Shown piece after piece: positions 1 to 64,000 of a DNA stretch of 64,000 nucleotides. The notes under the pieces are model-generated. The model did not search any database and was not told the DNA's origin. It saw only the letters and a list, made by a program, of their open reading frames with translations. Both the position numbers and the translations under genes were made by a program. Source of the DNA: an uncultured Planctomycetota bacterium. GTDB taxonomy: Bacteria > Planctomycetota > Planctomycetia > Pirellulales > Thermoguttaceae. The stretch is taken from NCBI GenBank assembly GCA_900317365.1, contig ONGM01000174.1:1-64000 (forward strand), given 5' to 3'. The number at the start of each line of letters is the position of its first letter. The stretch's first letter is position 1.

Positions 1-1370
1 CCGGCGAGTGGACCAAGTTCGATAATATGATCCGCCTGCCGCAGAACGCGGACGTCGTGATCGACCAAAACGATCGAGTTTCCGTCGGCGATAAGGGAGT
101 CCATAACGCCCATAAGTCCGTCGATATTGGAAGGATGCAGCCCGATGCTCGGTTCGTCGAGGACGTAGAGAACGCCGGTCGTTTCGTTTCGAACGGCGCG
201 AGCGAGCTGGACGCGTTGACGTTCGCCAGTCGATAGCGTGGCGCTTGCGCGATCGAGCGCGAGATAGCCTAGCCCGAGGTCGTTGAGGCGTTTGGCGTTG
301 TCGAGAAACGATTGAATAATGGCTTCGGCCATCGGACGCAATTCGTTCGGCAGCGTTTCCGGCGTCGACTTAATCCAGGGAATGAGTTCGGAGAGCGTCA
401 TTGCGGAGGCGTCGGCGAGGGATTTACCCGCCAATTGCGAAGAGCGCGCTTTTGCGGAGAGTCGCGATCCGCCGCATTCTGGGCACGGCGCCTGGCGGAG
501 AAATCTCTCGACGCGCTTCATTCCTTTTTCGTCCTTCACCTTAGCGAGCGCGTTTTCGACCGTGTAGACCGCGCTGTAATACGTGAAGTCCATTTCTCCC
601 GCAACGTTCGTCTTTTCATTGACATACAGAATATGCCGTTTTTCAGCGGGACCGTGAAAGACGATTTCCTTTTCCTTCGGCGTTAGGTCGCGGAACGGTA
701 CGTCGGTGCGCACGCCCATATCGCGCGCGATATCTTTCATGAGGGACCACATGAGGCTTTGCCACGGGGCGACCGCGCCTTCGTCGATCGTGAGCGATTC
801 GTCGGGTACGAGTTTGGACTCGTCGACGGCGCTGACGATACCCGTTCCGGAGCATTTCGGGCACGCTCCTTCCGAATTAAAGGCGAGTTCTTCGGCGCCG
901 GGACCGTAAAACTCTTCGCCGCAGACGGGGCATTTCGTCGGGAGCATGAGCGCCACGTTCATATTCGGCGGGCAGAGGTGTCCGTTCGGACACGCGTGGC
1001 TACCGAGTCGGGAAAAGAGAAGGCGGAGACTATTGAGGAGTTCCGACGAGGTGCCGAACGTGCTGCGGATTCCGGGGACGCCGGGACGCTGATGCAACGC
1101 CAGCGCGGCGGGAACGTGCCGAATTTCGTCGACGTCCGCCTTGCTCGCCTGCGTTATGCGGCGGCGCGTGTAGGTCGAGAGCGCCTCCAGGTACCGCCGC
1201 GAGCCTTCCGCGTACAACGTCCCAAGCGCCAGCGACGATTTGCCCGAGCCGGAGACGCCGGCGATTCCGACGAGCCGCCCGAGGGGAATATCGACGTCGA
1301 TACGCTTTAGATTATGAACGCGCGCGCCGCGAACGATGATATTTTGAGGCGATTCGACTTTCTTGCCCAT
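1..1370 (-). CDS. UvrA-like ABC ATPase lacking the UvrB-binding domain (partial, C-terminus off the window)
   Basis: The gene begins at ATG 1370 after an AGGG motif and runs off the left edge, leaving 456 codons. The N-terminal half of a UvrA-type tandem ABC ATPase is visible: Walker A GVSGSGKSS at residues 38-46 (Lys44), zinc ligands CPVC at 147-150 and CPKC at 170-173, signature LSTGE at 379-383, and Walker B in VLYVLDEPSIGLH. Canonical UvrA carries the UvrB-binding domain between the first ATPase segment and the CPxC zinc module. Here only about 20 residues separate Cys127 from Cys147, so that domain is absent and the signature lies roughly 110 residues earlier than in E. coli UvrA. This matches the UvrA2/drug-resistance branch rather than the repair subunit. 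It lies 41 bp downstream of the esterase gene and is probably co-transcribed with it. Confidence 0.9.
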   Translation of the reverse strand, partial: MGKKVESPQNIIVRGARVHNLKRIDVDIPLGRLVGIAGVSGSGKSSLALGTLYAEGSRRYLEALSTYTRRRITQASKADVDEIRHVPAALALHQRPGVPGIRSTFGTSSELLNSLRLLFSRLGSHACPNGHLCPPNMNVALMLPTKCPVCGEEFYGPGAEELAFNSEGACPKCSGTGIVSAVDESKLVPDESLTIDEGAVAPWQSLMWSLMKDIARDMGVRTDVPFRDLTPKEKEIVFHGPAEKRHILYVNEKTNVAGEMDFTYYSAVYTVENALAKVKDEKGMKRVERFLRQAPCPECGGSRLSAKARSSQLAGKSLADASAMTLSELIPWIKSTPETLPNELRPMAEAIIQSFLDNAKRLNDLGLGYLALDRASATLSTGERQRVQLARAVRNETTGVLYVLDEPSIGLHPSNIDGLMGVMDSLIADGNSIVLVDHDVRVLRQADHIIELGPLA

Positions 1371-1411
1371 GCGTTTTCCCTGCCTTTCTTTGCGTATGAA
1401 ACGATTACGAA

Positions 1412-2086
1412 TTAAACGATCGCCGCGAGTCCCTTGGCGACGCGCGTTGCGAAGTCTCGGAAATGGTTTCCCGGGTTGAGTTCCCAGAGAACGTCGTAGC
1501 CTAGCCTTCGATAATGTTCGACGATTTCTTCCGTATTGATTTGGACCGTTTTGATGAGCGGGTTCTTCGCCTTCGCCTCCTGATCGCCGAGGGAAAGGTA
1601 AAGTTTCGCGGGCGCGCGTTTCACGGCGCGGTTAAGGCAGAACTCTTTGAAGTTCGGGTACCAAAGGGAGCCGGAGACGCACGCCGCCCGATCGAACGCC
1701 TCGCATTGATAGAGAGCGTAGAGCGCGAAGAGCCCGGCGAGGGAGTAGCCTGCAACGCCGACGCCTGAAATAGCCCGCCCGACGAGTTCCCTCGCCTTCG
1801 GTAGGATTTCTTCGAGCGCGATTTGGAGGTATTCGTCGGCGCCGCCTGGGTCGTCGGGCGATTTCGTCACGAACGCAGGCGCCGCCCAAGGCGTCGTATC
1901 GCGTTCCCAATCGAGCCCGGAGACGCAGAGAAGGTGGAATTCGGGCGCCTCCCTCGCCTGGAGCGCCTCCATAACGGCGTCGCCGTCGTCGGAATAGCAG
2001 TTCAAGAGAACGAGCGGGCGATTCTCCTGCTCCGACGCGTATAGGGTCGCGGTTTTATTGCTGAAGGTGAATTGGTGTTTGATCAT
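1412..2086 (-). CDS. alpha/beta-hydrolase, esterase-like
   Basis: This is a 224-residue cytoplasmic protein without a signal peptide. It has a GYSLAG nucleophile elbow with Ser115, a plausible acid in SLGDQE (Asp168) and a late His in PGNHF (His208). These are in the right order for a serine alpha/beta-hydrolase triad, and the size fits single-domain esterases related to the BesA/enterobactin-esterase fold. The substrate cannot be read from the sequence. The gene is the first of a likely two-gene operon with the UvrA-like ATPase and has its own promoter candidate at 2125-2153. Fold assignment is firm; specific function is unknown. Confidence 0.75.
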   Translation of the reverse strand: MIKHQFTFSNKTATLYASEQENRPLVLLNCYSDDGDAVMEALQAREAPEFHLLCVSGLDWERDTTPWAAPAFVTKSPDDPGGADEYLQIALEEILPKARELVGRAISGVGVAGYSLAGLFALYALYQCEAFDRAACVSGSLWYPNFKEFCLNRAVKRAPAKLYLSLGDQEAKAKNPLIKTVQINTEEIVEHYRRLGYDVLWELNPGNHFRDFATRVAKGLAAIV

Positions 2087-2124
2087 TGGTAACGCCTGTT
2101 GTTTTCATAGCCTGGCACAGCGTT

Positions 2125-2153
2125 AATCTAACGGATCAAGGGCTAGACGTCAA
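2125..2153 (-). promoter_or_regulatory. sigma-70-type promoter candidate for the esterase/UvrA-like operon
   Basis: On the minus strand TTGACG is followed by a 17-bp spacer and TAGATT, about 40 bp upstream of the esterase start. The -35 is strong and the -10 is fair. Confidence 0.5.
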
Positions 2154-2260
2154 GTTGGGGATGGGCGTGCGCGAACTGCGCGCGAGAATCGCTTGCCGAT
2201 ACGAATCGGGACGACGCTTGCGACTATTTTGAGTCTTTATCCACTTTTTAGTAGGTCCTT

Positions 2261-2288
2261 CTTGTTCGATCAAGAATAGAACGTACAA
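2261..2288 (+). promoter_or_regulatory. sigma-70-type promoter candidate for the DUF262 gene
   Basis: TTGTTC, a 16-bp spacer and TACAAT lie about 100 bp before the start at 2391. Together with the minus-strand promoter at 2125-2153 this accounts for the 304-bp divergent intergenic region, in which I see nothing else. Confidence 0.5.
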
Positions 2289-2390
2289 TGAGCGCTTTAA
2301 AGCTCAGAAGACGGCTTAGCTTTACGGGCTGAGCATGAGTATGACTTTTGAGCCGAAAGAATCCCGAAGAATAACAAGATAGGTAGATTC

Positions 2391-4397
2391 ATGAAAGCTT
2401 TGGCTTTGAATGTGTTGAGTATGCTTTCAAGTCACGACGTTACATTCTTTATTCCGCCGTATCAAAGAAATTACGAGTGGACGACGGAACAGTGCGAGAT
2501 ATTTCTAAACGACGTCAAAACAACTTGCCAGCTGAACGCCGAAGGAAAGAATACGGAACATTTCTTTGGTACGATTATTTATTTTAAGGCGAAAACGGCG
2601 TATGGTCAACCGGACAAGCTGGTCCTGATCGACGGTCAGCAGCGCATCACGACAACGATGCTCTTTTTAGTCGCGTTGCGCGACATTCTCGGAACCGAGC
2701 GCGGCGGTAAATTTATCGATTCAAAATTTCTTAAAAACAACAGCGTCGACGGCGACGAAGAACATAAGGTCAAACTGAAGCAAGTTGAAACCGACTGGGG
2801 CGCGTATAAAAAGCTCATTCTTGCTGAGAAATTGTCGGACGACGAAAAGAAATCAGCCGTTTATCGAAACTATAAATACTTTCTTACTAAACTTTCCGCA
2901 GATAATCGAGGCTCGGTCAATCTTACGGACTTCATCGAAAATGGTCTGGAGAAATTCAGCGTTGTTACGATCGAATTAGAGCCGGATAAAAACAAGTGGG
3001 AAAATCCCCAGGAAATCTTTGAGTCGATGAACTCGCTCGGCAAGCCGCTTTCTCTTGCCGATCTCGTGCGAAATTATCTTTTACTGGGAATGGATCCGGA
3101 AACGCAAAACGAATTGTACAGTCGGTATTGGACGCCGATCGAAAAGGCAATACCGGGACGTTTATCCGATTTTATCCGCGATTATATGCAGTATCGCGAA
3201 TGTCAGTCCTTCCTGAAGGCTACGGAACGAAACTATAAAGAACTCTATAGTTTGTTTAAGAAGATATTCATTTCAGCGGACGCCAAGAGTCTTCTCGAAG
3301 ATCTTTCTCTTTGTTCAAAGATTTATTCATGGTTATTGCCAGGCGGAACTTGCGGCAATAAGGAAATTGATCGCTTATTGGAAGACCTCGGTCGTATGAA
3401 CGTAACGACGGCGTATTCATTTTTTCTCGCCGTCCTGTGCGCGTGGCAAAGGGGCGAGTTTAACGATCGAGAAGTTGTCGACATATTCGACGCGTTCAGA
3501 ATATATACAGTGCGAAGACGAATATTAGGCTTGAATGCAGCGGAAAACAAATCTTTTCCTCTATTGACGAAGTATATCCTCGATTTGAGAACCGTTTCGG
3601 ATAAGAAGGAGAGGATGTTTGAAATACTTTCCGATCGCGAAAGCAATCTCCGTCTACCAAACGACATTGAACTTTCAAGATATCTCGAAACGATGAACTT
3701 TTACAATTTCGCCCATAACAAGTTTATCTTTTCCCTAATCGAAGAGTCGCTTAGCGGCAGTCTTCCTGAGGTTGAAGATAAAAATCTTCAGATTGAGCGA
3801 ATCATGCCGCACACTCTTAATGAGACATGGATACGAGAGCTTGGTGAAGATTACAACTCCGTTCGTGAAGAACTGGAAAACACTATTGGCAACCTGACGC
3901 TAATCCATAATAAAACGGAGCTAAACAATCGAACGTTTGCGGAAAAAAAGAAGTTTTACACTGAAAGAGACGATCTTCTTATCGCTCAATCATGGATAGT
4001 CGACCAGGACGTTTGGAACGAAGACGCGATACGCAGACGAACGGCTTTGGTAACTGAATATCTATTGAAGACCGTGTTGCCAATCCCTGATCGCATGAGG
4101 ACGACAAACAATTTTTCGCAAAATCAGAAGTTCCATTTTTCGTTCAAAGACCTTGACCTCATCGGCGAAGAAATCCGATTCCGAGACGATCCTTCATATC
4201 GCGCGATTGTCGTGAGTCCCTCGGAGGTTGAATTTGAAGGGAAAAAATGGCGACTTTCTCCTTTGACGCGTGAAATCCTTTCTCGTCTGGGCAAGGTCTC
4301 GCCGTCAGGCTCTTACCAGGGTTCGCGTTGGTGGGTCTTTAACGGCTATGTTCTCTACGATCTCGCAATAGGAATGGCTGACGGCGAGAGCGACTGA
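2391..4397 (+). CDS. DUF262/DUF1524 protein, GmrSD-like putative defence nuclease
   Basis: This 668-residue protein opens with a DUF262 (GmrS-type, ParB/sulfiredoxin-like) domain: PPYQRNYEW at residues 22-30 and the hallmark DGQQR at 81-85. A helical middle follows. A DUF1524 HNH-like nuclease module comes next, with QIERIMPH near residue 467 and a downstream GNLTL...N block near 500-520. This order is that of single-chain GmrSD enzymes, which restrict phage DNA carrying modified bases using NTP hydrolysis. About 100 further residues (roughly 575-668) resemble the small RAMA/DUF4357-like domains found on restriction proteins; that part is a weak call. The gene stands alone, without methylase or specificity subunits, and precedes a broken ATPase gene, so the locus looks like an accessory island. 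Its cellular target is inferred, not shown. Confidence 0.85.
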   Translation: MKALALNVLSMLSSHDVTFFIPPYQRNYEWTTEQCEIFLNDVKTTCQLNAEGKNTEHFFGTIIYFKAKTAYGQPDKLVLIDGQQRITTTMLFLVALRDILGTERGGKFIDSKFLKNNSVDGDEEHKVKLKQVETDWGAYKKLILAEKLSDDEKKSAVYRNYKYFLTKLSADNRGSVNLTDFIENGLEKFSVVTIELEPDKNKWENPQEIFESMNSLGKPLSLADLVRNYLLLGMDPETQNELYSRYWTPIEKAIPGRLSDFIRDYMQYRECQSFLKATERNYKELYSLFKKIFISADAKSLLEDLSLCSKIYSWLLPGGTCGNKEIDRLLEDLGRMNVTTAYSFFLAVLCAWQRGEFNDREVVDIFDAFRIYTVRRRILGLNAAENKSFPLLTKYILDLRTVSDKKERMFEILSDRESNLRLPNDIELSRYLETMNFYNFAHNKFIFSLIEESLSGSLPEVEDKNLQIERIMPHTLNETWIRELGEDYNSVREELENTIGNLTLIHNKTELNNRTFAEKKKFYTERDDLLIAQSWIVDQDVWNEDAIRRRTALVTEYLLKTVLPIPDRMRTTNNFSQNQKFHFSFKDLDLIGEEIRFRDDPSYRAIVVSPSEVEFEGKKWRLSPLTREILSRLGKVSPSGSYQGSRWWVFNGYVLYDLAIGMADGESD

Positions 4398-4715
4398 TTT
4401 TGCATAACCGGAAAATAGGGCGCCGAAGGAAAAGCGCTTTTCCTTTCGCACGCCTATGAGAGCCGTTTGGGTATTGCAACGCTTTTCTCTCCAGCTCGGG
4501 GAGAGGAGCGTTTTAATCTTCAAGTTCGAGGTAGATCAAAACGATGAAAGGTCGATCATGTGGAGGAAAGTGAGAGGCGTTTCGATTTTTCGTTCGAAAA
4601 CCGCCGTTAAGGGGGTAACTTTTGACATTTTTTCAAAAGTTACCCCCTTAACTGGCAAATAACGAGGTTATACTGAGGGGAGGTGTTGTCGTCGAGAGAA
4701 ACGGGAGGCCTTCTC
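4398..4715. other. intergenic stretch holding a perfect inverted repeat and a -10-like box
   Basis: This stretch of about 320 bp separates the DUF262 gene from the broken ATPase gene. It holds the 19-bp inverted repeat at 4607-4651 and a TATACT at 4669-4674 just after it. That TATACT could serve as a -10, with a -35 overlapping the right arm of the repeat. I see no credible gene here. Confidence 0.5.
4607..4651. repeat. perfect 19-bp inverted repeat with 7-nt loop
   Basis: The arms 4607-4625 (TTAAGGGGGTAACTTTTGA) and 4633-4651 are exact reverse complements, separated by CATTTTT. There is no trailing T-run, so it is not a standard terminator. It sits 65 bp upstream of the ATPase start, where it could be an operator, an attenuator-like hairpin or the trace of a mobile repeat. 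Confidence 0.9.
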
Positions 4716-5698
4716 ATGAGACTGTATAAAAGGGAGAATTACCTGAAGAAGATTCGGGGTTTTTACCACGACGTCGGGCTTATTAAGGTCATAACGGGGG
4801 TGCGCCGTTGCGGGAAATCTTGTCTTATGAAGACGATCGTCGACGAGCTTCTAGAGGCGGGAGTCTCGTCTGACAATATTATCTATCTCAACCTGGATCA
4901 GAGGGGATATCGCGGAGTGAAAACTCCGGATCAGCTCGACGCTCTTATCGCGGCGAAGTCCGTTGGGAAAGGAACGAAGTATCTGTTCGTGGACGAAATT
5001 CAGAATGTGGTAGGTTTTGAAGAAGTCGTCAATGGTTTTTGCGAAGAGGCGGAATACAGCATTTTTATTACGGGTTCAAACTCGTATCTACTAAGCGGCG
5101 AACTCGCGACCAAACTTACTGGACGTTACTTGGAATTTGAACTTTATACCCTGAGTTTTGAGGAATACCTTGAGATGAAGGCGTTTTTAGGAAAGGAGGT
5201 CTCGTCCGATTTGACCGCCGAGTTTGACAAGTACGTTTATGACGGCGGTTTTCCGAAAGCGCGAAGATTATTTACCCATGTCGTCGTTTCGATTTGAAAT
5301 CAAGAAAATCCCTCTCGGGAGAACAAAAATACTATCTCGCCGATCTTGGTTTCTATTTCGCTCTTAATACGGACAAACGAATTAACTACGGACCTGCGTT
5401 GGAGAATATTGTCTATATCTACGCGCGTTCCAAAGGATACGACGTTAGCGTTGCCCGAATCGGCAAACTCGAATGCGATTTTATTCTCGAACGCAATAAT
5501 ACCGACTACGCCTACGTTCAGGTTTGTATGACGATCATGAACGATCAAGGAACGGAAGATCGGGAATATCGCCCGCTCGAAAGTATCCGCGATAATTACC
5601 CGAAATACCTTCTTACCCGAAACGATCTTATTCAGCGTCGCGGAGGCGTCGAACACTGCAATATTGCGCCTTTCATGAAAGAGAATCGAACGTTTTGA
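4716..5698 (+). pseudogene. AAA_14/DUF4143 ATPase, broken by an internal deletion with frame change
   Basis: The first part starts at ATG 4716 after GGGAGG and encodes an AAA ATPase with Walker A TGVRRCGKS, Walker B YLFVDEIQ and sensor FITGSNS. It continues to GGFPKA and then stops near 5297. From about 5294 a different frame encodes the typical C-terminal DUF4143 half: QKYYLADLGF, an LENIVYIYARSKGYDV block, a PD-(D/E)XK-like IGKLECDFI and IRDNYPKYLLT. In intact family members about 100 residues, including the winged-helix segment, separate GGFPKA from the KYYL block. They are missing here, so both a deletion and a frame change occurred. Two separately translated fragments are possible but unlikely to be functional. 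Confidence 0.85.
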
Positions 5699-5766
5699 CG
5701 CGAATCGTGTTTTGACCGTCGGACAAGTTTGCGTTCCCTCTCAATTCAACAACGCGGAATAAAAAG

Positions 5767-5802
5767 AAAGTCGAACGACGAAGAAGGGCGCCGTTCGACT
5801 TT
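5767..5802. terminator. bidirectional terminator between the ATPase pseudogene and glnS
   Basis: The 11-bp perfect arms (5767-5777 and 5792-5802, AAAGTCGAACG) enclose a 14-nt loop. A T-rich run follows on the plus strand and an A-rich run precedes it, serving both convergent genes. Confidence 0.8.
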
Positions 5803-5840
5803 TTCTTTATCTTTTGCCGATTATTTGTCGGTAAAACGAA

Positions 5841-7565
5841 TTACTTTTTCGCAACTTTGCTCCAAGAATCGCGCAGCGAGACGGTGCGATTGAAGACGGG
5901 GGCGTCTTTCGTCGCCGTCTTATCGAGGGTGAAGTAGCCAATGCGCTCAAATTGGAAACGATCGTCGAGCGAGGCGTCGGCGAGGGCGGCTTCCAGTTTG
6001 GCGCCTTTGACGACCTTGAGTGATTCCGGGTTCAGGTAATCTTTGTAATCGCCGAGATTGTCGGGGTCGTCCGGGTTGGGCACGTTGAAGAGTCGGTCGT
6101 AGAGTCTGACTTCGGCGTCGATCGCGGTTTGCGTGTCGACCCAATGGATCGTACCTTGGACTCTTCTTCCGTCGGCGCTCTGACCGCCGCGCGTTTCCGG
6201 ATCGTATTCGCAATGGACCTCGACGACGTTGCCGTCGGCGTCTTTTACGCAACTTTTGCACGTAACGTAATACGCGTATCGCAGACGCACTTCGCGCCCC
6301 GGGGAGAGGCGATAGTACTTTTTCGGCGCGTCTTCCATGAAGTCTTCGCGCTCAATGTAGAGCGTCTTCGAGAAGGAAACTTCGCGAACGCCGTCGGCTT
6401 CGTTTTCCGGATTGTTGACGGCGACGAGCTTTTCCGTTTGTCCCTCAGGGTAGTTGTCGATAACGAGTTTGATCGGATCGAGAACCGCCATTCGGCGCAA
6501 CGCTTTCTTATTGAGGTCTTCGCGCACGGCGTTTTCGAGAACCGTCGCTTCGATCGTACTGTTGAATTTCGCGACGCCGATCGTTTTGCAGAAGATGCGC
6601 AAGGATTCCGGCGTGAACCCTCGTCGCCGCAGACCGCAGATCGTCGGCATACGCGGGTCGTCCCACCCGTCGACGTAGTTGTTCTTAACGAGTTCGAGCA
6701 ATTTGCGCTTGCTCATCACGGTATACGTCAGGTTGAGTCGCGCGAACTCGATTTGTTGCGGGTGATAGACGCCGAGTTCGTTTAGGAACCAGTCGTATAG
6801 AGGGCGGTGATGCTCAAATTCAAGAGTGCAGATCGAGTGGGTGATACCTTCGATCGAGTCTTCTAGTCCGTGCGCCCAGTCGTACATGGGGTAAATGCTC
6901 CATTTCGTCCCTTGACGGTGGTGGGGCGTGTGGAGAATGCGATACATGACGGGGTCGCGCAGGTTGAAGTTCGGGGACGCCATGTCGATTTTAGCGCGCA
7001 GCGTTTTCGAGCCGTCGGGAAATTCGCCGTCGCGCATGCGTTTGAACAGATCGAGGTTTTCTTCGACGGAGCGGTCGCGGTACGGGCTCGGAGTTCCGGG
7101 TACGGTCGCGGTACCGCGCGTTTCGCGAATTTGTTCCGCAGTCAAATCGCAGACGTACGCCTTGCCTTTCTTAATGAGCTGAACGGCGTATTCGTACATT
7201 TGCTCGAAGTAATCGGACGCGAAGAAGAGGCGATCTTGCCAGTCGGCGCCGAGCCATTTGACGTCTTCTTTAATCGACTCGACGTACTCGACGTCTTCCT
7301 TCGACGGGTTGGTGTCGTCGAAACGAAGATTGAAGAGACCGCCGTATTGTTTCGCGATACCGTAGCTTAGAATGATCGCCTTGGCGTGCCCGACGTGCAA
7401 GTATCCGTTCGGTTCCGGAGGAAATCGAGTGTGCACGCGGTTTCCGAAGCGACCCGACTTGGCGTCGTCTTCGATGATTTGTTCGATGAAATTAAGGGAG
7501 CGCGCAGGCTCTTCCGAACGCTCGTTTTGATCTTGGCGCGGATTAGATTCTGGGGTCGACGTCAT
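5841..7565 (-). CDS. glnS: glutaminyl-tRNA synthetase
   Basis: This class I aminoacyl-tRNA synthetase charges tRNA-Gln with glutamine in the cytoplasm. Visible are the HIGH-type signature in [14 protein letters not shown] (residues 47-60 from the chosen start) and the KMSKS-type VMSKRK near residue 284. The C-terminal beta-barrel anticodon-binding domains typical of GlnRS follow. From ATG 7565 the protein has 574 residues, close to the usual 550. An in-frame ATG at 7604 would add 13 residues but lacks a ribosome binding site. A direct GlnRS implies that this organism need not rely on GatCAB for Gln-tRNA. The gene follows the homocysteine methyltransferase on the same strand and could share its transcript. 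Confidence 0.96.
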
Positions 7566-7636
7566 GGTAAATGTTCCAGGTCGCCTACGACGCTGCGCAG
7601 GCATAAAGATCTAGTGAAGGTAACGGTAAGGACGCG

Positions 7637-8530
7637 CTAGTTGAGCGCGTCGATTCTCTTTCTGAGTTCCGCGATAAACGCCGGAGTTGTTCCGCAACAT
7701 CCTCCGATGAAGGTCGCGCCTTCTTCGAGGAGCGTCATGGCGCCGTCGGCGAAATTTTCGGGCGTTTGGGAGTACGTGGTAACGCCGTCGACCGTTTGCG
7801 GCAATCCGGCGTTGCCTTTCATCCAGAGAGGACGATCGGTCGCTACTTTCATGCGTTTGCAGATTTCGACAAAACTTTCGATTCCGCGACCGCAGTTGGA
7901 ACCGACGACGTCGGCGCCGGCGGAGACGACCGTTTCGATATATTTCTCCGGGGTCGCGCCCATCATGGTGCGATCCTTTTTGCGTCCGCTGTCAAAGACG
8001 GCGGTAACGGCGACGAATAGCCCTAACTCTTTCGCCGCTTTAACGCCTTGCGCGGCTTCCTGCGGGTCGCTCGACGTTTCCAAGACGACGGCGACGACGC
8101 CGCCTTCTTTGAGCGCTTCAAACTGTTCGAGATACGCGTCGAAGATTTCGGTCTCGGAGACTTGACCGAGCGCCAAAATAACGCCGGTTGGTCCGGCGGA
8201 GGCGAAGACGACGGCGTCGCGCGCGGACTGTTCCGCAGCGGCGAGCGAGATTTCCGCGCCACGCTTATTGATCTCGGCGAGCTTGTCGACGGCGCCGTGC
8301 TTCTCGAGAACGAAACGATTGGAGCCGAACGTGTTCGTTAAAATGACGTCGGATCCTGCGTCGACGTACGATTGCGCGACTTGACGCACGACGGCGGGAT
8401 TGTCAAGGTTCCACAAGTCCGGATGCGCGCCGATCGGAAGCCCGAGCTTTTGGAATTCCGTTCCCCAGCCTCCGTCGAGGAGGATCGTTTTTTGGGTTAA
8501 AAGTTTTTTGAGGGCGTCTTGTTGCGACAT
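7637..8530 (-). CDS. homocysteine S-methyltransferase family protein (BHMT/MetH N-terminal type)
   Basis: The protein has 297 residues from ATG 8530, which follows an AAAGG site; an upstream in-frame start at 8653 is less likely. It is a TIM barrel of the homocysteine methyltransferase family. The zinc ligands are Cys213 (GSNCGRG) and Cys278/Cys279 (IGGCCGTTP). The N-terminal LLDGGWGTEFQKLG and the TNTFGSNR strand are also characteristic. The reaction transfers a methyl group to homocysteine to make methionine. There are no cobalamin or folate domains, so the donor would be betaine, S-methylmethionine or a separate corrinoid protein. The family call is firm and the methyl donor unknown. Confidence 0.9.
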   Translation of the reverse strand: MSQQDALKKLLTQKTILLDGGWGTEFQKLGLPIGAHPDLWNLDNPAVVRQVAQSYVDAGSDVILTNTFGSNRFVLEKHGAVDKLAEINKRGAEISLAAAEQSARDAVVFASAGPTGVILALGQVSETEIFDAYLEQFEALKEGGVVAVVLETSSDPQEAAQGVKAAKELGLFVAVTAVFDSGRKKDRTMMGATPEKYIETVVSAGADVVGSNCGRGIESFVEICKRMKVATDRPLWMKGNAGLPQTVDGVTTYSQTPENFADGAMTLLEEGATFIGGCCGTTPAFIAELRKRIDALN

Positions 8531-8627
8531 ATACGCCTTTCTATTGGTTTCTCTTCGCGAGCTTTTCGTGAGCCTTTCGACGTTACGTTGCGTCGTTTGA
8601 AAGTTGCGTCTCGACGTATTCTCGTAT

Positions 8628-8633
8628 ATTATA
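8628..8633 (-). promoter_or_regulatory. consensus -10 box for the homocysteine methyltransferase gene
   Basis: A perfect TATAAT on the minus strand lies about 100 bp upstream of the 8530 start. The only -35 candidate, TTGTTT, is just 14 bp away, so the -35 is uncertain. Confidence 0.45.
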
Positions 8634-8727
8634 ACGCGTCGCGCAGAAAACAAAGTAGGGGACGCCTTTTGACAGGAGTCCCCTAGCGAGAGTGGGAAGT
8701 CGCGTTATTTGCGGAAACGCGGATCGA

Positions 8728-9810
8728 TTAGTAGATGGGCGACGCTTCGGGAACGAAACCGCCGGAAACCGTTTGAGGTTCGTAAATCACGTTTGAATAG
8801 GGATTTGTATTCGAGTCGAAGGTGATGTTGTCCGCAGGGGCGTCGTATTGCGGGGCGGACGGGAGTTGTTGAGCGTCGAAATTATACGCGAGTCCGAGCG
8901 CAGGCTCCTGTTGTTCGGCGACAGGTTGCCGATCCGTTTGCGTTTGAGGATAATGGGACGCGTTCTGTTGAACGGCGGAAGCGTGAGGCGCGGCCGCGGC
9001 GCCGCTGACTTGCGCGATCGGATTGTACGCAGGCGGATTATACGCAGGGGACGCGTAGAGATTTTGATTCGGCTGTTGATTCTGCGCGGGAGTCGTTTGA
9101 GGCTGAGTCGCTTGAGGCGGGTTAGCGGCGTAGAGATCGGCGCTAGCCGGAGCGCTCGGGAACGGGGCTTCCGGGAACGGAGCTTCGACTTCGGGGAAGG
9201 ACGAATCGACGGTCGGGAAGGGCGCGTTGTTCGCGACGGCGCTCGGGGCCGAGGCGTCGTTGTAGACTTGATTGGTCTGCGTTTGAACGGGCGCGACGGG
9301 GGACTGAGCGGCGTAGGTCTGCGGGGACGTTTGCGGAATTTGTCCCAGCGCGGGTTGGCTCGATTCGCTCGGGAGATTCATCGTTCCCTGTTGAGTTGAG
9401 CCGACGCCGCCGGCAAGCGCGTTGACGTTGTCGTTTGCGTTCGGATTGAGAGTCTGATAGCTTTGAGAATAGTCGGCCGTTTTGAAGTTTTCGAGCGGCT
9501 TGTCGTCGGACTTCATTGCAACTTCGGCGGTTTTCGTAGCCTCGGGTTCCGGATCGTATTTTCCGCGTTGAGCGAGGGACGACGTTTTTTCGGACTTCGC
9601 CGTCGAGTCGTTTGAGGTGTAGCTCTCCGGCGGCGGGGTAATGTCGTTGAGTTCGTCGAGTTCTTTAAGTTCCTTGGGTTCTTGCGCGTTCGACGCGTCC
9701 GGCTTGCGCGAGAAAGGATTGCTTATCTTCCATCCGGAGCATCCAATTCCGCTCGCAGCGAAAATAAGAGTCGCAATGAGGGCGACTTTAACGCCGTTTT
9801 TCGTTTTCAT
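8728..9810 (-). CDS. low-complexity exported protein, probable lipoprotein
   Basis: This is a 360-residue protein with a basic start, a hydrophobic stretch and Cys24 in SGIGCSG, a weak lipobox because the -3 position is Gly. The mature part is rich in Pro, Gln, Asn, Ala and Ser, with local repeats such as PAYNPPAYNP and FPEAPFPSAP, and no folded domain is evident. It is probably anchored in the envelope as a flexible extended protein. An AAAGGA ribosome binding site precedes ATG 9810. I do not recognise the family. The next gene rightward is divergent (mla operon). Confidence 0.65.
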   Translation of the reverse strand: MKTKNGVKVALIATLIFAASGIGCSGWKISNPFSRKPDASNAQEPKELKELDELNDITPPPESYTSNDSTAKSEKTSSLAQRGKYDPEPEATKTAEVAMKSDDKPLENFKTADYSQSYQTLNPNANDNVNALAGGVGSTQQGTMNLPSESSQPALGQIPQTSPQTYAAQSPVAPVQTQTNQVYNDASAPSAVANNAPFPTVDSSFPEVEAPFPEAPFPSAPASADLYAANPPQATQPQTTPAQNQQPNQNLYASPAYNPPAYNPIAQVSGAAAAPHASAVQQNASHYPQTQTDRQPVAEQQEPALGLAYNFDAQQLPSAPQYDAPADNITFDSNTNPYSNVIYEPQTVSGGFVPEASPIY

Positions 9811-9999
9811 CGATCCGATTCCTTTCGACTTCCCTGTCTTAGAATTTCGACGTTCGCTTCCGCGAGCGGACGTTTGGGACGATTATCCCATCAAAACAAT
9901 CGCGACCGAGGCGCGCCGCCGCTTCCATGCGGGGTAGCGAGCGTCGGTTTTTGCGATCGTATTGGTTGTATCGGCATTTCTGATTGTTATGGCGCAATC

Positions 10000-10020
10000 A
10001 TTTGAAAAAAATTTTCAAAT
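10000..10020. repeat. short AT-rich palindrome in the mla upstream region
   Basis: The 9-bp arms ATTTGAAAA and TTTTCAAAT flank 3 nt, followed by a T-rich tract. It lies in the 483-bp divergent region between the low-complexity protein and mlaE and could be a regulator site or a weak terminator. Apart from the mla promoter I see nothing else in that region. Confidence 0.4.
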
Positions 10021-10116
10021 TTGCTTTTTTTTCTAATCGTCAACCGGGGCGTTTCATCGTCTCAAGCGTCGCCGATCACGTTGCGACTGCGGTAAGATAC
10101 AAAAAGAATTCGGGTT

Positions 10117-10145
10117 TTGCAATAGGGATTCGGGACGCGTATAAT
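10117..10145 (+). promoter_or_regulatory. promoter of the mla-type operon
   Basis: TTGCAA, a 17-bp spacer and a perfect TATAAT lie about 150 bp upstream of mlaE, leaving a long 5' leader. Confidence 0.75.
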
Positions 10146-10293
10146 TACGATTTTGTCGGAAATAACGATTTTAGTCAAGAAGATTCGTCTTTTGACGATA
10201 GAGATAGGTAGGAGCGTAGCGCCGAGGTCGAGTCGGCGTCGCTTCATTACATGGCAAATTGAAATTCGGATTGATATTCGGAGCGCATCGCCG

Positions 10294-11148
10294 ATGAACG
10301 ATAGGAATCAGAACGAGACGACACTGCGCGACAAGATTATCGGGCAAGTGTCGAAGATGGGGCGCGCGATCTCCACGCGAGTGGCGCTTGCGGGCAACCT
10401 TGCCGTTTTTTCCACGTCGACGATCTTTTGGCTTTTTGCCAAACCGCCGAAGAAGGAAACGCTGATTAGTTCCTTTTTCAACATTGGGGTTTTAAGCCTT
10501 CCGGTCGTCATGCTGACGGGAACGTTTATCGGCATGGTATTGGCGGTACAGGCGTTTCCACAGTTCAAAGTGATCGGTATGGAGACCCGAATCGGCGCGG
10601 CGATCAACCTTTCTCTTGTTAAAGAACTTGGTCCTGTTCTTGCGGCGACGATGCTCGCCGGTCGAGTCGGTAGCGCGATAGCGGCGGAGCTTGGCACAAT
10701 GAGGGTAACGGAACAGATCGACGCGCTTTCGAGCATGGGAGTGAATCCGATTCACTACTTGGTGGCGCCGCGTTTCTTCGCGTGCCTGATTTTGATTCCC
10801 GGACTGACGCTTTTTGCCGATCTCATGGGGGTCATCGGGGGCGCGTTTTTTAGTATTAAGCTTCTCGGCGTCGACTGGAGCTACTATTGGGAATACTCAC
10901 GTCATACGGTCGCGATGTTCGACGTATTCGCCGGAATGTTTAAGTCGGTATTTTTTGGGGGCGCGATCGCGTTGATCTGCTGTCATCAGGGTTTCCGATG
11001 CGGCGCAGGCGCGGAAGGGGTCGGCAAGGCGGCGACGAGTTCTTTCGTTTTGTCCTTTGTGGCGATTCTCTTTTTGGATCTTTTGCTCGACGTGTTCCTC
11101 GATCAGATTCAAACGATGGTGTTTGGAACTCGCGGCTCGGTAATGTAG
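10294..11148 (+). CDS. mlaE: MlaE/YrbE-type lipid ABC transporter permease
   Basis: This 284-residue integral membrane protein is the permease of an MCE-type lipid transporter moving phospholipids or related lipids between the two membranes. ATG 10294 is chosen over upstream in-frame starts because MNDRNQNETT begins the conserved part and GGAG lies about 12 bp upstream. Family features visible are the LTGTFIGMVLAVQA helix, the LVKELGPVLAATMLAGRVGSAIAAELGTM cytoplasmic loop (shown in two overlapping helices) and EQIDALSSMGVNP. About five hydrophobic segments are present. It is followed by the ATPase and MCE genes, the classical operon order. No MlaB STAS or MlaC gene is nearby. Confidence 0.93.
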   Translation: MNDRNQNETTLRDKIIGQVSKMGRAISTRVALAGNLAVFSTSTIFWLFAKPPKKETLISSFFNIGVLSLPVVMLTGTFIGMVLAVQAFPQFKVIGMETRIGAAINLSLVKELGPVLAATMLAGRVGSAIAAELGTMRVTEQIDALSSMGVNPIHYLVAPRFFACLILIPGLTLFADLMGVIGGAFFSIKLLGVDWSYYWEYSRHTVAMFDVFAGMFKSVFFGGAIALICCHQGFRCGAGAEGVGKAATSSFVLSFVAILFLDLLLDVFLDQIQTMVFGTRGSVM

Positions 11149-11238
11149 GCGTTGCGGAGCGGAGGAGCGGTCGAGACGCAAAAGGATTAAGTAGGATTAA
11201 GCGTTCCGCGCGTCGGAGCGCCGATCGGAGACGGCGAA

Positions 11239-12207
11239 ATGTTCGGACGTAAGAGATCAACGCGGTCAGAAGAAGCGGAAGCGTACGCGCGCGACGCGCA
11301 CGCGGAAGCGTCGATCGAGGAGGACGAAGCGCAATATCGTTCTCGCGATTCGATCGTCGGTTCGACGTTTATCGCGGAAAACGGGACGAGAAAGGTTCTT
11401 CGGCGTCGTCCGCCTCTTCTTGAGATCGACGATTTGAACGTTATCTTTGGCGAGAATCAGGTTCTTCGCGATATTAACCTGAAGATCCGTCGCGGCGAGA
11501 CGGTGGCGATCATCGGCGAGAGCGGGTGCGGTAAGACGGTTCTTCTCAAGACGATGATCGGACTCGTGGCGCCGACGACAGGTCGCGTGTTTTTTAAAGG
11601 GAACGATTTGGCGACGCTTTCCGATAAGGAGCTGACGGAGACGCGCGCGCACTACGGTTTTGTTTTTCAAATGGCGGCGCTATTCGACAGCATGACGATA
11701 GCGGAAAACGTCGCGTTTCCGCTTCGCCAGCATCGCAAGGAAATGTCGCGTCGCGAAGTCGCGGAGCGCGTCGAGTTTTTGCTTGAAGAAGTCGGCTTGA
11801 ATCCTCGGATCGTGTCGAACAAGACGCCGTCGGAGATATCCGGCGGTATGCGCAAACGCGTCGGTTTTGCGCGCGCGCTTGCGATGGATCCGGAGATTAT
11901 GCTCTACGACGAGCCGACGACCGGACTTGATCCGATCATGAGCGACGTCGTGAACGAACTCATGATCTCGGCGCGCGATCGGCACAAGGTCGCCGGCGTG
12001 CTCGTAACGCACGATATGAAGTCGGCGGTCAAAGTGGCCAACCGACTCGTCATGCTGTATCCGCATTCAATGCTTTCAGCGGAGCAGCCGCAGATGATCT
12101 TCGACGGATCCGCCGAGGAGATTTGGCGTTGCGAAGATTCGCGCGTTTCCCAGTTCATTCGCGGCGAAGCGAGGGATCGCGTTAGGGACATGTCGATGGG
12201 GAAGTGA
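11239..12207 (+). CDS. mlaF: MlaF-type ABC transporter ATPase
   Basis: This 322-residue ATPase energises the MlaE permease. Walker A is GESGCGKT, the signature is ISGGMRKRVGFARAL (the GGM variant typical of MlaF) and Walker B is IMLYDEPTTGLDP; the switch His is in LVTHD. About 60 residues at the N-terminus are charged, variable and absent from E. coli MlaF. A C-terminal tail follows that is typical of the family. The start ATG 11239 is 90 bp after mlaE in the same operon. Confidence 0.94.
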   Translation: MFGRKRSTRSEEAEAYARDAHAEASIEEDEAQYRSRDSIVGSTFIAENGTRKVLRRRPPLLEIDDLNVIFGENQVLRDINLKIRRGETVAIIGESGCGKTVLLKTMIGLVAPTTGRVFFKGNDLATLSDKELTETRAHYGFVFQMAALFDSMTIAENVAFPLRQHRKEMSRREVAERVEFLLEEVGLNPRIVSNKTPSEISGGMRKRVGFARALAMDPEIMLYDEPTTGLDPIMSDVVNELMISARDRHKVAGVLVTHDMKSAVKVANRLVMLYPHSMLSAEQPQMIFDGSAEEIWRCEDSRVSQFIRGEARDRVRDMSMGK

Positions 12208-12279
12208 GGCGCGGCTGTTTTAACTGGAATCTTGAGAAAAATTGTCGCAATCGTTTAAATCGCTAAATAAATCAGAGTC

Positions 12280-12311
12280 GCGGACGATAATACCAGTATA
12301 GAATCGTCCGC
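12280..12311. repeat. inverted repeat containing a GGACGATAATACCAGTA motif
   Basis: The arms GCGGACGAT (12280-12288) and ATCGTCCGC (12303-12311) flank a 14-nt loop in the gap between mlaF and the MCE gene. Bases 12282-12298 match 17984-18000 upstream of the sigma factor at 16 of 17 positions, so this may be a shared regulator or promoter site. Confidence 0.6.
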
Positions 12312-12444
12312 ACGACGTATCGCGGACGTTCGCACTTCGTGAACGTCCTTGTTTGTTTCTTGCGGTTCGATCGTTAGAAGCGCCGCCGACAACAAGGCGC
12401 GCGAAGGTTCAAACGACTTCATAGTCGAGCAAGGAGCGCGGATC

Positions 12445-14628
12445 ATGACGTCCAACCGAAGAATGGAGTTTTTCATCGGAACGATGGTGATAGGGATTAT
12501 CGCCGGCGTTTTTGTTATGACGATTCTGTTCGGATCCGAGAAAGGGTTCTTTGTCGGATCCTCCGGCGGCAAGCGTCTCACAATTCTGTTTGAAAAGGGG
12601 AGCGGCATCAGTCAGAATTCGCTCGTCTTGAAGAACGGCATTAAGATCGGCCGCGTGTTTTCCGTCGAACTCGACGACGAGCCGGAGAATTCTTCCGTTC
12701 GCGTTTCCTTTGAGTTGGAGCCGCAATACAAGATCTACTCGAACGAGTACGCCAAGATTAACCGCACGCTTCTCGGCGACGCTTCGATTGAATTTGTCGA
12801 CGATCCCGATTACGTCGGCGATATTTTCGAGATCGTCGATTCTGACGACGTGATCAAAGGTCGCAACACCGGCGACCTTATGGGGACGGTCAGCAGTATC
12901 GAAGGCGATCTCGCGCAGGCGTTGCAAAATATCAACACGGCGTCGCAGGGCGTAACGCGTTTCATGGAGAACGTCAACGATATCATTGGCGACGAGACGG
13001 AACTTCAACTGAAGAAGGAACGTCTTCAAAACGTCTTTTCGGAACTCGAAGGCGCGCTGTCGAGCATTCGGTCGTTGGCGTCGAATATGGACGCGGTCGT
13101 TTCCGATCCCGAAATTATCGACAACATCCGTCGCGCGACGAGCGAAGCGCCGAATATTCTCGAGCGAGCCACCGAATTGACCGACGGCGCGAAAAAGTTC
13201 ATGTCGGACGCGAACGCGATGAGCGCCGACATTCGCAAGACGTTGGCGCGCGCCGAGACGACCTTCGACCTCGTCGATAAAAACCTCGACAATGTGAACG
13301 TTTTCACGACCTCGCTCGCGGAAAACGGACCTGAAATGATGACCGCGCTCAACGAGAGCTCCGTTGAGATCAAAGAGACGATCAATAAAATTAGCACGGC
13401 GGTTATCAATATTTCCGATCTCGCCGCAAGTTTAAACGAGAAACTCGACGATCCCGATTCGATCTTCGGAATGTTGCACGACGAAGAGACGACGAAGTCG
13501 ATTAAGCATATCGTTAAAAACGCCGAAGAGATCACGCAAAAGCTGTATCCGATTCTGGACGACGCTCGCGTGTTCTCGAACAAGGTGGCGCATAAGCCGA
13601 GTTCGCTCATTTGGGACAAGACGACGACGAAAGGCGGTTCCGGAAACACAAAGTACGGTTTCCAGTCCCTCTCTCCTACCGGCGGATTGACGTCGTCCCT
13701 CTTTCGTCAGACTCCGAACGGTTCTCGGATTCGCGAGAGAAACTATTACGAGCCGCTCGCCGACGAACGCTTCATGGACGAACGCACGAAGAGCGCGTAT
13801 CAAGAGACCCTCGCGCGACTAGATTCGAGTCGCGCCGCCAATCGCGCCGTTCGCGCGCAACGCCTTTACCCGGACAACTACTCGCAGCTTCTTCCGCCGA
13901 CGTCGGCCGATCGCGACTACCGCGCAGGATACGGGGACGCGTTCAGTCCTGCGGCGAAGACGAACCGCGTTAAACGCTGTCTGGAATCCTTCTGGGATCG
14001 CATGGCGTTCTGGCGCCAAGATTCGAAGTCGACCGACGCCGCGAGCGCTTACGCGATGCGCGAGTACGCTTACGCCAACGACGACGCCGAGCTTTACGGC
14101 GACGAATACTGCGACGAATACTACGCCGACGGAACGGAAGGGAGCGACTTCGGCGGCGAAGACGACTACGGCATGACGCTTGTCGGTTACGACTCGGGCG
14201 TCGACGGCGCTTACGGACTCGGGCAGCCCTCCTATGAAACGTTGAATAGCGCGCCCGGTTGCGCCGCGCCCGGTTGCGATGTTCCCGGTTGCGATGTTCC
14301 CGGTTGCGATGTTCCCGGCGGCGGCGCGTCAAACGGTCGAGCGCCGAAAGCGTCCTTCCTCCAAGGCGGCTACGGTAATCGCGCGGACGATCCTCGCCCG
14401 GCGGGAGCGTACGGCGTCCCGTTTGCAGGCGAAAAATTGGACTTCTCGCTCGCCGACGACGAGGAAGGCGAAGAATACCAAGAAGAATACCAAGATTACG
14501 CCGAGGAAGGCGAATACGAAGAACTTCCGACCTCGATCAATCGTCGCGCAAAATCGCCTAAGGTCGGCGCGGATTCGCCCTTTGAAGACGACGGTCTACC
14601 CCTTGAATTTGCGCCGCCGACTCGCTAA
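12445..14628 (+). CDS. MCE (MlaD-domain) protein with long acidic, cysteine-bearing tail
   Basis: The 727-residue protein starts at ATG 12445 behind AAGGAG. One transmembrane helix (residues about 9-28, IGTMVIGIIAGVFVMTILFG) is followed by a single MCE domain, with FEKGSGISQNSLVLKNGIKIGRV as its core in two strands. A long helical, coiled-coil-prone region reaches about residue 400. This is the lipid-binding periplasmic part of the MlaEF transporter. From about 400 on the chain becomes low-complexity: acidic Tyr/Asp/Glu-rich segments, a run of PGC-AAPGC-DVPGC units and EEYQEEYQDY. Such a tail is unusual for MCE proteins and could contact the outer membrane or cross-link through cysteines. The long gap after mlaF (237 bp) may hold an internal promoter. 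Confidence 0.85.
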   Translation: MTSNRRMEFFIGTMVIGIIAGVFVMTILFGSEKGFFVGSSGGKRLTILFEKGSGISQNSLVLKNGIKIGRVFSVELDDEPENSSVRVSFELEPQYKIYSNEYAKINRTLLGDASIEFVDDPDYVGDIFEIVDSDDVIKGRNTGDLMGTVSSIEGDLAQALQNINTASQGVTRFMENVNDIIGDETELQLKKERLQNVFSELEGALSSIRSLASNMDAVVSDPEIIDNIRRATSEAPNILERATELTDGAKKFMSDANAMSADIRKTLARAETTFDLVDKNLDNVNVFTTSLAENGPEMMTALNESSVEIKETINKISTAVINISDLAASLNEKLDDPDSIFGMLHDEETTKSIKHIVKNAEEITQKLYPILDDARVFSNKVAHKPSSLIWDKTTTKGGSGNTKYGFQSLSPTGGLTSSLFRQTPNGSRIRERNYYEPLADERFMDERTKSAYQETLARLDSSRAANRAVRAQRLYPDNYSQLLPPTSADRDYRAGYGDAFSPAAKTNRVKRCLESFWDRMAFWRQDSKSTDAASAYAMREYAYANDDAELYGDEYCDEYYADGTEGSDFGGEDDYGMTLVGYDSGVDGAYGLGQPSYETLNSAPGCAAPGCDVPGCDVPGCDVPGGGASNGRAPKASFLQGGYGNRADDPRPAGAYGVPFAGEKLDFSLADDEEGEEYQEEYQDYAEEGEYEELPTSINRRAKSPKVGADSPFEDDGLPLEFAPPTR
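14254..14313 (+). repeat. four tandem 15-bp units inside the MCE gene
   Basis: The unit is CCCGGTTGCGATGTT; the last three copies are identical and the first is diverged. It encodes the pentapeptide repeat PGCDV, giving regularly spaced cysteines. It may vary in copy number. Confidence 0.9.
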
Positions 14629-14693
14629 GAAACCAATTTCAAAGAACGTTTAAGACCGCGCGCCTTAGTCGCGGAGATAGAGGAGATTGAAGA

Positions 14694-15776
14694 ATGACCG
14701 TCGAGGTGGAAAAACTCGCGATTATCGGTAGCGGACCGGCCGGGTGGACGGCGGCGATTTACGCGTCGCGCGCCGGGTTGAGCCCGATCGTCTTCGAAGG
14801 CGCCTTGACGGCGGAGAATCAGGAGGCGGGGCGATTGCCGATGGGTCAGTTGGCGACGACGAGCCTCGTCGAGAATTATCCAGGGTTTCCGGCGGGCGAT
14901 CTTCGGGCGTATCTCAAGGACGCGTTGAGCGAAGAGCGGCAATACGCGCTTCCGCTCGACACGTTCGACGAGGAGTCTTATCCTCGCGGCGCAACGGGAC
15001 CGGCGATCGTCGAGCTCATGCGTCGACAAGCGGAGAATTTCGGCGCGCGCGTCGTATCCGAAGACGTCGTTAAGGTCGATTTTAGTCGTCGTCCCTTTAA
15101 GCTGACGGACTCGGAGGGCGGGACGACGTTGACGGAGACGGTGGTCGTAGCGACGGGCGCTTCGGCGCGCTGGCTCGGTTTGGACTCGGAAACGCGCTTT
15201 AAGAACAACGGAGTGAGCGCGTGCGCGGTTTGCGACGGCGCGCTTCCGCGCTATCGCGAGCGCGCGGTCGCGGTCGTGGGCGGCGGGGACGTCGCGTGTG
15301 AAGACGCGCTCTATATGTCGCGTTTTGCAAGCGAGGTTTACCTGATTCATCGTCGGGACGAACTTCGTGCGTCGAAAGCGCTCGCATCGCGCGTCCTGGC
15401 GCATTCTAAGATTCGCCCGGTGTGGAATAGCGTCGTCGCAGAGATTCTCGGGGACGACGAGCGCGGCGTAGTCGGCGTCCGAGTCAAGAGCGTGGGACGG
15501 TCGGACGAGGAATCGCGCGAGCTCGAGGTTTCCGGCGTCTTTGTCGCGATTGGTCGTCGTCCCAACGTGGATTTTTTAGACGGCGCGTTAGAGTTGACGG
15601 AGAGCGGCGTCGTTAAGAGACCGACGCCGTTTTATTCCGGTACGAGCGTTTCGGGCGTGTTTGTCGCCGGAGACGTCGCGGACGATCGTTACCGCCAGGG
15701 CGTCGTTGCGGCGGGGTCGGGCGCTTGCGCGGCGCTCGACGCGGAACGCTTCTTGAACGAATATTCCATATGTTGA
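14694..15776 (+). CDS. trxB: thioredoxin reductase (NADPH, FAD)
   Basis: This 360-residue flavoprotein reduces thioredoxin. It has the FAD-binding GSGPAGWTAAIYASRAG at the N-terminus and the redox pair CAVC at residues 177-180. An NADPH-binding VVGGGDVACEDALY and the final FVAGDVADDRYRQ motif follow. It is about 45 residues longer than E. coli TrxB, mostly from an insert around residues 80-105 (ALSEERQYALPLDTFDEESY) and a variable interdomain loop. GAGGAG precedes ATG 14694. The last 36 bp, including the stop, are duplicated just downstream (15808-15843). Confidence 0.93.
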   Translation: MTVEVEKLAIIGSGPAGWTAAIYASRAGLSPIVFEGALTAENQEAGRLPMGQLATTSLVENYPGFPAGDLRAYLKDALSEERQYALPLDTFDEESYPRGATGPAIVELMRRQAENFGARVVSEDVVKVDFSRRPFKLTDSEGGTTLTETVVVATGASARWLGLDSETRFKNNGVSACAVCDGALPRYRERAVAVVGGGDVACEDALYMSRFASEVYLIHRRDELRASKALASRVLAHSKIRPVWNSVVAEILGDDERGVVGVRVKSVGRSDEESRELEVSGVFVAIGRRPNVDFLDGALELTESGVVKRPTPFYSGTSVSGVFVAGDVADDRYRQGVVAAGSGACAALDAERFLNEYSIC

Positions 15777-15843
15777 GTTATTTCATTTTGTTTCCTCTTA
15801 GTGTGTTGGAACGCTTCTTGAACGAATATTCCATATGTTGAGT
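15743..15843 (+). repeat. 36-bp direct repeat of the trxB 3' end
   Basis: Bases 15743-15778 (GGAACGCTTCTTGAAC...TTGAGT) recur exactly at 15808-15843, separated by 29 bp of AT-rich sequence. The first copy carries the last codons and stop of trxB; the second is intergenic. The 297-bp gap to the next gene otherwise shows only a weak AAAAATAGC/GCTATTTTT inverted repeat near 15845-15890. Confidence 0.95.
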
Positions 15844-16073
15844 AAAAATAGCTTTTTTTATAAGCAAATTGGTGCGATTTGGCTATTTTTTAAATATTAC
15901 GCTTGAAATAGTGCGATAGAACGCTTAAACTTTAGTGGTGAGCGTTGGCGACGCGCACGAGATTTGATTCCTTTTTCGGTTGCTCAGCCCCTGATTTTCA
16001 ACTTACTTTTAGGATCAAGACAAAACGCGTCAATCCTTTGAGTGATGAAACGTAACTTTGTCGTGAAGAAAAC

Positions 16074-16628
16074 ATGAAAAAGTTTTACTACGTATGTCCC
16101 CGTTGCGGTCGGAAATGGCGATTTTATTTCCGCCAGAAGACGATGAAGTGCCCGTTTTGCAACGAGGAGTGGAATCCGTACTCTTCGCGCTATTCGAAGC
16201 TCACGACGTCGCGTTTCTCTTTTACCGCGACGTTGTTCTGCCTTGCGGTTCTTTTGGCGATCGCATACGGCGGGCTAAAGGTTGCCGGATATGACGGCGT
16301 CGTAATCGAACGAGTGAAAGTCTTTTTAGACGAGCACGGGATCGCGCCGCCTGAGAAGAAACCCATTAAGAAAGCGGACAATTCCTATCGTCCTTGGGAA
16401 ACCAGAGACGCCAACGGCGTGAAAAAGGAGAATAAGAGCCCGAACGCCGCAGACTCGGCAAAAGACTCGGAGACCAACGTCGACTCGAAAACGGAAACTC
16501 GCGAAGAAACCGGGTCCGTTGACGATGAAACGCCGGACGAAACGTTCTTCGACGCCGAACAAGACGGCGCGTTGGACGACGAGGAGCAACAGGTCGTTCC
16601 GAGCTCCAATTCCGACGACGAATGGTAG
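16074..16628 (+). CDS. zinc-ribbon, single-pass membrane protein with acidic tail
   Basis: This 184-residue protein starts with a four-cysteine zinc ribbon (CPRC at 8-11 and CPFC at 26-29). One hydrophobic helix follows near residues 52-70 (FTATLFCLAVLLAIAYGGL), and then an acidic, Ser/Asn-rich C-terminal tail. The ribbon would be cytosolic and the tail exported or periplasmic, by the positive-inside rule. I do not recognise a named family. A strong terminator follows at 16646-16683, so the unit appears monocistronic. Confidence 0.7.
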   Translation: MKKFYYVCPRCGRKWRFYFRQKTMKCPFCNEEWNPYSSRYSKLTTSRFSFTATLFCLAVLLAIAYGGLKVAGYDGVVIERVKVFLDEHGIAPPEKKPIKKADNSYRPWETRDANGVKKENKSPNAADSAKDSETNVDSKTETREETGSVDDETPDETFFDAEQDGALDDEEQQVVPSSNSDDEW

Positions 16629-16645
16629 CGCACAATTTTTCGATT

Positions 16646-16683
16646 AAAAAAGCGTCTGCGTCTCGCGCGTTGGACGCTTTTTT
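16646..16683 (+). terminator. terminator after the zinc-ribbon gene
   Basis: The arms AAAAAAGCGTC and GACGCTTTTTT (16646-16656 and 16673-16683) enclose a 16-nt loop and end in a T-run. Confidence 0.85.
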
Positions 16684-16751
16684 ATTGGTTTAAACAGAGT
16701 AATCGTTATAGCCGGCGCCGTTTTTCTATTTGTTTTTCTCGAACATTCTTT

Positions 16752-16780
16752 TTGACGTTGCTTTTTCTAGTTTATATAAT
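16752..16780 (+). promoter_or_regulatory. near-consensus promoter for the exported protein at 16882
   Basis: TTGACG, a 17-bp spacer and a perfect TATAAT lie about 100 bp upstream of the start. It is the best sigma-70-type promoter in the window. Confidence 0.85.
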
Positions 16781-16881
16781 ATACCTATCTTAAGAGCTTC
16801 TCCGTCTTGCGGTATGACGAATAAATCGCGGGAGTTTGCTTTTTGAGTTGTTTATTCGATCTAACGGCGAAAGGAGTCGGT

Positions 16882-17847
16882 ATGACGACGCGTTACCGGT
16901 TATTGATTCGGTTTATCCTCTGTCTGACGATATGCGCGGCGTCGACGGCTTCTTTTGGCGCGAATAAATTGCCATCGGGATCTTGCGTGAACGACGTCGG
17001 TCGGGGCGCGCTTTTGTGGGGGACGTCCGACGAGGTAACGACGTATTCCGCGCCTTATTTAGGGCTGCGTTCGCCGCAGATATATCGAATTCCGTTGACG
17101 TCGGAATCCACGACGACGTCGACGGGAAACGCTTCGGAAACGCCGTCGAGTCCCCAAGGGAATTGGCGAGAGAAGCTGAAGGAAGTGGGCACGATCTATG
17201 GGACCGACGGTAAAGTCTACGAATATTACTTTGTCGAAGGCAAAGAGCCTCGGCGCATCGTCGAAACGCAACGGGTTCATGAGACGCCGAAAGGCGGAGT
17301 CGCTCCGGTTTGGTACAATAAGACGGTGGAGCGCATCGAATGGGAGCCGGTCTTGATCCGCGTTTTGCGCCCGGTCGGTACGACGGAACGTCAGCTTAGG
17401 GCGGAGACGACGTCGAGTCAAAAGTCGAGCGCGTCGTCGTCGACTCCTGCGCCGTGCGAGCCGCTCGGGTCGGAAGAGCCGCGCACCTTTGCGGACGACG
17501 ACGAAGGTTCAGAGGAGAGTTCGGGCGTGAAATTGGCGGACACGTCGAACGGTATAACGCCGTCGGTGGTCGGCGCGGAACGTCGAGACGCGGAGAACGC
17601 GGCGATCGACGCGGCGAACAACGCGCGGGCGTCGTCGCGCGACGGCGCGAAGACGGCGGACGCGAACTCTTCCGGGCAGTCGCAGGAAGAATCGCCGACG
17701 TTTGCCAACGGGATCGTCCGAGTCATTATACCGGATCGCGCGCCGAGTCCGGCGCCGCAGCCGCTTGTCGTTTTGCCGAAGTCCCTTGAGAAATTGGCGA
17801 CGACTGAGAAATCGGCGACGGCGAAGTCCAAGACGACGCGTCGATAG
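16882..17847 (+). CDS. exported protein of unknown function
   Basis: The protein has 321 residues from ATG 16882, which is preceded by AAAGGAG; an in-frame upstream start at 16843 lacks a site. It has a clear signal peptide (RYRLLIRFILCLTICAASTA, cut probably after SFGA). The middle (about residues 85-170) is predicted folded, with GTDGKVYEYYFVEGKEPRRI and WYNKTVERIEWEPVLIRVLR. A long Ser/Ala/Glu-rich low-complexity tail follows. No family was recognised. A strong promoter upstream and a terminator downstream suggest an independently expressed, abundant envelope protein. Confidence 0.7.
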   Translation: MTTRYRLLIRFILCLTICAASTASFGANKLPSGSCVNDVGRGALLWGTSDEVTTYSAPYLGLRSPQIYRIPLTSESTTTSTGNASETPSSPQGNWREKLKEVGTIYGTDGKVYEYYFVEGKEPRRIVETQRVHETPKGGVAPVWYNKTVERIEWEPVLIRVLRPVGTTERQLRAETTSSQKSSASSSTPAPCEPLGSEEPRTFADDDEGSEESSGVKLADTSNGITPSVVGAERRDAENAAIDAANNARASSRDGAKTADANSSGQSQEESPTFANGIVRVIIPDRAPSPAPQPLVVLPKSLEKLATTEKSATAKSKTTRR

Positions 17848-17867
17848 ATTTCTTGTCTTTTTTTGCT

Positions 17868-17930
17868 AAAAAGCCGCCTTTCTTTAAAGTTTTTCTTGAA
17901 GATCTCCGTTGGAGGTTTGGCGGCTTTTTT
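17868..17930 (+). terminator. terminator after the exported protein gene
   Basis: AAAAAGCCGCC (17868-17878) pairs with GGCGGCTTTTTT (17919-17930) across a 40-nt loop that can itself fold; a T-run closes it. Confidence 0.7.
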
Positions 17931-18420
17931 ATCCGTTCTCTTGCGTTTTTTTCGGCGCTTTTTGATAAACTTTTCCAGGTCGGGGACGATAATACTAGTA
18001 ACGCGGGTTGAACGTTAAGTTCATATCCTACCGGCACGAATAGCGCGGGCGCGGAAAGCTAGAAGTTTCGGCGTTTTGAATTGCGATTCGAGCGAATTAT
18101 TCGCGAGTAGTCGGCGGGAGTTGCGCGGGGTTGGCGACGCGAAGATCTTTTGCGTCGTATCGAACGTTGTAATACCGAGCGTTCAAGCGCGGTTATTCAA
18201 ATGCCAGCAAGGAGTCTCATCGCCAGGACGGCGTGAATCGACGCGCGTTCGAGAAGTGTTTCATTGATCGCCGACGCTGTTTTCAGCGCGAGCGACAGGG
18301 TCGCGTTGCGTAGCGACGTCGTCGCGTCGTTAGCGTTCGGAGGAAACACGGTTCGTTCGCGCGCGGAGAGTCTTAAGTATATCGCATAGTCTTTCGACGT
18401 TGCGTCAAGGAGGAAATTAC
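17931..18420. other. long leader region upstream of the sigma factor
   Basis: About 490 bp hold no credible gene. The only notable element is GGACGATAATACTAGTA at 17984-18000, shared with the region before the MCE gene. A TATATC near 18378 could be a -10, but no -35 is clear. Confidence 0.4.
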
Positions 18421-19203
18421 ATGATCGCGACTCAGTCTGATCCGGAAACGGTCGCTCGCACTTGGCAAGAGTTTATCGCCGATCGATCGAACCAGACGTT
18501 GCGCAACGCGCTTATCGAGCAATACCTTCCGCTCGTGCGTTACCACGCGGAACGAGTTTGGTCGCGACTTCCCGACGAAGTCGAGCTTGACGACCTGACG
18601 TCATCCGGAGTTTTCGGGTTGATGGACGCAATCGACGCGTACGACCCGTCGCGCGGCGTTAAATTCGAGACGTACTGCGTACCGCGTATACGCGGCGCCA
18701 TGCTCGACGAACTTCGCAATATGGACTGGGTTCCGCGCTTGGTTCGATCGCGCGCGAGAAAACTTTCCGAAGCGAATAAGGAACTGTCGAATCGTTTGGG
18801 ACGCATGCCGTCTCAAGAAGAACTCGCGACGCATCTTCAGATGGATCAAGCGGAACTTGCGCGCGTTATGAACGACGCCAACGCCGTTAATCTCGTCAGT
18901 CTGAACAAGAAGTGGTTCGAGACCGACGGATCGAAGGACGTCAGCGAAATCGACCTTGTCGAAGACGAGCGTAGCGAAGATCCGACGAGCAATTTGCAAA
19001 AAGCGGATCTCATTCGCATGGTTACCAAAGGGTTGAACCGTAACGAACGTATGATCATCATTCTCTACTATTACGAAGAGATGACGATGAAAGAAGTCGG
19101 AGCGACGCTCGACCTTAGCGAAAGCCGGGTGAGTCAAATGCACAGCGCCATTGTCGCGCGACTTCAGCAACAACTGAAAGATCGTCGCGCGGAATTCGTG
19201 TGA
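18421..19203 (+). CDS. FliA/WhiG-type RNA polymerase sigma factor
   Basis: This 260-residue sigma-28-family factor has an ideal AAGGAGG seven bases before ATG 18421. Region 2 is visible as LVRYHAERV, DLTSSGVFGLMDAIDAYDPSRGVKFETY and RIRGAMLDELR. Region 3 contains LSNRLGRMPSQEELA. Region 4 is LNRNERMIIILYYYEEMTMKEVGATLDLSESRVSQMHSA. It directs RNA polymerase to flagellar or alternative regulons; no flagellar structural genes lie nearby. In planctomycetes the family is also used outside motility, so the regulon cannot be named. A terminator follows at once. Confidence 0.93.
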   Translation: MIATQSDPETVARTWQEFIADRSNQTLRNALIEQYLPLVRYHAERVWSRLPDEVELDDLTSSGVFGLMDAIDAYDPSRGVKFETYCVPRIRGAMLDELRNMDWVPRLVRSRARKLSEANKELSNRLGRMPSQEELATHLQMDQAELARVMNDANAVNLVSLNKKWFETDGSKDVSEIDLVEDERSEDPTSNLQKADLIRMVTKGLNRNERMIIILYYYEEMTMKEVGATLDLSESRVSQMHSAIVARLQQQLKDRRAEFV

Positions 19204-19235
19204 TTCGTCTCGACGCGCGTTTTATGAGTCTTGTA

Positions 19236-19267
19236 GGCTGCGAGCTTAACGGTTCGCAGCCTTTTTT
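19236..19267 (+). terminator. terminator after the sigma factor gene
   Basis: The 8-bp arms GGCTGCGA and TCGCAGCC flank a 10-nt loop, followed by six T residues. Confidence 0.85.
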
Positions 19268-19306
19268 GTTATCGGAGCGGCGTCGGCGGTTTCAATCGTC
19301 CCTAGG

Positions 19307-19334
19307 TTGCATTGAACGCGCGGGCGGGTACAAT
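19307..19334 (+). promoter_or_regulatory. promoter of dprA
   Basis: TTGCAT, a 16-bp spacer and TACAAT lie 33 bp before the dprA start, so the transcript has a very short leader. Confidence 0.65.
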
Positions 19335-19366
19335 GACTCAGAGATTTCCTTTTCGTTGCGGCAAGC

Positions 19367-20818
19367 ATGAGCGCGATAACTCAGGTGAATTGGGATAGAT
19401 TGATGAAGAGGCAGCCTGCATTCGCAAATGACGTTGTTCCGGAACTGGACGCGGAATCGACGGAAGACCTCGGCGAGTACGCTCCGACTCAGGTTGTCGA
19501 CGACATTTTGCTTTCCATGATCGACGGCGTAGGAGCGGTAACGTCGCAAAAACTCTACGAGCGCTTTGGCACGGCGACGCGCGTTTTGGACGCGCCGCTT
19601 TCCGAGTTGAAAGATTGCGTGTCGGCGCGTTTGGCGCAAAGTATCGCGGACGCGCGCGAAGAGATCGACGCGTTGGCGGTCGCGCGCTTTTGCGAAGAGA
19701 ACGATATCAAAGTGTTGACGCTTGCGGACGCGCGTTATCCGGCGCGCCTGAGACCGTTGAGCGCGCCGCCGCGACTTCTCTACGTTCGCGGGGATATTCT
19801 TCCGCAGGACGTTCACGCAATTTCGATCGTCGGCACGCGCCACGCGACGCGTTACGGTATCCAACAGGCGACGCTTTTGGCGCGATCGTTGGCGGAATTA
19901 GGCTTTACGATAGTGAGCGGGCTGGCGTTGGGAATCGACGGTAGCGCGCATCGCGGCGCGCTCGACGTCGGCGGGCGAACGTTTGCGTGTCTCGGCAGCG
20001 GAGTGGCGCGCATCTATCCGACGGTGCATGAGGATTTGGCGGGACGAGTCGTTCAGAACGGGGCGCTGATTAGCGAGTACCATCCGTTGATGGAGCCTTT
20101 GTCGGGTAATTTTCCGGCGCGGAATCGCATAGTGAGCGGGCTTTCTCTCGGCGTTCTCGTCGTCGAATCGGACGTTAAAGGCGGGTCGATGATTACGGCG
20201 CGCATCGCGGCGGAGCAGAATCGGGAGGTCTTTGCCGTTCCCGGGCTGGTAACGAGCAATTATTCTCGCGGTTGTCATCAATTGATCCGTGAAGGGGCGG
20301 CTCTTGTCGAGACAGCGGAGGACGTGATCGCCGCGTTGCCGCATTACGAGCGTCCGTTGCGCGCGCCGATCCCGGCGGAGGAGTCGGCGCCGGGCGCTCT
20401 CGGCATTTCCGCGTCGTCGATCGCGTCGATTTCGCGTCGCAAAGACCCGTCGGAGAAGAAATCGCGAGGCGCTAAGTCGTCGAAGAAAGGAGAGTCGAAC
20501 TCGGATGAGCGCCAGTTGTCTTTCGATATGAACCGACCGGTTTCCGTCGACGAATCGTCGAAGAGTGAGGCGAAGAATGAGTCTTCGTCCCCGGACGCTT
20601 CGGAGGCGCCGGCGTCGAGCGCGCCGCTTCCGGCGGTCGCTCTTTCTCCGGACGAGCGTCGAATCGTGGACTTGATCGGCGAAACCGAAGTCCACGTCGA
20701 CGACGTGATTCGAGGCACGGGATTGCCGACGGCGCGCGTGATCGCTCTTATCGCGGGCTTAGAGTTCAAGCAGGTTCTTATTCGTCTCCAGGGCAACGTC
20801 GTGTCGAGAGCGAAGTAA
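19367..20818 (+). CDS. dprA: DNA processing protein DprA
   Basis: This 483-residue cytoplasmic protein binds incoming single-stranded DNA and loads RecA during natural transformation. It has an N-terminal SAM/HhH-like region (LLSMIDGVGAVTSQKLYERFG). The Rossmann core follows with SIVGTRHATRYG, VSGLALGIDGSAHRGAL, FPARNRIVSGLS and GSMITARIAAEQNREVFAVPG. The C-terminal winged helix (residues about 425-483, ERRIVDLIGETEVHVDDVIR) is separated by a Ser/Lys-rich linker of about 90 residues that is longer than usual. No clear Shine-Dalgarno precedes ATG 19367. trkH follows within about 90 bp. Confidence 0.94.
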   Translation: MSAITQVNWDRLMKRQPAFANDVVPELDAESTEDLGEYAPTQVVDDILLSMIDGVGAVTSQKLYERFGTATRVLDAPLSELKDCVSARLAQSIADAREEIDALAVARFCEENDIKVLTLADARYPARLRPLSAPPRLLYVRGDILPQDVHAISIVGTRHATRYGIQQATLLARSLAELGFTIVSGLALGIDGSAHRGALDVGGRTFACLGSGVARIYPTVHEDLAGRVVQNGALISEYHPLMEPLSGNFPARNRIVSGLSLGVLVVESDVKGGSMITARIAAEQNREVFAVPGLVTSNYSRGCHQLIREGAALVETAEDVIAALPHYERPLRAPIPAEESAPGALGISASSIASISRRKDPSEKKSRGAKSSKKGESNSDERQLSFDMNRPVSVDESSKSEAKNESSSPDASEAPASSAPLPAVALSPDERRIVDLIGETEVHVDDVIRGTGLPTARVIALIAGLEFKQVLIRLQGNVVSRAK

Positions 20819-20908
20819 TCGAAACGTATTTAACAAGGTCGTATCGCGTTGACGCAGAATGGTCGAGCGCGGCGCGACGAAATTGGCGCACGACAGGTCG
20901 TCGTTCCT

Positions 20909-22624
20909 ATGAATTTTCGTATTATTAGTTCCTATTTAGGTTTAGTCGCGACGCTTATGGGCGTTGCGATGCTTCTTTGCGTCCCTTGGGCGATTCCGTA
21001 TTGGGACGGGGGCGCGAACGAACTTCGCGGCGTGTACGCGCTTGTTAAGAGTTCTTTGATTAGCTTTGCCGTCGGTCTGGCGTTCATTCTTTTGTCTCGG
21101 AATACGACGCGTCGCGAGCCATTTTTGCGCGAGGCGATGGCGGGGGTCGGACTCTGCTGGTTTTTGGCGATCATCCTTGGCGCCATGCCGTTTCTTTTGG
21201 CGAACGTTCAACGCGACGTCGGCGAGCCGATCGGAATATGCGACGCGATTTTCGAGTCGGCGTCGGGGCTAACGACGACCGGCGGAACGATCTTCGGCGA
21301 ACTTGAGGATCCGGAGCTTTTGCCGAAGACGATTCTCTTTTGGCGCGGTCAGACGCATTTTATCGGCGGGCTTGGGATCATCTGCTTGTTCGTGCTGTTT
21401 ATGGGGCAAGGGGGCGCGGTCGGCGGCAAGGCGATTTTGAAGGTAGAGCATATTTTTTCGGAAAACATGCCCTTCTCGAAAATGCGTCAAGTCGCGAAAT
21501 CGTTGCTGAGCGTTTATCTCGCACTCTGTTTGGGGTGCATTCTTTGGCTTATCGCGTGCGGCGCGAGCTTGTACGACGCGTTGTATCACTCGTTTTCCGT
21601 CGTGTCTCTCGGCGGATTCAGTTCGCATAACGCGAGCGTCGCATATTTTTCCGCCGATCCGAACGTGAACGGTCCCATGGTGGAGACGGGACTCATTCTC
21701 TTTATGATTCTTTCCGGCACGAATTTCTTTTTGCTCTATTGGGTCGCGCTCAGAAAACCGCAGAAATTGTTTCGCGACTTTGAATGGCGACTCTTTATCA
21801 CCGCGCTGTTCATGACGGCGGCTATTTCGACGTGTTCAGGTTATTTTAAAGGGGATTTCCAAGCGCCTCGCGGAGCGACCGTTGCAGAAACGACGGAGAT
21901 TGCGAGGGACGCTTTGGAAGGGAGCGAACCCGATCAAAGGACGGCGGACGTTGCGACTTCGGCGGACGACGGAGTTGACGGGGCGCCGAAGGTTCGCGCT
22001 AAGTTCGGCGCCGTTGCGATCAGACTCGTTTCAGCGTTCCGAAGCTCCCTCTTTCACACAACTTCTTTGGCGACAGGCGCGGGACTCATTGCGGATCAGT
22101 ACGAACTCTGGAATTCCACTTCGGTCATACTGTTGTTGTCGTTGATGTTTATGGGCGCGTGTTCCGGCAGCACGGCGGGAGGAGTCAAGGTCTATCGCGT
22201 TTGGCTTGCGTTCAGTTCGTTGGCGCGCGAGGCGGAACGGCGCTATCGTCCGTCCTTGGTTCGCGTAACGAAGGTGAACGGCGAATTTGTTGCGCGCGAG
22301 ACGTCGAACGCCGCGATTCGTTATATCGTCGCCTTTGCCGGACTCATTCTTTTGACGACTCTCGTCGTCGTGTCGATCGAACCGGATCACGCATGGCGTT
22401 CGTACGATCATTATTCGATGGAAAAAGTCGTCGATTTAGGCACCGGAACGCTGGCGATGTTCGCGAACGTCGGCGCCGCTTTTGGCGAGTTTGGCTCGCA
22501 AGGCAATTACGGCGGCCTGACGAATCTGACCAAGCTCATTTTCAGTTGGGCGATGGTCGTCGGACGCCTTGAAATCTGGTGCGTTCTGGCGCTCTTTTCG
22601 CCTCGCTTTTGGTCGAATCGCTAA
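20909..22624 (+). CDS. trkH: TrkH-type potassium uptake channel subunit
   Basis: The protein has 571 residues from ATG 20909; an in-frame TTG at 20849 would add 20. It is a multi-pass inner-membrane K+ transporter of the Trk/Ktr/HKT family. The four pore-loop filters are recognisable: SGLTTTGGTIF, VSLGGFSS, SLATGAGLIAD and NVGAAFGEFGSQGNYGGL. A charged cytoplasmic insert (about residues 325-385) separates pore units two and three and is longer than in E. coli TrkH. The regulatory TrkA subunit is not in the window. The gene may be co-transcribed with dprA. Confidence 0.93.
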   Translation: MNFRIISSYLGLVATLMGVAMLLCVPWAIPYWDGGANELRGVYALVKSSLISFAVGLAFILLSRNTTRREPFLREAMAGVGLCWFLAIILGAMPFLLANVQRDVGEPIGICDAIFESASGLTTTGGTIFGELEDPELLPKTILFWRGQTHFIGGLGIICLFVLFMGQGGAVGGKAILKVEHIFSENMPFSKMRQVAKSLLSVYLALCLGCILWLIACGASLYDALYHSFSVVSLGGFSSHNASVAYFSADPNVNGPMVETGLILFMILSGTNFFLLYWVALRKPQKLFRDFEWRLFITALFMTAAISTCSGYFKGDFQAPRGATVAETTEIARDALEGSEPDQRTADVATSADDGVDGAPKVRAKFGAVAIRLVSAFRSSLFHTTSLATGAGLIADQYELWNSTSVILLLSLMFMGACSGSTAGGVKVYRVWLAFSSLAREAERRYRPSLVRVTKVNGEFVARETSNAAIRYIVAFAGLILLTTLVVVSIEPDHAWRSYDHYSMEKVVDLGTGTLAMFANVGAAFGEFGSQGNYGGLTNLTKLIFSWAMVVGRLEIWCVLALFSPRFWSNR

Positions 22625-22640
22625 GTTTGCGTTTTCAATT

Positions 22641-22674
22641 GCGACGTCGCGCGACGATAAGCGCGCGACGTCGC
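22641..22674. repeat. perfect 13-bp inverted repeat between convergent genes
   Basis: GCGACGTCGCGCG and its exact complement flank 8 nt between trkH and the convergent YugP-like gene. There is no T-run, so it is a possible factor-dependent or bidirectional terminator. Confidence 0.6.
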
Positions 22675-22700
22675 GCCGTTGCGCCTGCGGTTGCGTTTAA

Positions 22701-23315
22701 CTAACGCGTAGCCGCCAACGTTTTTTTAACGGCGTCTTTGGTTTGTGAGTCGAAGAGGGACGTCGCGTCGACGAACGATTCGACTTGAGCGTCAAATTTT
22801 TTCTGGACGCTCTTTTCACAAAGATTAATCAGTCCAACGAGAACCGCGACGCCGTATCCGGCGACGGAACCGGCGAGAGACGACGACATGATTCCGATGG
22901 ACAAAACGCAGAACGCGATCCAAAAGACGACGGTACCGACGCGCTGAAGTCTCTTCAAATGAGCCGCGCGTTCCGGATGGTTATGAAACGCCAGAGCGCG
23001 TCCGCCGGCGCGAAGAGCGAGAACGACGGAGTTGACGTCGACGCATCCGATAACGTCCAGACTAAGCTCGATCGACCCGGTCTCGACGTTGTAGTCGTTA
23101 TACGTATAGTCGGCGCTTGGAACAACGCTGACGTCGTTGAGCCCGTTCGCGTTCAAGAACTCTTTGAGAGCCGCGTCGGCCGTAGTTGACGTTACGTTCT
23201 CTGAGGCTGATTTGACGATCTTTTGAGAGAAGTATTGAAGAAGCCATGCGACCGTGAAGATAACGGCGACCGGAATCGCGTACAGAACGCCGGCGGGAAT
23301 CGTTGCGAATATCAT
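22701..23315 (-). CDS. YugP-like membrane protein with lost zinc-protease motif
   Basis: This 204-residue protein has one N-terminal and one or two later membrane helices. It is preceded by AAGGAA before ATG 23315. Its layout follows the YugP/Zn_peptidase_2 family: an ALKEFLNANGLNDVSVVP segment, a YNDYNVETGSIELSLDVIG strand pair, the helix that should bear the metal site, and a closing KFDAQVESFVDATSLFDSQTKD...LAATR block. Where the family has AHEVGHALQ this protein reads LRAGGRALA (residues 101-109), so both zinc His residues and the catalytic Glu are gone. It would therefore be a pseudoprotease. Homology is inferred from pattern only. Confidence 0.6.
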   Translation of the reverse strand: MIFATIPAGVLYAIPVAVIFTVAWLLQYFSQKIVKSASENVTSTTADAALKEFLNANGLNDVSVVPSADYTYNDYNVETGSIELSLDVIGCVDVNSVVLALRAGGRALAFHNHPERAAHLKRLQRVGTVVFWIAFCVLSIGIMSSSLAGSVAGYGVAVLVGLINLCEKSVQKKFDAQVESFVDATSLFDSQTKDAVKKTLAATR

Positions 23316-23461
23316 GTGAATTTCCTTAAAAACTTTAGTTCGTAACCTTGAGACGTCGTCGCGATTTGACGACGCAACGTCTCCTTTAAGCGACTTTGCG
23401 GACGTTTGAGCGACAAGAGAAAGTTTTGCTCGAACGCCGCGCGCACGAGGCGAGCCGTCGA

Positions 23462-23887
23462 TTAGTTTCTAAGGGTCAAGAGAAGAATAAAGAGCGCTTC
23501 GTTAGGTTTGCGCGGAGTGAGAAAGTTTCGCGCGAGGAAGTAAGGAGACCATTGCGTTGCGCGCGAAATTGGATTCGAGCGGACGGAGCCGACTTCGTTC
23601 TCGTTTGAACGCGAGGATCTCCAACGTTCGGAGGCGCGAGTCAAACGGATATTAACGCGCAGAGACAACGTTTGAGAGTTCGACTCGCACGCGTTGACGA
23701 CTCGTCGATCCGGAATTTGCGCAAACGCGCGTTGTTCGCCGACGCTTAGAGTCGCCGACCGTCGCGGTTGAGAGTCGCGGTCCTTCTTCGCCGTCGCGGC
23801 GGGGTCGCGATGGAACGCCGACGCCGCGAACAAGAGCGCAAGCGACGCCAATAGCGTCCAAAAGACGACGACCGTTTTCGTTTTCAT
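23462..23887 (-). CDS. possible small exported protein
   Basis: A 141-residue frame from ATG 23887 begins with a good signal peptide (KTKTVVVFWTLLASLALLFAA), followed by a charged, Arg/Ser-rich sequence with no recognisable domain. It lies directly downstream of hemE on the same strand. The signal sequence argues that it is real, but the C-terminal part has unconvincing composition, so the true end may be different or the gene decayed. The 146 bp between its end and the YugP-like gene show nothing clear. Confidence 0.4.
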   Translation of the reverse strand: MKTKTVVVFWTLLASLALLFAASAFHRDPAATAKKDRDSQPRRSATLSVGEQRAFAQIPDRRVVNACESNSQTLSLRVNIRLTRASERWRSSRSNENEVGSVRSNPISRATQWSPYFLARNFLTPRKPNEALFILLLTLRN

Positions 23888-23923
23888 TTTTGAATTGCGC
23901 GACAATACGAGTGTGTTCGGCGA

Positions 23924-24946
23924 CTATTTACGCCAGGTTTTTACGAGTTCGACGAGGAACTGAACGTTCTCAACCGGAGTCTCTTTGAGTATACCGTGTC
24001 CAAGATTAAAAAGGAAGCCCGGTTTATCGCCGACGGATTCCAGGATTCGCAACGTTTCGCGTCGAAGGACGTCTTGCGGCGCGAGAAGGGTCGCGGGATC
24101 GAGGTTGCCTTGGACGCAACGATCCCTGCCGACGAGGTCCCACGCTTGCGCGATCGGCGTTCGCCAATCGACGCCGACGCACGCGGTTTCTAGCCTGGCA
24201 AATTCCGGAAGTAAGGACGTCGAACAGGTTCCGAAATAAATCACGGGAACGCCGGGCTTGATCTTGCGAACAAGTTCGCGCGTCGCGGGAAAAACGTATT
24301 CTCTGTAGTCTTCAACGCTGAGAATACCGGCCCAACTGTCGAAGATCTGCACGACGTCCGCGCCGGCGTCGATTTGCGCGTTTAAATATCGCGCGGCGGA
24401 TCGCGCAAGTCGCGAGACAAATTCAAACCAGACGTCCGAATGCGTCTTCATGAACGTCTTCGTGCGATTGAAACTCCGACTCGTTTCGCCTTCGATCGCG
24501 TAGCCTGCCAGCGTAAACGGCGCGCCGGCAAAGCCGATAACCGGTAACGGCGCGACCGCCTTTTTCGTTTCGACGACCGTTTCAAAGACGTAATCGAGCG
24601 AGGAAACGTCCTCTAGTTCGCGCGTTCGACGGAGGTCGTCCGGCGCGCGGAACGGATTGGCGATTTTGGGACCGTCGCCTTTCACAAAGGAGAGGTTGAA
24701 CCCGATCGGCTCGAGGATAGGGAGGAGATCGGAGAAGATAATCGCGGCGTCGACCCCGATTTTCTCGACGGCCGTTTGCATAACCGACGCGCAAAGTTTG
24801 GGGTCTTTGCACAGCTCGAGGAACGTTTTGCCTTCTCTCACGGCGCGATACTCCGCCATGTACCTTCCGGCCTGACGCATTAGCCAGATCGGCGGGCGCG
24901 GCGTTTCTTCGCGTCGGAGCGCTTTGAGCAGCAGTCTATCGTCCAT
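23924..24946 (-). CDS. hemE: uroporphyrinogen III decarboxylase
   Basis: This 340-residue cytoplasmic enzyme removes four carboxyls from uroporphyrinogen III to give coproporphyrinogen III in haem biosynthesis. Diagnostic motifs are PPIWLMRQAGRYMAEYR near residue 20, IIFSDLLPILEPIGF, GFAGAPFTLAGY, FGTCSTSLLPEF, GVDWRTPI and FNLGHGI. The gene is 27 bp after a one-helix protein gene on the same strand and is probably driven by the promoter at 25263-25290. Haem supply fits the c-type cytochrome genes in this window. Confidence 0.97.
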   Translation of the reverse strand: MDDRLLLKALRREETPRPPIWLMRQAGRYMAEYRAVREGKTFLELCKDPKLCASVMQTAVEKIGVDAAIIFSDLLPILEPIGFNLSFVKGDGPKIANPFRAPDDLRRTRELEDVSSLDYVFETVVETKKAVAPLPVIGFAGAPFTLAGYAIEGETSRSFNRTKTFMKTHSDVWFEFVSRLARSAARYLNAQIDAGADVVQIFDSWAGILSVEDYREYVFPATRELVRKIKPGVPVIYFGTCSTSLLPEFARLETACVGVDWRTPIAQAWDLVGRDRCVQGNLDPATLLAPQDVLRRETLRILESVGDKPGFLFNLGHGILKETPVENVQFLVELVKTWRK

Positions 24947-24973
24947 TATGAATTCTCTTATGAAATCTCCGCG

Positions 24974-25189
24974 TTATTTTTCAGTCGCGGAGTCGTCGGC
25001 GCCGGTTTGCGCTTCTTCTTCTAACTTTGCGTTCTTTTTTCGTTCCTTTGCGACGAGACCGCAGAAGTACGCGGCGGCGAAAAGCGCGATGAGCATGAGC
25101 GTGCGCTTGACGGCTCTGAGCGCTTCTCGACGCGCCTGGATCGCGCGTTCGACGCTCCCCGGAGGGAACGGTTCCTTAGGCGTCGGCAT
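24974..25189 (-). CDS. small one-helix membrane protein upstream of hemE
   Basis: The 71-residue protein has a GAGGAAG ribosome binding site, a basic N-terminal half (QARREALRAVKR), one transmembrane helix (TLMLIALFAAAYFCGLVA) and a charged tail. It is the first gene of a hemE transcript. No family is recognised; a role in membrane association of neighbouring haem enzymes would be speculation. Confidence 0.65.
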   Translation of the reverse strand: MPTPKEPFPPGSVERAIQARREALRAVKRTLMLIALFAAAYFCGLVAKERKKNAKLEEEAQTGADDSATEK

Positions 25190-25262
25190 TCGTTATTCTT
25201 CCTCTCAAAATTCAACGCGCGTTGCAAGGAACGCGACTTTGCCGCGAATACATTTCAATACA

Positions 25263-25290
25263 AGTATACTCGAATCGTCGGCGTTTTCAA
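25263..25290 (-). promoter_or_regulatory. promoter of the small-membrane-protein/hemE operon
   Basis: On the minus strand TTGAAA, a 16-bp spacer and TATACT lie about 75 bp upstream of the 25189 start. Confidence 0.7.
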
Positions 25291-25391
25291 CGTCCCGTCG
25301 ACTCTTTTGACGCCGCCTGCGTCCGCCGTCCCGGCCTTTTTGAGTTTTCGGCGAATTTCACGTTCGTCTCAAGCGCCTTCTTAAGCGCCTG

Positions 25392-25420
25392 TTGAATTTG
25401 CTTTGGATTGCGCGTATACT
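25392..25420 (+). promoter_or_regulatory. promoter of the Tat oxidoreductase/ispD unit
   Basis: TTGAAT, a 17-bp spacer and TATACT lie 55 bp before the start at 25475, back to back with the hemE promoter. Confidence 0.7.
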
Positions 25421-25474
25421 CGTATTGACGTAGATCGAGCGAGTTTCCACACCTCTTGCGATAAGGAGAACGTT

Positions 25475-26845
25475 ATGTCGAGTTCAAAGAGCGGAACCTG
25501 TCGTCGAACTTTCATGAAGACCGGCGCGGCGAGCGCGCTAGGGTTTGGTCTTGCCGCGTTGCAGACGGAGACGTCTCGCGCGCAAATTCTCGGCGCCAAC
25601 GAGAAAGTTCGACTGGCGTTCGTCGGACTTGCGAATCGCGGCGGACAGTTGCTCACGGCGTTTTCTAAGTCGCCTGACATGCGAATCACCGCGTTTTGCG
25701 ACGTCGACTCGAAACAGCTCGAGACGACCGCCGAACGTTGGGGTGACGGTTCTCAGACCCTGACGACCGATTTCCGCACGCTCTATGATCGCAACGACGT
25801 CGACGCTCTCGTCTTGGCGACTCCGGATCACTGGCACGCGTACCAGACCGTCGAGGCTTGTAAGGCGGGGTTGGACGTCTACTGCGAGAAGCCGCTCGCC
25901 ACCTCGATCGGCGAAGGAAGAATGATGGTTCAAGCCGCCAGAAAGTACGATCGCGTCGTCCAGATCGGTATCCATCGTCGAAGCGCCCCTCTTTATCAGC
26001 GACTCTTCAACGAGCTCGGACTCGAAAATAAAATCGGACGCGTTACCGTCGCGCGCACCGGGCACTGCTCCAATATGTACCCCAACGGAATGGGCAAGGC
26101 GAAACCGACGGCGCCTCCGGAGAATCTCGATTGGGAGCTTTGGGTCGGTCCGCGTCCGGCTCAGGAATATCAGGAAAATATCACGCCGTACAAGTTCCGT
26201 TGGTGGGGAAATTACAGCTCGCAAATTGCGAACCAAGGCGTGCATTTCTTCGATTTGATTCGTTGGGCGCTCGGAGAAAAAGCGCCGTGTTCCGTTTGCG
26301 CGATGGGCGGAAAGTACGTCGTCGACGACGACCGCACGATTCCCGACACCATGTCCGCGTGTTTTGAATTTGCCTCCGGACGACTCGTTACCTTCAGTCA
26401 TTTTGAGAGCAACGGCAACCCGATCATGGCGACGGACGAAAACTACCGCGCGCTCGGATTCGTGGAGTATCGCGGAACGCAAGGTTCGTGCTACGTTTAT
26501 GACAATCGCTACGTTGTTAAAACGGAAAAGCCGGGACAATTCCAAGAGAAAAAGGCGCGCGCTCAGGAGGAAGTTTATCAACTCGAAGGGGACGCCGTTT
26601 TGAACGCGGACGCGACGGCGTTGCACGCTCAGAACTTTATCGACTGCGTCAAGAGCCGCAAGCGACCGAACACGGACGTCGAAGAGGCGCACTACAGCAC
26701 GACGATGAGCCACCTTGCGAATATTTCCCTTGCGACGCGACAGCGAATCGAATGGGACGCGGAGAATGAGCGCGTAACGAATAGCGAAGAGGCGAACGAT
26801 CTTTTATTCGCGCCGTATCGCGATCCGTGGAAACTTACGGTTTAA
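25475..26845 (+). CDS. Tat-exported Gfo/Idh/MocA family oxidoreductase
   Basis: The 456-residue protein starts at ATG 25475 behind AAGGAG. A twin-arginine signal (CRRTFMKTGAAS, Arg10-Arg11) exports it folded with its cofactor. The NAD(P)-binding Rossmann domain begins with VRLAFVGLANRGGQLL. The family's catalytic Lys is in YCEKPLAT, and the C-terminal half has the alpha/beta domain with WWGNYSSQIANQGVHFFDLIRW. Such planctomycete proteins are thought to act on sugars in the periplasm; the substrate cannot be read here. ispD follows with overlapping translation signals. Confidence 0.93.
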   Translation: MSSSKSGTCRRTFMKTGAASALGFGLAALQTETSRAQILGANEKVRLAFVGLANRGGQLLTAFSKSPDMRITAFCDVDSKQLETTAERWGDGSQTLTTDFRTLYDRNDVDALVLATPDHWHAYQTVEACKAGLDVYCEKPLATSIGEGRMMVQAARKYDRVVQIGIHRRSAPLYQRLFNELGLENKIGRVTVARTGHCSNMYPNGMGKAKPTAPPENLDWELWVGPRPAQEYQENITPYKFRWWGNYSSQIANQGVHFFDLIRWALGEKAPCSVCAMGGKYVVDDDRTIPDTMSACFEFASGRLVTFSHFESNGNPIMATDENYRALGFVEYRGTQGSCYVYDNRYVVKTEKPGQFQEKKARAQEEVYQLEGDAVLNADATALHAQNFIDCVKSRKRPNTDVEEAHYSTTMSHLANISLATRQRIEWDAENERVTNSEEANDLLFAPYRDPWKLTV

Positions 26846-26854
26846 GGCATGCGA

Positions 26855-27607
26855 ATGGGCGCGGAGAACTCACGTTTCGCCGTTATTATTCTGACGGCGG
26901 GTAAAAGCAGTCGTTGCGACGCGGAGAAGGCGTCGGGACGGCGGCTTGTCGGGATCGAGAAGAAGAAGCCTTTTTATCCGCTGTTAGGGCGCGGCGTTTG
27001 GCTTTATAGCCTCGCCGTTTTCGCGCGACGGAGCGACGTCGTTCAGATAATTCTCGTCGTCGCGTCGTCTGATCGCGCCGAGGTGGAAGCGCGTTACGCG
27101 CGCGAGATCGCGTCGGCGAACGTCGTCGTGGTCGAAGGCGGCGCGGAGCGCTTTTTATCGGTGGAGAACGCGTTGAAGCGGGTGGACGCTGACGTCGATT
27201 ACGTAGCGATACACGACGGGGCGCGTCCTTGCCTGACGGACGATGCGGTCGATCGAGCGTTTCAAAGCGCGCGGGAGTACGACTCCGCCGTTTTGGCGGT
27301 TCCGATCGTCGGGTCGATCAAACGCGGCGAGTTGACCGAGAATGGCGCCGTCGTTACCGAGAGCGTTCCGCGCGACGGGCTTTGGGAGGCGCAAACGCCG
27401 CAGGTCTTCAAACGCGAGCTGATTTTCAAGGCGTATCGGGATCGTTCGCCGGACTTTTCTCCAACGGACGATTGCGGGCTCGTCGAGGCGCTCGGCGTTC
27501 GCCCGCGCCTTGTCCTCGGGGATCGTTTTAACTTGAAGATCACGTCGGAGACCGATTTCGCGTTCGTCGAGAACGTTTTGAAATCGCGGGAACGCGACGG
27601 CGCGTAA
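26855..27607 (+). CDS. ispD: 2-C-methyl-D-erythritol 4-phosphate cytidylyltransferase
   Basis: This 250-residue enzyme joins CTP and methylerythritol phosphate in the non-mevalonate isoprenoid pathway. ATG 26855 is seven bases after AAGG, which overlaps the upstream stop region; ATG 26849 is also possible. Motifs include the CTP-binding LTAGKSSR loop, VAIHDGARPCL, TPQVFKRELI, SPTDDCGLVEALG and the closing LKITSETDFAFVENVL. The N-terminal loop is atypical, with KSSRC instead of GxGxRM and about ten extra residues before the KKPFYPL lysine. The stop abuts that of the convergent epmA. Confidence 0.88.
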   Translation: MGAENSRFAVIILTAGKSSRCDAEKASGRRLVGIEKKKPFYPLLGRGVWLYSLAVFARRSDVVQIILVVASSDRAEVEARYAREIASANVVVVEGGAERFLSVENALKRVDADVDYVAIHDGARPCLTDDAVDRAFQSAREYDSAVLAVPIVGSIKRGELTENGAVVTESVPRDGLWEAQTPQVFKRELIFKAYRDRSPDFSPTDDCGLVEALGVRPRLVLGDRFNLKITSETDFAFVENVLKSRERDGA

Positions 27608-28717
27608 TTACGCGAGTTCCGTTGGGAACGCGACGACCTCGCCGATATTTGTCGCGCCGATGAGAACCATCAGAAAACGATCGACGCCGAGCGCGCATCC
27701 GGACGAGGCAGGGTACCCGGCGTCCATAGCGGCGAGAAGTCGCGATTCGCGCGGCAGGGTCGGGGAGCCGTCTTTTTGGCGCGCTTGCGAGATCGTTTGA
27801 ACGCGATCGCGGAGAACGTCGGGATTCGTAAGTTCGTCGTATCCGTTGGCGAGTTCGACGCCTTCGACGAATAATTCGAAGCGTCTCGCGACGATTCGAC
27901 CGTCGGTCTCCGCCGTTTGCGCGAGTTGAGAGCTGTCGCCGGGATAGTCGTAGACGATCGTCGGCGCGTCCGAGCCGAGATTCGGTTGAACGAGTTCGGA
28001 GAAGATGAGATCGAGCCAGTCGTCTTTTTCGGCGCCGTCGGGTTCCAGATACGACTCGGGGTAGGGGACGTTGCGTTCCTTAGCGAGTTCGACGAGGTCG
28101 GGCACGGTTGCGGAAAAGGGGTCGAGACGCGTCGCGGAGAGAAAGGCGTCGGCGAAAGTTGTTTCTTGCGCGCAATTTTGGAACGGCGCCCGCGCGCCGA
28201 GGTTTAACGCGTCGTAAAAGCGTCGCGAGACGGTTTCGATTAGGGACGCTAAAAACGCCCGCCCCGCCTCGTATGCAACGTCGCGTCGATACCACTCCAA
28301 CATGGTGAATTCAACGTTGTGAAAGTCGCCTCGATCGCCTTGACGGTACGCAGGCGTCATCTGGTAGATCGCGTCCATACCGGCGGCGAGGAGACGCTTC
28401 ATCGCGAATTCCGGGGAGGTTTGGAGGTAGAAGGTCGTCGCGTTTTGGGTCGATTCGTCGGGATTGGCGAAGCGCGCTTTTGCGAATTCGTCCCGCTCGA
28501 TCCAGCATTTTTTTAATTCGACGGGAACGGATTCGACGAATCGATCGACCACGACGTCGCGGGATAGGGTCGGAGTCGAGACTTCAAGGTAATTCTTCTC
28601 GTCAAAGAAGGCGCGCAGGACGCGATAGAGTATCGCGCGCCGCCGAATGTTTTCGAGAGGCGCCGTCGGACGGAATTGAAAATCGGAACGATTGCGAGAA
28701 GAGCTTGTGGTCGTCAT
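27608..28717 (-). CDS. epmA: EF-P lysine lysyltransferase EpmA (GenX/PoxA)
   Basis: This 369-residue protein is a class II lysyl-tRNA synthetase catalytic core without the N-terminal anticodon-binding domain. Motif 1 region VSTPTLSRDVVVDRF, motif 2 region QMTPAYRQGDRGDFHNVEF and motif 3 GCALGVDRFLMVLIG are present. In E. coli this enzyme attaches beta-lysine to elongation factor P to help ribosomes through proline runs. The partner genes epmB and efp are not in this window. It lies downstream of a Tat phosphoesterase on the same strand. Confidence 0.92.
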   Translation of the reverse strand: MTTTSSSRNRSDFQFRPTAPLENIRRRAILYRVLRAFFDEKNYLEVSTPTLSRDVVVDRFVESVPVELKKCWIERDEFAKARFANPDESTQNATTFYLQTSPEFAMKRLLAAGMDAIYQMTPAYRQGDRGDFHNVEFTMLEWYRRDVAYEAGRAFLASLIETVSRRFYDALNLGARAPFQNCAQETTFADAFLSATRLDPFSATVPDLVELAKERNVPYPESYLEPDGAEKDDWLDLIFSELVQPNLGSDAPTIVYDYPGDSSQLAQTAETDGRIVARRFELFVEGVELANGYDELTNPDVLRDRVQTISQARQKDGSPTLPRESRLLAAMDAGYPASSGCALGVDRFLMVLIGATNIGEVVAFPTELA

Positions 28718-28728
28718 TCTGACGAGAC

Positions 28729-28754
28729 GTCCTGATGAAATGTCCTGATGAAAT
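28729..28754 (+). repeat. tandem 13-bp direct repeat
   Basis: GTCCTGATGAAAT occurs twice without a spacer in the gap between epmA and the phosphoesterase gene. Confidence 0.85.
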
Positions 28755-28797
28755 ATCGATCGCGCGCCGCCGAAACGCCGCGCGATCTTCGTAAGGA

Positions 28798-29763
28798 TTA
28801 TTCAAACGAATATTCGAAAAGGTTTCCTTTGAACTGACCGCCGACGACGTATTGGCGCGCCGTTTCGGAGAACTGATCCTCGTAATCGACGTGGAGGTGC
28901 CCGCAGAGGAGCGCCTTGACGAGGCGTTGTTCTCGGAGCCATTCGACGAAACGATGCGTCGCCTCGTTTCCGAATTGATACCGGTATTTTTCTTGATTGT
29001 ACGCCTTAACCGCCTCTTCCGGCACGCCCGTTACCCACGCGCAGCGTTCCTTTCTCTCTTCGAGCATGAACTTGTAGAGTCCCGGCGTATAGAATGGGAC
29101 GTGGCACAACGTGACGATCGGGTATCCTTTGGCGACTTCCGCCTTCATTCTTTCGAGCAGATCGTCTGCGACATAGTAATAGACGTCGTCAAAGGCGACG
29201 AAATTGACGCCGTTGTGAATGCGGGAGCAGAACTTCAAATTATCGGGAAAGGCGCGTTGAACGCGGTCGTAGCTGAGCGCTTTGTAGGCTTCGTCTTCCT
29301 TAGCTTCGCCGAGGTAATGACTGAACTCGTGATTGCCGGCCGATTGAAGCTCCGGTTGCGATTCGACGTTTGAATAGAAATTGTGTACGTATTCAAAGTT
29401 TTTCTCGCTGACGAAGTCGATGAGATCGCCGGTGTGGAGGAAGATCGCGTTCTTTTCTCGCGCGTATTCTAGTGACGCGAGCAGGAATTTTTCAGAGTCG
29501 CCGAAATATTTGAGCCGATCGGCGGCGAGTTTCTGTTTGCGTTCCGTTTCGCGTTCGTCGGCGAAAGTGAGGTGAGTGTCCGACACGTGCACGGCGGTGA
29601 ACGGCTTTTCAAGTTCGCCGACTTTAACGGTGAATTTTGTGATTTTCATTTTCTCGCGCGCGTCTTCCGCCATCGCCGGCGAGAGTCCGTTGAAGCGCGT
29701 CATCGTTGCGGTGAAGCAGGCTCCTAGCCCGAGTTGAAGAATTTGTCGTCTGTCGAAGTTCAT
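28798..29763 (-). CDS. Tat-exported calcineurin-like metallophosphoesterase
   Basis: The 321-residue protein starts at ATG 29763 behind AGGGA; a longer open frame extends upstream but is not needed. A Tat-like signal (FDRRQILQLGLGACFTATM) is followed by a two-metal phosphoesterase domain. Its motifs are HVSDTHLTF (Asp62, His64), LHTGDLIDF, SAGNHEFSH, TLCHVPFY and LLCGHLHVD. The protein acts in the periplasm on an unknown phosphoester. Its own promoter is at 29821-29849. Confidence 0.9.
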   Translation of the reverse strand: MNFDRRQILQLGLGACFTATMTRFNGLSPAMAEDAREKMKITKFTVKVGELEKPFTAVHVSDTHLTFADERETERKQKLAADRLKYFGDSEKFLLASLEYAREKNAIFLHTGDLIDFVSEKNFEYVHNFYSNVESQPELQSAGNHEFSHYLGEAKEDEAYKALSYDRVQRAFPDNLKFCSRIHNGVNFVAFDDVYYYVADDLLERMKAEVAKGYPIVTLCHVPFYTPGLYKFMLEERKERCAWVTGVPEEAVKAYNQEKYRYQFGNEATHRFVEWLREQRLVKALLCGHLHVDYEDQFSETARQYVVGGQFKGNLFEYSFE

Positions 29764-29820
29764 CTTGCGTCCCTTGATTTTTAGGAGTGGCGTTTGGTCG
29801 GCGTCGCGCCGTTTGGGTTT

Positions 29821-29849
29821 AGTATATATGTCGTTCTCTGCGGCGTCAA
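29821..29849 (-). promoter_or_regulatory. promoter of the metallophosphoesterase gene
   Basis: On the minus strand TTGACG, a 17-bp spacer and TATACT lie about 58 bp upstream of the start. Confidence 0.75.
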
Positions 29850-29908
29850 TCTTTTGCGTCGCGAGGAGTCGAGGGAACCGCGCGCTTGTGTCCGTTTCTT
29901 TTTTTATC

Positions 29909-29935
29909 TTGACGCATTTTCTTTTTTTGTATAGT
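29909..29935 (+). promoter_or_regulatory. promoter candidate for the lipoprotein gene at 30031
   Basis: TTGACG and TATAGT are separated by a short 15-bp spacer, about 96 bp upstream of the start. Confidence 0.5.
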
Positions 29936-30030
29936 TTGCAACGATAAGCGTTCTGCGCGTGGTTCGGACGCTTTGTTTGTACGGACGCATTAAGGCGCCG
30001 GTCGCGAGGATCGCCGGCGAAAGAGAGATC

Positions 30031-31158
30031 ATGACGAGACGGAGACTGATGTTGCAGACGCTTATTCTGACGCTTTGCGTCGGATTTTTCGCGTCGTGCG
30101 AGTCTTTGCGTCTTGAAAAGGAAGAAGTGGCGCCGATCCCGGCGGAACGCAAGCAGCTTCAGCGCGCGGCGTTGGCGCCGGACGCGGTCGTCTTTGACGC
30201 GATCATAGCGCACGTTCCGTATAACGATCGCGAACTTGCTAAGGAGTTGTGGAAGGACGTCGACGAGCAGGAGTTGGCGCCGTCGAGTCGTCGCGCGTTG
30301 AACGAACAAGGGTTTCGCGTCGGTCTCATCGGCGCGGCGCCTCCGGACTCTTTGACGAAAATCTTGTCCCTTAAAGGACGCGGTTTACGCTCTTCCGTCC
30401 TGGAGGAAATCGATTATTCCCGAACGGAATCGACCCTGGACCCGATCTCGTATTCGAAGCCGGTGAACTTGCGCGAAGGAATGAAGAGCGCCGTCGAAAT
30501 GCGAGACGAATTGATACCGTCGATCCCGATTTTAGAGCGCGATCGCGACGGTTCGCTTTGCGGCAAGACGTACGCGAACGCGTCGCCGATCTTCTGTATT
30601 GCGATTAAACGTTCTCAGGACGGATCGGTTCTTTTCGACGTGGCGCCGCTTCTTCGTTACGGAGCTCCGCAGTCGGTAACGCGCTACCGGCACGGTCAAC
30701 TGGTTCGCGCTCAAGAGCGACCGACGAAGTCCTTCGACTCGCTCCGGTTTTCCCTCGCGCTCAGACCGGGGCAATTTTTGGTTATTGGCGCGACCGATTC
30801 GCGAACGAACGCGTTGGGCAAATACTTTTTTTCCGACGGCGGCGAAGATTTCGAACAGACCTTTCTCGTCTTGCGACTCCTCGTTACGCAGCACGACGAG
30901 CAGTTCGATCGCTTCTCCGATTTCAACGAGTTGATCACGAGCGACGCGCAAAATCGCGACTCGGACGTCTTGGACGGCGAAGACGAAGTCGTGGTTAAGT
31001 TCGAGCGCGAAGATCGACGGAAAGAGGAAGGTTTCGCCGACTACGAACTTGACGCGGATCACGTCGAAACGACGGACGACCCTCCGCTCGACGCGATGAA
31101 AGAGGACGACGAACCGAACGAGGAACCGAGCGACGAAATTGAACTGACCGACGAGTAG
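30031..31158 (+). CDS. lipoprotein of unknown function
   Basis: The 375-residue protein begins at ATG 30031 with a lipoprotein signal (RRRLMLQTLILTLCVGFF, lipid Cys23 in FFASC). The folded part (about 50-300) contains FDAIIAHVPYNDRELAKELW and a beta-rich GQFLVIGATDSRTNALGKYFF region. The last 90 residues are strongly acidic. I do not recognise a family. It probably sits on the outer or inner membrane facing the periplasm. The 198-bp gap to infC is AT-rich near 31200-31250 but shows no clear promoter. Confidence 0.75.
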   Translation: MTRRRLMLQTLILTLCVGFFASCESLRLEKEEVAPIPAERKQLQRAALAPDAVVFDAIIAHVPYNDRELAKELWKDVDEQELAPSSRRALNEQGFRVGLIGAAPPDSLTKILSLKGRGLRSSVLEEIDYSRTESTLDPISYSKPVNLREGMKSAVEMRDELIPSIPILERDRDGSLCGKTYANASPIFCIAIKRSQDGSVLFDVAPLLRYGAPQSVTRYRHGQLVRAQERPTKSFDSLRFSLALRPGQFLVIGATDSRTNALGKYFFSDGGEDFEQTFLVLRLLVTQHDEQFDRFSDFNELITSDAQNRDSDVLDGEDEVVVKFEREDRRKEEGFADYELDADHVETTDDPPLDAMKEDDEPNEEPSDEIELTDE

Positions 31159-31356
31159 CGACCGGGATTTTTTATGCGAAAAATTTCCCCTTCGTTTAAT
31201 TTTGACTTGTCGTCCCCATTTGCATCGGTAAAATTATAGCATAGTCTAGCGTCGACTCTTGCGACGACGCTACAAGCGCGTTGCGCGCGACAAGGAGCCG
31301 CGATTTACGCGCAAAATTCGATTCCCCCATATTAAGAAAGGCTATTCAGCAAAAAC

Positions 31357-31896
31357 ATGGGCTATAGGAGGATGGACGCAAACGGCGGTCGCAGCGGTAA
31401 CAACGGTCCGCGCGTCAACGAGCAAATTCGTATCGCGCAGGTTCGCGTGGTCGCTGAAGACGGCGAGCAACTTGGTATCATGCCGACTCAAGAAGCTCTT
31501 GCGACGGCGCGCGCTCAAGGTCTCGATCTTGTCGAGATTGCGGCGCAAGCGAAGCCGCCTGTTTGCAAGATCATCGATTACGGCAAGTACAAGTATCACC
31601 AACAGAAGAAGCTTTCGAAACAGCAGTCGACGAAGACACAAATCAAGGAATTGCGTTTGCGTCCGAAGACCGGCGCCGGGGACGTCATGATTAAAGTGAA
31701 CAAGGCGCGCGAGTGGCTGGTTAAGAAGGACAAAGTCATCGTTTCGATCTTGTACCGCGGCCGCGAATTAGCGCACCTCGACGAGGGCATGAAGGTCCTG
31801 GACACGGTCGTTAGAGAGCTTGACGACGTCGCCAAAGTGGAAGCGGCGCCGAAGCAAATGGGTAAACGACTCATTTGCACGCTTGCTCCCAAGTAA
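31357..31896 (+). CDS. infC: translation initiation factor IF-3
   Basis: This 179-residue protein binds the 30S subunit and checks initiator tRNA pairing. The N-domain (VNEQIRIAQVRVVAEDGEQLGI, EALATARAQGLDLVEIA, PPVCKIIDYGKYKY) and the C-domain (KELRLRPKTGAGDVMIKVNKAREWL, VSILYRGRELAH) are complete. The start is uncertain. ATG 31357 has only a distant AGAAAGG, whereas AGGAGG abuts ATG 31372. Unusually, rpmI and rplT do not follow; the next gene is an exported unknown. Confidence 0.95.
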   Translation: MGYRRMDANGGRSGNNGPRVNEQIRIAQVRVVAEDGEQLGIMPTQEALATARAQGLDLVEIAAQAKPPVCKIIDYGKYKYHQQKKLSKQQSTKTQIKELRLRPKTGAGDVMIKVNKAREWLVKKDKVIVSILYRGRELAHLDEGMKVLDTVVRELDDVAKVEAAPKQMGKRLICTLAPK

Positions 31897-32008
31897 TTGT
31901 TTCGGTATCCGGCGCGCGCCGGTATCGTTCGCGACGCGCCGTCACGACGACGGGCGTCGCGACGCCCTTTGGAATCATACGAAACCTGAAAGGATTCGGG
32001 AAATCGTT

Positions 32009-32935
32009 ATGACTACTCACACAGCGTCTGCAACGTCTTGCGAGCGTTCGCGTCGCGCGCATCGATCGTCGCGCCGGAACGTCTTCTTGCGAATAGGCGG
32101 CGCGATTGTTCTTTTTGCCGCGTTTGTTTTCTTTTCCGTCGACGCTTTCGGAATCGGAAGCTCGGAGGACTCCGCCGTCAACGAAACCGGCCGATCTTGG
32201 TATGGGAGCGACGCGAATTCTTCCGAGAATCTCAATCTGCAATTTCGGGTCGACAGCGTGTCGCGCTTTATCCGAAACGAACGCGTTGCAAAATACTCGT
32301 CTTCCTCCGTCTTCTGCGACGACATGGCGTTCGATTTCGTCGGCGACAACGGCGAAATTGTGATTTACTCTTTTCGGTTCCAAAAATTCACCTTGATTGA
32401 TCCGATCCGTAGGATTCGCACGGAAATTGACGAGTCTGAAGTCGATCGATTTATTGAGCGCATCAAGACCCTTTTGCGCAATAAAGACGACGGGTTCTCC
32501 GTTTTCATGACGAAGCCGTCCTTTGAAGTTTCCGAGAAGGAAAACGAGTATTTTTTCCAGAGCAAATGGATTGACTATCGTGTGACGACGTCGCCTATGG
32601 ACGACGAACAAGTCGCCGACGTCTACTTTCGCTTTCTTGACGCAATGGGGAAATTGAACGTTTACCTCAATCCCGGCGTGATTACTCCGCTCGCGCGAAT
32701 GGAAGCGAATCGAAAGTGCATGCAAGATTCTCGTTTTCCTGAGAAGGTCGTTTCTGAAATTTACCCTAAGGGAAAGAATATTTTCACGAAAACGTACCAG
32801 GTGGAAAACGAGTCTTCCTTGTCGCGCCGGATCTCGGATCGAGATCGCAACCGCGTCAATCGCGCGGCGCATTTTTTCGAGCAATTCCCATTTGTAAGTT
32901 TTAAAACCTACGTTGAAAAGACCGGCGGCAAATAG
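32009..32935 (+). CDS. exported protein of unknown function
   Basis: The 308-residue protein starts at ATG 32009. A basic N-terminus and a hydrophobic helix (residues about 27-48, FLRIGGAIVLFAAFVFFSV) form a signal anchor or signal peptide, followed by a soluble domain. FRVDSVSRFIRNERVAKYSS, VIYSFRFQKFTLIDPIRRIR and a late Arg-rich segment are visible. No family is recognised. The N-terminal signal and consistent codon use support a real gene. Confidence 0.7.
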   Translation: MTTHTASATSCERSRRAHRSSRRNVFLRIGGAIVLFAAFVFFSVDAFGIGSSEDSAVNETGRSWYGSDANSSENLNLQFRVDSVSRFIRNERVAKYSSSSVFCDDMAFDFVGDNGEIVIYSFRFQKFTLIDPIRRIRTEIDESEVDRFIERIKTLLRNKDDGFSVFMTKPSFEVSEKENEYFFQSKWIDYRVTTSPMDDEQVADVYFRFLDAMGKLNVYLNPGVITPLARMEANRKCMQDSRFPEKVVSEIYPKGKNIFTKTYQVENESSLSRRISDRDRNRVNRAAHFFEQFPFVSFKTYVEKTGGK

Positions 32936-33075
32936 CAGTTTGGCGTCGATTTGAAACGACGAAAACGACGAGGTAGGCGAAACGAAGGTAATCTCAAGAG
33001 AAAAAGCGATCCGCATGACGTCGATATTTCTCATTCGATAGGACGTCGCGCGCAAATTATGTAAGAAACGTCGAG

Positions 33076-33102
33076 CGCCGCTGGGCGTTTCGGCGTTTTT
33101 TT
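33076..33102 (+). terminator. terminator after the exported protein gene at 32009
   Basis: CGCCG and CGGCG flank 10 nt and are followed by seven T residues. The stem is short. Confidence 0.6.
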
Positions 33103-33110
33103 AGCGATTC

Positions 33111-33139
33111 TTGCATTCCTTTCTCTTACAAGTTAAACT
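33111..33139 (+). promoter_or_regulatory. promoter of the HzsA-related gene
   Basis: TTGCAT, a 17-bp spacer and TAAACT lie about 112 bp before the start at 33252. With the terminator just upstream it accounts for the 316-bp intergenic region. Confidence 0.6.
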
Positions 33140-33251
33140 GAGAGGCGCGAGGCGTCCTGTTGCGTTGCTCGTTGGCGTCGTCGACGGCGCCGTCGCAACG
33201 TTTGGCTCGATCTGAAACGTTTCCATTCGACAGACGGAGGATTTGGAATAA

Positions 33252-36053
33252 ATGAACTCGTTTTGCCGCTCTTTGACGATATCGACAGTCTTGTTTTTTA
33301 TTGCGAACGTAGCGTTTTCATTTGAACCGGTTCAATCCAAGGTCATGCGCGTCAACACGCCGGCGCAGGAACTTTCGGTTGAGCTTAACGGCGCTCGCGA
33401 CCTGTACCTCTACGCCGACTTCTCCGGGGATTCCTACGATTGCGACCAGGCCATATGGGGCGAGCCGACGCTTATTAAGCCGAACGGCGAGAAAGTCGAT
33501 CTGACGACGTTGGCGCCGGAGTCGGCTCAGACCGGTTGGGGACAGCTGATCGTTAATAAGAATCATGTGAACGAACCGTTGCGCGTAGGCAAAACGACGT
33601 TCGCGTCGGGGTTTTGGGCGCACGCGCCGTCCCTTCTGCACTTTAAACTCGACGGCTCTTTCAGTCGATTTACGACTTCGGTCGGCCTCGATACTCACGG
33701 CGTTCGCGGTTCCGTCGTTTTCCACGTCTTGGATCGACCCGTCAAGTTGCCCGCTCGCGAAGAATACGATCGCGTCGACGTTCAGATGAAACTGCCTCCG
33801 ATTCCTCCTGCGAAAGATTCGGCGTTTGAATTCAATCCCGAGGCGGCGAAACAATTGCTCGACGAAGGAGTCGAAAAGCTCCTCTTTGTTCGGCATTACA
33901 CGTATAACTCCAATCATGTGTACACCGACCACGTGAATTCCGACTGGTTGCCCGGCGCCGGCTTTTGCGAGCTTAATCTCAAAACCGGCGAAACGCGCGA
34001 TATTTTATACGACGAATTGCGCAACGGTATGATTCAGCGGTTCGACGTGTCCTACGACGCCTCGAAAATCGTGTTCGACTTCCGTCCTTCCGTCAATGAA
34101 GGCTACCATATTTACGTCGCCAACCTCGACGGAACGGGGCTTAAACAGTTGACGTTCCCTGTCGAAGAGGAGAAAGAACTGCAACGCAAGTATCGTCGCG
34201 GAACGTATATGCACGGAACGGACGATATGCACCCGTGTTTTCTCCCCGACGGCGGGATCGCGTTTGTTTCGACTCGCCCGCAGTTTAGCGTGCTGTGCGA
34301 TTCTTCCGATAACTTTACGGTGACGAACCTCTATCGCATGGACGCGGACGGAGGAAATATGCGTCCTCTGACTTTCAGCGCCCTCAACGAATGGTGCCCC
34401 GCCGTTCTGCCGGACGGAAGAATTATTTACCACCGTTGGGAATACGTTGACAAAGCCGCTGGCAACGCGAAGGCTCTTTGGGCGATTAATCCGGACGGAA
34501 CCGGCGCCGCCGAAGTCTACGGCGACAATATCTCGTTCCCGGAATCGATGATGTATCCGGCGCCGATTCCCAATTCGGACAATAAGATCGTCTTTCTCGG
34601 CGCCTCGCACTGTTGCCCGAATAACGCGCTCGGCACGGTTATCATTATCGACGCGAAAGAAAACGCGCGCGACGTCGCGACAATGCGCTATATTACCGAC
34701 GACGTGCGGACGTACCATCATAACGGATTCCATTTCCGCGACGAAAACGGCGAGTATCGGCACGACATGACCGGCGTTCCCGGGCGACTCTTCAAAGATC
34801 CTTACCCGATTTCCGAGGAGCTTTTTATTGCGTCCCGCAAGGCGCCCGGCTTGTCTTGGTCTGATCCGACCGGTTACGATCTCATTCTTCTCGACGATCA
34901 AGGGAACGAAACCCCGCTGCTTTCCGACGAAAACGCCTCCTGTTGGCGCGCTTATCCGATCGTGGAACGCGATCTTCCGCCTGTCCGATCAAACGCGCTC
35001 GACGACGAGCTTGCGGCAAAGAATCTCGCGCTTTGCGCGGTGACGAATATTTACGCCGGAATGGAACATGTCGAGAAGGGGACGATTAAATATATTCGCG
35101 TTCTTGAGCAGATACCGCGATCGTGGAGCGCGCGCAAAAGTTGGGGGGACGACCACGAGGGAACGACGCACGCGCACAGCGCGGTTGCGAACGGATCGTT
35201 GAGCGTGAAGATTCAGTTGGGGATCGCGCCGGTCGAAGAGGACGGGAGCGCGTGTTTCTACGTTCCTGCGGATCGGGCGATCTATTTCCAGGCGCTCGAC
35301 GAGCGGTTCCGCGCGGTTCAGACGGAGCGCACGTACGTCAACTACCGCCCCGGCGAGCGCCGCGCCTGCGTCGGATGTCATGAAATGCAGAGCGACGCCC
35401 CGGCGACCGCCAGTCCGGTAACGCCGGTCGCGATGACGCGGGAACCGAGCGTTCTCATGCCGCAACCTTTCGCGGACGCGCCGGAAATGACGTTCGATTA
35501 CGATCGTCAAGTCCAGCCGGTTTGGGACGCGCGGTGCGTGCGATGTCATAACGGAGAGGAAAACGCGCCTGCGCCGGATATGCGCGGAACTCCGCAGGGG
35601 GTCTATTCGACCTCTTATTGGAATCTCGTGAAACTTGGAGATTCCAGCGTTCAGCTTCTGGGGAATCGCGCGCCGCGCAACGAAGACGCCGCGAGCGCCG
35701 GGATTGAATACGAACCGGCGTGGCGAACCGGAGCGCTTTCCAGCCCTCTCGCCGCCTGGCTCTGCGGGGACGATTTCTTAACGGACGCCTCCGACGGCGC
35801 GCAGTATGAGCTCGCGCGCCTCGTCGACCTCCACAAAGACGCCGACGTCCAGCTGACGGACGCTGAACGCCTCGCGGTAACCAACTGGCTCGACGTGAAC
35901 GCGGCGTATCACCCCTCCTACTTCGGCCGCCTCCACGAGAAATTCAAGGATCGCCTCGATTTCCGCCCGAGCGTTACGCCCGAGGAGGCGAGGTCGAGAA
36001 CGTTGCCGGAACGCATTCGTAAACTCTACGAATCCGCCGACGGTAAGAAGTAA
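33252..36053 (+). CDS. HzsA-related protein: NPCBM domain, beta-propeller and two c-type haem motifs
   Basis: The 933-residue protein has a signal peptide (cut near AFSFEP) and a GGAGG site. Residues about 30-170 form an NPCBM carbohydrate-binding domain, with WAHAPSLLHFKLDGSFSRF typical. Residues about 200-560 form a PD40/WD40-like propeller resembling the middle domain of hydrazine synthase alpha subunit: LFVRHYTYNSNHVYTDHVN, FDVSYDASKIVFDFR and DMHPCFLPDGGIAFVSTR. Two haem c attachment sites follow: CVGCH (706-710) and CVRCH (762-766). Planctomycetes outside anammox carry such HzsA-related proteins of unknown function, so hydrazine synthesis should not be inferred. It is periplasmic or surface exposed and combines sugar binding with redox capacity. 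Confidence 0.88.
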   Translation: MNSFCRSLTISTVLFFIANVAFSFEPVQSKVMRVNTPAQELSVELNGARDLYLYADFSGDSYDCDQAIWGEPTLIKPNGEKVDLTTLAPESAQTGWGQLIVNKNHVNEPLRVGKTTFASGFWAHAPSLLHFKLDGSFSRFTTSVGLDTHGVRGSVVFHVLDRPVKLPAREEYDRVDVQMKLPPIPPAKDSAFEFNPEAAKQLLDEGVEKLLFVRHYTYNSNHVYTDHVNSDWLPGAGFCELNLKTGETRDILYDELRNGMIQRFDVSYDASKIVFDFRPSVNEGYHIYVANLDGTGLKQLTFPVEEEKELQRKYRRGTYMHGTDDMHPCFLPDGGIAFVSTRPQFSVLCDSSDNFTVTNLYRMDADGGNMRPLTFSALNEWCPAVLPDGRIIYHRWEYVDKAAGNAKALWAINPDGTGAAEVYGDNISFPESMMYPAPIPNSDNKIVFLGASHCCPNNALGTVIIIDAKENARDVATMRYITDDVRTYHHNGFHFRDENGEYRHDMTGVPGRLFKDPYPISEELFIASRKAPGLSWSDPTGYDLILLDDQGNETPLLSDENASCWRAYPIVERDLPPVRSNALDDELAAKNLALCAVTNIYAGMEHVEKGTIKYIRVLEQIPRSWSARKSWGDDHEGTTHAHSAVANGSLSVKIQLGIAPVEEDGSACFYVPADRAIYFQALDERFRAVQTERTYVNYRPGERRACVGCHEMQSDAPATASPVTPVAMTREPSVLMPQPFADAPEMTFDYDRQVQPVWDARCVRCHNGEENAPAPDMRGTPQGVYSTSYWNLVKLGDSSVQLLGNRAPRNEDAASAGIEYEPAWRTGALSSPLAAWLCGDDFLTDASDGAQYELARLVDLHKDADVQLTDAERLAVTNWLDVNAAYHPSYFGRLHEKFKDRLDFRPSVTPEEARSRTLPERIRKLYESADGKK

Positions 36054-36102
36054 TCTAAACGGCGAAGCGGAGCGAGCGCCTCGCCTGTGTCGTCTGCGGA
36101 AC

Positions 36103-36126
36103 GGCGGGGACTTTTGCGTCCCCGCC
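36103..36126 (+). terminator. GC-rich hairpin after the HzsA-related gene
   Basis: GGCGGGGAC and GTCCCCGCC flank a TTTTGC loop. No T-run follows, so termination is only suggested. Confidence 0.5.
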
Positions 36127-36216
36127 TGACGTTGGGCGTTGCGTAACGTTGTTAATGGTTTTTAAGAATTGCCGCCTCGATCATCGTTTACAGTAGTACA
36201 TCATTCAGGTATAGAT

Positions 36217-39200
36217 ATGTCCAATTCCACGTTTGCTACGCTCGTCAGTAAGCGTCCGTCATGCTCCGAAAAGAAACGCCAAGCGCCGCAAAGCCGCGTT
36301 ATGCGAATTGAAAAGCTGGAAGCTCGCGAACTCCTGAGCCTTGCTCCTGAAAACGCGTTCTACGCGCCATTCGTGTCTGCCGACACTGGAATGATCCCTG
36401 CCGTTCGCACTATCGAAGAAGTCGAACCCGTAAACGACGTAATCGATATAACGGAAGCCGCTCTCGACGTTACGGATTTTTCGACAGAGACGACTGCGCG
36501 TAGTTCCGGCGATTATCGAGAGACAAACGCCGTTCTCGAGACCCCATCGACAATCGTTACGACTACGGACGATGTCGTCGACGATTCCGACGGATTGATT
36601 TCTTTGCGCGAAGCGTTGCTCTACGCCGACCCGGGAGAGACGATTACCTTTTCTAGCGCGCTGAAAGACGGGACGATTAAACTCAATGGGAGCCAACTCA
36701 ACATTAGGAAACCTGTAACGATCGACGCGTCCAATCTTTGGGACGACGAGTCGCAAACGCCTGGGATTACGATTGACGCTGGTGGAAAATCTCGTGTTCT
36801 TTCTGTTATTGGTGATTCGTTGATTATTGGTCTTATGCTTACCAATGGCTATGACTCCATTAACAGTGTCGGCGGAGTGGCTGCTGGCGAAGGAACCGTA
36901 CAGTTCGAAAAATGCCTGATTATTGACAATAAGGGAATTGGCGTGTCATTTGGTAATGGAACAGGAGTTTTTTCGAATTGTGTAATCAACGGTAATAGCA
37001 AATATGGCGTGCGTATTAATTATGGCGTTGGTACTTTTTTTGACTGCACGATTAGTGATAATAGTAGCGGTGGAGTGTTAGTAGATAGAGACGGTAAATC
37101 TGGTCTATTTACAAATTGCACAATTAGCGACAATTCGGGTACAGGCGTGGAAATTTGGGGAAAAGGTGTTTTTACTAATTGCAAGATCACAGAGAATGGT
37201 AGTGGAGGCGCAGTAATATATGGATCGCAGGGAGAATTTACCAACTGTGTTATCAGTGGTAATAGAGGAAGCCTATATGGTGGTATAAGTTTGGGCGCTG
37301 GTAGTTTTGTGAATTGTACAATTTCCGGAAATTCTTGCTACGGTGTAACAACACCGAACGGAAGTAATAGCGAGTCTTTGGTTTCATTTGTAAACTCGAT
37401 AATAACGCTTAACTATGGCGGTAACGTTTCTCCAATGATCTGTTATAGTTCGATGAATACGTTAATTGGCGAGAATCCCTTATTTGTCCGTGCACCAATA
37501 TTTGAGAACGGCGTCGTAACAAACGTGGATGAAATTGACCTTCATCTTGCCTCTTACTCGCCTTATATCGATTATGTTGAAGACGGTTATCTTGGCGCAT
37601 ACGAGTTTGATGGGCAAAAGACACAGAGAAAGCTGTATAACGTTGTGACGACGCTAGACGACGAATTCGATCTTACAAACGATGTTGTCTCCTTGCGCGA
37701 GGCAGTGTATATGTCGACGAGTGGCGACACGATTGAATTTGCCCCTGTTCTTTCTGGGTCTATTCAGCTTAATAGTGAGTTATACGTCGAATCTGCAAAG
37801 ATTGACGGGGACGGTCGCATTACGCTTGATGGACAGAAAAAGACCCGTGTTCTCTGGGCTGATAAGCTCGAATTACATAACATATGTATTACACATGGCA
37901 AATCAGATGGGAACGGTGGCGGAGTCTTCATTTGCGAAAGTGGAACCTTTGTAAACTGCACGATTAGTAGTAATATAACTCTGAATAATGGCGGTGGTGT
38001 CTATGGAGGAGTAAACGTATTTAAGAATTGCACTATTACTGATAATGCAGGGAGTATTTATTCAGTGACCTACGGAGGAGTATCCTGTGGAACTGGTATA
38101 TTTCTGAACTGCACGATTAGCAATAATAGCGGCGGCGGAGTATCATGTGGTGTGGGCGAGTTTACGAACTGTGTGGTCTGTGATAATGATGGCAATGGTG
38201 TTACCGTTGTAAGTGGATTTCTTACGAACTGTTCAATTAACGACAACAGTGGAATTGGTGTGCAAATATCTAATCAACATGACAAAACTACAGGCGATAT
38301 AGAAAATTGTGTAATAGTTGGAAATCAACGACATGGTGTGTATATTTACCAAGGAATCGGTACATTTTCGAACAGCAAGATTGCCGGTAATCGTGGAACT
38401 GGCGTAGAAATATTTGGTGGATCCGGCATATTTATTAACTGTGATATAACACATAACAACGGTAGTGGCGTGCATGTCGGAAAAGGTAGTTTTACCAACT
38501 GTACAATTTGTGGCAACACTGATGGAGGTGTTGCCAAACCACGTAGCCAGGGCGGAGCGGGTATTTTTTCTTTTGTTAATTCAATTATAGCGTTTAACCA
38601 TGGGGACGGTAATATTTACTTTAGTGATGAGTATACGGCGACAAATTCTTTGATTGGCGAGGAAAGTAAAGAAAGTTCTGATAACCTGGTATACGACTCT
38701 GACAAGCCCTTGTTCAATGACGCTGCTTCCGGCGACTACACGCTCGCTGAAAACTCGCAAGCTATCGATATAGGGGACAATTCCTACGTGACGAGTGACG
38801 TCGACCTTTTAGGAAACCCGCGCGTCTCGCATAAAATCGTCGATCTCGGCGCCTATGAGTATCAATTCCGGCGAACGATGCTCGACTCGCCGAAAAATCT
38901 TCGTGAAACGAAAACTGAGACGTCGATTTCAGTTGACTGGGACGCCGTAGCGAACGCGACCGGCTACGAACTAATCTATAAGAAATCGACCGATTCAACC
39001 TATACGTCGATAGGACTCAGCGCCGCACAAACCGGGTACTTGCTTACGGGACTCTCGGAAAGCACGACCTATCAGTGGAGCGTTCGCGCGCTCGGCGACT
39101 GGGACGTATATTTAACCTCGGATTACGCTACGGCACGTTCCGTTAAATTGCCGAAAAAGCTCTTCGTTCCGACGATTATATCTACGTCCGTTATAGCTGA

Positions 39201-40839
39201 TTCGATAACGACGTCGTGGAAAGCCGTTCCGAACGCGTCGCGTTACTGGGTGTACTATAAACTTGCCGACGACCCTACATGGTCTGAGATCGACGTCGAT
39301 TCTGCGCTGAGCTTTACGGTAACAGGTCTCAATCCTAATACGGAATATAACATCTGCGTTGCGGCGTTCGGAGACGGCGAATCCTATATTGACTCTGAGT
39401 GGAGTCCTATCGTTACGGTGAAAACGCCGTCTCTTTCGTCGCCTTTGATTGTGCCGAAGAACCTCATGGAAATGGCAAAAGGGGAGACTTCTTTTACAGC
39501 GTCTTGGGCGGCTTCTGAAAACGCCGTCGGCTACGAGCTGTCTTATAAGAAATTTTCGGAAAAGGTCTATACGACTATTCAAATTGACGCCGCGACGACG
39601 CGGTATACCTTTTCCGATCTCGACGCCGCCGCTACCTACAACTGGCGGGTGCGTGCGCTCGGCGACGGTTACTATTACGCGACTTCAGCGTATTCTGCGA
39701 CTCGGGTTGTTAAACTGCTTCAAAGGCTCGTTCCGCCCTCGAACCTGAGAATCGTCAAAGAAACAGAATCGGTGCGTTCTTTTGCTTGGAACGAAGTTTC
39801 GAACGCTATCGGTTATCGTGTTGTTTACTCCGTCGGTGAGGGCGACGAAACGACAAAAGATCTCGACGTTGGGACAACTGAGTATACGATTACGGGACTC
39901 GAGTCTAACGCGCTGGTCTCGTTCAGTGTTTGCGCTCTCGGGGGCGGGGTCGGCTATTCTGATTCCGACTTTGTAACGTTCGCGCCGGAGCCGATCGCAA
40001 TAGGCGCGATTCAATACGTTTGCCAATCCCTTTCCACCGACTCAGGCGCGACCTTTGCCGAGGCAACGTCTACGGCGCGAACGTGGATTGACGAGTGGTC
40101 GAACTTCTATATGGACGTCTGGACGAACGGTAGCGGGGAAGCGGTAACGAGCGTTTTAGCGTCACTTTCGTATGATCCGGCGTATTTCAAGGTTGCCGAC
40201 GTCAAGGCTACGATGGGCTATACGGTTTCGTATAAAGACGAACCGGGCACAGTAACGGTAACGGCGAAGGGGAAGGCTTCGGCGGATTCGAACGGCTGGA
40301 CGCTCGTCGCGCGGATTCAGTTTACGCCTGTCGGCGCGGAAGGAGTTCACATTCCTGTGAACGGCGTTTTGACCGCGCAGAACGCAGGGTTCTTCGCCTC
40401 GGCGAGCGAACAGACTGTGAACGGTGGTTTCGTCGAGACGGTAACGCTTCCGACGGGTTTAAAACTCTATCCGTGCGTTTTCGACGTCGACGAGAACGGT
40501 TCGCTGAATATGAACGATCTGGCGTATTTCGTTTCCTACCTCGGGGTGAGCGTCTGGAATATTTCGCCGACAAAGCATCGCGTTTTCGACTACGACCTGA
40601 ACGACGTGATCAATATGAACGACCTTGCCTACGTCGTCTCTTTGCTCGGCAAGTCTTCGTCGTGCGAACTCGAGTCGATCTACCCGTCGGAACCCGCGAC
40701 CGCCTCCGCAAGTTCTTCCATGATCGACGACGTGTTTTCGTATTTCGTTGAGGACGACTCCGACGACGCGACGTTTCTTGATTTCGACACGCCTAGTGTT
40801 TTGGACGAGACGTTTGAAACGTTTGAGATTGATTTTTAA
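36217..40839 (+). CDS. giant surface protein: CSLREA/parallel beta-helix, four FN3 domains, cohesin-like and dockerin-like C-terminus
   Basis: The 1540-residue protein starts at ATG 36217. The planctomycete export-associated motif LEARELLS is at residues 34-41. Two CSLREA-type entries (SLREALLYA near 129, SLREAVYMS near 491) each open a right-handed beta-helix built from many FTNCTISDNSG-type turns. About four fibronectin type III domains follow (starting near 889, 983, 1077 and 1171), then a cohesin-like beta-sandwich (about 1262-1418). Two EF-hand-like dockerin repeats end the folded part (DVDENGSLNMNDLAYF near 1423 and DYDLNDVINMNDLAYV near 1459). It is probably a cell-surface or secreted adhesin or polysaccharide-binding protein. 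No catalytic site is evident. Confidence 0.88.
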   Translation: MSNSTFATLVSKRPSCSEKKRQAPQSRVMRIEKLEARELLSLAPENAFYAPFVSADTGMIPAVRTIEEVEPVNDVIDITEAALDVTDFSTETTARSSGDYRETNAVLETPSTIVTTTDDVVDDSDGLISLREALLYADPGETITFSSALKDGTIKLNGSQLNIRKPVTIDASNLWDDESQTPGITIDAGGKSRVLSVIGDSLIIGLMLTNGYDSINSVGGVAAGEGTVQFEKCLIIDNKGIGVSFGNGTGVFSNCVINGNSKYGVRINYGVGTFFDCTISDNSSGGVLVDRDGKSGLFTNCTISDNSGTGVEIWGKGVFTNCKITENGSGGAVIYGSQGEFTNCVISGNRGSLYGGISLGAGSFVNCTISGNSCYGVTTPNGSNSESLVSFVNSIITLNYGGNVSPMICYSSMNTLIGENPLFVRAPIFENGVVTNVDEIDLHLASYSPYIDYVEDGYLGAYEFDGQKTQRKLYNVVTTLDDEFDLTNDVVSLREAVYMSTSGDTIEFAPVLSGSIQLNSELYVESAKIDGDGRITLDGQKKTRVLWADKLELHNICITHGKSDGNGGGVFICESGTFVNCTISSNITLNNGGGVYGGVNVFKNCTITDNAGSIYSVTYGGVSCGTGIFLNCTISNNSGGGVSCGVGEFTNCVVCDNDGNGVTVVSGFLTNCSINDNSGIGVQISNQHDKTTGDIENCVIVGNQRHGVYIYQGIGTFSNSKIAGNRGTGVEIFGGSGIFINCDITHNNGSGVHVGKGSFTNCTICGNTDGGVAKPRSQGGAGIFSFVNSIIAFNHGDGNIYFSDEYTATNSLIGEESKESSDNLVYDSDKPLFNDAASGDYTLAENSQAIDIGDNSYVTSDVDLLGNPRVSHKIVDLGAYEYQFRRTMLDSPKNLRETKTETSISVDWDAVANATGYELIYKKSTDSTYTSIGLSAAQTGYLLTGLSESTTYQWSVRALGDWDVYLTSDYATARSVKLPKKLFVPTIISTSVIADSITTSWKAVPNASRYWVYYKLADDPTWSEIDVDSALSFTVTGLNPNTEYNICVAAFGDGESYIDSEWSPIVTVKTPSLSSPLIVPKNLMEMAKGETSFTASWAASENAVGYELSYKKFSEKVYTTIQIDAATTRYTFSDLDAAATYNWRVRALGDGYYYATSAYSATRVVKLLQRLVPPSNLRIVKETESVRSFAWNEVSNAIGYRVVYSVGEGDETTKDLDVGTTEYTITGLESNALVSFSVCALGGGVGYSDSDFVTFAPEPIAIGAIQYVCQSLSTDSGATFAEATSTARTWIDEWSNFYMDVWTNGSGEAVTSVLASLSYDPAYFKVADVKATMGYTVSYKDEPGTVTVTAKGKASADSNGWTLVARIQFTPVGAEGVHIPVNGVLTAQNAGFFASASEQTVNGGFVETVTLPTGLKLYPCVFDVDENGSLNMNDLAYFVSYLGVSVWNISPTKHRVFDYDLNDVINMNDLAYVVSLLGKSSSCELESIYPSEPATASASSSMIDDVFSYFVEDDSDDATFLDFDTPSVLDETFETFEIDF
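36850..38720 (+). other. AT-rich, codon-atypical segment within the giant protein gene
   Basis: Here the coding sequence changes to AT-rich codons (GGT, AGT, AAT, ATA, GTA) and lacks the CG-rich usage of the flanking domains. It coincides with the beta-helix repeats. This suggests a segment acquired or exchanged by recombination, or relaxed codon selection. The extent is judged by eye. Confidence 0.65.
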
Positions 40840-40863
40840 CGCCGTTCGATTGTCAATGAAACG

Positions 40864-40901
40864 ATAGGGGCGCGGCGGTAAAAATTGTCGCGCCCTATTT
40901 T
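40864..40901. terminator. hairpin between the giant protein gene and the DUF486 gene
   Basis: ATAGGGGCGCG pairs with CGCGCCCTAT with one bulged G, followed by TTT. It lies between convergent genes. Confidence 0.55.
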
Positions 40902-40958
40902 ACCGCGCGGTCGACTCGGGTTGACGTCCTCGCGATAAAAATAGGGTCGCGACCGTCG

Positions 40959-41297
40959 TTACCCTTTAAAGATAAAGAAGACGGCGCCTAAAACGCAAAG
41001 GGTCGCCCAGAGGTAATTCCAGCCGATGGGCTGCTTGGCGAAGAGGACGGCGAAAGGAACGAATACGGATAGCGCGATCGCTTCCTGCATGATTTTGAGC
41101 TGCGGTAGCGTGAGCGTTTGAGCGCCGTAACGATTCGCCGGGACGGCGATCATATATTCAAAGAACGCGACTCCCCAACTTACCAACGCCGCGAGATACC
41201 ACGCCTTCCCCTTCATCGACGAGAGGTGCCCGTACCACGCGTACGTCATAATGCAATTTGAACAGACTAGTCCCAATGCGGTAATGATGATTCTCAT
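40959..41297 (-). CDS. DUF486 (DMT-like) small membrane protein
   Basis: This 112-residue protein has four transmembrane helices and matches the DUF486/DMT-type family. It shows TYAWYGHL near residue 20, SWGVAFFEYMIAVPANRYG in the middle and a C-terminal WNYLWATLCVLGAVFFIF. The family's function is unknown; small drug/metabolite transporter homology is generally assumed. It is the last gene of a minus-strand run and is complete. Confidence 0.88.
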   Translation of the reverse strand: MRIIITALGLVCSNCIMTYAWYGHLSSMKGKAWYLAALVSWGVAFFEYMIAVPANRYGAQTLTLPQLKIMQEAIALSVFVPFAVLFAKQPIGWNYLWATLCVLGAVFFIFKG

Positions 41298-41334
41298 AAC
41301 GTGTTGTTACTTTGATCTTAAACTTGAACGCGAA

Positions 41335-44040
41335 TCAAAACGGAACGACGTCGACTCCCTGCGAACGTATCGACACGACGTCGGAACCGTTAATGAGCAG
41401 TTGATATTGAGTTCCCGCGCGACCTTCGATAACGAGGTCGTTTCCGACTCTTTTCGTCGGATACGGTGAAACGACGCGCTTGTCCCCGACGTCGACGACC
41501 GCGACGTTCGTATGCCTACCGTCGATCAGGCGTCGCAACATATTGAGATCGCACGGATTGATATTTAACGCGTTGCGACACTGCGACGGCACGTCGAAAT
41601 AATCAGGCAACAGTCCGGCGTATTTTCCGTCGGGATAGACCTGTCGTTCGGCGCACACGACGATTCCTTCAGCGATTTTTCGCCAATCGACAGAGTCGTC
41701 GATTTCCGCCAGCTCAAGGAGCGCCCTGGCGTAAACGAGCCCGCACCATTGCACCGGCTTGCCAATCCAGCACGGGGCGATCCAGTCCGTCGTTCCGAGC
41801 GTTGGAATCGTCGCGTACGGCATCGTCGGGTCGCCGTCGGGAGTGATCGTCTCGTCTTGCCACAGGTAAACGAAGGGAACGCCGTCGAGCGCCCAACGCC
41901 TCGCCTGATCGGCGTATCGAACGTCTTTCGTCGCCTGATACGCGCGGCAATTGCACAGGCAGCAGTACGCGGCGGCGAGAAGGTCAGGCGCCTGTAACGA
42001 CAGCTCCCACGTTTGCGCGCCTCGAGGCGTTTTGAGTCGATTGACCCCTTCCAGCCCTCTGAGCGCGCCGTCGAGCGCCTTTTGACTTCCCGAAAGCCGC
42101 CATATTTCCGTAAGTCGATAGATCTTTTCCGCAGAGTAGCCTGACGCGTAGTCCGGCTCGCCTGGTCGCGCGTACTTTCCCGAATAGTGAAACGACCCGT
42201 CTTTGCCTTGCTCTTCGAGAACCTGTCTCTCCACGCCTTTAAGCCACGCCCCGAGAAGATCGGCGCGATTCAGTAGGAGAAAAGACGCGAAATTCGTTTG
42301 GTACGAGCCTCCGACGTCGATTCGCGGCGGCGTTTGGATCTCCCCTGTGAGTTCGTACTCCGTCGATAGGAAATCGGACGCGTAATGGTCCCCGCGCGTT
42401 TCTAATCCCGAGCCGACCGCCGTCGCCCAGGTTCCCGACGGGTTCTTTAACGTCTTTAGGAGCGCCGAACGATAAAGCTCCTCCTGCGCCTCCGTTGAAC
42501 GCGGACGACGCGGCGTTTCCGGAAGCGCGCGGCGGGAAAGGAACCAACTTATGGAATCTTCTATCGGCGCAACCTCGGAAAACCGAACGCGCCCGCTTGT
42601 TCGACGCCCGCTAAGACTCATTTGCGAAACGGATTCGTCCCCGTCGATAAAGTCCGGAGCCGCGAAGTAGATCGGCGCTTTCGGCGCGTCGGACAGAAGC
42701 GCTGCGGAGACGCGGTCGGTGTGGATCGTCGCAAAGGGCGCCGTTCTCACGATCGGATCCGGCGCGAATCGTACTCGATCGGCCGCGCTTACGTTTTGTA
42801 TCGAAGAACTGCGCTCGTCCCCTTCCAGAAACTCGACGCCTGAAAAGATCGCCTGCGAACGCTCGCCGAACGCCTTGACGACGGGACACCGGACGTCAAA
42901 GGGCGCCTCGACTTGAAATTGAATCTCGTCCTCCTCCGCGACGAAGCGCAACGACCCGATCGCGGCGTCGCCTGAATAGAGGCGAAACGTCGCCTGACGC
43001 GAGTCGGACGCCGAAAGATCGAGTTTCAGCTTGTATGAACGAACAAGTTCGTCGACTTCCGCTTCGCGCGGTTCGTCGATTTGCAGAGGTCTGATTCTCG
43101 AGGAGCCGACGTCAGGCGAGAGCAGAGGAAAGAGTAGCGCGACGAGGCGACCGGAACGATACGCGCACGCGCCGAGGCCGTCTTGCGAAAACCGAATTTG
43201 CAACTTGCCGTCGCCGATTGCGAATAGCGAGTCGTCGACGTCGACGAGCTTTTCCTGCGAAAAGGAATAGCAAATTCTCGAGGTCTCGGCGCGACTTGAT
43301 CGCGCGCGAATCGTAACGTATTCAAAGGGTTTGACGTTGGGAAAGACGAACTCAAAGGTCGCTTCGTTTCTTACGTTCGCCGAATCCGACCAGATTTCGT
43401 TTCCTTCTTCGTCCTCCGCGCTGAGATCGACCGTCTCCTCAACGCCGTCGTTTCGGATCGTTCCTTTGAGAACGCCGTTCGCAATCGTAAACGCGCCGAA
43501 TTTGAGCGGTTTGACGCTTATCGCCCAGATTTCAAAGCGTTCAATTTCAACGACGCCTTCGTCGAGCCCGGGATCGAAACGCATTTGTCGCAAGGGGCTA
43601 GAAACGTTCAATTCGACGCGAACTTCTTGAAATTCGTCGCTCTCTGGGAGCATGAACCGCGCGGAACGGGTTTCGTCGTACTCCGGGTAATCTTGCTCCG
43701 AGGTAAAGATCTGAAGAAATCCGGTCGTCGTTCGACGCATACGAATTTTAACGATCAGGCGACCTCGCGGCGCGCTCTCGAAGATTGGCGAAAAGACGTA
43801 CGGATCGTTTTGCGCGGAAATGATCTTGAGATTCTTAGCCGCGCGATCGATCTGAACGTTCGGTCCCGGCGTCCAACCGTCCGCGCTCGTTTTTTCGTCT
43901 GTAAAATCCCACGAATTAACGAGGCGTTGGGCGACGAATTCCTCCGGCACGGCGTCGATTGGAGGCTCGTCGAGCGCGTCGGCGCGCGCATAAGTCGTCA
44001 GCGCTAACGCTAACGCAATCAAGCGAATAACGCGTAACAT
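41335..44040 (-). CDS. large secreted protein with C-terminal alpha/alpha-toroid-like region
   Basis: The 901-residue protein has a signal peptide (RVIRLIALALALTTYARA). The N-terminal third looks like a beta-sandwich (WDFTDEKTSADGW, VKIRMRRTTTGFLQIF), as in accessory domains of glycoside hydrolases. The C-terminal part from about residue 520 is helical, with repeated toroid-like helices (LLNRADLLGAWLKGVERQVL, YSAEKIYRLTEIWRLSGSQK, IGKPVQWCGLVYARALLELA), as in (alpha/alpha)6 hydrolases and lyases. I do not recognise a specific family and cannot name catalytic residues. Location between nth and the DUF486 gene gives no further clue. Confidence 0.7.
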   Translation of the reverse strand: MLRVIRLIALALALTTYARADALDEPPIDAVPEEFVAQRLVNSWDFTDEKTSADGWTPGPNVQIDRAAKNLKIISAQNDPYVFSPIFESAPRGRLIVKIRMRRTTTGFLQIFTSEQDYPEYDETRSARFMLPESDEFQEVRVELNVSSPLRQMRFDPGLDEGVVEIERFEIWAISVKPLKFGAFTIANGVLKGTIRNDGVEETVDLSAEDEEGNEIWSDSANVRNEATFEFVFPNVKPFEYVTIRARSSRAETSRICYSFSQEKLVDVDDSLFAIGDGKLQIRFSQDGLGACAYRSGRLVALLFPLLSPDVGSSRIRPLQIDEPREAEVDELVRSYKLKLDLSASDSRQATFRLYSGDAAIGSLRFVAEEDEIQFQVEAPFDVRCPVVKAFGERSQAIFSGVEFLEGDERSSSIQNVSAADRVRFAPDPIVRTAPFATIHTDRVSAALLSDAPKAPIYFAAPDFIDGDESVSQMSLSGRRTSGRVRFSEVAPIEDSISWFLSRRALPETPRRPRSTEAQEELYRSALLKTLKNPSGTWATAVGSGLETRGDHYASDFLSTEYELTGEIQTPPRIDVGGSYQTNFASFLLLNRADLLGAWLKGVERQVLEEQGKDGSFHYSGKYARPGEPDYASGYSAEKIYRLTEIWRLSGSQKALDGALRGLEGVNRLKTPRGAQTWELSLQAPDLLAAAYCCLCNCRAYQATKDVRYADQARRWALDGVPFVYLWQDETITPDGDPTMPYATIPTLGTTDWIAPCWIGKPVQWCGLVYARALLELAEIDDSVDWRKIAEGIVVCAERQVYPDGKYAGLLPDYFDVPSQCRNALNINPCDLNMLRRLIDGRHTNVAVVDVGDKRVVSPYPTKRVGNDLVIEGRAGTQYQLLINGSDVVSIRSQGVDVVPF

Positions 44041-44061
44041 GGCAACGTTAAAATCCTTAGA

Positions 44062-44796
44062 CTAATCTCGTTTAAGACAGAACGATTCGAGCGGACAGCC
44101 GTTGCATTTCGGACGTCGCGCGACGCAATATTCTCTTCCGAGGTAGATGAGGCGGTGACTGGCGTCGATCCATTCCTTCTTCGGAAAGAGCGCGTTTAAA
44201 TCGGATTCGACTTTTTCCGGCGTCGTCGCGTCCGAAAGGCCGATTTTGCGGCTAATACGCAGAACGTGCGTGTCGACCACAAATCCCGAAGCGACCCGAA
44301 AAGCGTTTCCGAGCACGCAGTTCGCCGTCTTGCGCCCGACGCCGGGCAATTCGACCAACGCTTCGAACGTATTCGGGACTTCGCCGTTGTGCTTTTCGAC
44401 AAGCGCTTTCGACGTCTTGGAAATATTGAGCGCTTTGCTGTGATAGAATCCGCAGCTTTTAATGAGTTCCTCGATTTCTTCAACGTCGGCGTCGGCGAAC
44501 GCTTGCGCCGTTGGAAAACGTTCGAAAAGCCCCGGCGTTACCATATTGACGCGTTTGTCCGTGCATTGCGCCGAGAGTATGACGGCGACGAGAAGTTGGA
44601 ACGGATCCTTATATTCGAGCGCGCATCGCGGATACGGGTAGGCTTGCGCGAGCGCTTCGAGAGTCTTTTTCACGAGTTTTTTTCGAGCGGCCGTCGTCAA
44701 CGGGCGGGCGCTTTGCGATTGTTCTCGCGGCGCCGTCTTTTCGGACGTCGAAGTTGCGCGCGCATTCGCGACTTTTCGTTTTTGCGAAGTCGTCAT
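44062..44796 (-). CDS. nth: endonuclease III (DNA glycosylase/AP lyase)
   Basis: The 244-residue protein removes oxidised pyrimidines from DNA. The helix-hairpin-helix LPGVGRKTAN contains the catalytic Lys156, VVDTHV contains the catalytic Asp175, and the [4Fe-4S] ligands are Cys224, Cys231, Cys234 and Cys240 in the canonical 6-2-5 spacing. About 30 extra basic residues precede the usual N-terminus. No strong ribosome binding site is seen at ATG 44796, although a longer in-frame extension exists and is not homologous. It may be co-transcribed with the secreted protein upstream. Confidence 0.95.
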   Translation of the reverse strand: MTTSQKRKVANARATSTSEKTAPREQSQSARPLTTAARKKLVKKTLEALAQAYPYPRCALEYKDPFQLLVAVILSAQCTDKRVNMVTPGLFERFPTAQAFADADVEEIEELIKSCGFYHSKALNISKTSKALVEKHNGEVPNTFEALVELPGVGRKTANCVLGNAFRVASGFVVDTHVLRISRKIGLSDATTPEKVESDLNALFPKKEWIDASHRLIYLGREYCVARRPKCNGCPLESFCLKRD

Positions 44797-44890
44797 TTTA
44801 ATTGATTCTAAAAGAAAACAAATACAAGGGCGTTTTCGGCGCCCTCGTATTTGTCGGTAAAAATTGCGAACGTTTGACAGACGTCTATTT

Positions 44891-46483
44891 CTATTTCTTC
44901 GCGTCGGCTCCGGCGGCTCGTTGTAGCTCTTGTCCGACGCCTTCGTTTGAACGCGGCACGAGCTTGAACGATTCCACGATCTCGTTGCCGGAATCGTCGT
45001 ATTGCTCGAGCAAATCGGCGCGCAGTTCAAACATAATCGTGGCCTGCGCTCCGTTCTTATCGGTAACTAAGTAATAGACCCATCGGAAAGGCGATTCCTC
45101 GTATACCCCGTCGGCGACGACATAATAAACGGAGACGCCGCCTGCGCCGTCGTATTCCGCCTGTTCTTTAAATTCGACGAAGCGCTCTCCTAGACCCTTT
45201 TGAATTTGTTCTTTGTATCCGGCGAGGGACGGTTTCGTCGTGAGGTCGATTTTTCCGTTGGAAAGAATGTTGCATTGCGCGATCGCTTCTCCGCCGTCGA
45301 GATAGCATAGGGACGTAATCTTCGCGCCGTCTTCGATCATCTTCCATTTACGAGAATGCTGGAACTTCCACGGGCCTTTGTGGGCGTTGTAGTACAGTTT
45401 CAGGAGTTCGTCGGTCGGATCAAGTTTCATCGAGGCGATCGTTTCGTCGCTGAGTTTGTCGGGCTTTTCGAGAGGCGCAATATTGATTTTTAGGGTGGCG
45501 TTCCAGTCGAGTCCGGGAGTAGCGACGCTTTGCGAGCGTCGTTCGGAAATATTGATTCCGAACCAGGTAATGCGTCGAGAATTGAGGTCAAATTGATATT
45601 TGCCTTCCATATCGAGACTGACGCTCGCGCCTTCGGCGGCGCACTCCAAAGTGCTTGGTCCGTCTTTTCCGTCTTTGTCTTTATCGCCGATTTGATAGAG
45701 TTCCACTTCGGCAAAGTTGTCGGCGATCGACGTAACCGAAAGGTGGATCGTATTGTTCTCAATGGCGTCAACGCCGAGCAACGCGACAACGGCGTCGTTC
45801 GACAACCGCCAATCTTCCCCGAGCTTGACCTCGCGATTCGGCAGCAACAAGTCGAGCATCGTCGTGTTGAAAGGCAGTTCGTGCAGAAGAGCGTATTGCT
45901 CGTCGCGCATGGCGCCGCCGAGAGAATAGACCTGCGTTTTTTTGCCGTCGTATTCGGAAACGACGAATTTTCGCGATTTATCGAGTTTTGGCAATGCGGT
46001 GTTGGCGCCGATTTTGCGCTTCATCCCCGCCTTTTCATATTGTCGGATTGTGCGAGCGGGACCGTTTGGCGTATATTTGTCGAACCGCTCTTCATACTTG
46101 AACCCGGCGGCGACTTCCATAGTGGCGCTCTCTTGCTTTCCGCTTTGTAACGTCTGAATGACCTGACCGTGCGCTTCGAGCGAGATTTCAACGACGTCGG
46201 CGGCGCCGGGTTTATGCGACGACGTTAGGTTGCACGATTCCTTCGCCGGCTGTTGCGGGTTAGCGGCGACAGGTCGATTCGGTTGCGGCGCGGTTACAGG
46301 CTGACGCAGTTGTCCCGCAGGTTGACGCTGAGGCGTGGCGAGTTGTCCTGCGCGCGATCCGACTCCGTTGCGCGCCGATTGCGCCATAGACTCGGCGCTC
46401 CATGCGAAAAGAACTGTCGCAACGCACGTTATCGCTATCGTGAACGCCGCCGCGCGATTTCGGTGAAAAGGACTCGATTCCAT
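44891..46483 (-). CDS. secreted protein of unknown function
   Basis: The 530-residue protein starts at ATG 46483 six bases after AAAGGGG. A signal peptide (AAAFTIAITCVATVLFAWSA, cut near SMA) is followed by a Gln/Pro-rich linker (about 40-85) and a beta-rich body. The body includes LLLPNREVKLGEDWRLS and GPWKFQHSRKWKMIEDG, with mixed alpha/beta near the end. No catalytic motif or family is recognised. It is a typical planctomycete periplasmic or outer-surface unknown. Confidence 0.75.
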   Translation of the reverse strand: MESSPFHRNRAAAFTIAITCVATVLFAWSAESMAQSARNGVGSRAGQLATPQRQPAGQLRQPVTAPQPNRPVAANPQQPAKESCNLTSSHKPGAADVVEISLEAHGQVIQTLQSGKQESATMEVAAGFKYEERFDKYTPNGPARTIRQYEKAGMKRKIGANTALPKLDKSRKFVVSEYDGKKTQVYSLGGAMRDEQYALLHELPFNTTMLDLLLPNREVKLGEDWRLSNDAVVALLGVDAIENNTIHLSVTSIADNFAEVELYQIGDKDKDGKDGPSTLECAAEGASVSLDMEGKYQFDLNSRRITWFGINISERRSQSVATPGLDWNATLKINIAPLEKPDKLSDETIASMKLDPTDELLKLYYNAHKGPWKFQHSRKWKMIEDGAKITSLCYLDGGEAIAQCNILSNGKIDLTTKPSLAGYKEQIQKGLGERFVEFKEQAEYDGAGGVSVYYVVADGVYEESPFRWVYYLVTDKNGAQATIMFELRADLLEQYDDSGNEIVESFKLVPRSNEGVGQELQRAAGADAKK

Positions 46484-46708
46484 TGTTACCCCTTTGTTTC
46501 GTAATTGAACGTCGCGACGTTGAGACGTCGCCTCGGTAACAATAGACTTTATTTCCCTTTTAATCAAGCCCAACGCTAGCGTATGACGTTGGGACGGCGT
46601 CGGCGACTCGACGGCGACTTGCGAGCGCTTGTTCGGGTTGACGCGGTCGGGTTATGAACTCGGTCCGTTGATCGCGTCCTTTCTTCAACTTTTCATTTTG
46701 ACGCGCGC

Positions 46709-47629
46709 TTAGAAGTCTTCCGGGAGGGCGTCCCGACAGGGAAGGTTAAAGAGTCGACGCGCGTTTTGGCAGGCGAGGTTGGCGATTTCTTCGATAGAAG
46801 AGTCGCGGAGTAGGGCGAGGCGTTTGGCGACGAAAACGGTCGTGAGAGGTTCGTTTCGTTCGAGTTTTCCTCGTAGCGGATGAGGCGTGAGGAACGGACA
46901 GTCGGTTTCTAATAGGAATCGATCGTTTGGCGTCTGTTTGGCGGTTTCCCAGATATGCGCGTATTTTTTATTTTCGTATGTAACAAAGCCGCCGAATCCG
47001 AGGTAGAATCCGCGTTCGATCCATCGCGCGCCTTGTTCCGGGGTACCGGTAAAAGAATGAACGACGCCGACAGGCGGGTCCGTCGGGGAGGCGATCGGGT
47101 ATCGGTTGCAAATGACGGCGTCGAGATCGTCGTTGGCGTCGCGCGAGTGAATAATAATTGGCAGACGGAGTTCGGAGGCGAGGTCGATCGTGTCGAGAAA
47201 AAAGTTGAGTTGTTCGTAGAAAGGAACGACGTCCCAATATCGATCAAGTCCCGTTTCCCCTAAGGCGACGAGGCGTCGATTTTCGCAGGGGACTTGGACT
47301 TCTTCACGCACGATCGCTTTGATCTCTTCCCACTCGTCGAATTGGAGCGCTTCGAGGTGATTCGGATGGACGCCGCATGCGGCGAAAAGAAAGGGGTAGC
47401 GTTTCGCGAGATCCAATGCGCGCCGGGACGTTTGAAGATCGACGGCGGGACAGACGGCGGCGGCGAGAAAGGGACGAAAGAGCGGGTCGTTTAGGTCGCG
47501 GCCTTTGACTTCCGGCATGACGCCGCGCCGGGATCGCGTAATGAGATTTTCAAGGTCGGGCTCGAAATCTTCAAGATTAAGGTGCGCGTGCGTGTCGATT
47601 AACGGGATCGTGCGTTGTGTTTGCGTCAT
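46709..47629 (-). CDS. TatD-family metal-dependent hydrolase/DNase
   Basis: This 306-residue TIM-barrel metallohydrolase shows DTHAHL at the N-terminus (His14, His16), a CGVHPNHLE segment, VALGETGLDRYW (metal Glu), IIIHSRDA (metal His), VVHSFTG and LLETDCPFLTPHPLRG (metal Asp). It is longer than E. coli TatD (about 260) because of an insert around residues 25-50 (TRSRRGVMPEVKGRDLNDPL). Family members act as 3'-5' DNases or in tRNA/D-aminoacyl quality control; which applies here is unknown. Confidence 0.92.
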   Translation of the reverse strand: MTQTQRTIPLIDTHAHLNLEDFEPDLENLITRSRRGVMPEVKGRDLNDPLFRPFLAAAVCPAVDLQTSRRALDLAKRYPFLFAACGVHPNHLEALQFDEWEEIKAIVREEVQVPCENRRLVALGETGLDRYWDVVPFYEQLNFFLDTIDLASELRLPIIIHSRDANDDLDAVICNRYPIASPTDPPVGVVHSFTGTPEQGARWIERGFYLGFGGFVTYENKKYAHIWETAKQTPNDRFLLETDCPFLTPHPLRGKLERNEPLTTVFVAKRLALLRDSSIEEIANLACQNARRLFNLPCRDALPEDF

Positions 47630-47999
47630 GGGAATTGCCGATCAATACTACGAGGGAGTTTTGTGTAAAAACGCGCAAAGGATTTCTTAGCGACACGTCT
47701 ATGATACCGCGCGAATCGATTTTCACAATGAGCCGTTTTCTCAATGAGTCGGCGTCGCGCGCTTTATTCGATCGACGCTTTGTCAAGAAAAAAAGATCGC
47801 GAGGATGTTGATTTGCGTCGGTCTTTATTTTCTTTTTAAAGTCTGTACAATATACGTTGTTGAATGAGAGCTTGGGTTGGAGTCGGAAGTCTTTTTGTCG
47901 TAGCTTTACCGGCGAAGAGGCGTTCGCGCGTTCGACGAAAAGTCATTTCATCGTAGAACTTGACGCCATTGGCAAGTCATGCTTCTCGGAGGAACCATT
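47630..47999. other. intergenic region between the TatD-type gene and csrA
   Basis: Of these 370 bp only a TACAAT at 47846-47851 in an AT-rich stretch stands out as a -10 candidate for csrA; no good -35 accompanies it. I see no gene. Confidence 0.4.
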
Positions 48000-48311
48000 A
48001 TGTTAGTTTTATCCCGCAAGAAAAACGAAAGCGTCATATTAGGCGACAAGATCCGCGTCGTGGTGCTCGACGTTCGAGGCGATAAGGTTCAACTTGGCAT
48101 AGAAGCTCCGAGCGACGTGTTGGTCTATCGTAGCGAAGTTTTCGATCGGATTCGTCAACGTGGCGAGAAATCAAAGAAGGACGAAGAGGAAAATACGATC
48201 GTTACGCTTGATTTTTCGCGCGAAGAAGTCGTCTTGAAAACGAAGCCGAGCGCTTCCGCCGATCGAGAGTCGGACGAAACTTATTGCGAAAGTAATGAGT
48301 CGAGGCGATAA
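48000..48311 (+). CDS. csrA: carbon storage regulator CsrA with C-terminal extension
   Basis: This small RNA-binding protein blocks or stabilises mRNAs by binding GGA motifs. MLVLSRKKNESVILGDKIRV opens the protein, and VQLGIEAPSDVLVYRSEVFDRI completes the canonical fold by residue about 55. GGAGGA precedes ATG 48000. With 103 residues it exceeds the usual 60-75 by a charged tail (KSKKDEEE, then a Ser/Glu-rich end). In other bacteria CsrA controls flagellin and glycogen; here it may reach glgX or the sigma factor. Flagellar partners such as FliW are absent from the window. Confidence 0.94.
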   Translation: MLVLSRKKNESVILGDKIRVVVLDVRGDKVQLGIEAPSDVLVYRSEVFDRIRQRGEKSKKDEEENTIVTLDFSREEVVLKTKPSASADRESDETYCESNESRR

Positions 48312-48522
48312 GTCGCGTTGACGTTCGCGCGTTTTTTCAGGTCTTACGCGTCGAATGGAAAGAACGTTTGCGATCGTCGAGGACGGCGTTCCGTCGGCGT
48401 TGTTCGTCCTTTGATCGAGGCCTTATAAATAGCGCGACGCGGCGGACGCGTGAGTTGTCTTGCGCGTTGCATATAGGCGTCGACTATCGAACCGGCGCCG
48501 TGTTGTTTTTTCGAAAAGTGAA

Positions 48523-51129
48523 ATGATTCGACGTCGGTTTATTGCGAAAAGCGCGTTTGTCGCGCTGTGTTTCTCCCTTTTTATTCTTTTGTTTTGCGTT
48601 TCCGATTTAGCGGCTCAAAAGGCGACGGTGAACGTTAAAGCTCCGATCGTCGCGACGGACTCTGTCGACGCGGAAGAATACGCATCCGATGACGCCGAAA
48701 ATGAGACCGACCTTCAAGACGACGCGAGCGAAGACGGAAGGACCGCGTTTTTGAACGCCGAGGCCGTGCGCGCGTCGATCGACGGCGCAATTGACTTCTT
48801 AAGGAGTCGTCAGAAGAAGAACGGCGAGTGGTCGGAATATCCCGGTTATTCGCCAGGCACGACGGCGTTGTGCGCGCTCGCGCTATTGACCGCCGGACTC
48901 GATTCTTCCGATCCGACCGTTTCGCGCGCGCTCGATTATCTTGACGATATCGCGCCTTTGCAACAGAATCAAACCTATCCGATATCGCTCCAAACGATGG
49001 CGTTCTGTCTTGCGGATCCGATGAAATACCGCGAGAACATTAAAGCGAACGTCGCGTGGCTGATTGAACGCCAGATGAAGACTCAGAACGAGCATCGCGG
49101 CGGATGGACATACGTCGGAAATAATCAGGATTCCGAGCGCGCGGACAACTCCAACTCTCAATTTGCTCTTTTGGCGCTCTACGAAGCCGAATTGGTCGGA
49201 ATCGAGATCGAGGACGCCGTTTGGAAAAGCGCGGAAGATTACTGGTTTCGCATGCAGAACGCGGACGGATCGTGGGGCTATCGCGCGTCGCCGCTCAATC
49301 CACCGGATTTCCCCAGCGGGTACGGAACCGGCAGTATGACGTGCGCCGGAATCGCGGCGCTCGCGATTTGTTCCGGCGTTCGCGAAGCGGCGCGCGCTCG
49401 CCTCGACGGCGACGGCGCCGTCTGCTGTCAAGAGCAAGAAGACGAGACCGCCGCGCGTATTTCGCGCGGATTAACGTGGCTCGGAAAGCATTTCAGCGCG
49501 CAAACGAACCCCGGACGATCCGCCGCAAGCAGTTCATACTTCTATTACTACCTCTACGGTCTGGAACGCGTCGGTCGGCTTACCGCCAATCGATTTGTCG
49601 GAAAAAGCGATTGGTACCGCGAAGGCGCGGAAACTCTCCTGCGACGTAAAGGCGCGCTCTCGAACTACTGGAACGCCCAAAAAGATTTCGACAACAATAA
49701 CGCGATCACGACGTCGTTCGCCCTCTTATTCCTTTCGAAAGGTCGCTGGCCGATCCTTGTGTCAAAGGCGAAATACGGCGACGACGACGGATGGAACGAG
49801 CATCCTAACGATTTCGCGCGATTGACCGCGCGCGTCGAGCAAGAGTGGGATCAGCGTATGGTTTGGCAAACGATTGATTTGCGCAAATCGACGCTCGACG
49901 ATCTGCTTCAGACCCCTATTCTCGCTATTAACGGAACGCACTCGCCCTTGCCGAAGGATCCGAAAGAGCGCAAGCGTCTCGTGGAAACGTTGCGCGGATA
50001 TCTTGAGCAAGGCGGGTTTATTTTCGCGGAAGCGATCGACGGCGACCTCTCCTTTGAAACGGGTTTCCGCGAACTTATCGCGCAAACTTTGCCGGAAGGA
50101 GAGAGTTCGCTCCGACTTCTCGAACCGGATCATCCGATCTGGACGGCGGAGAAAAGGATTCGCCCGGCGTATCTGCGGCCTGTTTACGGCGCCGATTTCG
50201 GGTGTCGAACGAGCGTCGTTTTCGTACCGGCGCATCGTCCGCGACAAGGGTCGAGCGTAGCGTCGGATCGACCGTCGCTGTCGTGCTTGTGGGAAGCGTC
50301 TGCGAAACGTCCTCGCGGGGTTCCCGTAGGCGCGCCGCCGACGGAAAAAGCGCTCGCCGAACAGGAGGCGGCGTTTGAACTCGGCGTCAATATCTGCGCG
50401 TACGCGACGAATCGCGAAATGAAGTTTAAGGATGAAATTTCAGCCGACGTCGCTCAAGAACTCGAACGCGATAAGGAGCTCACGAACAGTCTTTTCGTCG
50501 GGATTTTGGAATGCGGCGCCGGGTCGTCGTGCGCGCCGCACGCGATTCCTAATCTCATGAAGACGATACGATCTCGTCTCGGGGTTCCGACTCAAGGCTT
50601 CGTTCCGCGCGTGAGCGCGAAAACGGACGACGTTTTCGATTATCCGATTCTTTTTACGCACGGTCGCAACGATTTCACGTTCTCAGACGAGGAACGCGAA
50701 CGCTTGCGCGAGTATTTCGATCGCGGCGGCTTCCTCTTTGTCAACGCCGTTTGCGCGTCCGAAACCTTTGAGACGGCGTTCGAACGCGAGTTCGCCGTTT
50801 TGTTTCCGGACGAAGAGCTAGTCGACGTTCCGCCGGACGATCCGCTGTTTACCGGAAAATACGGCGGCTTTAAAATCGAGCGTTTGGAATATCGTCGCGT
50901 CGCGCGAGGCGAGGAGAACGCGGAACGCGGCGCCTCGTCGGAAGCGCAGGCGGAGCGTCCGCGACTGAAAGGTCTCGCGCGGGAAGGACGATGGGTTCTT
51001 CTCTTTTCGCGGGACGACGTGAGTTGCGCGCTCGAAAATTCCGTAGCGGCGAATTGCGAGGGTTTGACGCCGAAAAGCGCGTTCTATCTCGCGACGAATA
51101 TCCTGTTTTACGCAGCGGAGTCTTTTTGA
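48523..51129 (+). CDS. exported DUF4159 protein with prenyltransferase/squalene-oxidase-type repeats
   Basis: The 868-residue protein starts at ATG 48523 with a signal peptide (cut near DLAAQ). Residues about 80-400 carry repeats of the prenyltransferase/terpenoid-cyclase toroid: AIDFLRSRQKKNGEWSEYPG, WLIERQMKT...GGWTY and YWFRMQNADGSWGY. Two DUF4159-like ThuA/glutamine-amidotransferase-type domains follow (about 440-545 and 705-868), each with a QGGFIFAEA or RGGFLFVNA strand. This architecture recurs in planctomycetes and is of unknown function. The terpene-like repeats are probably structural, because no DxDD motif is visible. Confidence 0.85.
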   Translation: MIRRRFIAKSAFVALCFSLFILLFCVSDLAAQKATVNVKAPIVATDSVDAEEYASDDAENETDLQDDASEDGRTAFLNAEAVRASIDGAIDFLRSRQKKNGEWSEYPGYSPGTTALCALALLTAGLDSSDPTVSRALDYLDDIAPLQQNQTYPISLQTMAFCLADPMKYRENIKANVAWLIERQMKTQNEHRGGWTYVGNNQDSERADNSNSQFALLALYEAELVGIEIEDAVWKSAEDYWFRMQNADGSWGYRASPLNPPDFPSGYGTGSMTCAGIAALAICSGVREAARARLDGDGAVCCQEQEDETAARISRGLTWLGKHFSAQTNPGRSAASSSYFYYYLYGLERVGRLTANRFVGKSDWYREGAETLLRRKGALSNYWNAQKDFDNNNAITTSFALLFLSKGRWPILVSKAKYGDDDGWNEHPNDFARLTARVEQEWDQRMVWQTIDLRKSTLDDLLQTPILAINGTHSPLPKDPKERKRLVETLRGYLEQGGFIFAEAIDGDLSFETGFRELIAQTLPEGESSLRLLEPDHPIWTAEKRIRPAYLRPVYGADFGCRTSVVFVPAHRPRQGSSVASDRPSLSCLWEASAKRPRGVPVGAPPTEKALAEQEAAFELGVNICAYATNREMKFKDEISADVAQELERDKELTNSLFVGILECGAGSSCAPHAIPNLMKTIRSRLGVPTQGFVPRVSAKTDDVFDYPILFTHGRNDFTFSDEERERLREYFDRGGFLFVNAVCASETFETAFEREFAVLFPDEELVDVPPDDPLFTGKYGGFKIERLEYRRVARGEENAERGASSEAQAERPRLKGLAREGRWVLLFSRDDVSCALENSVAANCEGLTPKSAFYLATNILFYAAESF

Positions 51130-51264
51130 CGCGCTAATTTTAACAAAAGGTTTTGCGACCATTTGCGCGGACGATTTGCTCGTTTGCGTCGAGCCAGGTC
51201 GCTTTATACGGGGAACTAAAAGGTTTCGAGCATATTTTCATTAAAAAGAAGTTCGGACTCCTAC

Positions 51265-51292
51265 TTGCATAGGATTGAATTCTCGTTAAAAT
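51265..51292 (+). promoter_or_regulatory. promoter of the ffh cluster
   Basis: TTGCAT, a 16-bp spacer and TAAAAT lie about 137 bp upstream of ffh ATG 51429. Nothing else is evident in the 299-bp gap. Confidence 0.6.
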
Positions 51293-51428
51293 AGGTTAAA
51301 TTTAGCTCCGGGTTTTGATGGAGCGAGGTCGAGTTCCGGGCAATTGGCGCGCGGAACGGCGGCGCGAAATGGCGTTGCGACGTTCCGCGCCGCGCGTCTC
51401 ACTTGCAGAAGAGTTCAAAGGTCGACAC

Positions 51429-52904
51429 ATGTTTGAATCGTTGACGGATCGATTAAGCGCGGCGTTTCGCACGATGACTGGTCGCGGTCGACTGACCGAG
51501 TCGAATATTAGCGAAGGTCTCGAATTAGTGCGTCAGGCTCTTTTGGAAGCGGACGCCAGCGTTGAGGTCGCGCGAAAATTCGTTGATTCAGCGCGCGAAA
51601 AATTCCTCGGTTCCGAAGTTTCGCGCGCTTTGAATCCGACTCAACAGATTTTGAAGATCGTCAACGAAGAGTTGATCAACCTCATGGGGCCGGGCGATTC
51701 GTCGATTCGTCAGGTCGAACCTTTTACGACGCTCATGCTATGCGGTCTTCAAGGATCCGGTAAGACGACGACGTGCGGTAAGTTGGCGAAGCGCATTCAA
51801 TCGACCGGCGGCAAGCCGATGCTCGTCGCCGCCGACTTGCAGCGTCCTGCGGCTATCGACCAGCTTGAAACGCTCGCCGGTCAGCTCAACGTTCCCGTCT
51901 TTGTCGATCGCGAGTGTAAAGATCCGGTCGACGTTTGTAAGCGCGCGGTTAAAGAGGCGGGTAAACTCGGCGTTACGCACGTTATTCTCGACACGGCGGG
52001 GCGTTTGCACGTCGACGACGACTTGATGCAACAGCTCAAAGACGTCGAGCGCAAAGTCGAGCCGGACGAAGTTTATTTCGTCGTCGACGCCATGACGGGT
52101 CAGGACGCGGTCAATAGCGCGAAGGCGTTCAACGACGCGCTTTCCATCGACGGCGTTATTTTGACTAAGCTCGACGGCGACGCGCGCGGCGGCGCGGCGC
52201 TCTCCGTTAAGACGATTACCGGCGTGCCGATTAAGTTCGTCGGCGTCGGCGAAACGCTCGACGCGCTCGACGAGTTCCACCCGGATCGTATGGCGAGTCG
52301 AATGCTCGGCATGGGCGATATTATGACGCTCATCGAGACCGCGCAGTCGAAGTTCGACGAAGAGGAACTCAAGCGCCAGCAAGAGCAACTTGAGAAAGGC
52401 GTCTTTACGCTCGACGATTTCCGCAAACAGATGAAGCAAGCGTCTCGTTTGGGATCGATGGGCAAGATCATGAGCATGATCCCCGGTATGGGCCGCATAA
52501 GCGGTATTCTCGGCGAGCTGAACGTCGATCCCGACAAAGAAATGCGCAAAATCGGTGCGATAATCGACTCAATGACGCTTGAAGAACGCCGGAAGCCGGA
52601 TATAATCGACTCTCGCCGCAAAAAGCGGATTGCTGCCGGCGCCGGCGTCGAAGTTACGCGCGTGAACGAACTTCTCAAAATGCACCAGCAAATGGCGACG
52701 ATGGCGAAAAGTTTTGCCGGCGGCGGCGCCATGGATCGTATGCGAATGCTGTCCGCGTTGACGCAACAAGTCTCCTCGAATCCTTTTGGGCAGATGGGTC
52801 CCGTCAAGAAAGGTTCGACCGGTAAGCGTTTAACTCCGAAAGAACGCGAAGCAAACCGTAAACGACTTGAAAAACTGCGTCGCGATAAGAAACGTAAAAA
52901 GTAA
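51429..52904 (+). CDS. ffh: signal recognition particle protein Ffh (SRP54)
   Basis: This 491-residue GTPase binds signal sequences and 4.5S RNA and delivers ribosomes to the membrane. The N-domain helix, G1 GLQGSGKT (106-113), G3 DTAGR near 190, G4 TKLDG and the conserved ADLQRPAAIDQL are visible. A Met-rich M-domain with IPGMGRISG and RRKKRIAAGAG, the RNA-binding helix, follows. ATG 51429 follows AAAGG; a longer in-frame start at 51315 is not homologous. It heads a cluster with rpsP, trmD and rplS. Confidence 0.97.
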   Translation: MFESLTDRLSAAFRTMTGRGRLTESNISEGLELVRQALLEADASVEVARKFVDSAREKFLGSEVSRALNPTQQILKIVNEELINLMGPGDSSIRQVEPFTTLMLCGLQGSGKTTTCGKLAKRIQSTGGKPMLVAADLQRPAAIDQLETLAGQLNVPVFVDRECKDPVDVCKRAVKEAGKLGVTHVILDTAGRLHVDDDLMQQLKDVERKVEPDEVYFVVDAMTGQDAVNSAKAFNDALSIDGVILTKLDGDARGGAALSVKTITGVPIKFVGVGETLDALDEFHPDRMASRMLGMGDIMTLIETAQSKFDEEELKRQQEQLEKGVFTLDDFRKQMKQASRLGSMGKIMSMIPGMGRISGILGELNVDPDKEMRKIGAIIDSMTLEERRKPDIIDSRRKKRIAAGAGVEVTRVNELLKMHQQMATMAKSFAGGGAMDRMRMLSALTQQVSSNPFGQMGPVKKGSTGKRLTPKEREANRKRLEKLRRDKKRKK

Positions 52905-53067
52905 CCTGCGTTCAATGATTGCGCAAGACGAGACAGCGCTTTCCTTCGAACGACGTTCAAATAGAGCAGAATTGGGAAACCCCATGAAAGCGTGCAAGCG
53001 CGACGCGACGGTCAACGACAGTCGTCGACGATCGGTCCCCGAAAGCGTCGGCTTGAACGTTAAAACC

Positions 53068-53081
53068 TGGTCTTCTGACCA
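53068..53081 (+). promoter_or_regulatory. small hairpin just before rpsP
   Basis: TGGTC-TTCT-GACCA lies 28 bp upstream of the rpsP start, between ffh and rpsP, and could tune translation. This is weak evidence. Confidence 0.3.
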
Positions 53082-53108
53082 AAACACAATGTTATAGGAG
53101 TTTATTAA

Positions 53109-53603
53109 GTGTCAGTTAGAATCCGTATGAAGAAATTTGGTCGCAAACACCGACCTTTTTTCCGCGTTGTCGCCGTTGACGCTCGTTGTCCTCGCGACGG
53201 TCGCGTCCTTGAAGAACTCGGTACGTATGATCCGCTCGTTCCGGAAACGGACGCGCGCGTTCAGCTCAAAGCCGATCGCGTTCTCTATTGGCTTTCCGTC
53301 GGCGCTCAGCCGAGCGACAAAGTCGCCGTCATGATCAAGAAGTACATTGAGTTCCCGGCCGATCCGAAACCGAATCAGCAGGGAAAGAAGACGCTGACCG
53401 ACGAGCAGATGAAAGATACGACGAAGAACCCGTACACTCTTCACAATCTCATTGAGAAGTACGGACAAACCGGAACGGCGCTCGAGAAGCAACAATCGGC
53501 GCTCGCTCGTTTGGCTGAGAGTCGTAAAGCGGTTCGCGGTTTTTCCGCATCGTTCATCGCCGCCGCTCCGGTCGCTGCGCCGGTCGTCGCCGACGCGGAA
53601 TAA
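53109..53603 (+). CDS. rpsP: ribosomal protein S16 (bS16) with long tail
   Basis: Translation begins at GTG 53109, eight bases after AGGAG. The S16 fold is clear: SVRIRMKKFGRKHRPFFRVV, RDGRVLEELGTYDP and ADRVLYWLSVGAQPSDKV. With 164 residues it is about twice the usual 80-90, owing to a C-terminal extension ending in Ala/Val-rich sequence. The next gene is trmD; rimM, which usually lies between them, is missing. Confidence 0.96.
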   Translation: MSVRIRMKKFGRKHRPFFRVVAVDARCPRDGRVLEELGTYDPLVPETDARVQLKADRVLYWLSVGAQPSDKVAVMIKKYIEFPADPKPNQQGKKTLTDEQMKDTTKNPYTLHNLIEKYGQTGTALEKQQSALARLAESRKAVRGFSASFIAAAPVAAPVVADAE

Positions 53604-53690
53604 CGACGTCGCTCACGTTAAGATTAGCGAAAACGCAACAGTTTTCGCGCGATATTTGATCGTCGCCGCGCGCGACCGAAGTTTGCCGTC

Positions 53691-54410
53691 ATGAGAATCG
53701 ATATAGCGACGCTTTTTCCCGGTATGTTTGAGAGCTACCTTTCGGAGAGTATCCTGGAAAATGCGATTTCTCGCGACTTGATTCAGATTAAACTTCACAA
53801 TATGCGCGACTGGGCGCACGATAAGCACAACACGATGGACGACCGACCTTTCGGCGGCGGTCCGGGCATGGTGTTGAAAGTCGACAGAGTCGTTCCGTGC
53901 GTTGAAGCGATTCAAGCGATGGACGCGCGACCTGGACGAGTCGTTATGTTGACTCCGCAAGGGAGAACCCTGACGCAACGCGTTGTGGAAGAACTTTCGA
54001 CCGAGGATCGGTTGATTCTACTTTGCGGGCGTTACGAAGGATTCGACCAACGAATCGTCGATATTCTCCAGCCTGATGAAATTTCGATCGGGGACTACGT
54101 TTTGAACGGCGGAGAAGTTGGCGCGATGGTCATAATAGACTCTGTTATGCGTCTGATTCCCGACGTGTTGGGGGACGAAGAGTCGGCTTCGACCGATTCT
54201 TTTTCCGCAGGTAATCGTTTACTCGAAGAAGATCAGTACACGCGTCCGCGCGAGTATCGAGGACGAAGCGTTCCCGAGATCTTGCTAAGCGGCGATCACG
54301 GTCTGATTGAAGAGTGGCGTAAAACCAATCGTCGATTGAAGACGTTCGCTCGACGTCCGGAGCTTTTATTCGAGGACGAACCGCCGTTTGAGAGTAACCG
54401 AACTCGGTAA
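53691..54410 (+). CDS. trmD: tRNA (guanine37-N1)-methyltransferase
   Basis: This 239-residue SPOUT methyltransferase adds methyl to G37 of tRNAs reading CNN, preventing frameshifting. It shows RIDIATLFPGMFESYLSES, FGGGPGMVLK, the trefoil knot LLCGRYEGFDQRI and ISIGDYVLNGGEVGAMVIID. The order rpsP-trmD-rplS is the conserved bacterial arrangement, confirming the call. Confidence 0.97.
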   Translation: MRIDIATLFPGMFESYLSESILENAISRDLIQIKLHNMRDWAHDKHNTMDDRPFGGGPGMVLKVDRVVPCVEAIQAMDARPGRVVMLTPQGRTLTQRVVEELSTEDRLILLCGRYEGFDQRIVDILQPDEISIGDYVLNGGEVGAMVIIDSVMRLIPDVLGDEESASTDSFSAGNRLLEEDQYTRPREYRGRSVPEILLSGDHGLIEEWRKTNRRLKTFARRPELLFEDEPPFESNRTR

Positions 54411-54580
54411 CGGGTTGCGCGGTTAAGCTTGCGGCGTAGAAGGAGCCGGGTTGATCGGTTCGCTTGCTAACGGAGTTAATTTAGCGTCAGCGATCCGTCT
54501 TCTTTTTAGTCCGACGCAGTTTGTTGGAAGTTTTTAACGCGCTCCTTAACAATAACTTATACGCATAAAGGAATATTTCC

Positions 54581-55039
54581 GTGAGTCAAGATCTCATCCG
54601 TTTGGTAGAAGCTCGCGCTAAAAAAGAGGACGTTTCCCAATTTGAAATCGGTGATCGCGTCAACGTTCACTGCAAGATTCTCGAAGGCGAAAAAGAGCGA
54701 ATTCAAGTTTTCAACGGCGACGTAATCGCGCGCAGCGGTTCCGGCGTCCGCGAAACGTTCACGGTTCGTCGCATCGTCGCGGGGCAAGGCGTTGAACGTA
54801 AGTTCCCGCTTCACAGTCCTCGTATCGCCAAGATCGAAGTTCTCCGATCCTCCGTCGTTCGTCGTGCGAAGCTGTACTATCTGCGTGATCGCGTCGGTAA
54901 GGCCGTTCGTCTCGCTGAGAAGAACGTCAAGTTGCACGAGACTGAAGCGCAAGACAAGCCGAAGAAGACGATGAAGCGCGGCAAGAAGGCCGCCGCCGAT
55001 CGTCGCGCGAAGAAGGCCGCTGAAAACGCCGCCGAATAA
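54581..55039 (+). CDS. rplS: ribosomal protein L19 (bL19)
   Basis: This 152-residue protein starts at GTG 54581 after AAAGGAAT. It is identified by [58 protein letters not shown] and [21 protein letters not shown] Lys/Ala-rich C-terminal tail adds about 35 residues to the usual 115. It sits at the 30S-50S interface. The 170-bp gap after trmD is long for this operon. A terminator follows. Confidence 0.96.
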
Positions 55040-55067
55040 TCGCTTAATTTACTCAATAACATGAAAG

Positions 55068-55103
55068 CGTCGAACGTTCGCTATTGGACGTTCGACGTTT
55101 TTT
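55068..55103 (+). terminator. terminator after rplS
   Basis: CGTCGAACG and CGTTCGACG flank 12 nt and are followed by six T residues. Confidence 0.85.
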
Positions 55104-55446
55104 ATTTGTTTGCTCTCTCGACTAGTTCTCTCGTTTCGATTCCGGACGTTCTAGCCTTACTTCGTCGATCGTTTTCTCCGTATCGCGCGCGCGTCGACCG
55201 CCGGATTCCTGTTCGCAGACCGCAAATAAATGAAACGACGTCGCCTGCCTGAACTTGGAAAGCGGAGCGTCGCGCCTCCATGAAGAGAAAATCTTGCGAA
55301 TTGCCGACGCGACGAGTCGACGTTGCGATCGGAAAGGGCGAAATCAATCGGAACGGAGTCAAGGGAAAGACGGGAGGGGAAAACGGACGTAGGGAAGAGT
55401 CGAGGAGAGAAAAGAAAAGGGGAAAAGAAGAGGGAGAAATGAGCGC
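55104..55446. other. gene-poor stretch with a purine-rich tract
   Basis: About 340 bp without a credible gene. Bases about 55360-55440 are almost all purine (GGGAAAAGAAGAGGG-like). Frames read through the adjacent tRNA genes here are not real proteins. Confidence 0.5.
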
Positions 55447-55475
55447 AAAAAAAAACCGCCGTATTAACGGCGGTT
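55447..55475 (-). terminator. terminator of the tRNA-Asp transcript
   Basis: On the minus strand AACCGCCG-TTAATA-CGGCGGTT forms an 8-bp stem followed by at least seven U residues, directly after the second tRNA. Confidence 0.9.
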
Positions 55476-55483
55476 CATCTAAG

Positions 55484-55557
<74 letters not shown>

Positions 55558-55590
55558 TCGATTAGAACTTGTAACCAGTGTGATGAAAAG

Positions 55591-55664
<74 letters not shown>

Positions 55665-55712
55665 ACATCGATCACACGAAGGCGACTTGCGTTACCTTCA
55701 AGTTACGTAGGT

Positions 55713-55740
55713 ATTTTACCCCGACTTTTGAAATCTTCAA
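55713..55740 (-). promoter_or_regulatory. promoter of the tRNA-Asp pair
   Basis: On the minus strand TTGAAG, a 16-bp spacer and TAAAAT end 49 bp before the first tRNA base. Confidence 0.65.
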
Positions 55741-55867
55741 GGGGAAATTTGTATTATTTCCAAAAAAGTTTCGATCGCGAATAAAAGCCTCTCGACGGCG
55801 CGGGAAATAAACTGTATTCTATCGTCGGTCGCAGGAATGTAAAGCGTTGCGAATCGTAGGTTAGAAG

Positions 55868-56716
55868 ATGGCTTCTGAAGAAGAAAGAACAGAACAGGCG
55901 ACGCCGAAGAAGCGTCAAGAGGCGCGTTCGCGCGGAGAAATTACGCGGAGTCCCGACGTTGTTTCCGCGTTTGGCGCGTTAGGCGTTGTCGCGTTCGCAG
56001 GACTTGCGCTTCATTCGGTCGGCGTATTTGCCGTCGACGCGTTTCGCGGGGGCTTTTCCGGCTCCTTCGCGATTCGGAGCGAGGACTACGAATTCGCCGC
56101 CGTATTGGAGCGCGCGTTTCAGGGGACGCTGTGGAAACTGACGCCCTTTTTGATTGTTGTCGCGCTCGCGCTTATCGCCGCCGAATTGACGCAAACGCGT
56201 TTTCTTTTTCTTCCGAATAAACTTCGCCCCGATTTTAATCGACTCAATCCCTTGCGCGGTCTTTCGAGAATGTTGACGTGGGGATCGCTGACGCAGTCCC
56301 TCTGGACTCTCGCAAAGTGCGCGATCCTTCTTGTAATCGCCTTGACCGCGATTCGCGTTGAAAGCGATTCCGCAATAGCGCTCGCGCAAGGCGAGGCAGG
56401 CGAGGTCGTCGCGTTTATCGAGCGACTTCTATTGCGCGTTTCCTATCGGATATGCTTCGCCCTCGTCGTCTTCGCCGCGCTCGATTACGCCGCGCGACGC
56501 TGGAAGTACGAACGCGATCTGAGAATGACGCAGCAGGAACTCCGCGACGAAATGAAAGAGGAAGGCGGCGCCGCCAAACGCGGAGGGAGACGACGCGGAT
56601 CCCTCGATACGACGACCGCCGTTGAAACGACGGCGCCAACTCGTCCCGCCTCGTCGCAACGCCAGGCGCGCGACCCGAGAGAAAAGAAAGACGCTGCGAA
56701 TCGACGAACGCGTTAA
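55868..56716 (+). CDS. flhB: FlhB/type III export-family membrane protein without autocleavage domain
   Basis: This 282-residue protein has the characteristic FlhB start (SEEERTEQATPKKRQEARSRGEI), four hydrophobic segments (about 33-55, 92-106, 148-162, 190-207) and FNRLNPLRGLSRML. It also has the beginning of the cytoplasmic linker, RWKYERDLRMTQQELRDEMKEE. The family then continues with about 120 residues holding the NPTH self-cleavage site that switches export substrates. Here the sequence instead ends in about 50 low-complexity residues (GGRRRGSLD...). NPTH is not seen in other frames. It is isolated from flagellar genes, so it may be decayed, non-flagellar or paired with a separate C-domain protein. 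Confidence 0.85.
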   Translation: MASEEERTEQATPKKRQEARSRGEITRSPDVVSAFGALGVVAFAGLALHSVGVFAVDAFRGGFSGSFAIRSEDYEFAAVLERAFQGTLWKLTPFLIVVALALIAAELTQTRFLFLPNKLRPDFNRLNPLRGLSRMLTWGSLTQSLWTLAKCAILLVIALTAIRVESDSAIALAQGEAGEVVAFIERLLLRVSYRICFALVVFAALDYAARRWKYERDLRMTQQELRDEMKEEGGAAKRGGRRRGSLDTTTAVETTAPTRPASSQRQARDPREKKDAANRRTR

Positions 56717-56771
56717 TCGAGACGATCCGTTAATCGAGAGACTTCCGTCGTTAGATCGAACGGGGCGCAAA

Positions 56772-56810
56772 AAAGGCTCCTGAAAATCTTCGCGATCTTC
56801 AGGAGCCTTT
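56772..56810. terminator. strong bidirectional terminator between flhB and the Gfo/Idh gene
   Basis: The 17-bp arms with one mismatch (56772-56788 and 56794-56810) enclose a TTCGC loop, flanked by A- and T-rich runs. Confidence 0.9.
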
Positions 56811-56865
56811 CCTTTTTAAGGGGAACGAAATTTAAGGGGATCGAAAACGTTCGATCTCGCTAGAA

Positions 56866-58182
56866 TCAGACGTCCCAGCCTTCGCGATGTTCCGTCTTAA
56901 TGAACGCGTTCGCGGCGTCGTTGTTGACGACTTTCATATTGTCGGCGTCCCATTCGAGCTTGACTTTGCCGGCGCGCAGAGACACGGCGCCAAGTTGGAC
57001 CGCTTCGGCGAGTCGACCGGCGTACTCGAAGTTGCAGAGCGGCGTCGATTTGCCGCCGTCGACAATCGCGTTGATCCATTCGCGGTGATGTCCCGGAGAC
57101 GCGGGAATCGTTTCCGCCGGACGTTCGTATTTCTCGTATTTGTCTTTCGGGAAGAGACGAATCGTGCCGTAGTCGGCTTCCAGGCATCCTTCGGACCCGA
57201 CAAAGATGACGCCCATCGCGATATTGTCAAGGTTGCGCTCCTTGATGACCGGCGGACGTTTGGCGCCGTCGTACCATGTGAGAGGCAGGGTCTTGCCGTT
57301 GTAGTCGAATTCGTATTTGCATTCGACGTCGAGAGGACAGCAGATACTGCTGATTTCGGAGTCGCAGGTAGCGTGGATCGTTTTGGGGAGCTTGAGATCG
57401 AGGGCCCAGAAGGGCAGGTCCATAAGGTGGCACGCCATATCGCCGAAGGTTCCGGTGCCGAAGGGCCAGTATCCGCGCCATGTAGCAGGCAGGTAGCAGG
57501 GATTGTAGTCAAGCCATTGCGCGGGACCGAGCCATTCGTTCCAGTGGATATTCTTGGGGACGTCGAATTTTTCGGTTTTGGAGGGTTCGGGATATCCTCC
57601 CCAACCTTTCGCGCACCAGACGTGAACTTCTTGAATATCGCCGATATCGCCGGCTTGCACGATTTCGACGACGCGTCGATAGTTAGCGGTCGCGTGGATA
57701 ATCGTCCCCATCTGGGTGGAGAGTTTCTTTTCCTTAGCGATTTTTTGCATATCGCGAATTTCGGCGACGTCGTGAGCGAGCGGTTTTTCGCAGAAGCATG
57801 GGATTCCGCGTTTCATAGCGGCCATAGCGGCGACGGCGTGGGTGTGGTCGGGCGTGCTGACGAGAACGGCGTCGAGAGATTTCATTTCGGCGAACATTTC
57901 TCGATAATCAAAGAAACGCTTCGCGTTGGGGAATTTTGCGCCTTGGGAGGCCAGGTTATTGTCGTCGACGTCGCAGAGACCGGCGATTTCGACGAGTTCC
58001 CCGCTGTCGCCGAGGAGTTCCTGGATATTGCCGGCGCCGCGTCCTGCGATCCCGATGATAGCGACTTGCAGTTTCGAATTTGCGCCTTGCGCGCGAAGGA
58101 GTCCCGGCGCGCTAAAGGACGAGGAAAGCGCCGCGATCGACGCTGCGGACGTTTTCAAAAATTGACGACGATTGAATGTCAT
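56866..58182 (-). CDS. Tat-exported Gfo/Idh/MocA family oxidoreductase (second copy)
   Basis: The 438-residue protein starts at ATG 58182 after AGGAG. The Tat signal FNRRQFLKTSAASIAAL (Arg5-Arg6) is followed by the Rossmann fold (LQVAIIGIAGRGAGNIQEL), the family Lys motif CEKPLAHDV and a C-terminal substrate domain (NIHWNEWLGPAQWLDYNPCY, FGDMACHLMDLPFWAL). It is only distantly similar to the copy at 25475 and belongs to a different subgroup. It acts in the periplasm, probably on a sugar or inositol derivative; the substrate is unknown. Confidence 0.93.
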   Translation of the reverse strand: MTFNRRQFLKTSAASIAALSSSFSAPGLLRAQGANSKLQVAIIGIAGRGAGNIQELLGDSGELVEIAGLCDVDDNNLASQGAKFPNAKRFFDYREMFAEMKSLDAVLVSTPDHTHAVAAMAAMKRGIPCFCEKPLAHDVAEIRDMQKIAKEKKLSTQMGTIIHATANYRRVVEIVQAGDIGDIQEVHVWCAKGWGGYPEPSKTEKFDVPKNIHWNEWLGPAQWLDYNPCYLPATWRGYWPFGTGTFGDMACHLMDLPFWALDLKLPKTIHATCDSEISSICCPLDVECKYEFDYNGKTLPLTWYDGAKRPPVIKERNLDNIAMGVIFVGSEGCLEADYGTIRLFPKDKYEKYERPAETIPASPGHHREWINAIVDGGKSTPLCNFEYAGRLAEAVQLGAVSLRAGKVKLEWDADNMKVVNNDAANAFIKTEHREGWDV

Positions 58183-58347
58183 TGAAGTAACTCCTAACGT
58201 ATGATGACGTGTGAGCGCCTCGATTGGAGACCGCTCGATAATTTCTGACGACGAAATGAACGTCGAATCGTCCGAACAGGATTCAATATACACGTTTGGG
58301 GGACGAATCTCAAGAGTCGGACGTAGCGCAGCGAATTTGTCCGTAGC

Positions 58348-59886
58348 CTACAATCGTTCGACATTCTCCGTTTTTTCGGGTTTCTTGAGCGCCGCGTTTA
58401 GAATATCGCGCGTTTCGATTTTGATTGGTTCGACGGTAAATTCGGGAACGTTATATGACTTGAAGCGCTCTCGGTTATGGTTTGGGTTCTTTTGCGGCAA
58501 AAGGAAGGGTTTCGACGCGACGCCGTTTTCGTCAACGTGCGCGAAATATAGCCTTGTGTAAAGACCGTCTTCTCGTCGAGAACTGAGGACGATCCATCTG
58601 CCGTTTGACGACCACGTATGGTAACTGTCGGAATTGTCGGAATCGAGTTCGTCCCACCTTCGTTCTTCTCCGGTTTGCAAATCTTTGATCCACAAGTCGG
58701 CCTCGGGTCGCCAGATGGGGAACGTTCCGCTTGCGGCGAGCGTGTAAACGAGGAATCTTCCGTCGGGCGAGACGCGCGGAAAGAGCGCGGAACGTTTGTT
58801 CGAGCTGGCGTCGACGACGAGTTCGGGATCGCCGAAAGATCGCGTCGATTCGTCGAACGTTCTCTTCATGACGTCGTATCGAAGATCGCCGGAGCGCTTT
58901 GCCATAGCCTCAATAAGCGCGTCGCGTTGAGTCGGCGCGTCCTCCAATTTGAAGTGAGCGCAACAGTAATAGAGGACGTTTCCGTCGGGGGACCAACTCG
59001 GAAAGGTTTCAAAATCTTCCGCAGAGTCGGTGATTTGGACGAGTTTATTCTTTTTAGCGTCGAAAAGGACAAGATCGGAGAACGCGTCGTACACCTCGAG
59101 TTTTTGCGTTGAGAGGGAATGAAAGGTTTGCCGGGTCATATTTGAGGAGAAAGCGACGAGGTCGCCGGTTGGTCGCCATGCGGGATACGAGCATGAAATT
59201 CCGGCGCTTTCGAGGAATCCGCCGACTTTTTTTACGGACTTTCCGTCGACGATTATTGTGCCGCCGTTCGTAGGATCCTCCGTGCGACGGTAATGAAAGA
59301 GGAACCGATCCGTCTTGCGATCTTGAAAGGAGTGGCAATTGACGCACGGGGACGAATTGGTAAAGCGGTTGTCGAGAAAGACGCGTTCTTCGTAAGACTC
59401 TAACGAGCGTTGCGCCAACGCGATGCGGTGAGCGTAGTCGTATCCCGGTTCGATGAGTCGATACGCGACGAATCCGTCGATCGGATCGGGTGAGACGGAA
59501 CACGTAATCGGCGCGAAACGAAACCATTTGCCGTCGCGTTTAACGTAGGAGGTTATCTGGAAAAAGGCGTCTTTATTTTTTTCCAAGAGGAAACGCCAAG
59601 ACTTTTCCGGCACGTCGACGACTTGTCCCTTGATCGTGAACACGCCGTCGTTTTCACCGCGAAATTCCGTAACGTAGTCGTCGCCGTCTTCTTCGATACG
59701 GAAATTTGCCGGCGCTATGTTGGGCGGAAAGACAACGTCTGAATAATCAGGGTAGACGGCGGGCGCGACTTCAAGTGTTTCAAAGGTTTGCGGCGCCGCC
59801 TTTGAGGAGCATCCGAACGCCAAAATCGCCGAGATAAGCGTTAATAACGACGTCAAGACGGTTCCGAAATCGTAGCGCGTATTCAT
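58348..59886 (-). CDS. lipoprotein with PD40 beta-propeller and one c-type haem motif
   Basis: The 512-residue protein has a lipobox (LAFGC, lipid Cys26), an N-terminal beta domain and a single haem c motif CVNCH (181-185). TolB-type propeller blades follow: YPAWRPTGDLVAFSSN, FPSWSPDGNVLYYCCA, FPRVSPDGRFLVYTLA and HTWSSNGRWIVLSSRR. It is exported and membrane-anchored. It follows the DUF6057-like membrane protein on the same strand (85 bp). The arrangement of propeller-haem lipoprotein next to a DUF6057 protein also appears, as far as I recall, in Bacteroidota, which suggests a functional pair. The activity is unknown. Confidence 0.8.
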   Translation of the reverse strand: MNTRYDFGTVLTSLLTLISAILAFGCSSKAAPQTFETLEVAPAVYPDYSDVVFPPNIAPANFRIEEDGDDYVTEFRGENDGVFTIKGQVVDVPEKSWRFLLEKNKDAFFQITSYVKRDGKWFRFAPITCSVSPDPIDGFVAYRLIEPGYDYAHRIALAQRSLESYEERVFLDNRFTNSSPCVNCHSFQDRKTDRFLFHYRRTEDPTNGGTIIVDGKSVKKVGGFLESAGISCSYPAWRPTGDLVAFSSNMTRQTFHSLSTQKLEVYDAFSDLVLFDAKKNKLVQITDSAEDFETFPSWSPDGNVLYYCCAHFKLEDAPTQRDALIEAMAKRSGDLRYDVMKRTFDESTRSFGDPELVVDASSNKRSALFPRVSPDGRFLVYTLAASGTFPIWRPEADLWIKDLQTGEERRWDELDSDNSDSYHTWSSNGRWIVLSSRREDGLYTRLYFAHVDENGVASKPFLLPQKNPNHNRERFKSYNVPEFTVEPIKIETRDILNAALKKPEKTENVERL

Positions 59887-59971
59887 GGAACAATTCCTTT
59901 GGGGCCTTTTACGTACGCCAAAAGGCGCGGTTGAGATTAGCCGATAAATAAACGTTCGTTAGTCGATCGCG

Positions 59972-62266
59972 TTAGTAGTGATGGAAAACGGATTCGTCGA
60001 CGCCAAACGCCCAATAAGTTCCTCGACAAAGATCGCGAATCGACGTCTGAACGTAAGGATCCGAGACAGTCGTTTGTTGAAGTTGTAAATTCATAAAATC
60101 CATAAAGGGCGTGAATCGTTTGACGAGGTCGTCGGAGAATTTATAGTCGCAGTTATTCCAATTTTCCCCGAAACGATTGAACCGCCAGGTCGCGTATCCT
60201 TCTTCGATCGCCCTAGGCGCGCCGCCGTTCGGATACAATTTCAGGTATTCGTCGGCGTAGTTTAAAAACTCGTCGACCTTCTTTTGAAGCAAGAGAGAAA
60301 CGAGAATGAGTTCTTTGCGTTCTTTCGAGCCCGCCTCAAACTCTTCCGATTTCACGATTCCGGCTAAGAAGACGAGATTGGGGAACGCTTTCAACGTCGC
60401 CGCGTTTTCAAAGGGTTTCATGTCGCGAATCTTCTCGACGGTCGCCTTGAGTTTAAGGACTTTTTCCGGGGCGACGTCGTATTTTTCGGCGGCGGATTCG
60501 ATCGATTCGGCGAGCTTTCTCGACTTGCGCTCGCTTTCAATTCGTTCGGCGATCGCCTCGTCGTGGTGAAAATCTCGGACCTTGTCGTAGAATCCGGGAG
60601 AATCCAGATACGCGAGACGTTCTCGCGCCCACTCTTTGTGGAAGAACGTGTCCGACAAGATGTTCAGATAGCGTCGCGCCAGCTTGTCTTCGCCGTTGAT
60701 TAGAGCGGCGAACGCCAGAACTTTGACGTCGTGGACGGAGCGGTCTTCCGCCGCGCATAGGTCGTTCATTGCGATTCGCGAGCCGATACCCGTTTGCCCC
60801 CAATAGCAATAGAGTTCGTCAACGATAGCGCGAACGGAGATATTCTCCGTGAGTCGCCTTTGATTGAAGAGGAAAATTTTCAACTGATAATAGCGCTCTT
60901 TATTGAGGGATCGCGTATAGTCTATGTCGGTAACGTCGAGGACGCCCATTCCGGCGACGGGTCGTGAAAAGGCGTCTTCAGCAAGTCTTCCGGTATAGTA
61001 GAGCGCGACGTTGCGAACCTGGGTCATTGCGTCGATAGGAAAAGGATTGGCGTCGTCGATTTCGAGGACTTTTTCCCATTCGGCGTTCGTTGCCGCGCGC
61101 GTCATTTTGAGGAGCTGAAGAAACCCGGTCGTGTGATACGCGGCGAGGAAAGTCGCGCCGCAGACGATCGCGGTCGTCGCCCAAACGAGTCGCGTTTCGC
61201 GTTTTGCGGCGTCGACTCGCGCTTGATTTTGAAGATTCTCAATTTCTCGCTTAATATCTTCCGGTTTAGGCTTGAATTTTCCGAGCGTTTGCTTGGAGTT
61301 GGCCTTGGTGAGTTTTTCAATAGCGCGTCGTTCAAGTTTTTCGCGGAGTCGTCGTTCTTTCGTTTGTTTTCGCGTTAATTTCGCCGACGAAACAGGCGCG
61401 AGCGCTCGAAGGGCAAAAATTCGCGACGCGGCGAAGAAAAGTGCGGTCAACAACGGGGCGAGCAACGCGCAACCATACGAGAAAAGCGCGTTCCAAGTCG
61501 TCATGTCGTATCGAACGTCTTCGATAATACCCGCCGTAAATATATTAACGGCGAGCGATCGCGCGTAATAGACGCGTTGGTAATAAATTATCGGAACGAG
61601 TATTCCCCAGAGGACTAGGAAGCCGGCTTGCGCCAACGCTTTTTTTCGGGACGCGTTTGCCGCCGTGCCTTCGAAGATCGCGCACAGCAAGGCGAAGAAA
61701 GGCGCCCAAAATCCGGCGAGCGGATAGACGGCGACGACAAAAATCATGGCGAAAGCGTACCGAACGCGCTTCGACGCAATCGAACGATAGCGATCAAATG
61801 CGAGCAACGTTGCGAAAAGGGAAATTGGATGGGCAAAATTGATCGCAATGTTGTAAGGCGTGTAAAGGAAAAAACCGATCCACGTAATCGAAACGGCGAC
61901 GCAACACGACGGGAGAAACGATAGCGCGCGAGCTAGGCGTTTAAACCCGAAAAGTTTTGCGCACAACAGATGGATTCCCAGAAGGAGCGTCGCGTAGATT
62001 ACGGCTCCTAGCAGCGGATAATAGGAAAACTGTAAGAGGAAGGATGAGAGCCAGCATAGCGCGCCGTCAGGCTCTTGCGCCCATCGCGTAAAGAACTCGA
62101 GGCGAGGAACAAAAAACGAGTTCTCTTGACAGGCGAATAAAAAATCGCCGTATCGAACGCCCCAGTAGTAGAGGAGGAACAGAAGAAAGGCAAGAGACGT
62201 CAGCGCGTCTCGAAAGGGTCGACCGTCTGAAGGAGCGGTCGAGGGCTTTGCGTCTGTTTCGGACAT
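59972..62266 (-). CDS. large polytopic membrane protein, DUF6057-like
   Basis: The 764-residue protein has about ten N-terminal transmembrane helices (for example TSLAFLLFLLYYWGV, LLGAVIYATLLLGIHLLCA, FAMIFVVAVYPLAGFWAPFF). A Lys/Arg-rich coiled segment (about 300-355, KLTRKQTKERRLREKLERR) precedes one more helix. The C-terminal 380 residues are soluble and helical, TPR-like: YLNILSDTFFHKEWARERLA and ELILVSLLLQKKVDEFLNY. The N-terminal pattern YWGVRYGDFLFACQENSFFV followed by a WLSSFLLQFSYYPLLGA helix resembles DUF6057. It is the first gene of a two-gene unit with the propeller-haem lipoprotein. Function is unknown. Confidence 0.75.
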   Translation of the reverse strand: MSETDAKPSTAPSDGRPFRDALTSLAFLLFLLYYWGVRYGDFLFACQENSFFVPRLEFFTRWAQEPDGALCWLSSFLLQFSYYPLLGAVIYATLLLGIHLLCAKLFGFKRLARALSFLPSCCVAVSITWIGFFLYTPYNIAINFAHPISLFATLLAFDRYRSIASKRVRYAFAMIFVVAVYPLAGFWAPFFALLCAIFEGTAANASRKKALAQAGFLVLWGILVPIIYYQRVYYARSLAVNIFTAGIIEDVRYDMTTWNALFSYGCALLAPLLTALFFAASRIFALRALAPVSSAKLTRKQTKERRLREKLERRAIEKLTKANSKQTLGKFKPKPEDIKREIENLQNQARVDAAKRETRLVWATTAIVCGATFLAAYHTTGFLQLLKMTRAATNAEWEKVLEIDDANPFPIDAMTQVRNVALYYTGRLAEDAFSRPVAGMGVLDVTDIDYTRSLNKERYYQLKIFLFNQRRLTENISVRAIVDELYCYWGQTGIGSRIAMNDLCAAEDRSVHDVKVLAFAALINGEDKLARRYLNILSDTFFHKEWARERLAYLDSPGFYDKVRDFHHDEAIAERIESERKSRKLAESIESAAEKYDVAPEKVLKLKATVEKIRDMKPFENAATLKAFPNLVFLAGIVKSEEFEAGSKERKELILVSLLLQKKVDEFLNYADEYLKLYPNGGAPRAIEEGYATWRFNRFGENWNNCDYKFSDDLVKRFTPFMDFMNLQLQQTTVSDPYVQTSIRDLCRGTYWAFGVDESVFHHY

Positions 62267-62354
62267 TTCGATCTCTGAACGTTGGTTGGATATTGACGAT
62301 TGAGCGGACGCGGCGCGCTTTGACGATTTTTAGGCTTGCCGCGTCTTTTTAAAC

Positions 62355-62383
62355 TTGTAAAAAAACGGCGAAATCCTTACAAT
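62355..62383 (+). promoter_or_regulatory. promoter of glgX
   Basis: TTGTAA, a 17-bp spacer and TACAAT lie about 175 bp before the glgX start. Nothing else stands out in the 293-bp divergent gap. Confidence 0.7.
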
Positions 62384-62559
62384 TTGCCAATTCTGCGTAG
62401 AATGAACGTTACGCGAACAGGCGTTTGCGAGTCGACGCTTGGCGTTGCTCGTTGAGCTCAATTGTAGTCGCGGGCAACAAAAAAAGCAAGCGATCGGCAA
62501 TCGCGTCGAAGAGCGAGATCATTCGCTTCGAACGCGGTTTAGGTTAAAAGGAACGATAG

Positions 62560-64000
62560 ATGGAACTTCAAACAAAGACTTGGGAAGGCAGTTACCGACT
62601 TCTCTACGGCGCGAATTTATATGAAAACGGCGTGGAATTTTCCTTTGCAAGCCGGTCGGCGACGGGTGCGCGCGTTCTTCTTTACGATTCCGTCGAGGCC
62701 GAAGAGCCGCAACGAACGATCACGCTGGATCCGGATCGCGACCGCTTCGGAGACGTTTGGAGAGTTTTCGTTCCGAAACCTTTTGCCGACGAGGGGACTT
62801 TATATCACTTTCAAGTCGACGGGCCTTACGCGCCGGAGCGCGGGCTACGCTTCAACGGTAAAGCGCGTCTGATCGATCCGTACGCTCGCGCGCTGACCGG
62901 AAATTTCCAAAGCAAAGTCGGCGGCGCATGTCGTCCTCCGAAGTGCGTGGTCGTCGCCGATTATTTCGATTGGGAAGGCGATCGTCCGATTGATCGCGCG
63001 TTCGGGGACGAGACGATTTACGAGCTTCACACGCGCGGATTTACCGTTTCGCCTACGAGCGGCGTTTCGAAGCCGGGAACGTATTTGGGGCTTGTCGAGA
63101 AGATACCGTATCTTAAATCGCTTGGCATTACCGCCGTTGAACTTATGCCGATTCATGAGTTCGCAATGAACGAGCCGACCGGCGAACCGTCGAGACGCAA
63201 GAACTATTGGGGCTACGATCCGATCGCTTTTTTTGCGCCGCATCGCGGGTACGCGTGGGACAAGACGCCGGGCGCGCAGGTTCGAGAGTTTAAGGAGACG
63301 GTGAAAGCGTTTCATCGCGCCGGACTCGAAGTCTATTTAGACGTCGTGTTCAACCACACGGCGGAAGGCGGAGAACAGGGAGAAATCTTTACCTTCAAAG
63401 GACTTCAAAACGACGCGTACTATATGCTCGACAAAGGGGGCGAATTCTTGAATTACACCGGTTGCGGAAATACGGTGAACGGCAACCATCCTTGGACTCG
63501 TCAACTTATTTACGATTGTTTGCGCTATTGGGTATGCAATTTCCATATCGACGGTTTTCGTTTTGACTTGGCGTCCGTTTTGAGTCGCGATCGTAAAGGC
63601 GCGCTCGTAATCAATCCACCGACGATCGAGACGATCGCCGAGGATCCCGTTTTGGCCGGATCTAAGATCATCGCGGAAGCGTGGGACGCGGCCGGCGCGT
63701 ATCAGGTGGGGAGCTTTGGCGGCGCTCGTTGGGCGGAGTGGAACGGAAGGTTTCGCGACGACGTTCGATGTTTTTTAAAAGGCGATTCCAAGATACGCGG
63801 GTCGTTTGCCACGCGAATCGGCGGGTCGAGCGATCTTTACAAAGGTCGCGGTCGCAATCCGACGTGCAGCGTGAATTTCGTTACGGCGCACGACGGATTC
63901 ACGCTCAACGACTTGACGTCCTACAATGAAAAGCACAACTTCGCCAACGGCGAGGAGAATCGCGACGGTTCGAATTGCAATTTCAGTTACAACTTCGGTT
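62560..64000 (+). CDS. glgX: glycogen debranching enzyme/isoamylase GlgX (partial, C-terminus off the window)
   Basis: ATG 62560 follows AAAGGA; 480 codons are visible. A CBM48-type N-domain (LLYGANLYENGVEFSFASRS, FHFQVDGPYAP-like) precedes the GH13 barrel. YELHTRGFT, VELMPIHEF, LDVVFNHTAEG, GFRFDLASVL with nucleophile Asp336, IIAEAWDAAG with acid/base Glu373, and FVTAHDGFTLNDL with Asp445 are all present. The enzyme cleaves alpha-1,6 branches of glycogen or similar glucans in the cytoplasm. No other glycogen genes are seen before the edge. Confidence 0.95.
   Translation, partial: MELQTKTWEGSYRLLYGANLYENGVEFSFASRSATGARVLLYDSVEAEEPQRTITLDPDRDRFGDVWRVFVPKPFADEGTLYHFQVDGPYAPERGLRFNGKARLIDPYARALTGNFQSKVGGACRPPKCVVVADYFDWEGDRPIDRAFGDETIYELHTRGFTVSPTSGVSKPGTYLGLVEKIPYLKSLGITAVELMPIHEFAMNEPTGEPSRRKNYWGYDPIAFFAPHRGYAWDKTPGAQVREFKETVKAFHRAGLEVYLDVVFNHTAEGGEQGEIFTFKGLQNDAYYMLDKGGEFLNYTGCGNTVNGNHPWTRQLIYDCLRYWVCNFHIDGFRFDLASVLSRDRKGALVINPPTIETIAEDPVLAGSKIIAEAWDAAGAYQVGSFGGARWAEWNGRFRDDVRCFLKGDSKIRGSFATRIGGSSDLYKGRGRNPTCSVNFVTAHDGFTLNDLTSYNEKHNFANGEENRDGSNCNFSYNFG

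Follow-up and report, generated by a model that had tools for sequence, protein, structure and literature searches.

A DUF6057 integral membrane protein and a lipoprotein with a six-bladed propeller and a predicted haem c site are encoded by adjacent genes that, as their pairing across loci supports, form a conserved, undescribed two-gene system of gut Bacteroidales and gut Planctomycetes. In the window (the whole 64,000-nucleotide stretch of planctomycete DNA that we analysed), the DUF6057 gene comes first (764 amino acids; 59972-62266, minus strand), and the lipoprotein gene (512 amino acids; 58348-59886, minus strand) lies 85 bp downstream. The initial annotation had described these neighbouring same-strand genes and their coordinates correctly, and the same association that it gave for Bacteroidota was borne out by 73 adjacent DUF6057-propeller pairs in 64 loci, with constant order and strand and a median gap of 4 bp. 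The window's own genome carries a second such pair. Taken together, this second pair, the 73 pairs across all loci and the invariance of a CxNCH motif in the propeller argue that the pairing did not arise by chance.

Scanning for the propeller with three query proteins returned 62 loci. They came from Planctomycetes of gut and rumen and from many Bacteroidales, and one lay on a Chitinivibrionales contig. Because the scan patterns included CxNCH, and the loci were therefore partly selected for the motif, searches begun from DUF6057 alone served as the unbiased test of pairing. In these searches the propeller was next door to 13 of the 15 DUF6057 genes, lying immediately downstream in 10 out of 12 Bacteroidota and 3 out of 3 Planctomycetota genes; the gene-neighbourhood survey that had been proposed as a check thus upheld the association. 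The distance matrices of the two proteins were correlated (r 0.89, against values of 0.14 or less in 999 permutations). Three loci had a propeller with no DUF6057 gene nearby (L028, L030 and L045, the last a short contig), and DUF6057 scored above the cut-off in only 2 of 199 genomes in a sample of the planctomycete phylum. Tandem and convergent pairs both occurred, and single genomes carried multiple divergent paralogues, as many as five copies. Prevotella communis E15-14 and Parabacteroides sp. An277 are cultured strains with the pair. Weak PF19529 matches to proteins of about 409 amino acids in many Bacteroidota were considered as distant relatives and rejected: these proteins have FtsW/RodA-like sequences, and the matches stem from membrane composition.

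In a propeller tree rooted on a distant family of CxNCH propellers, with weak support at some deep forks, 21 planctomycete propellers formed one clade (SH-aLRT 99) within Bacteroidota. This tree is read most simply as a single main transfer, in which gut Planctomycetes received the propeller from Bacteroidales. One planctomycete from outside the gut group (L012/L062) fell elsewhere in the tree, on a long branch.

Sequence and models give good support to the anatomy of the pair. The membrane protein belongs to DUF6057 (PF19529), a family previously without a known function and with no mention found in the literature searched; its Pfam match (E 4.5e-55 over 731 residues) scored 188 bits against a gathering cut-off of 29.8 and covered positions 8-563 of the 569 in the profile. 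Its AlphaFold2 model (pLDDT 89.9), conservation and positive-inside loops indicate a membrane part (residues 16-375; 61142-62221, minus strand), which is followed by a C-terminal domain (residues 380-764; 59975-61129, minus strand) that is TPR-like in the model, in agreement with the polytopic protein with a soluble TPR-like tail that had been annotated. The signal helix of the lipoprotein ends in ILAFGCSS and fits a PROSITE-type lipobox, with C26 as its cysteine (59809-59811, minus strand; the column is Cys in 84% of the family after weighting). Family conservation marks an N-terminal domain (residues 35-135; 59482-59784, minus strand) with a conserved PDY...P.NIAPLNF, and the six-bladed TolB-type propeller occupies residues 139-487 (58426-59472, minus strand), as judged from its AlphaFold2 model (pLDDT 93.4) and VIA alignment; Pfam matched PD40 over three stretches (E 1.6e-14). 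The lipoprotein contains exactly one CxxCH, the predicted haem c attachment motif CVNCH at residues 181-185 (59332-59346, minus strand).

Downstream of the lipoprotein gene, profile matches identified a Gfo/Idh/MocA oxidoreductase with a Tat signal (56866-58293, minus strand). We considered it as an electron partner and rejected it, as no neighbour of that kind recurred in the cluster survey; it is probably outside the two-gene unit. Elsewhere in the window, an FlhB-like gene (55868-56716, plus strand) stops at 282 amino acids, and the NPTH autocleavage region was absent from every frame just downstream.

The closest solved fold of the propeller was TolB (VIA, Z 26.5, 277 residues aligned, 3.2 Å), and the propeller of hydrazine synthase alpha also matched (VIA, Z 23.9, 287 residues aligned, 3.6 Å). 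Like TolB of the Tol-Pal system, the lipoprotein has an extracytoplasmic six-bladed PD40 propeller; unlike TolB, it has a CxNCH haem motif, a lipid anchor and a DUF6057 partner. It scored 33.7 bits against the TolB equivalog TIGR02800 (NCBIfam), below the cut-off of 343, and no Pfam family for the TolB N-terminal domain appeared beside the propeller among matches up to E 1. With HzsA (5c2v) it shares a six-bladed propeller in what would be a c-type haem protein. The CxxCH that binds haem alpha-I in HzsA has His 587 as its histidine, and Tyr591 is a ligand (PMC12607021). That CxxCH lies outside the aligned range 55-431, whereas the motif of the lipoprotein is in a propeller strand. Membership of the lipoprotein in hydrazine synthase alpha was rejected because HZS_alpha (PF18582) is missing from it; this domain was found in other CcsBA-linked proteins. 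PHROGs gave no match, and a literature search on haem and PD40/TolB-like propellers returned nothing relevant.

CxNCH was invariant in all 64 aligned members of the near family, collected with scan patterns that partly selected for the motif, and also in 11 distant relatives. DSSP on the model placed CVNCH inside strand 181-187, at the position of the YPAW, FPSW, FPRV and YHTW strands of other blades; elsewhere in PD40 blades this strand carries PxWSPDG. The motif of the distant family, CANCHSFSxDGK, is likewise a PD40 repeat (the PxWSPDGK strand) bearing two cysteines and a histidine. H185 and H423 were the only histidines conserved across the near and distant families; the latter (SYHTW; 58618-58620, minus strand), with conservation of 0.97 in the near and 1.0 in the distant family, is a candidate second haem ligand.

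A cytochrome c synthase gene (PF01578) was found in all 18 hosts tested, the window's genome included, which makes haem c on the propeller plausible. The window's genome and two other planctomycete hosts gave no ResB match, but PF01578 was found in each of them. Among Bacteroidales, the synthase was present in 35 out of 35 close propeller carriers versus 205 out of 260 others (p 4e-4, a value that ignores shared ancestry among genomes). The lipoprotein thus has the CxxCH motif, export signal and host cytochrome c synthase by which c-type cytochromes are broadly recognised. From the annotated lipoprotein with one haem c and a TolB-type propeller, the lipobox, the single CVNCH and PD40 were confirmed, and the haem c itself stands as plausible. 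Alternatively, CxNCH might be a metal-ion site or a redox disulfide, without haem, in a TolB-like structural lipoprotein. We consider this very unlikely: although the fold is closest to TolB and the Pfam matches of the lipoprotein up to E 1 included no class I cytochrome c domain (Cytochrom_C or a relative of it), the protein is exported, CxNCH is invariant, the synthase is present in the hosts of all close carriers, and distant relatives adjoin cytochrome bd or chorismatase genes, with chorismatases in turn adjoining di-haem genes.

Searching DUF6057 by sequence against solved structures gave no match, and Foldseek gave none with E <0.001. VIA comparison of its membrane part yielded weak resemblance to GT-C glycosyltransferases of the PMT, STT3 and AftA kinds (Pmt4, Z 7.2; STT3A, Z 6.7; Pmt2, Z 6.5; AftA, Z 6.0); the GT-C-type matches, AglB among them, ranged over Z 5.2-7.2, all below 8 and in the range that VIA warns about, with the top Z of 7.2 extending over 260 residues. 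GT-C enzymes carry a catalytic acid in the first outer loop. By contrast, the first outer loop of DUF6057 (residues 39-67) had no column with Asp plus Glu above 0.6, and alignment conservation revealed no conserved His or Cys anywhere in the protein. With no conserved loop acid and no conserved His or Cys, DUF6057 would not qualify as a typical GT-C enzyme, nor as a haem carrier. The electron-transfer or sensing role that the initial annotation had put forward is therefore sustained in part: haem c on the propeller is plausible, but DUF6057 itself probably does not carry electrons.

These matches also bear on whether DUF6057 is an active GT-C glycosyltransferase, with the lipoprotein as acceptor or helper in building or modifying envelope glycans. 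Eight of the nine membrane-protein rows in the VIA table were GT-C-type, the combination of TPRs with GT-C is the layout of the eukaryotic TMTC O-mannosyltransferases, and the immediate neighbours of the pair in Bacteroidales include SusCD, GH97, GH10, GH43 and GH2 genes. However, the first outer loop has no conserved Asp or Glu, Z scores of 5-7 fall within the tool's warning range, and mean identity is low in DUF6057 while the propeller is conserved, so we regard glycosyl transfer as decidedly unlikely. Charged residues are strongly conserved in the propeller, with almost none in DUF6057. Near-invariant in the propeller are R143, R200, R438, E264, D267 and N479, of which the charged ones point to an active site.

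The tail of DUF6057 matched TPR proteins in VIA over about residues 390-605 and is predicted from Lys/Arg-rich loops to be extracytoplasmic. Several distant propellers that lack DUF6057 have TPRs in the same polypeptide, a fusion that suggests docking of the DUF6057 TPR domain on the propeller. Distant CxNCH propellers were seen at L179-L187, several with C-terminal TPRs: one adjoins a sulfatase gene (L179), another precedes the gene for cytochrome bd subunit I (L181), and at L180 they stand in triple tandem.

Gene neighbours offer a further reading, a polysaccharide-utilisation sensor whose propeller would pick up a glycan fragment or a gas at the envelope and signal via DUF6057. SusCD and GH genes adjoin the pair in several Bacteroidales loci and are sparser there from the fourth gene outward, and the multiple divergent paralogues per genome would also fit such sensors. 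Yet the pair has no constant sensor or transcription-factor partner, glycan binding needs no haem, and planctomycete copies adjoin glgX or a sulfate-assimilation cluster instead; we judge this reading unlikely. GlgX lies beside DUF6057 in 14 planctomycete rows, which are 13 distinct loci (the window and L013 being one place), and this adjacency was absent in Bacteroidota loci; it fits vertical synteny. The second pair of the window's genome (L011:319-4122, contig C141) directly adjoins genes for a siroheme synthase and a sulfite-reductase-like protein, together with an AprA-like flavoprotein gene and sulfate ABC transporter genes, a sulfate-assimilation cluster as read from sequence.

Neighbour clustering placed an FkbO/Hyg5-type chorismatase beside the pair in several Bacteroidales, and another stands beside the DUF6057-less distant propellers L186 and L187. 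Chorismatases, which convert chorismate to aromatic acids, have so far been known from natural-product and pigment pathways. A PF21168 search of 295 Bacteroidales genomes found 26 chorismatase carriers, 19 of which also had the propeller. Chorismatase was thus present in 19 out of 38 propeller genomes versus 7 out of 257 others (p 4e-14), and in Planctomycetes in 4 out of 8 propeller genomes versus 4 out of 191 others (p 7e-5), both p-values again ignoring shared ancestry. In many, but not all, of the Bacteroidales loci, the chorismatase adjoins the propeller, cytochrome c synthase or di-haem propeller/MauG-like proteins. The link is not universal, since no chorismatase was found in the window's own genome.

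Several other haem-motif genes were observed around the chorismatases and cytochrome c synthases. A protein of about 600 amino acids with two CxxCH motifs is encoded directly upstream of chorismatase at L226:4195-5985, L228, L230, L232, L237 and L240; at L226 it combines a propeller with a MauG/RoxA-like part, and at L228 an IclR regulator gene precedes it. Another Bacteroidales chorismatase (L242:6212-7726) adjoins a PSCyt2/PSD1 protein, a type usually seen in Planctomycetes. Large Bacteroidales proteins with two CxxCH motifs are encoded beside cytochrome c synthase at L190:641-4648, L232:9273-13271 and L237:3499-7494. Those of L190 and L232 combine NPCBM and FGE-sulfatase-type domains with HZS_alpha, the middle domain of hydrazine synthase alpha: hydrazine-synthase-like haem domains outside anammox bacteria. 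In Prevotella-like genomes, a di-haem gene and an imelysin gene adjoin cytochrome c synthase (L189:6094-9150 and L192:7705-10644), the former encoding a di-haem oxidoreductase (DHOR), putative in L192.

We prefer the explanation that the propeller is a haem c enzyme or sensor and DUF6057 the membrane/TPR scaffold that holds it; taken as a whole it is tentative, at somewhat below an even chance. The two genes would together specify a single complex outside the cytoplasm, to which the second would contribute an exported, usually lipid-anchored six-bladed propeller with one covalent haem c. CxNCH would attach this haem to the innermost strand of a single blade, probably at the mouth of the central tunnel. 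H185 would be its proximal ligand, and H423 a likely second, axial one. The ring of strongly conserved residues at the tunnel mouth suggests a catalytic or ligand-sensing haem over a simple electron shuttle. If this placement is right, the lipoprotein resembles cytochrome cd1 nitrite reductase in having a haem atop a propeller; the latter has eight blades, a non-covalent d1 haem and a separate cytochrome c domain. DUF6057 would serve as a scaffold in the inner membrane, its GT-C-like fold degenerate, and its extracytoplasmic TPR domain would hold the propeller. The likely chemistry would be haem-dependent, either redox work on a small ligand or its sensing. This ligand might be a hydroxybenzoate derived from chorismate, and the chemistry would be used by gut bacteria near loci for glycan degradation. 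More specifically, the pair might represent a haem enzyme class not known before, with haem c on the inner strand of a propeller, a membrane/TPR scaffold and a chorismatase-made aromatic acid, in anaerobic gut bacteria, but this narrower proposal is doubtful.

If the preferred reading is right, anaerobic gut bacteria have a widespread haem protein, not described before, on the outer side of the inner membrane, common to two phyla through lateral transfer. It would also give a handle on the function of DUF6057 and tie chorismatases to periplasmic haem chemistry.
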